Virus record (IMG/VR): IMGVR_UViG_3300007539_000279
Span: 1-21,031 of that record
DNA: 21,031 bases
Reading direction: 5' to 3' (one strand)
DNA from: a virus
A program made the position numbers and the translations under genes. A model generated the notes under the pieces. That model did no database searches, was not told the origin of the DNA, and worked only from the letters and a program-made list of their open reading frames with translations. Position 1 is the first letter of the stretch. Each line of letters begins with the position of its first letter. Positions 1 to 21,031 of the stretch are shown one piece after another.

Positions 1-2
1 AA

Positions 3-677
3 GAGTTGAGGGTCAAAGGGCATAATCGTTATGAAGCTGTTAATGCATTAAAACCATTAATCACTGATCGAAAGATCCAAGTGGTTGATAAGTTTGTCCG
101 TCAACATGAGACCTACAATACTACTAATTATATCTGTTTTACAAATGATAGAGACGCTTTACCCATTGATCAGACTGACAGAAGGTGGTGGATTGTGTTC
201 AATAAGTTATCTTCTCTTGATGATATTAAAGTAATTACTGGAGTCTCAAAAGAGGAGTATTTCCCCATGATTTGGGACGCTTTAAGGACAAATAAAGGCG
301 CTGTTGTTAGGTGGTTAATGACTGTGAATATTAGCAATAAATTTTTAAATTATCATCAAGCGCCACAAAGTGATGACAAAGATTTGATGATATCAACTGA
401 AGAGGCCATGACCGAAGGGTTGCAGGAAACCAAAGATTTGATCAAAAAAGGGGGAGAATATTATTGCAGCGAGGTCATTTGTTCCTCAAATTTGTTCAAT
501 GATCTGTCCAATTTTTATCCAGATTTAGTTCTTAATAACTATCAAAAAAATAAAATTTTAAAAAAATTGGGTTATTCCTGCCAAGGTGCGATGAAAATTA
601 ACTCCCTAAAAAAGACAGTATGGGTTACTCAAAAGATGAAAAACGAGGACGTACGGAATACTCTATTAAGTATTTAA
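3..677 (+). CDS. Primase-helicase (DUF5906 / P4-D5-type SF3 helicase), 3' part, 5' end outside window
   Basis: This is the C-terminal part of a phage replication primase-helicase. The reading frame is open to the left edge, so the TTG at position 6 is an internal leucine codon and the true start lies upstream. Counting from that TTG, the segment NALKPLITDR (13-22), the FTN motif (45-47, sensor-1-like) and DRRWW (58-62, arginine-finger-like) follow the pattern of the second half of the AAA+/SF3 helicase domain in DUF5906 proteins. The remaining ~110 residues look like a C-terminal DNA-binding tail. The Walker A and B motifs and any primase domain must lie upstream. Relatives such as the P4 alpha protein unwind DNA at an origin and bind short repeats there, which matters because a repeat-rich noncoding region follows directly. 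The family is fairly certain; the origin link is inference. Confidence 0.85.
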   Translation, partial: ELRVKGHNRYEAVNALKPLITDRKIQVVDKFVRQHETYNTTNYICFTNDRDALPIDQTDRRWWIVFNKLSSLDDIKVITGVSKEEYFPMIWDALRTNKGAVVRWLMTVNISNKFLNYHQAPQSDDKDLMISTEEAMTEGLQETKDLIKKGGEYYCSEVICSSNLFNDLSNFYPDLVLNNYQKNKILKKLGYSCQGAMKINSLKKTVWVTQKMKNEDVRNTLLSI

Positions 678-725
678 CTATATCACGTTCCATATGCTTG
701 GTTTTTATCGTTTAAAATACCTTAA

Positions 726-1079
726 AAGGTACCGAAGATTGGCTCGTAAGTGACCGAAAGTTCTTATCTGGTTTTATGATCGGAACCTAGCTAAAAGTAT
801 ATAAATAAAGGGTTTAAAGGGGAAAGGTACCTAAGTTCTTAAGTTCTTATGTATAAATCTATATATATAAAAAAAAATAAAATTACATTACATATACATA
901 AATATTTTTTTTCTATATATATAATAGGGAAACATAAAGAACCTAGGTTCTTAGGTACTTTTCAGCTTAAGCTATTGTTTTTAATAAAGTTTTAGAGGTA
1001 CTTACCTCAAAACACTAAGGAACCTATTAGGTACCAATAATGTAAAGTATTGATTTTTAACGAATTGCAAAAGTACTTA
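726..1079. repeat. Array of 9-bp motif A(A/G)GT(A/T)C(C/T)TA, about ten or more copies
   Basis: Plus-strand copies or near copies are seen at about 758-766 (AAGTTCTTA), 825-833 (AGGTACCTA), 833-841 and 841-849 (AAGTTCTTA twice, in tandem), 945-953 (AGGTTCTTA), 953-961 (AGGTACTTT), 996-1004 (AGGTACTTA), 1029-1037 (AGGTACCAA) and 1071-1079 (AAGTACTTA). A shorter match, AAGGTACC, lies at 726-733. Minus-strand copies lie at about 782-790, 937-946 and 1019-1027. Some pair into palindromes: AAGAACCTAGGTTCTT (937-952, perfect), GAGGTA-CT-TACCTC (995-1008) and a 17-bp near-palindrome at 1019-1035. The dense clustering in noncoding DNA suggests binding sites for one protein, possibly the replication initiator, the small terminase or a late-gene regulator. 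Confidence 0.75.
826..959. repeat. Inverted repeat flanking an AT-rich palindromic core
   Basis: The reverse complement of 826-849 matches 936-959 at 18 of 24 positions by hand alignment. Between these arms the sequence is over 90% A+T (851-926). It contains a second, inner inverted repeat: an alternating TA run followed by nine A at about 859-879, mirrored by eight T followed by an alternating TA run at about 903-923. The result is a nested, roughly two-fold symmetric structure about 134 bp long. Such a layout fits a DNA-unwinding element between protein-binding boxes, or a bent, cruciform-prone regulatory or packaging site. Confidence 0.7.
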
Positions 1080-1100
1080 AGGCTTTTGCTTTTCAAGGTG

Positions 1101-1129
1101 TTGATTTGTTGTTTTTTTATTGATACGAT
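1101..1129 (+). promoter_or_regulatory. Candidate promoter upstream of terS
   Basis: A -35-like TTGATT (1101-1106) and a -10-like TACGAT (1124-1129) are separated by 17 bp. They lie about 45 bp before the terS start and in the right orientation. The -10 falls inside an inverted repeat, TACGAT-GTA-ATCGTA (1124-1138), itself inside TTGATA/TATCAA arms (1120-1125 and 1145-1150), so a DNA-binding regulator could cover it. The match to a sigma-70 consensus is moderate (4 of 6 in each box). Confidence 0.35.
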
Positions 1130-1172
1130 GTAATCGTAAAAAAATATCAACCCTTGAGCACGAGATAAAACC

Positions 1173-1547
1173 TTGACTATCAAACACGACGGCATACCCT
1201 TCAAAGCGACTGACGAGCAAATTCAATATGTGAGAGATAACGCTCACCTATTGACCGCTGAGACTCTCGCGGATTTTTTCGGTATTGCAAGACGTACTAT
1301 ATTCAAGGCGTTTAAGCGTGATCCCGAGCTGTACAGAGCATGGATTGACGCTAAAACCAACGGAATAACTAAAGTTGCTAGTGCACTGTATAAAAATGCA
1401 GTCGAAGGTAATGTACCTTGTCAAATGTTTTATTTGAAGACTCAAGCGGGATGGCAAGAGAAAGGTAGAGAGACTGAGCCAGAGACTGAGTCAGTCAGAA
1501 CTATAGACGATCTATACTCTGACCAAGGTGACAATAATGACAATTGA
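1173..1547 (+). CDS. terS: Terminase small subunit
   Basis: A 124-residue DNA-packaging protein that would recognise the packaging site and bring the large subunit to it. Residues ~26-50 (AETLADFFGIARRTIFKAF) form a helix-turn-helix typical of small terminases. Residues ~55-95 carry the usual oligomerisation segment with an ALYKNA...FYLKTQAGW pattern, seen in many TerS proteins as LY..A..G followed by FYLK...GW. The C-terminal tail is acidic. The start is a TTG with a GAG element 8 bases upstream; an in-frame GTG at 1230 would cut into the HTH region and is less likely. The gene lies directly after the repeat-rich noncoding region, as expected if its DNA target is nearby. The next gene overlaps its 3' end by 11 bp. 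Confidence 0.8.
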   Translation: MTIKHDGIPFKATDEQIQYVRDNAHLLTAETLADFFGIARRTIFKAFKRDPELYRAWIDAKTNGITKVASALYKNAVEGNVPCQMFYLKTQAGWQEKGRETEPETESVRTIDDLYSDQGDNNDN

Positions 1548-1809
1548 GATTACTGTACCTGCTGACCAATGGATCCAAATCACTACAGCCGGCGAAGAAA
1601 AAGGGTCATTGTATTGTCAAGACCAAGATTCATCTATCGCATTAACTGAGTCTGCAACGTTACCAACTACAGAGGTCTCTGACACACCACTGGTTAATAT
1701 AATAAAACAATTTGAGTCTAAAGGGTTTTTTGGCCTAGGAACTATTAATTTTCTTTACGCCAGAGCGCTAAACAAACCCACTAGAATTACAGTTTCGATA
1801 GCCGATTAA
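1537..1809 (+). CDS. Small protein of unknown function, cotranscribed with terS
   Basis: A 90-residue acidic protein beginning MTIEITVPADQW. I do not recognise its family. It has many alternating hydrophobic/polar stretches, suggesting a small beta-rich fold, and ends in ARALNKPTRITVSIAD. The frame also has a GTG at 1528, but AAGGTG (1525-1530) makes a good ribosome binding site 6 bases before the ATG at 1537, so the ATG is preferred. The gene overlaps terS by 11 bp and stops 22 bp before a strong intrinsic terminator, so it is the last gene of a short terS unit. It could be a small virion (decoration) protein or a packaging accessory factor; nothing in the sequence decides between these. Confidence 0.7.
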   Translation: MTIEITVPADQWIQITTAGEEKGSLYCQDQDSSIALTESATLPTTEVSDTPLVNIIKQFESKGFFGLGTINFLYARALNKPTRITVSIAD

Positions 1810-1831
1810 AAAAATGAACTCCTGTGGTCCG

Positions 1832-1856
1832 GCCCCTTCTAAAGGGGCTTTTTTTT
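1832..1856 (+). terminator. Rho-independent terminator after the terS unit
   Basis: A perfect 7-bp GC-rich stem, GCCCCTT (1832-1838) pairing with AAGGGGC (1842-1848), with a 3-base loop CTA, is followed directly by eight T (1849-1856). It sits 22 bp after the stop of the small gene and 50 bp before the next start. This is the clearest terminator in the window. Confidence 0.92.
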
Positions 1857-1882
1857 CACTTGTAAAATAGATACTATATAAA
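1855..1882 (+). promoter_or_regulatory. Candidate promoter for the fibre/terL/head operon
   Basis: TTCACT (1855-1860, 4 of 6 to TTGACA) and TATAAA (1877-1882, 5 of 6 to TATAAT) are separated by 16 bp. They begin at the T-run of the preceding terminator and lie just ahead of the start at 1906. Transcription would begin near 1889 and leave a short leader. A fresh promoter is expected here because the terminator would otherwise isolate the long downstream operon; partial readthrough is the alternative. Confidence 0.35.
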
Positions 1883-1905
1883 AAACGTTAAAGCGAGAGA
1901 TAATC

Positions 1906-2985
1906 ATGCCAATAGTTGATCAGGACATAATTAATGTTGGAGACTCTAGTAGTGGGCCTACTGGGGTCACTGAGGTAGTAGCGGGTGATGGGATAGCGGT
2001 AGATGCAACAGCACCGGATAAACCTATAGTATCTGCCACAGGAGTCCAGAGCCTCTCTTCTGGCGCTGGAATATCAATTGATAATACAGACCCCCAGAAC
2101 CCTACGGTTTCAGCCACAGGAGTCCAGAGTCTTTCCTCTGGCGCTGGAATATCAATTGATAATACAGACCCCCAGAACCCTACAGTTTCAGCTGTTCCTC
2201 TCGAAGTTGTGGGCCGAAGAATCAGCGCTTCTGAGTCATTATCTGCAACAGCTCAAAATATCATTATCTCGGAGATAACGACCGGACCTATTACGCTGAC
2301 CTTAGCGCCATCAAGTGCATATCCATCAGGAACCAAGTGGTTTATGACTCGATTTATTAACGCATCTGATCACATTGTAACCATTGAGACTGCTGATAGC
2401 TCAGAGTTTTATAAAGGCAGAGGGAACAAGATCAATATGGTCCCAAGTGTAGCAGGAACATCTGATATTACATTGAGCGCCTTTAACTTTGCAGCTGATG
2501 GACCATATCCAGCCCGTGACGGCTGGGCGATTCAAGTTGCGGTGCCGGTTGCTATGTATGCGCTGTATTCAGGCAATGTAAATATGGACGAATTTAATGG
2601 TGCGGGAAAAGCAATAGCATACAGAGAAGGCACAGCGACCGATAACGATGAAATTATGGAATTAGAGGCTACTAACGAGACAAGGATTTTATTGAAAAAA
2701 GGCGGTCGTACTCGGGTCAATGTGGACTTGGAAATTGATGCCACCCAATCTTCCCCACCTTGGAACATTTCAATAAGGGGTCGAGTGTTTAGAAATGGTG
2801 CTTATGTTGATATAGGCTTAATATCTGAAAGTGGTACGGGCAACTTTGGGGGCGAGGATGCTTGGGTATCCAAAGATTATTATTTCGATGCGCAGCCAGG
2901 GGACGAGCTAGAGCAGTTATTAATAAATTCCGGTGTTACTGGCACGCTGAAAACATCAACTGTCAAAGTTTACACTGACCAATGA
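1906..2985 (+). CDS. Fibre-like or head-decoration structural protein with 26-residue repeats
   Basis: A 359-residue protein with no signal peptide. Residues 19-96 are three consecutive 26-residue repeats of the form GV..l..G.GI.vD.tdP.nPtVSA, a motif common in phage fibre and appendage shafts. The middle part (~97-210) is beta-rich. The last ~150 residues (from about MYALYSGN) end in a pattern with GG..WVSKDYYFDAQPGDELE, which looks like a jelly-roll head domain of the kind that caps trimeric fibres; this fold call is inference. The start ATG has GAGAGA about 6-10 bases upstream. The stop overlaps the terL start (ATGA). Because it sits in the packaging/head block rather than beside the baseplate, a head fibre or capsid decoration is as likely as a tail fibre. 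Confidence 0.6.
   Translation: MPIVDQDIINVGDSSSGPTGVTEVVAGDGIAVDATAPDKPIVSATGVQSLSSGAGISIDNTDPQNPTVSATGVQSLSSGAGISIDNTDPQNPTVSAVPLEVVGRRISASESLSATAQNIIISEITTGPITLTLAPSSAYPSGTKWFMTRFINASDHIVTIETADSSEFYKGRGNKINMVPSVAGTSDITLSAFNFAADGPYPARDGWAIQVAVPVAMYALYSGNVNMDEFNGAGKAIAYREGTATDNDEIMELEATNETRILLKKGGRTRVNVDLEIDATQSSPPWNISIRGRVFRNGAYVDIGLISESGTGNFGGEDAWVSKDYYFDAQPGDELEQLLINSGVTGTLKTSTVKVYTDQ
1960..2193 (+). repeat. Three 78-bp coding repeats in the fibre-like gene
   Basis: Units are 1960-2037, 2038-2115 and 2116-2193, each encoding 26 residues. The second and third units differ at five bases, all silent, so they encode identical peptides. The first unit is clearly diverged. The repeats look like products of in-frame tandem duplication and could change in number by recombination without breaking the frame. 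Confidence 0.95.
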
Positions 2986-4364
2986 TCAAACTTAACCCGG
3001 CTCTAAGAGACTTCTGGGGATGTCCCAAGCCTTACAAAATTCTGAAGGGCGGCAGGGTATCAAGTAAAACTGAGGACACTGCTGGCCGTTGTATCTACTT
3101 AGCACAGCACTATAAACTTAAGTTTCTTTGCTTGCGGCAGTTCCAGAATAAGATCGCCGATAGCGTCTACCCAGTACTTAAAAAAAAAATATATAGCGAA
3201 GGTGTTGAGTCATCTTTCAGTCTCACTAAGTCTACTATCATATGCAAGACAACAGGGACCGAATTTATTTTTAATGGTCTCTCACGCAATACCGAGGACA
3301 TTAAGGGTATTGATGGGGTGGATATCTGTTGGATCGAGGAAGGCGAAGGATTGACAGAGGAGCAGTGGGGAATAGTAGATCCCACAATACGTAAACCCAA
3401 TAGTGAAGTTTGGATAGTTTACAATCCCCGTCTTCAGTCTGATTTCATAGAATCTAAGCTTCCTAGGCTGTTGGGTAATGATGCGATCATTAGGCATATC
3501 AATTATGACGAAAACCCATTTATCTCTGACACTTCGATTAAAAAGATAAATAGATTAAAAGACCTTGATGAAGAAGCTTATGAACATATCTACTTAGGCA
3601 AAGCAAGATCTGATGATGACGCTGTAATTATTAAACGCTCTTGGATTGATGCAGCAATAGATGCTCACCTTAAAATAGATATAGATATGACTGGTGACAA
3701 GTGTCTAGGATATGACGTAGCTGACAGCGGCTCTGACAATTGTGCTACTGTTCTATTTGATGGTTCGATAGCTCTAGAGTGTGACGAGTGGGCGGCCTCA
3801 GAGGACCAATTATTGGAGTCTTCGACACGGGTTTATCATCAAGCCAAAGCCAATCAAGCGGCTATCATTTATGATTCTATAGGCGTAGGTGCTGGTACTG
3901 GCTCTCACATCAACCAACTCAACGAAAAAAATTACACCACCATCAATTCTAGTGGGTTTAATGCTGGTGCTAGGGTAATAGACCCCGATAATGTTTATCT
4001 GGGCGAGGGTTCTAACGCTATATTAAACAAGGATTTTTTTGAGAATGCAAAAGCTCAAGCTTGGTGGTCGTTGTCCGTTAGGTTTAGAAACACTTACAAC
4101 GCCGTGCATAAAGGTCTAAGTTTCGAACCCCACCAACTTATATCAATTAGTAGTGATATAGCTAATCTGCAACAGCTAAAAGATGAGTTGTCAACGCCGA
4201 GGAAAGATTATTCCGAGAGTGGTAAGGTGATGGTTGAGTCTAAGAGAAAACTAGCTAAGCGCAATATAAAGTCTCCTAATCTGGCTGACGCCTTTGTGAT
4301 GGCTCTGGCCCCAAAAGAGAGCGAAAGTCTAGACTTTTTATCTTCTAATATTAACTTTTTTTAA
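2982..4364 (+). CDS. terL: Terminase large subunit (PBSX/Terminase_3 type)
   Basis: A 460-residue packaging motor. The N-terminal ATPase has a Walker A-like GGRVSSKT (23-30), a Walker B with catalytic glutamates DICWIEEGE (114-122) and a coupling segment WIVYNPR (144-150). The C-terminal RNase H-like nuclease shows the expected acidic positions: D245 in GYDVAD, D298 in IIYDSIG and D436 in SPNLADAF. The length is normal for the family. The protein would cut concatemeric DNA and pump it through the portal encoded next. Its ATG overlaps the stop of the fibre-like gene by 4 bp, which implies translational coupling. The gene is separated from terS by 1.4 kb, which is unusual. The assignment is firm. 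Confidence 0.95.
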   Translation: MIKLNPALRDFWGCPKPYKILKGGRVSSKTEDTAGRCIYLAQHYKLKFLCLRQFQNKIADSVYPVLKKKIYSEGVESSFSLTKSTIICKTTGTEFIFNGLSRNTEDIKGIDGVDICWIEEGEGLTEEQWGIVDPTIRKPNSEVWIVYNPRLQSDFIESKLPRLLGNDAIIRHINYDENPFISDTSIKKINRLKDLDEEAYEHIYLGKARSDDDAVIIKRSWIDAAIDAHLKIDIDMTGDKCLGYDVADSGSDNCATVLFDGSIALECDEWAASEDQLLESSTRVYHQAKANQAAIIYDSIGVGAGTGSHINQLNEKNYTTINSSGFNAGARVIDPDNVYLGEGSNAILNKDFFENAKAQAWWSLSVRFRNTYNAVHKGLSFEPHQLISISSDIANLQQLKDELSTPRKDYSESGKVMVESKRKLAKRNIKSPNLADAFVMALAPKESESLDFLSSNINFF

Positions 4365-4376
4365 TTAGGGTTTTAC

Positions 4377-5942
4377 ATGTTCAAACTATTTAAATCAAAG
4401 CCTACACTTTCACCAGCCATCGAAAAGCCTACAGAAGACACCAAAGGGCCTCACGCACTAGATCCTTTTCACTTGGACCCTAATGCTCTTAAAACGGTCG
4501 GAAATATAGAGCAATTAAACACAAAGATTTTTAGTCACCAGACCAGCGCAGCATTTGACCACGCAATGGACAATTGTCCAGATCAAGATATCAAATCTGC
4601 TTACAGACTGGATAGTCAATCTATTAATCCTGTGATATTAGAGTATTTCGCTAATACATCCGCATTTATCGGGTATCAAAATTGCGCCATTCTTGCTCAA
4701 AAAAAATTGATGGGTATAGCGTGCACCATCAAAGCGGAGGAAGCCGTAAAAAATTGGTTTGAAATATCTTTTACAAACAAGAATGTAGGAGATACCGAGG
4801 TTGATGATAAAGTCCTTGCTTATATTCGCAAAAGCGACGTTAGATTTAAAGTTAAGGATCACATCGTCAGGGCCGAAAGGTTTAAAAATATTTTTGGCAT
4901 TAGACATATATTGTTTAAGGTCGAATCAATGGACCCTGACTATTATCTAAAACCGTTTAATCCTGACTCTGTCACTCCCGGTAGCTACAAAGGGATGCAT
5001 CAAGTTGACCCTATTTTTGTAGTGCCAGAGTTTACTGACACAGGTCTCTCAGACCCATTATCTAAAAATTTTTACAATCCTCTCTATTGGGTAATTAATG
5101 GCGTAAAAATTCATAGGTCTCATTTCGTTATCATCTATGGAGACGAGGTTGCAGACATATTAAAACCCTCATACAGATATGGAGGTATTCCGCTAGTTCA
5201 ACAAATCTATGAGAGACTATATAAAGCAGAGAGAACAGCGAACGAAGCTCCAGAGCTTGCACTAACCAAGCGACTTAATGTCCGCAAAACTAATCTAGCT
5301 AAAGCCTTAGCGATGGAGGGCTCATTCCTTCAGCGAATGAGAGACCTAGTCACATTTAGAGACAATTACGGAATATTGATAGCTGATAATAGTGAGGACA
5401 TACAACAGATTGACACCTCGCTCGCTGATTATACTGATGTTGTGAATAATCAATATCAAATATTTTCTTCCGAATGTGCAATACCGGCAGCTAAATTATT
5501 AAGCACATCGCCGCAAGGGATGAACGCCACCGGCGAGTTTGAGATGAAAAACTACAATCAGGAGGTTTCAAAAGTGCAGGAGAACAGGATGACTCCGATC
5601 CTTCATGCGCATTATGAAAGACTGTTACGGAGTGAAATATATCCTAAGTTCAGTTTGCAAGCACTTGATTACGACATATCTTGGAATCCTCTAGACAATC
5701 CTACAGCGATAGACGTTGCCACCGTTGAAAATATGAAGGCTCAAACAGATGCAACATTAGTCCAGAGTCAAGCGATCACTCCTGACAATGTCAGAGAACG
5801 ATTATCACAAGATGTTAACAGCCCGTATTTTAATATTGACCCATTTGAAGAGGTTGAGATTGAAGAGGATCCAGATAAGTATATCGATGGTGATAAATCA
5901 AACGAAGATCTTGAGGTGGACGAGCGACTAGGTGACCAATGA
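4377..5942 (+). CDS. Portal protein (DUF1073 family)
   Basis: A 521-residue protein forming the ring at one capsid vertex, through which DNA enters and to which the terminase and neck bind. The family is recognised from IHRSHFVIIYGDEVAD (~245-260), the conserved AERTANEAPELALTKR (~284-299) and TSPQGMNATGEFEMKNY (~377-393), which are hallmarks of DUF1073 portals. The C-terminus is strongly acidic (EEVEIEEDPDKYIDGD...). The start follows terL by 12 bases with AGGG upstream. The stop overlaps the next start by 4 bp (ATGA). Position directly after terL fits the standard head order. Confidence 0.92.
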   Translation: MFKLFKSKPTLSPAIEKPTEDTKGPHALDPFHLDPNALKTVGNIEQLNTKIFSHQTSAAFDHAMDNCPDQDIKSAYRLDSQSINPVILEYFANTSAFIGYQNCAILAQKKLMGIACTIKAEEAVKNWFEISFTNKNVGDTEVDDKVLAYIRKSDVRFKVKDHIVRAERFKNIFGIRHILFKVESMDPDYYLKPFNPDSVTPGSYKGMHQVDPIFVVPEFTDTGLSDPLSKNFYNPLYWVINGVKIHRSHFVIIYGDEVADILKPSYRYGGIPLVQQIYERLYKAERTANEAPELALTKRLNVRKTNLAKALAMEGSFLQRMRDLVTFRDNYGILIADNSEDIQQIDTSLADYTDVVNNQYQIFSSECAIPAAKLLSTSPQGMNATGEFEMKNYNQEVSKVQENRMTPILHAHYERLLRSEIYPKFSLQALDYDISWNPLDNPTAIDVATVENMKAQTDATLVQSQAITPDNVRERLSQDVNSPYFNIDPFEEVEIEEDPDKYIDGDKSNEDLEVDERLGDQ

Positions 5943-6829
5943 GACGTAAATTTGTATTCAGCACAAAGAGGTCTAAGCAGCTAAGAAGGGGGCAACAAGT
6001 TGAAGGCCCTATCCTTCTTCCTGCTGTCGCTCTGCAAGATAAGTTTGTTAAGTCTTGGCTAAAGCAAATTGATGCAATGCATAAAGATGTCAATAAGCAA
6101 GTTATGCAAATGTTTAAGTCTCCATTATCAAAAAGTACATATGCTCAAGATGCCAGTCTAGCAAGTACAGCCAAGAGATTAACTGACAAAATAACCAAGA
6201 AATGGCTAAAAGTATTTGATAAGTTTAGTGACAATTGGGCCGACAAAATGACAGATGATTTTAATAATCAGGCAGGGAGTTCTTTGCAATCATCTTTAAA
6301 AAAGCTCTCAGGGGGTCTTACTATCAAAACGGACGCTATTAATGAGCGCACCAATAACATTATGATTAGTGGGGCAGCGGAAGCCTCAAGTCTAATTAAA
6401 AGCATATCTAGCGAATATCTATCTAAAGTTTCTGAGGAAGTGCTTAGGTCTGTCAGGGATCCAGCGGCTGGTGGTTTATCAGGACTAATTAAAGAAATAA
6501 AAAAAAAATTAAACGGTAGATATAAGCGCACCAAGAACCATGCCAAAAATGTCGCTTTAGACCAGACTAGAAAGATGTTTAACAGCCTTAACGCTGCAAG
6601 GATGCAAGATGCAGGAATAGAAGAGTTCGAGTGGATACATTCCGGAGGGTCCAAAGAACCTAGAAAGGATCATATTGCTATGAACGGTAATATATATAGA
6701 TTTGATGACCCTCCGATCATTGACAAGCGAACAGGGGAGAGAGGGTTGCCCGGCCAGGCTTATTATTGCAGGTGCATGATGAAACCAGTTATTAGATTTA
6801 GTAAAGAGGTAGACAGTGAGAAAGATTGA
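5939..6829 (+). CDS. Minor head / head morphogenesis protein (Mu F-like, SPP1 gp7-like)
   Basis: A 296-residue minor capsid protein. The C-terminal third carries the Mu F-like domain: AKNVALDQTRKMFNSLNAARMQDAGIEEFEW, then WIHSGGSKEPRKDH (W232, H234, H245), and a CxC ending in YYCRC (C277, C279). These His and Cys positions are typical and may bind a metal. The N-terminal ~200 residues are mostly charged helices. In SPP1 and Mu the homologues associate with the portal and help DNA entry or procapsid assembly. The ATG overlaps the portal stop by 4 bp, and the next gene starts 14 bp before this one ends, so the three are translationally coupled. Confidence 0.88.
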   Translation: MRRKFVFSTKRSKQLRRGQQVEGPILLPAVALQDKFVKSWLKQIDAMHKDVNKQVMQMFKSPLSKSTYAQDASLASTAKRLTDKITKKWLKVFDKFSDNWADKMTDDFNNQAGSSLQSSLKKLSGGLTIKTDAINERTNNIMISGAAEASSLIKSISSEYLSKVSEEVLRSVRDPAAGGLSGLIKEIKKKLNGRYKRTKNHAKNVALDQTRKMFNSLNAARMQDAGIEEFEWIHSGGSKEPRKDHIAMNGNIYRFDDPPIIDKRTGERGLPGQAYYCRCMMKPVIRFSKEVDSEKD

Positions 6830-7994
6830 CAAAGAAGAAGGGTGGTTTGAAGTTGAAGATAACCCAATATCAAAAGCCGGGGTGTTTGAGTATCTTGGAT
6901 CAAACATTAGTCCAGACCTTCAGCCTGACAAAATTTACAATGTATATCGTCCGGCTGAGGAACTGAATAATGATGAAACTAAAGAGTCTTTCAAACTAAT
7001 CCCTTGGATAATCACTCATAAAATGCTAGGAGACGCCTTTGATCCGGAAGATTCTACTGATATTGAGGGTTTTATTGGTGAAAAAATCTATTTCAAAGAC
7101 AACACTTTGTATGCTAACATCAAAGCAGTGTCTAAAAGACTCAGAGATTTTATTAGCCGAGGAGTCAAAGAGCTGAGCTGTGGCTATCAGTGCGACTGGG
7201 TGATTTCGCCCGGAACGACTCCGGACGGAGAATCTTATGATGTCATACAGCGTAACATTAGAGGCAATCATTTAGCTCTAGTTGAATCAGGGCGCATGGG
7301 TCCAGAAGTAGCAGTAATGGACAATGGTATTAATTATACAACTTTCGCATTTGACTCCCAAAAAGGTAAAAATATGGATGATTTAAAAGATCGTGTAGCT
7401 GGTGACGACGACCTAGAAACAAGGGTCGGAGTCATGGAAGACATGCTAAAAACTAACAATGATGCTCTAGACAAAATAACAGACATGTTATCTAAGCTCA
7501 CAAATGATTATGATAAAGATGTCGAGGTCGTTGAAGATGAGGACGACAAAGACAAAATAGAGATGTCTGAGGACGAGTGTGGCGAAGACTCTGACGAAGA
7601 CTCTGACGACAACGTTGAAATTGTTGAAGACGAGGACGACAAAGGCAAGGCTAAAGATAGCTACTCTATGGACTCTTTGTCTAAACAATTACGCATATTA
7701 CAAAATAAGGTTAATAGTCAAGAACTTGCAGCCAAGCAGCAAAAAGAAAAAATTAACTTACATAATCAAGCATCGTATCATATTGGTGCATTCGATCATG
7801 CGGACATGACTCTCGGTCAGATGAGCAAATACATTGCTCAAAAATTAGGGTTAAATTGTCGAGGCGACCAGTATGCAGCTGTTCAAGGATATTTAGCAGC
7901 TACTAAAATGCCGCATCTAAACACTCAGCGATCTCATGCTACAGACTCATCGGATGATAATTTGATGGATACAATCTTAGGGAGCAATAAATAA
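6816..7994 (+). CDS. DUF2213 capsid maturation protease-scaffold fusion
   Basis: A 392-residue head assembly protein. Residues ~1-175 match the DUF2213 pattern, with ITHKMLG (H68), VKELSCGY (S121) and GNHLALVESGRMGPEVAVMD (H152). The order and spacing of His, Ser and His resemble the Ser-His-His triad of herpesvirus assemblin, so this part is probably the prohead protease (inference). Residues ~187-392 look like a scaffold: a helical stretch, an extremely acidic segment (233-281) with two copies of VE(V/I)VEDEDDK, then a heptad-like segment. The start is GTG with GAGGT 5 bases upstream. The gene lies between minor head protein and cement/capsid genes, the usual place for protease and scaffold. 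Confidence 0.85.
   Translation: MRKIDKEEGWFEVEDNPISKAGVFEYLGSNISPDLQPDKIYNVYRPAEELNNDETKESFKLIPWIITHKMLGDAFDPEDSTDIEGFIGEKIYFKDNTLYANIKAVSKRLRDFISRGVKELSCGYQCDWVISPGTTPDGESYDVIQRNIRGNHLALVESGRMGPEVAVMDNGINYTTFAFDSQKGKNMDDLKDRVAGDDDLETRVGVMEDMLKTNNDALDKITDMLSKLTNDYDKDVEVVEDEDDKDKIEMSEDECGEDSDEDSDDNVEIVEDEDDKGKAKDSYSMDSLSKQLRILQNKVNSQELAAKQQKEKINLHNQASYHIGAFDHADMTLGQMSKYIAQKLGLNCRGDQYAAVQGYLAATKMPHLNTQRSHATDSSDDNLMDTILGSNK
7361..7376 (+). promoter_or_regulatory. Candidate internal ribosome binding site and start for a separate scaffold protein
   Basis: AAAAGGT (7361-7367) precedes an in-frame ATG (7374-7376, codon 187 of the DUF2213 gene) by a normal distance. The ATG lies just after the protease-like domain. 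A product from here would run to 7994 and contain only the 206-residue acidic, helical scaffold part. The arrangement mirrors lambda C/Nu3, where the scaffold is translated from an internal start inside the protease gene. Confidence 0.4.
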
Positions 7995-8515
7995 TGGTGA
8001 TGCAAAGCACAGTCCAGAAAGATCTCGCTGCCGGCATTGTCGGCGAGTATGTTAAGACAGGACCCAGACGAGCGAATATAAGACGCCTAGAGTCTACTAA
8101 CCCGGCTTTAAATGTTATTGGTCGTATATTCCAGCAGGTGCCACAACAAGATAACTTGGTTGCAGCGGACTTAGGAGTTGAGGGTGTTTGTGCTGGGATG
8201 TTAGCATTCCCCAAGCGATACGCTCTACAAGGTACAGCGGCAGGCGGCACATTAGCCCCCACTCTAACCTTACCCAACGCTACCAACGTAGAGATGATCA
8301 TGGAGGGCACAGTGTATGCTATCGTTGCGAACGCTGGCGCTGGCAACTTGATCGGTAATATTCTTTTTTATGATTTTTCGACCGGAGAGATTAGCTCGGA
8401 CGCACCCGGAACGGCAGCGCCTGTCGGCACTGCTATCATTCCCGGCGGCGTTGTAGCTAATAAAAACACTGCTGGCGGAACGCTGACAGAAATTTACATT
8501 AATATACCTGGTTAA
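7994..8515 (+). CDS. Head decoration / structural cement protein (Gp24-like)
   Basis: A 173-residue protein rich in Gly, Ala and beta-branched residues. It has a pattern typical of cement proteins found between DUF2213 and DUF2184 genes: VPQQDNLVAADLG near residue 50, a long beta-rich region, and a C-terminal half with SSDAPGTAAPVGTAIIPGGVV. It would bind the outer capsid surface or stabilise capsomer contacts. The ATG overlaps the previous stop by one base (TAATG), with GGAG 9 bases upstream; an in-frame ATG two codons later could also be used. The assignment rests on composition and position more than on catalytic motifs. Confidence 0.7.
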   Translation: MVMQSTVQKDLAAGIVGEYVKTGPRRANIRRLESTNPALNVIGRIFQQVPQQDNLVAADLGVEGVCAGMLAFPKRYALQGTAAGGTLAPTLTLPNATNVEMIMEGTVYAIVANAGAGNLIGNILFYDFSTGEISSDAPGTAAPVGTAIIPGGVVANKNTAGGTLTEIYINIPG

Positions 8516-8530
8516 TTGAGGGGCTAAAAA

Positions 8531-9640
8531 ATGGCACAAGTATCATTTATTCACAGATCTGTCCCTGCAAGACAACAATACAAGTTAGGGCCGAAAGAAA
8601 TTAAAGGCATTGCGCAAGATGAAAGCGCTATGCGAGAGCTAGGTTTAGGCGTTGATCGCTCATTGTTCTCCGGCAGACGTTATGGTATGGATGCGGATCT
8701 AACTCCGACTATCACAACTCCAACTATCAGCACTCCTGTCCAGTTTTTGCAGCAATGGTTGCCCGGCGTTGTTAATGTGCTTACTCAGGCACTACGCTCT
8801 GATAAAATCATGGGCACTATGACAGTAGGCGCCTGGGAAGATGAAGAAATTGTACAACAAATCGTAGAATGGACAGCTAACGCAAACATTTATGGAGACC
8901 ATACTCAGATTCCTCTGGCATCATACAATGTTAATTTTGAGCGTAGAACTGTTGTCAGATTCGAGCAAGGCGTGCAAGTTGATAGACTAGAGGACGCTAG
9001 AGCTAGCAGACAACAGATATCTAGCATTGAGCAAAAACGAGCGGCAACAGCTAGAGAGCTAAACATTCTTAGAAACTTCACCTCGTTCTTTGGGTACGCT
9101 GACGGGACCAACAGGACCTTTGGTATTCTAAATGATCCAAATCTACCCGCCTATATCAACTCTCCTGCTGGCGGTGCTGGTGGTACTACGTTTGCCTCTA
9201 AAACAGTTAACGAGCGCATAACTAGTTTATTGCTATTGTTCCAAGCGCTTATTGATGACTCAGGTACAAACGTAGACCCGGGCACGACAAACACAGTACT
9301 CACTGTGCCGAGCTCGATTACCACTACGTTTCAGGATATCAACAACTTTGGCATTTCGGTAAAAGCGTGGCTTAGCGAAAATTACCCACTGTGCCGAGTC
9401 GAAATAGCGCCAGAGTTTAATGGTGCTAATGGTGGTGCTAACGTCATGTATTTGATGGCTGAGGATGTCCCTGACTCTGGGACCGATGGCGGTGAAGTTA
9501 TTACTCAGTTAGTACCCGTCAAAATGTTTTTGTTGGGCTCTCAGCAGGGAGCAAAAAACTACATCGAAGATTATACTAACGCAACAGCGGGAGTTTTAGC
9601 TAAACGCCCTTACGCTATCCAGCGCATGACAGGCGTTTAA
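8531..9640 (+). CDS. Major capsid protein (DUF2184 family)
   Basis: A 369-residue shell protein expected to have the HK97 fold. Characteristic segments are PVQFLQQWLPGVVNVLTQALRSDKIMG (68-94), the EEIVQQIVEWTANANIYGDH region, and a C-terminal part with VPVKMFLLGSQQGAKNYIEDYTNATAGVLAKRPYAIQRMTG. The last segment is the usual DUF2184 ending. A good ribosome site (GAGGGG) lies upstream of the ATG, suiting a highly expressed protein. The N-terminus is not obviously a long delta domain, which fits with a separate scaffold encoded upstream. The gene follows the cement gene by 15 bases. Confidence 0.9.
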   Translation: MAQVSFIHRSVPARQQYKLGPKEIKGIAQDESAMRELGLGVDRSLFSGRRYGMDADLTPTITTPTISTPVQFLQQWLPGVVNVLTQALRSDKIMGTMTVGAWEDEEIVQQIVEWTANANIYGDHTQIPLASYNVNFERRTVVRFEQGVQVDRLEDARASRQQISSIEQKRAATARELNILRNFTSFFGYADGTNRTFGILNDPNLPAYINSPAGGAGGTTFASKTVNERITSLLLLFQALIDDSGTNVDPGTTNTVLTVPSSITTTFQDINNFGISVKAWLSENYPLCRVEIAPEFNGANGGANVMYLMAEDVPDSGTDGGEVITQLVPVKMFLLGSQQGAKNYIEDYTNATAGVLAKRPYAIQRMTGV

Positions 9641-9663
9641 CTGCTTAAAAATAGGAGATATAA

Positions 9664-10074
9664 ATGGCAGTAGTTTATAGTACTTTATCATGTGATCAGT
9701 CTTATCGTCTTTATGATTGTGAGGGCGTCCAGCCCTCCGACAATGACGCCTTTCGTACGCCCAACGCTACCTTCATGTGCTTGATTAAAGGTAAAGCAAA
9801 CATAACTAACAAGGTCCTCGTGACACCTAAAGGTGTTGCTACAACAGTAACAGATGAGCAGCTAGCACAGCTCAAACGATGCAAGATGTTTATGACGCAT
9901 TTAGAGAATGGTTACTTATTTATAGATGAAAAAGCTAAGTCTGCAACAGCTGAGAAAGCCGATGATGTAGCTAAAAATATGCAATCTAAAGATAAGTCGG
10001 CGCCTCCGACTAAAGACGACATCAAAAAATCGTTAAATAAAAACGTTAAAATAGTTACAGATAATGACAAGTAG
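9664..10074 (+). CDS. Probable virion protein of unknown function after the capsid gene
   Basis: A 136-residue protein I cannot name. Residues ~1-90 look like a compact beta-rich domain with VLVTPKGVATTVTDEQLAQLKRC and FMTHLENGYLFID. The last ~45 residues are a Lys/Asp-rich, low-complexity tail. AGGAG sits 6 bases before the ATG. Its 3' end overlaps the next gene by 11 bp. Proteins of similar size and position in related phages are usually head proteins or early connector components; that is inference from synteny. Confidence 0.75.
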   Translation: MAVVYSTLSCDQSYRLYDCEGVQPSDNDAFRTPNATFMCLIKGKANITNKVLVTPKGVATTVTDEQLAQLKRCKMFMTHLENGYLFIDEKAKSATAEKADDVAKNMQSKDKSAPPTKDDIKKSLNKNVKIVTDNDK

Positions 10075-10507
10075 TGTCGTTGAGCTTGATATCCCAAAAT
10101 TTAGGGCTGAGTTTCCTCAGTTTTCGGACTCTCTTGTCTATACCGATCTATATATAGAAACAAAATGGGATCTGGCGACCTGTTACATATCAGGTCTAAA
10201 TTGTGGTTATCTCAAAGGAAATTGTAGGCAATACGCTATTTTCTTGATGATGGCTCATCTAATAGCTCTTGACGATATGGTTAAGAATAACGTCAACCCT
10301 AACTTTGTTACATCGAGCTCCGAGGGTAGAGTAAGCGCAAGTTTTCAAGCGCCTCCAAGTTCGGGACCTTGGGACTATTGGCTCGGTAAAACTTCCTACG
10401 GTCAGCAACTAAATGCACTGTTAGATGCTAATGCAGTCGGCGGCTGGTACGTGGGTGGCTCAGCGGTGGGCTCAGCTTTTCGTGGCGTTGGAGGTCGTAA
10501 TCATTGA
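10064..10507 (+). CDS. Head-tail connector / head completion protein (DUF4054)
   Basis: A 147-residue adaptor protein. DUF4054 is recognised from FRAEFPQFSD (13-22), a central helical block with QYAIFLMMAHLIAL, the GRVSASFQAPPSSGPWDYWLGKTSYGQQLNALLDA segment (~85-123) and a glycine-rich end. Proteins of this type attach under the portal and prepare the neck for tail joining. The start overlaps the previous gene by 11 bp; no strong ribosome site is seen, which suggests translational coupling. The stop overlaps the next TTG start by 4 bp. Confidence 0.85.
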   Translation: MTSSVVELDIPKFRAEFPQFSDSLVYTDLYIETKWDLATCYISGLNCGYLKGNCRQYAIFLMMAHLIALDDMVKNNVNPNFVTSSSEGRVSASFQAPPSSGPWDYWLGKTSYGQQLNALLDANAVGGWYVGGSAVGSAFRGVGGRNH

Positions 10508-11064
10508 GCGTTATTAAAGTAGACCTTAAAAACATCCAAGGGCTTAAAGATAAGCTTGCCAAATTGACAAGCGCCGAACTTGAGGTGGGTTGGTTTGAGG
10601 GGACTCAATATAATGACGGCACTCCGGTGGCAGGGGTGGCGGCAGTGCAAGAGTTTGGGTCTGCTAGTCGTGCCATACCTCCGAGGCCGTTTTTTAGACC
10701 TACAATCGCAGAGCAACAGGGCGAATGGGCTAAAAAAACAGAGACTATATTAACTAGGTATATCGAAGGGTCATTAACTCCCGAACAGTCGTTAAATGTT
10801 ATTGGTGCTATGGTTGTTGGTGATGTTCAAGATAAAATCTCAACGATTAACTCTCCTAAGCTATCTCCCGTAACTATAGCACTAAGAAGATTAAGAGATG
10901 ATGGAGTCCAGATTAGCGGTTCTTTAGTTGGTCACGTTGCTCGAGCGATCGCGGAGGGTAAGATAGCTGAAGGCGAGCTAGGCGATCAGACATATCCTAA
11001 TATCAAACCTTTAAATGATACGGGATACATGTTAGCAACATTAACTTATAACGTGAGGACCTAA
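10504..11064 (+). CDS. Neck/tail completion protein (HK97 gp10-like)
   Basis: A 186-residue protein. Its N-terminal half shows the pattern of gp10-like morphogenesis proteins: VGWFEG (28-33), DGTPVAGVAAVQEFG (38-52) and IPPRPFFRP (58-66). This family helps complete the neck or join tail to head. The start is TTG, with GGAGGT 9 bases upstream and a 4-bp overlap (TTGA) with the previous stop, so a non-AUG start is well supported. The C-terminal half, with ISTINSPKLSPVTIALRRLRD, is typical of the longer members. Confidence 0.75.
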   Translation: MSVIKVDLKNIQGLKDKLAKLTSAELEVGWFEGTQYNDGTPVAGVAAVQEFGSASRAIPPRPFFRPTIAEQQGEWAKKTETILTRYIEGSLTPEQSLNVIGAMVVGDVQDKISTINSPKLSPVTIALRRLRDDGVQISGSLVGHVARAIAEGKIAEGELGDQTYPNIKPLNDTGYMLATLTYNVRT

Positions 11065-11066
11065 CT

Positions 11067-11339
11067 TTGAGCGAATATAACAACCCTCTAAAATTGCAGG
11101 ATATCGAGAATTTAATTATTGATGAGTATTATATTGATAAGGATTACCCGGATCATTCGGCTGAGATCATTTGCGTCTTAGTGCTCAATAATCGCAATCA
11201 TTTGATCGGTAGCCATAAGCCATATAATGAAATTCCCGATAAAGCAATGGCTAGGCTAGATGCTCTCTCTAACGCTATGTTATTTATGATTGAAGGGTAT
11301 CGATACGCTGGCACAGGATACGAGACTAAAGATGCCTAG
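11067..11339 (+). CDS. Small protein, possibly Gp49-like, in the neck block
   Basis: A 90-residue acidic protein. The segment VLVLNNRNHLIGSHKPYNEIPDKAMARLDALSNAMLFMIEGY resembles the phage Gp49-like pattern (a short strand, NG-like turn, hydrophobic-G, then an Ala-rich helix ending in EGY), but the resemblance is not strong enough to be sure. The start is TTG with GAGGA 8 bases upstream, two bases after the previous stop. The stop overlaps the next start by 8 bp. Its function is unknown. Confidence 0.7.
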   Translation: MSEYNNPLKLQDIENLIIDEYYIDKDYPDHSAEIICVLVLNNRNHLIGSHKPYNEIPDKAMARLDALSNAMLFMIEGYRYAGTGYETKDA

Positions 11340-11706
11340 CAACTTTGGTTTTAATCTGCTGGCTACAGTTCAGTCCTCGATCAACAATCAACAGTTTGAG
11401 GTTGAGCCTTGGTTAGGGTCTGGTATAAACGCTATCGGTTACGATGTTGATCAATACGGTCCTTTAGTCTCTTATACTGGTAATATTCAGCCAGTGGATA
11501 GAAGCGTGTACTCGTCCGAAGGTCTGGACTTCTCAAAAGATTACATTGAGATCTACTCGGTTGAATATATCAAAACCTTGAGTCGAGATCGCAATGCTGA
11601 CAGAATACACTGGAATAATGCAGTATATAAAGCGTTGGCATTAAGCAAGTGGATAGATGCTGACTCATTTTGTGTTATCAGAGCGGTGAAGGTGAGCGAT
11701 GCTTGA
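11332..11706 (+). CDS. Unknown neck/connector protein
   Basis: A 124-residue protein beginning MPSNFGFNLLATVQSSINN. The frame is open from a TTG at 11290, but the ATG at 11332 is preferred because it overlaps the upstream stop by 8 bp, as several neighbours do, and begins where phage-like sequence begins. Notable segments are YGPLVSYTGNIQPVDRSVYSSEGLDFSKDYIEIYS (34-68 approx.) and TLSRDRNADRIHWNN. Similar proteins occur between gp10-like and neck-terminator genes in related contractile phages, so a structural neck role is likely by position; I do not recognise a named domain. Confidence 0.75.
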   Translation: MPSNFGFNLLATVQSSINNQQFEVEPWLGSGINAIGYDVDQYGPLVSYTGNIQPVDRSVYSSEGLDFSKDYIEIYSVEYIKTLSRDRNADRIHWNNAVYKALALSKWIDADSFCVIRAVKVSDA

Positions 11707-12238
11707 TAATCAAATCTACCAAGTGTTGATAAGTACAATTAATCAGATATTAGTTGATCAGTCATCTATTTATCCAGTACTGCAAAATGCTTTAGTTCGT
11801 CAATCATACCAACCCACCCAACAATCAGTAAAAAATCAACCGTGCATTTTCATTAGTAAAGTTACTAATCCGCAGTTCGGATGGGGTATAAACTACATAG
11901 CTAACACAAGCGAGCGTGAGCAAGTGCAGTATGCCGAGTCAACTTATCAGGTTGTAGCATTATTACAGCAAGACCCCGCTGATATTAGTAGTTTAACAGC
12001 TAACGACTTGGTTACACTTGTTAGTGATATGTTACAATCATATGATATAATCAGATCCTTGAGGGCTCAAGGTTTAGCTATACAAAGAGTGTCTTCTATA
12101 AGCGGAGGCCATTTCGTCAATGAGAAAGACCGCTATGAATTAGATCCTGGTTTCCAGGTGACTTTCAACTATCATCGCACATATAACAAACCTGTCGATC
12201 ATATTGATGATGCGACCGGTGAAATATACGGAGTCTAG
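11699..12238 (+). CDS. Tail/neck terminator protein (gp12-like)
   Basis: A 179-residue protein that likely caps the tail tube at the head-proximal end. It has the features of the phage neck terminator gp12-like family: an N-terminal helix, NQPCIFISKV with a following beta-hairpin, EREQVQYAESTYQVVALLQQDP, and a late FQVTFNYHRTYNKPVDHIDDATGEI segment. The ATG overlaps the previous stop by 8 bp with AAGGTGA about 5 bases upstream. It lies directly before the sheath gene, the expected place for this protein. Confidence 0.75.
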   Translation: MLDNQIYQVLISTINQILVDQSSIYPVLQNALVRQSYQPTQQSVKNQPCIFISKVTNPQFGWGINYIANTSEREQVQYAESTYQVVALLQQDPADISSLTANDLVTLVSDMLQSYDIIRSLRAQGLAIQRVSSISGGHFVNEKDRYELDPGFQVTFNYHRTYNKPVDHIDDATGEIYGV

Positions 12239-12240
12239 TC

Positions 12241-13737
12241 ATGCCGACTAACAACGATAATATTAGTAGTAATGAGTATGTACAAATAACATCAGGGGTC
12301 GGTGGCGCTAGTAGCATTGCTGGTAGGAGCTTATCTTGTCGTGTTATATCGACTAATGAGCTAATCCCGACAGGTAGCATTATAGAGTTTTCGGACTCTG
12401 CCAGTGTCGCGGAATATTTTGGCAGTCAAGCAGTCGAGTCTGCAAGAGCGTCGTATTATTTTGGATATCTATCAAAACAGATCAGTAAGCCAAAAAAAAT
12501 AACATTTGCGAGATGGGCGTCAACTGATACATCCGCTCAAGTGTTCGGTAGTAAAGCCGGGACTCTTGCAGACTTGCAGGTGTTTACAACTGACACTATT
12601 ACGCTCACTTTAGATGGAGTTGACGGGGTTATTACACCTGATCTTAGTTCAATAGCGTCTTATGCAGATGCGGCAACAATACTGCAAACTGGTATCCAGA
12701 CATTAGGAGGGACGTTTGCAGCGACTACAGTTACATTTGATGCAACAAAGACAAGCTTTAATTTAGATACCAATGGTGTCGCTGATGGTGAGATTTCCAT
12801 TAGCGCATCAAGTCAGTCGTTGCTTGACGCTTTGGGCTGGTCGACTGCTATAAAAAGCGCTGGTGTTAGCGCTCAATCAGTTACTGAACAACTACTGTCA
12901 ATGGTTAATATGTCAAATGACTTTGGGTCGTTTGTCTACACTGACACTCTAACTCTTGCTCAAGTGACTGAAGCAGCCATATACACAAATGAACAAAATG
13001 TAGTCTTTATGTATCATGTACCTATTACTATTGCTGAAGCTCAAAGTTATTACGATGAGCTAAAAGGCTATGGCGGTGTGGGTTTAACTATCAACGAGAC
13101 AGCAGGTGAATTTGCTGAGATGTTGCCATGCGCACAACTAGCATCTCAAGAGTTTTTGAGACCGGGCGCATCTGCTAACTATATGTTTATTCAGGACGAC
13201 AGATTGACTCCGAGTGTGACAAGTGACTCAGTGTATAGAGACCTTAACGCTCTAAGGGTTAATTTCATGGGGCGGACGCAAGAAGCAGGGACACAACTCA
13301 GTTTCTATCAAGCTGGTGTTTTGCTAGGTCCTGACACTTCCCCTCTGCAAATGGGTGTTTTTGCCAATGAACAATGGTTTAAATCTTATGTTAAAGTTGA
13401 ATTTTTAAACACTTTGACAGGGCTAAACATCTGGCCTAATGATGACACGGGAATCGCTACAGGTGATACAGTACTCCAGAGTGCTATAAACCAAGCCCTT
13501 GAAAGTAATATCATCGCATTAAATAAAGTGTTGAGTAATGCCGAAAAGAATTTTATCAATACAATATCAGGCGACGCAACAGCTATATCAGCGATAGAGA
13601 GTCGAGGCTACTGGTACACTGGCGAGATCATCGAGCAAGTTGATGCTGGAGTAACTAAAAACGTGTATAGCTATATTATCATTTATGCGACTTCTGAGGG
13701 CGTATCTAAAGTTGTCGGTCGTCACAATTTGGTCTAA
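12241..13737 (+). CDS. Contractile tail sheath protein (DUF3383)
   Basis: A 498-residue sheath subunit. The DUF3383 pattern is visible in the N-terminal GRSLSCRVISTNELIPTGSIIEFSDSASVAEYFG, in PKKITFARWAS, and in the C-terminal domain with YRDLNALRVNFMGRTQEAGTQLSFYQAGVLLG and WFKSYVKVEFLNTLTGLNIWPND. Sheath subunits wrap the tube and contract to drive it through the cell envelope, so this gene is the main evidence for myovirus morphology. GGAG lies 8 bases before the ATG. The tube gene follows 13 bases later. Confidence 0.88.
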   Translation: MPTNNDNISSNEYVQITSGVGGASSIAGRSLSCRVISTNELIPTGSIIEFSDSASVAEYFGSQAVESARASYYFGYLSKQISKPKKITFARWASTDTSAQVFGSKAGTLADLQVFTTDTITLTLDGVDGVITPDLSSIASYADAATILQTGIQTLGGTFAATTVTFDATKTSFNLDTNGVADGEISISASSQSLLDALGWSTAIKSAGVSAQSVTEQLLSMVNMSNDFGSFVYTDTLTLAQVTEAAIYTNEQNVVFMYHVPITIAEAQSYYDELKGYGGVGLTINETAGEFAEMLPCAQLASQEFLRPGASANYMFIQDDRLTPSVTSDSVYRDLNALRVNFMGRTQEAGTQLSFYQAGVLLGPDTSPLQMGVFANEQWFKSYVKVEFLNTLTGLNIWPNDDTGIATGDTVLQSAINQALESNIIALNKVLSNAEKNFINTISGDATAISAIESRGYWYTGEIIEQVDAGVTKNVYSYIIIYATSEGVSKVVGRHNLV

Positions 13738-13750
13738 AGGAAATTAAATT

Positions 13751-14206
13751 ATGAGTTATGATGTATCGGGCTTTGGTACTATTATTACAATAACGGCATC
13801 AAATACTTTACCCTTGCCTACACCTATTATCGCATTCTCGGGGTCCTCGGATCCCTTTGATGTCGCTACTAACGTGATCGGAGACGCTGAAAAAGGTGTG
13901 AACGGTGATCTTATCACTTGGTCAAAAGCTAATCCTCTTGACGTATCTATAAGCGTAATCTCAGGGTCTCCGGCTGATTTGATTTTAAAATCCATTGGGG
14001 AGGCCAACTTCCCTCGGGCCGGTGGAAGAAATGCCCGAGATGTTATCACTATAGCGGCTATTTTCCCCGGACTTAGAAAGTCAGCCTTTACTGGTGGTAA
14101 AATGGTTGAGTTTCAACCGGGTTTTTCACTTGGGGGTGATGGCAAGTTAAAAGACGCTATGTATAAGTTTAAGTTTGAGGATACAGTTAATATTTTCAAC
14201 CAATAA
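13751..14206 (+). CDS. Tail tube protein (DUF3277)
   Basis: A 151-residue tube subunit. The family pattern includes the N-terminal YDVSGFGTIITI, a segment with WSKANPLDVSISVISGSPADLILKSIGEA, and PGLRKSAFTGGKMVEFQPGFSLGGDGKLKDAMYKFKFED. Size and position right after the sheath are as expected. AAGGAA lies about 8 bases before the ATG. Stacked hexamers would form the inner tube. Confidence 0.85.
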   Translation: MSYDVSGFGTIITITASNTLPLPTPIIAFSGSSDPFDVATNVIGDAEKGVNGDLITWSKANPLDVSISVISGSPADLILKSIGEANFPRAGGRNARDVITIAAIFPGLRKSAFTGGKMVEFQPGFSLGGDGKLKDAMYKFKFEDTVNIFNQ

Positions 14207-14233
14207 CGTTAATAAAAACATGAGGATAAATTG

Positions 14234-14671
14234 ATGCAATATGACGCTACACACGTAGTTATTCTGGAAAACCTAAAGTCTACAGATGTGTCTATTAAAG
14301 ACATAGATGGCAACCCTAAGAATTTTAGACTTCATAGGGTGCCGGCGACCATGGGACGAGAGATTTTCACGCAATACGCACCGACCGCAATGCCTAAGGT
14401 CGGGGATTATAAATCTAATCAAGAGCTGATGTATAAGCTTATCACATTTATTAAGGTTGAGGCCCCTGACGGGTCAATGGTGCGGTTGTCGCCTCAATTA
14501 CTTGATGCTCATGTTACTGACTTTGAGATGCTGATCAAGCTGGAGTGGGAGATGGTTAAGTTCAACACTAGTTTTTTGAATCGCGAAAACAGATCGAATT
14601 TATTGAAAAAATTCAAAGTCATGGCGGAAAAGTATCTGAACACGTTAACATCGAGCCAATCCTCGGATTAA
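14234..14671 (+). CDS. Tail assembly chaperone, short (zero-frame) form
   Basis: A 145-residue protein, the counterpart of lambda gpG, that would coat the tape measure during tail assembly. The start at ATG 14234 is preferred over an adjoining TTG (14231) because GAGGA (14222-14226) is 7 bases from the ATG. It has an N-terminal beta-hairpin (VVILENLKSTDVSIKD) and a helical C-terminal half. The last third overlaps a second open frame shifted by -1, with a slippery site at 14572-14578; see the separate entries. Position between tube and tape measure is the usual chaperone place. Confidence 0.85.
   Translation: MQYDATHVVILENLKSTDVSIKDIDGNPKNFRLHRVPATMGREIFTQYAPTAMPKVGDYKSNQELMYKLITFIKVEAPDGSMVRLSPQLLDAHVTDFEMLIKLEWEMVKFNTSFLNRENRSNLLKKFKVMAEKYLNTLTSSQSSD
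14572..14578 (+). promoter_or_regulatory. Slippery heptamer T TTT TTG for programmed -1 frameshift
   Basis: In the zero frame the bases read T TTT TTG, the canonical X XXY YYZ form. The -1 frame has a stop (TAG, 14569-14571) immediately before the heptamer and is then open to 14814, which is what selection for a shift at this exact point would leave. A weak hairpin (GAATTT 14596-14601 with AAATTC 14609-14614) lies about 18 bases downstream. A second possible slip, G AAA AAA at 14605-14611, is less canonical. Confidence 0.75.
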
Positions 14672-14817
14672 TCATTTCTAAAGGTCATGCAACTCTCCAC
14701 GAGTTGAGGACCATATACGACTATGAGGACGCTCTCAACATGTGGGAGTGTATAGCGGTCGAGTCAATCAATGAAACTATTGCGCATGAGCGAGCAGAGA
14801 GAGAGAGTAAGCGATAA
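14578..14817 (+). CDS. Tail assembly chaperone, -1 frame extension (GT-like product)
   Basis: This -1 frame segment has no good start codon of its own but is clearly coding. It reads ESRKQIEFIEKIQ..., then IEPILGLIISKGHATLHEL, then YDYEDALNMWECIAVES and ends AERESKR with TAA at 14815-14817. The YDYEDALNMWE pattern is typical of the second tail-chaperone component. A shift after TTT TTG at 14572-14578 would join 115 zero-frame codons to 79 -1 codons, giving a product of about 194 residues against 145 for the short form. The stop overlaps the tape measure ATG by one base (TAATG). In lambda, the G and GT products must be made at a set ratio. Confidence 0.8.
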   Translation, partial: ESRKQIEFIEKIQSHGGKVSEHVNIEPILGLIISKGHATLHELRTIYDYEDALNMWECIAVESINETIAHERAERESKR

Positions 14818-16292
14818 TGTTATTAGACACTTTATCTATTATGATCAATGTGATCGCCGAAGATGCGATAGAGCAAACCGAAAACCTTAATCAAAATCTA
14901 GACCAGACTGAAGATTCTGCCGGTAGGTCTACAACATCTTTAGATCGCAACAGTCGAGCGAATGCCGCCCTCAGTCAACAGCTTAAAAAGACAATAACAA
15001 ACTTAAGTAAAGCGGCACTTGGCTTTGTTGCGTTTTCTTCCGTCATATCTCAAGCAGCAGATACTGATCGACTTGGCAAACTTGCAAACCTGATCGGTCA
15101 GCCTGTTGATGAGATTAATGCTATAGGCGAAGCGACCAAGCGAGAGGGCGGCAGTATTGACGCCTTTGGCTCATCAATCAAAGGTTTGCAAGATGCGCTA
15201 ACGGATGTAACGTTGACCGGTGGCGGAGAGACAGCAAGCATTTTAGCTAGGCTTGGTATTGTTGCAGTTGACGCCACCGGAAAGGCTAAAGATGCTGTAT
15301 CATTGTTGCCTGAGATTGCTAGATCTTTTGAGTCTATTAGCAGAGCGGATGCTTTAGGGCTTGGGCAAAAGTTAGGACTTGATCAAGGCACTATCATGCT
15401 GCTGCAAAAAGGCGAGCAGGAGTTTAGGGCTGCGGTCAGCTCTGCTAAAGAGTTGGGGGTAACAACTCAAGAGGATGCTGAGGCAGCGGCCGAGTTTGCA
15501 AACGCATGGGCCGATCTTGAGCAGATCATGGCGAAAACTAGGACAACAATAAATACTCTATTATTGCCTGTTTTCACTAGTTTGCTCAAGGGTTACACGA
15601 CTATAAATAAATTCGTATCAGACCATAAAAATTTAGTTATAGGTTTTTTTGCAGCGATCAGCGTTGTGATTATGAGGATGTATCTGCCTGCTATAATGCG
15701 AGCGGTAGCGGCAACGCTTACGTTTTTGGCTCCTTACTTGCTAATAGGCGCAGCAATCGCAACAGTCTCATTTTTGATTGGAGCCTTGATTGAAGACTTT
15801 GTTGCTTTTTATAATGGGCAAGAGTCTCTTATAGGTCGCTTAGCTGAGCGCTGGCCTTGGTTTGGCAAAATTGTTAATGGCATACTCGATGGCATTAAGT
15901 TTGCTATAAAAGCGGTCGGTGATGCGTTCGAGTGGCTCATGGGTCTTTGGGATAAGATAGACTTTAGTTCCTTTGATAAATTAACTTCTTCCCTCGGTGA
16001 TATCCTCGGCTTTGGAGACTCTGACGACGCTGATACAAATGTCAGCGTTGAGCGCAATAGAGCTATCAATATGCTAGCTGCCAATGATGCAGCTGCCAAT
16101 GGAATAGCTAGCCAGCGAACAACTAACACTATTAATAATCAAAGTCGCAGTAATCAGACAACCATTGATAAAGTCGAGATTAAAGTAAACTCTCCTAACT
16201 CGGACCCTAACGCTGTAGCGAGCGCAGTGGGCGAGCAGCTCAAAAAACAGATGGCTATGGCTCAAGTGAGCAACGCTAGCGGAGTAATGTGA
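14817..16292 (+). CDS. Tail tape measure protein
   Basis: A 491-residue protein that sets tail length. It has an N-terminal coiled-coil-like region (~15-65), a helical central part with repeated Ala-rich segments, and a hydrophobic block at about residues 270-331 (NLVIGFFAAISVVIM, then LTFLAPYLLIGAAIATVSFLIGALI), which are typical of tape measures and may help DNA pass the inner membrane. The C-terminus is Asn/Ser-rich with a short beta segment. At the usual ~1.5 angstrom per residue, the tail would be short (about 70-75 nm). The ATG overlaps the chaperone -1 frame stop, and the 3' end overlaps the next gene. Confidence 0.88.
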   Translation: MLLDTLSIMINVIAEDAIEQTENLNQNLDQTEDSAGRSTTSLDRNSRANAALSQQLKKTITNLSKAALGFVAFSSVISQAADTDRLGKLANLIGQPVDEINAIGEATKREGGSIDAFGSSIKGLQDALTDVTLTGGGETASILARLGIVAVDATGKAKDAVSLLPEIARSFESISRADALGLGQKLGLDQGTIMLLQKGEQEFRAAVSSAKELGVTTQEDAEAAAEFANAWADLEQIMAKTRTTINTLLLPVFTSLLKGYTTINKFVSDHKNLVIGFFAAISVVIMRMYLPAIMRAVAATLTFLAPYLLIGAAIATVSFLIGALIEDFVAFYNGQESLIGRLAERWPWFGKIVNGILDGIKFAIKAVGDAFEWLMGLWDKIDFSSFDKLTSSLGDILGFGDSDDADTNVSVERNRAINMLAANDAAANGIASQRTTNTINNQSRSNQTTIDKVEIKVNSPNSDPNAVASAVGEQLKKQMAMAQVSNASGVM

Positions 16293-16792
16293 TGCAAACA
16301 GCGATCTTTAATTCAAACGATTTGACCGAGTTGATACCTTCTCGGTGTATTGTCTCAGCGTCTCCTAGCCCAACATCTACATTTGCAGAACATGTTGTAG
16401 AGGATGGGACGACAGTAATAGACAATGTCATTAAAAATAACGTGTCGATTGTTATAGCAATAGTATTGCCCGAGGATGATACTGATGTAGTGTTTAGTGC
16501 TATTGAGTCAGCGAATCTCAATACTACAGAGCTAACAATACAAACACGTTATAACACTTACAGTCGTATGTATATAGAGTCGTTCCCTTGGGAAGAGTCG
16601 GCAGAAATGACGTCTACGAGTGTTGTTAATATCACGTTTAAACAGCAGAGGACCGCTACAGTCGTTACTCAAAAGCTGCCTCCAAAATCTGTCGCTAATC
16701 AATCCAACTCTGACACAGTAGATAGAGGAGAGCAACTACCAAAACAGAGTGAAACAATATTATCACAATTAGGAAATTGGTTTGGAGTTTAA
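16292..16792 (+). CDS. Baseplate protein, Dit-like N-terminal domain
   Basis: A 166-residue protein directly after the tape measure, the position of the distal tail or baseplate-tube adaptor. The pattern AEHVVEDGTTVIDNVIKNNVSIVIAIVLPE, then LTIQTRYNTYSRMYIESFPWEESAEMTSTSVVNITFKQQR, resembles the Dit-like N-terminal domain (E.G..V.DHV...P..i, followed by strands). A GTG at 16289 is in frame, but GGAG (16281-16284) is better spaced for the ATG at 16292, which overlaps the tape measure stop by one base (TGATG). The C-terminal ~40 residues are Gln/Ser-rich and probably flexible. Confidence 0.72.
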   Translation: MQTAIFNSNDLTELIPSRCIVSASPSPTSTFAEHVVEDGTTVIDNVIKNNVSIVIAIVLPEDDTDVVFSAIESANLNTTELTIQTRYNTYSRMYIESFPWEESAEMTSTSVVNITFKQQRTATVVTQKLPPKSVANQSNSDTVDRGEQLPKQSETILSQLGNWFGV

Positions 16793-17105
16793 CATTGAAA
16801 TAAAGCCCATAGCTAACCAGTCAATCAAAGTTTCAGCTGGCGGGGCACGGTGGGAAATTATATTAAAAGATTGCGATGGGTTTATGGTATCCTCTATTCG
16901 TAAAGATGGGATAGCGGTCACAGATGGGATCCGCATTGTTTACGGAACTCCTTTGTTACCATATAAATACATGGAAAAGGGAAATTTTGTGCTTTACATG
17001 GATTCGTCTAGAGATCGAGCGGCTTATCAAAGATTTGGGGTCGATCAGTTTTTGTATTATATAGATGAGGAGGGTGTCAATGCCCTTAGATCCGAGAGTA
17101 GTTAA
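16782..17105 (+). CDS. Baseplate plug protein (Pam3 gp18-like)
   Basis: A 107-residue beta-rich protein. The core WEIILKDCDGFMVSSIRKDGIAVTDGIRIVYGTPLLPY (24-61) and a late YQRFGVDQFLYYIDE match the pattern of the small plug protein described in the Pam3 baseplate. It would sit in the tube at the baseplate hub. The start is TTG with AGGA 7 bases upstream, overlapping the previous gene by 11 bp. The 3' end overlaps the hub gene by 26 bp. Confidence 0.72.
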   Translation: MEFNIEIKPIANQSIKVSAGGARWEIILKDCDGFMVSSIRKDGIAVTDGIRIVYGTPLLPYKYMEKGNFVLYMDSSRDRAAYQRFGVDQFLYYIDEEGVNALRSESS

Positions 17106-17907
17106 AGTAGGCATTCAAATAGGCAGCGAGCTCAAAATTTATGAAGATTTAGCTATTTATGCTACCGGCTCAAAATTTACTAATCTAAACCAAGGGCAGG
17201 CCGAGGTTACTTTAATTAATCTTAATCGTGATGAGCGTGAGAGATTAATGACAGAGTGTAGCCCCTTCAACTCAAATCCCGATCAAAAAAGCGTTATTAT
17301 TGAGTGTGGTAACGAGTCAACCGGAACATCTGTTTTATATCAAGGTGATATATTTAGAGTATCTGTAACTGGCAAGCCCGACATAGGTCTGATCCTTAAA
17401 TGCTTAACTGGTAACTATCGTAAAGAGTCAGTTGTTGCTACTTCTTTTGATAAATCTGCATCTTTTATTGATATAGCTAAAAAAGCAGCCAAAGATGCAG
17501 CGCTTAACTTTTCGTTCGAGGGGGTTACAAAAAACATCGGAAACTTTGTTTTTAGCGGCAGCGCTTTCGATCAAATTAAATCTATTAATGACCTGACTGA
17601 TGATGATGTTTATATAGATAATAATGAGTTAGTAATTAAAGAGAGAGACAAGGCGAGAACTGGGTCTTCTGTCAAAATTTTAAATAAAACCTCCGGAATG
17701 GTCGGGATCCCTGAGAGCACCGAAAACGGTGTTAAAGTCACAATGCTATACGATCCCCAAGTGAATGTGGGGTCAAGGATTAGATTAACTAGTGAGATTA
17801 ATCCCGTACTTAACGGAGATTATCTTGTGTATAAGTTGGACTTTGATATCTCATCTCGTGATACCCAATACTATTTAAACGCCGAAGCCAGACGACTACC
17901 TACATGA
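17080..17907 (+). CDS. Baseplate hub protein (gp27/Mu gpP-like)
   Basis: A 275-residue hub subunit. The start at ATG 17080 is chosen because GAGGAGG (17067-17073) lies 6 bases upstream; an earlier in-frame ATG at 17065 would overlap that site. The order of tube-like beta segments at the N-terminus, a middle helical domain (SFIDIAKKAAKDAALNFSFEG) and a C-terminal segment with VNVGSRIRLTSEINPVLNGDYLVYKLDFDISSRD fits hub proteins that link tube and spike. The ending (GDY.V..l.f..ssrd..y...a.a) is especially typical. The stop overlaps the spike start by 4 bp. Confidence 0.78.
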   Translation: MPLDPRVVKVGIQIGSELKIYEDLAIYATGSKFTNLNQGQAEVTLINLNRDERERLMTECSPFNSNPDQKSVIIECGNESTGTSVLYQGDIFRVSVTGKPDIGLILKCLTGNYRKESVVATSFDKSASFIDIAKKAAKDAALNFSFEGVTKNIGNFVFSGSAFDQIKSINDLTDDDVYIDNNELVIKERDKARTGSSVKILNKTSGMVGIPESTENGVKVTMLYDPQVNVGSRIRLTSEINPVLNGDYLVYKLDFDISSRDTQYYLNAEARRLPT

Positions 17908-18746
17908 TCAATAATCAAGAAATCGAACCGAATGACGAAGGAACTTTAACAGGTGCTTTCAACACGCTGACGAGTCAAATTAAAAGAACCATTGAAAAGT
18001 CTTTACCTGTTGAAGTGACCGCAGTATCTGACGATCGAAAAACTGTAACAGTCAAACCCCTAATTAAACTCTTAGATGCCACAGGTAAAAGTTACAATAG
18101 AGCACCTATTGTTGATGTGCCTGTCATTACAACAGGAGGCGGGGGGTATGTTATGTCTTTTAACGTCGAGGTTGGAGATAGGGGTTGGATCGAGACATCT
18201 GATCGAGATATATCTATCTACAAGCAGCAATACAATGAGAGCCCTCCAAATACTCGAAGAATGCATAGCTATAGTGACGCTAGATTTATTCCTGACGTTA
18301 TGAGCGGTATACAGATTGATAGCGGTGATGCATCAGCTATTGTAATCCAAAAGCTAGATGGAAGCGTTAAGATCTCGATGAGTGATGACAAGATAGTTGT
18401 TAAGCACCCAACGCTGATCGAACTTGAGACTCAATCTATAGATTTTAAAGTTAGTGGTCAATTTAAAGTGGAGGCTGATAGTATGGACTTTAGCGCTAAC
18501 AATGCTATAGATTTTAGTTCTGTAAATTACAATGTTACTACATCTAATAAAGCAGATATCAATGGCGCAACCATTAATGACTCAGGTGAGATCGAGTCAC
18601 CTGCTTTGATTAAGGGCGCAAACATAGAGGGGACCTCGGACGTTACAGCGGACGGGTTATCATTAAAGACTCACAAACATCCAGCTGGTACGTTATTAGA
18701 TTCTCAAGGGTCGCCAGTGACTGGAGATACAGGAGTAGGCGTATAA
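17904..18746 (+). CDS. Baseplate central spike protein (Gp138/gpV-like)
   Basis: A 280-residue spike. The N-terminal OB-fold-like domain (~35-110) shows DVPVITTGGGGYVMSFNVEVGDRGWIETSDRDIS (71-104), the usual Gp138 N-terminal signature. The region from ~150 to 245 is low-complexity beta sequence, as expected for a triple-stranded beta-helix. The C-terminal LKTHKHPAG has an HxH pair (H257, H259) close to the end; such pairs bind iron at the tip of several phage spikes. The ATG overlaps the hub stop (ATGA). Confidence 0.85.
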   Translation: MINNQEIEPNDEGTLTGAFNTLTSQIKRTIEKSLPVEVTAVSDDRKTVTVKPLIKLLDATGKSYNRAPIVDVPVITTGGGGYVMSFNVEVGDRGWIETSDRDISIYKQQYNESPPNTRRMHSYSDARFIPDVMSGIQIDSGDASAIVIQKLDGSVKISMSDDKIVVKHPTLIELETQSIDFKVSGQFKVEADSMDFSANNAIDFSSVNYNVTTSNKADINGATINDSGEIESPALIKGANIEGTSDVTADGLSLKTHKHPAGTLLDSQGSPVTGDTGVGV

Positions 18747-19093
18747 TGAGTACAATAGCGACAACAGAAAATGGCGATTTTGCTTTGCAGAATGGTGATA
18801 TCTATTTGATAGCGGGATTGGACGAAGTTATCCAGACATGCGAGCAATCGATCAAACAAAGCCGTGGAGAGCTTCCCCTCGCTCAGCAAAAAGGGATCTC
18901 ATATTTCGATAATTTATTTGCTGGTAATCGCAATTTGCAACTATTTAGGGCGCAATTGAGAGAAGAGTTGTTAACTGTTAATGATGTACTCGAAGTTACA
19001 AGTGTAGAAATAGCGCAGGTTAATGATAAGATAGATTATCAAGTCACAATAAAAACAACGTTCGGAGAGGGCCGAGTTAGTGGATTACTATAA
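18746..19093 (+). CDS. Baseplate wedge protein (gp25-like)
   Basis: A 115-residue wedge protein. The pattern VIQTCEQSIKQSRGELPLAQQKGISYFDNLF (28-58), with the conserved GE (41-42) and GI.Y (50-53), then LREELLTVNDVLEVTSVEI and DYQVTIKTTFGEG, is that of T4 gp25/Mu gp46 homologues that nucleate sheath assembly from the baseplate. The ATG overlaps the spike stop by one base (TAATG). Confidence 0.85.
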   Translation: MSTIATTENGDFALQNGDIYLIAGLDEVIQTCEQSIKQSRGELPLAQQKGISYFDNLFAGNRNLQLFRAQLREELLTVNDVLEVTSVEIAQVNDKIDYQVTIKTTFGEGRVSGLL

Positions 19094-20261
19094 TTACATC
19101 GAGCCGACAGGGACAATAGTACCTGATACATCTACAGTTAGAGATGATGTGGCGCAATTATTTAAAGATGCATTAGGCGCTAATCTAGACACTAATCCTT
19201 CAACAATCCAAGGGCGTTTAATTGATTTGCAGACTAATATCCTTGTATCAGTCATTAACAATAACGCAAAACTTGCAAACCAAATTAATCCCGATTTAGC
19301 GGAAAAAAACTTTTTAGACTCAATACTTGCGCTCACGGGAACGACTAGAGGAGCGGCAGAGCCTACAACTGTAACCGTTACGATGAACGGTCAGGCCGGA
19401 ACTCTGATCCCTGCGGGAACCACTATTGTATCAACTGACAGCGGTCTAGAGTTTGCATTGTTCGCAGACGTGACTATAGAACCGAGTGGCTCGGTAGATG
19501 GCGATTATGTTGCAACAATCGCAGGTCCTGAGCGAGTTGAAGTAGGTGATATTGTCAATATTGTCTCAGGACCTCTCGGACTCGAGACCGTTACCAACCT
19601 AGCAGCTGGGTCAATTGGGACTCTGGAAGAGGACGACTTTGAAGCGAGATCGACACGTAAAGAAGAGATTGCGCTTAATAGTAAATCGAATGCTTTATCT
19701 ATCATAGCCAAGGTGTCTGCTGTTGAAGGTGTGAAATCAGTAGCATTTAGAGAAAATGTAAACTCAGCGCCTTTAGTTGTTGATACTGTTACATTAAAAC
19801 CGCACTCAACATATATAGTTGTAGATGGTGGTTTAGATTTCCCTATCGCGGAGGCTTATTATATTGCACGGTCTGGATGCTCTGGTTTCAATGGTGCAGT
19901 AACTGTTATTTATACTGACCCTACCTCTGGGCAAGACATACCTGTACAATTTGATAGACCTACCTTAAAGCCAAAAGAAATAAAGTTATTTGTTAAAGTA
20001 CTTTCGGGCAGTCAGCCAACCCAAGATATACAACAGGCACTGATTGAGTACTCGGGCACGGACGCTTTTGCTGTTGGCGTGGATATCTCGTCCTTTGATC
20101 TAGCTAATCAAGTAAGCACACAAGTGGCGAGCATTTTTATCAATAAGTGTGAGATAGCAGAAAAGGGAACGGGGAATTTTGTGTGTGGTACTATTGATAC
20201 GTTGGTTTTCGAAAAAGCTGTTATAGAAGATGCATTAGATATAGAGGTTATCTATGTCTAA
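19080..20261 (+). CDS. Baseplate J-like wedge protein (Mu gp47/P2 gpJ-like)
   Basis: A 393-residue wedge component. Typical features are the early DPDLAEKNFLDSILALTGTTRGAAEPTT-like segment (here with NPDLAEKNF), GQAGTLIPAGTTIVSTDSGLEFALFADVTI, LEEDDFEARSTRKEEIAL, and VSAVEGVKSVAFRENV. Together these identify a baseplate J protein, which builds the hexagonal wedge ring and links to fibres. The start is GTG, 14 bp before the previous stop; GGAG is 13 bases upstream, so the start is less certain than the family. The stop overlaps the next start by 8 bp. Confidence 0.88.
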   Translation: MDYYNYIEPTGTIVPDTSTVRDDVAQLFKDALGANLDTNPSTIQGRLIDLQTNILVSVINNNAKLANQINPDLAEKNFLDSILALTGTTRGAAEPTTVTVTMNGQAGTLIPAGTTIVSTDSGLEFALFADVTIEPSGSVDGDYVATIAGPERVEVGDIVNIVSGPLGLETVTNLAAGSIGTLEEDDFEARSTRKEEIALNSKSNALSIIAKVSAVEGVKSVAFRENVNSAPLVVDTVTLKPHSTYIVVDGGLDFPIAEAYYIARSGCSGFNGAVTVIYTDPTSGQDIPVQFDRPTLKPKEIKLFVKVLSGSQPTQDIQQALIEYSGTDAFAVGVDISSFDLANQVSTQVASIFINKCEIAEKGTGNFVCGTIDTLVFEKAVIEDALDIEVIYV

Positions 20262-20844
20262 TACTGAGTTATGCACTGTTGATATATTAAGCGCGTTAGA
20301 TTGGCAGCGCAGCAATGCCGAGGGATTAGTAACACTAGCTAAATCTATACAGCAGTGGATGGAAGACAATCATTGCCAATTTTGGAATGATTGGCAAGTA
20401 GATGTTTTTGACCTCAATACAGCTAATGATTTCGGGCTGTCGGTGTGGTCTAGGATCCTAGACGTCCCATTGTTCGGTGAAGACTTGCCGAATGATAATC
20501 CAATAATACTCACCACCGAGCAAAAGCGTATTATGCTAAAGCTCAAGGCGTTTATCATCTCATCTAGCTCATCAACGTATGAAATCAACCTTAAGCTCAA
20601 AGAAATTCTGGGCGGAGTTAAACTTGTAGCGCTCGATAATCTTGATATGACATGTCAATATTTGATTTTTGACAATGACATTATTGATTTTGTTCAGACA
20701 CTGCTTAAATATAAGTTGCTACCAGCGCCTAATTCAGTGAGTGTTATTGTCACAATAACCCCAGGAGGGCTTCCGTTCGGCTTCCTCGGTGCCCCAACAG
20801 CTCAGGGATTTGGCGTTGGTTTCTGGAGCTCTATATTAACCTAA
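20254..20844 (+). CDS. Baseplate/tail protein, DUF2612
   Basis: A 196-residue protein that follows gpJ, the place of the gpI-like baseplate component that links the wedge to tail fibres. DUF2612 is recognised from TTEQKRIMLKLKAFIISSSSSTYEINLKLKEILGG (~87-121), DNLDMTCQYLIFD, and LLKYKLLPAPNSVSVIV. The end is a Gly/Phe-rich segment (GLPFGFLGAPTAQGFGVGFW). AGAGGT is 6 bases upstream of the ATG, which overlaps the previous stop by 8 bp. Confidence 0.85.
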   Translation: MSNTELCTVDILSALDWQRSNAEGLVTLAKSIQQWMEDNHCQFWNDWQVDVFDLNTANDFGLSVWSRILDVPLFGEDLPNDNPIILTTEQKRIMLKLKAFIISSSSSTYEINLKLKEILGGVKLVALDNLDMTCQYLIFDNDIIDFVQTLLKYKLLPAPNSVSVIVTITPGGLPFGFLGAPTAQGFGVGFWSSILT

Positions 20845-20860
20845 TCATGAGGATATTAAA

Positions 20861-21031
20861 ATGACAACTAAACCTGACAAGCCTAATATTATTTGGGCTG
20901 CGAACGGAACAAACACAGACCCAGGCGATCAATTATTTGAGCAAGGCTGGCCTTTCACAGATGGCCAGGGGGACCCTCAGCCACCCGAGGCTGGCGTGAT
21001 GAATTACATACAAAACAAATCTAGTCAATTC
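20861..21031 (+). CDS. Tail fibre protein, 5' end only (runs off the window)
   Basis: An open frame of 57 codons begins MTTKPDKPNIIWAANG and continues to the right edge without a stop. The pattern IIWAANGTNTDPGDQLFEQGW, then PPEAGVMNYIQN is the usual N-terminal baseplate-attachment segment of phage tail fibres (W...G....P......GW....PP.E..N). GAGGA is 7 bases before the ATG. The receptor-binding part lies outside the window. Confidence 0.78.
   Translation, partial: MTTKPDKPNIIWAANGTNTDPGDQLFEQGWPFTDGQGDPQPPEAGVMNYIQNKSSQF

Follow-up and report, generated by a model that had tools for sequence, protein, structure and literature searches.

A split iteron array at the 3' end of a primase-helicase gene as a candidate replication origin of a tailed phage

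The window analysed here, a stretch of 21,031 bases that is the entire record of a viral contig, has its first bases inside a primase gene. The retained part of this gene, which is cut by the contig start (positions 3 to 677, + strand), encodes the C-terminal 224 amino acids of a D5/DUF5906-type primase-helicase, the proposed iteron-binding initiator. The primase end (677) is followed by the gene of the terminase small subunit (terS; 1173-1547, + strand), which is counted as a neighbour outside the element, then by terL and the head and tail genes. TerL, the portal, the tail sheath and the tape measure are all encoded in the window. The primase-terS gap spans 495 bp, with a G+C content of 28% at 678-1100; no convincing open reading frame was found in it, and an Rfam search of the array region that it contains returned no match. 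This array begins at position 728, 51 bp past the primase stop codon, and ends 96 bp before the start of terS. Farther downstream, a gene for a 359-amino-acid protein (1906-2985) occupies an unusual position between terS and terL; the protein carries an internal direct duplication (GVQSLSSGAGISIDNTDPQNPTVSA, twice) and had no match in searches of Pfam and PHROG.

The initial annotation had reported ten or more copies of a 9-bp motif, ARGTWCYTA, in this gap. The dense array is real: the exact 9-mer occurs eight times in the 21 kb window (seven on the + strand and one on the - strand), always within 758-1079 and never in the other 20.6 kb, as compared with 1.4 occurrences expected from shuffles of the whole window, and 0.13 expected (maximum of three in 500) from shuffles of 678-1100 alone. 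The announced copy number thus slightly overstates the exact 9-mer and understates its 6-bp core, RGWWCY, which is present at 13 places in 728-1077 (1.6 expected); allowing one mismatch, the 9-mer has 23 matches (overlapping, on both strands) versus 2.2 expected. The core starts at positions 728, 759, 782, 826, 834, 842, 938, 946, 954, 997, 1019, 1030 and 1072. Since the two head-to-tail triplets have an exact 8-bp spacing, we take the repeat unit to be the 8-bp RGWWCYTA; the complete iteron array (728-1077) comprises 13 sites. No second array of the RGWWCY type was found in the 21 kb of this contig, which is a fragment.

A larger layout, which the initial annotation had missed, appeared when the sites were placed on the sequence. 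The left outer single sites (728-787) are GGTACC (728-733), AGTTCT (759-764) and GGAACC (782-787), followed by the left triplet GGTACCTA AGTTCTTA AGTTCTTA, with 8-bp spacing (826-849, + strand). The right triplet AGAACCTA GGTTCTTA GGTACTTT (938-961, - strand) is the mirror of the left one, and is followed by the right outer single sites (997-1077) GGTACT (997-1002), GGAACC (1019-1024), GGTACC (1030-1035) and AGTACT (1072-1077). The perfect 16-bp palindrome noted earlier at 937-952, AAGAACCTAGGTTCTT, is indeed present, and consists of two abutting RGWWCYTA units. Between the triplets lies an AT-rich centre of 88 bp (850-937; 89% A+T, the 99.9th percentile of the window), which is the proposed melting region. 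The whole is embedded in an imperfect 152-bp dyad (817-968; centre at about 892), the outer arms of which (817-848 and 937-968) are 78% complementary and the inner arms (862-884 and 901-923) 83% complementary; a single strand of this inverted repeat folds much more stably than shuffled DNA (z −5.15). About position 892, ten of the 13 sites are mirrored by another one (within 1.5 bp), a symmetry matched by 1 in 1000 random placements, and by 6 in 1000 when the triplets were kept as blocks. The sites showed no significant 10.5-bp helical phasing (p 0.2-0.3). Together, this anatomy and these statistics support the earlier suggestion that the array is a multi-site binding target, as judged from the DNA sequence.

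The upstream gene had been annotated as P4/D5-type, and the profile searches agree with this assignment. The 224-residue fragment, which is the C-terminal part only, with the N-terminus and most helicase parts beyond the contig start, matches the PHROG 1156 DNA primase (2e-7), Pfam DUF5906 (2.8e-7, above the family cut-off) and the profile of the NrS-1 phage primase, the structure of which is known (7e-8). In the predicted model, the last 102 residues adopt a helix-strand-helix-helix-strand-strand-helix order, i.e. a winged-helix topology (pLDDT 85). A Foldseek structure search with this C-terminus retrieved mostly winged-helix-like proteins, none of them significantly (E 0.13 or worse).

We propose that the array is probably a replication origin, or a region resembling P4 crr, bound by the upstream primase-helicase. 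This candidate assignment builds on the observed array, its symmetry, its AT-rich centre, the link between arrays of this kind and homologous primases (see below) and the winged-helix model of the C-terminus. We infer that the winged helix at the C-terminus of the primase-helicase would bind the 8-bp iterons, and that two facing groups of the protein would assemble on the mirror-arranged triplets. The helicase, of the SF3 type by family, would then melt the 88-bp AT-rich DNA between the triplets, and priming would start, plausibly in both directions.

The linkage to homologous primases comes from the following lines of evidence. First, when each locus with a homologous primase was scanned in full, its top-ranking short-repeat window fell at the 3' end of the primase gene in 14 of 27 cases, and in 11 of 24 once near-duplicates were merged (chance about 4e-5). 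Second, 7-mer arrays in both orientations occur within 600 bp of the primase 3' end in 18/29 loci, a count that includes this window and near-identical phages and corresponds to about 15 independent cases. Third, facing tandem repeat pairs lie at the primase 3' end in 15/29 loci, versus 24 such pairs in 1.22 Mb of other loci; the window itself, owing to its variable units, escapes this strict tandem-dyad search. Fourth, the array centres exceed the 98th AT percentile of their locus in 11 of the 12 cases measured. These arrays are made of lineage-specific repeats of 7-9 bp, usually split around an AT-rich centre. The primase-end repeat is GGTAAC in Psp6, ACCTGTAACC in Silvanus, AGGTAACAG in Salmonella SP-030, CTTGTAAT in Klebsiella S9a, AGGTGAC in 611R5, CCTGCAC in Mcat2 and GGTCCGAA in BcepNazgul. 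Downstream of the PEi21 primase, the top-scoring window is a tandem repeat of a different type, with a 15-bp unit, and was left out of the counts.

Curvibacter phage PCA1, found by primase homology alone (29% identity), has seven GGAACC cores (on either strand) at or just past the primase stop, with terS 4.5 kb away. The contig L095 carries CTAGGAACCTAGGAACCTAGGAAC, with 8-bp spacing, between a primase-like C-terminus and terS; it was found by the motif scan, so that its resemblance is partly selected. The motif is common to the window, L095 and PCA1, the TerS proteins of which are mutually dissimilar (BLASTP against the TerS of the window) and belong to different PHROGs. The motif scan returned five contigs (L091 to L095), of which L095 is relevant. 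The others, namely L091 (TAAGTACTT near terS), L092 (beside tRNAs), L093 and L094, are probably chance occurrences or other elements, with no link to a primase where this was checked. In L091, an otherwise unrelated contig, a terS-like gene is preceded at about 1 kb by several TAAGTACTTAAGTACTT clusters (3064-3360), close in sequence to the array of the window.

The rule is not universal, since about a third of the primase loci lack an array at the primase end, among them L056 (the closest primase), L115, L129, L131 and L132; in Suzuki and PSTCR9 the arrays lie farther from the primase. No close relative of the window carrying the array was found in the viral contigs scanned with TerS, the primase and the PCA1 primase, and the sequence of L010, a 100% TerL match to the window, begins after the array. 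In two contigs, L019 (about 3200-3550) and L090 (about 7000-7350), repeat arrays lie where a PrimPol or Toprim gene that also encodes an AAA_25 (RecA-like) helicase domain ends, which suggests that the primase-end rule reaches beyond the SF3-type primases. Elsewhere, at 900-1200 in L077 and 190-340 in L079, copies of GGGATAGTT are packed very densely into facing arrays that precede terL by 4-6 kb.

The initial annotation had left the choice open between an origin and a packaging site, where TerS would bind repeats upstream of its own gene, in a cosB- or pac-like manner, and the genome would be cut nearby. The short distance to terS suits such a packaging site, as does the fact that lambda cosB precedes its small terminase gene, and a cos overhang is annotated 0.5-0.6 kb beyond the primase in BcepNazgul and Smarc1. 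Two TerL relatives, L050 (7080-7360) and L055 (7100-7350), also carry AACTACA or CGTTACA in 9-10 copies immediately ahead of terS; their PrimPol-D5 primases are divergent and on the opposite strand, and origin and packaging functions are hard to tell apart there. Nevertheless, the motif array is absent from the loci of 80 TerL relatives, from CGphi29 and from 13 bacterial genome loci, and the closest TerS relatives examined (Mcat8 and Y8A) have neither the motif nor a comparable array upstream of terS, bearing in mind that these terminase relatives are only about 40-57% identical and that a diverged site could escape detection. Furthermore, in PCA1 and 611R5 the array stays with the primase, and every terS seen is kilobases away; where TerL relatives have other replication genes (L019 and L090), different arrays mark the 3' end of these; and the mirror layout with its AT-rich core is better suited to melting than to cutting. 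Because the TerL and TerS relatives lack the motif, the PCA1 array is far from terS and such arrays recur at homologous primases, we tie the array to the primase rather than to terS. The origin half of the initial alternative is thus favoured, as it is by the position of P4 crr 3' of alpha, and a packaging site is unlikely in the window. Given that the primase gene, the array and terS often sit side by side, and that cos sites are annotated in BcepNazgul and Smarc1, a packaging role is possible in some lineages.

Still less probable is an operator region, in which the repeats would serve a phage regulator of the late (terS) operon as binding sites. The site does coincide with the boundary between replication and structural genes, its many sites are near-palindromic and an annotated late activator adjoins the PCA1 array. 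However, no sigma-70-like promoter was detected at 600-1300 (2.8 expected by chance), an operator would not usually comprise 13 sites arranged with triplets and an AT-rich centre, and the arrays follow the primase gene regardless of the downstream genes. A partition site, or chance and low-complexity repeats, is very improbable: iteron-like centromeres do exist in phage-plasmids and AT-rich DNA favours chance palindromes, but no partition gene was recognised among the window genes checked, and composition-preserving local shuffles never reached the observed counts, which refutes chance.

Returning to the origin proposal, we give roughly even chances to its extension, namely that tailed phages with D5/DUF5906-type primase-helicases generally have a split-iteron origin immediately past the 3' end of the primase gene, which could be recognised from sequence alone. 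As the iteron sequence diverges in each lineage, the winged helix of the primase and the iterons would co-evolve. We found no comparative primase-end rule for phages in the literature searched, which was limited to open access; older work, e.g. on streptococcal phages with P4-like primases, may contain parts of it. If true, a simple rule would locate the origins of the Chi/Nazgul-like Casjensviridae, BPP-1, PCA1, Psp6, Silvanus, 611R5 and the phage of the window. The phages would also join the PICIs and P4 in one replication scheme, which bears on the source of satellite replicons and on the reasons why initiators may, or may not, be common to satellites and phages. Candidate recognition motifs would, in addition, be supplied for proteins whose origin sites have been called "not yet identified" (PMC4234260).

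Comparison with known systems places the array as follows. Like lambda-type cosB, it has repeats immediately before the small terminase gene; unlike cosB, its motif does not follow the terminase relatives. With pRN1 and the phages BIP-1/BPP-1 it shares a large inverted repeat 3' of a prim-pol/SF3/winged-helix gene, where the origins of pRN1 and BIP-1 have been placed; the BIP-1 origin is a proposal, described as a stem-loop with no iterons (PMC4234260), whereas clear iterons form the arms in the window. In BPP-1 (L134, about 1100-1215), a close kin of BIP-1, we noticed two copies of TTGCCTCGT facing two of ACGAGGCAA, with about 70 AT-rich bases in between. The stem-loop proposed as the BIP-1/BPP-1 origin thus comprises a 9-bp repeat (TTGCCTCGT) arranged as two pairs that face each other, a feature not mentioned where the origin was proposed (PMC4234260).

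Phage P4 served as a positive control, and our repeat scan ranks its known ori and crr as the top windows. P4 crr, directly 3' of alpha, starts within about 50 bp of the alpha stop and consists of 8-bp repeats in both orientations. Similarly to P4 crr/ori (type 1 repeats, GGTGAACA), the window has iterons of about 8 bp, in both orientations, 3' of a primase-helicase gene; unlike P4, which has another repeat sequence and a separate ori some 4.5 kb from crr, the window fragment shows one array.

The origins of PICIs lie immediately 3' of pri-rep and comprise two iteron sets around an AT-rich region, a functionally tested layout stated to occur in no other known bacterial replicon (PMC6092414). 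Like these SaPI-type origins (e.g. EcCICFT073), the array is located directly 3' of the primase/initiator gene and has two iteron sets flanking an AT-rich region, here the triplets around the 88-bp centre. PICIs are satellite islands with a tested origin function, whereas the window is a tailed-phage contig with structural genes and a candidate origin; since TerL, portal, tail sheath and tape measure genes are present, the window is not a PICI and has only the origin layout in common with them. Split-iteron origins were already known in PICIs, and in a related form in P4; the window adds a predicted tailed-phage case, and the wide spread of such arrays among tailed phages appears under-described.
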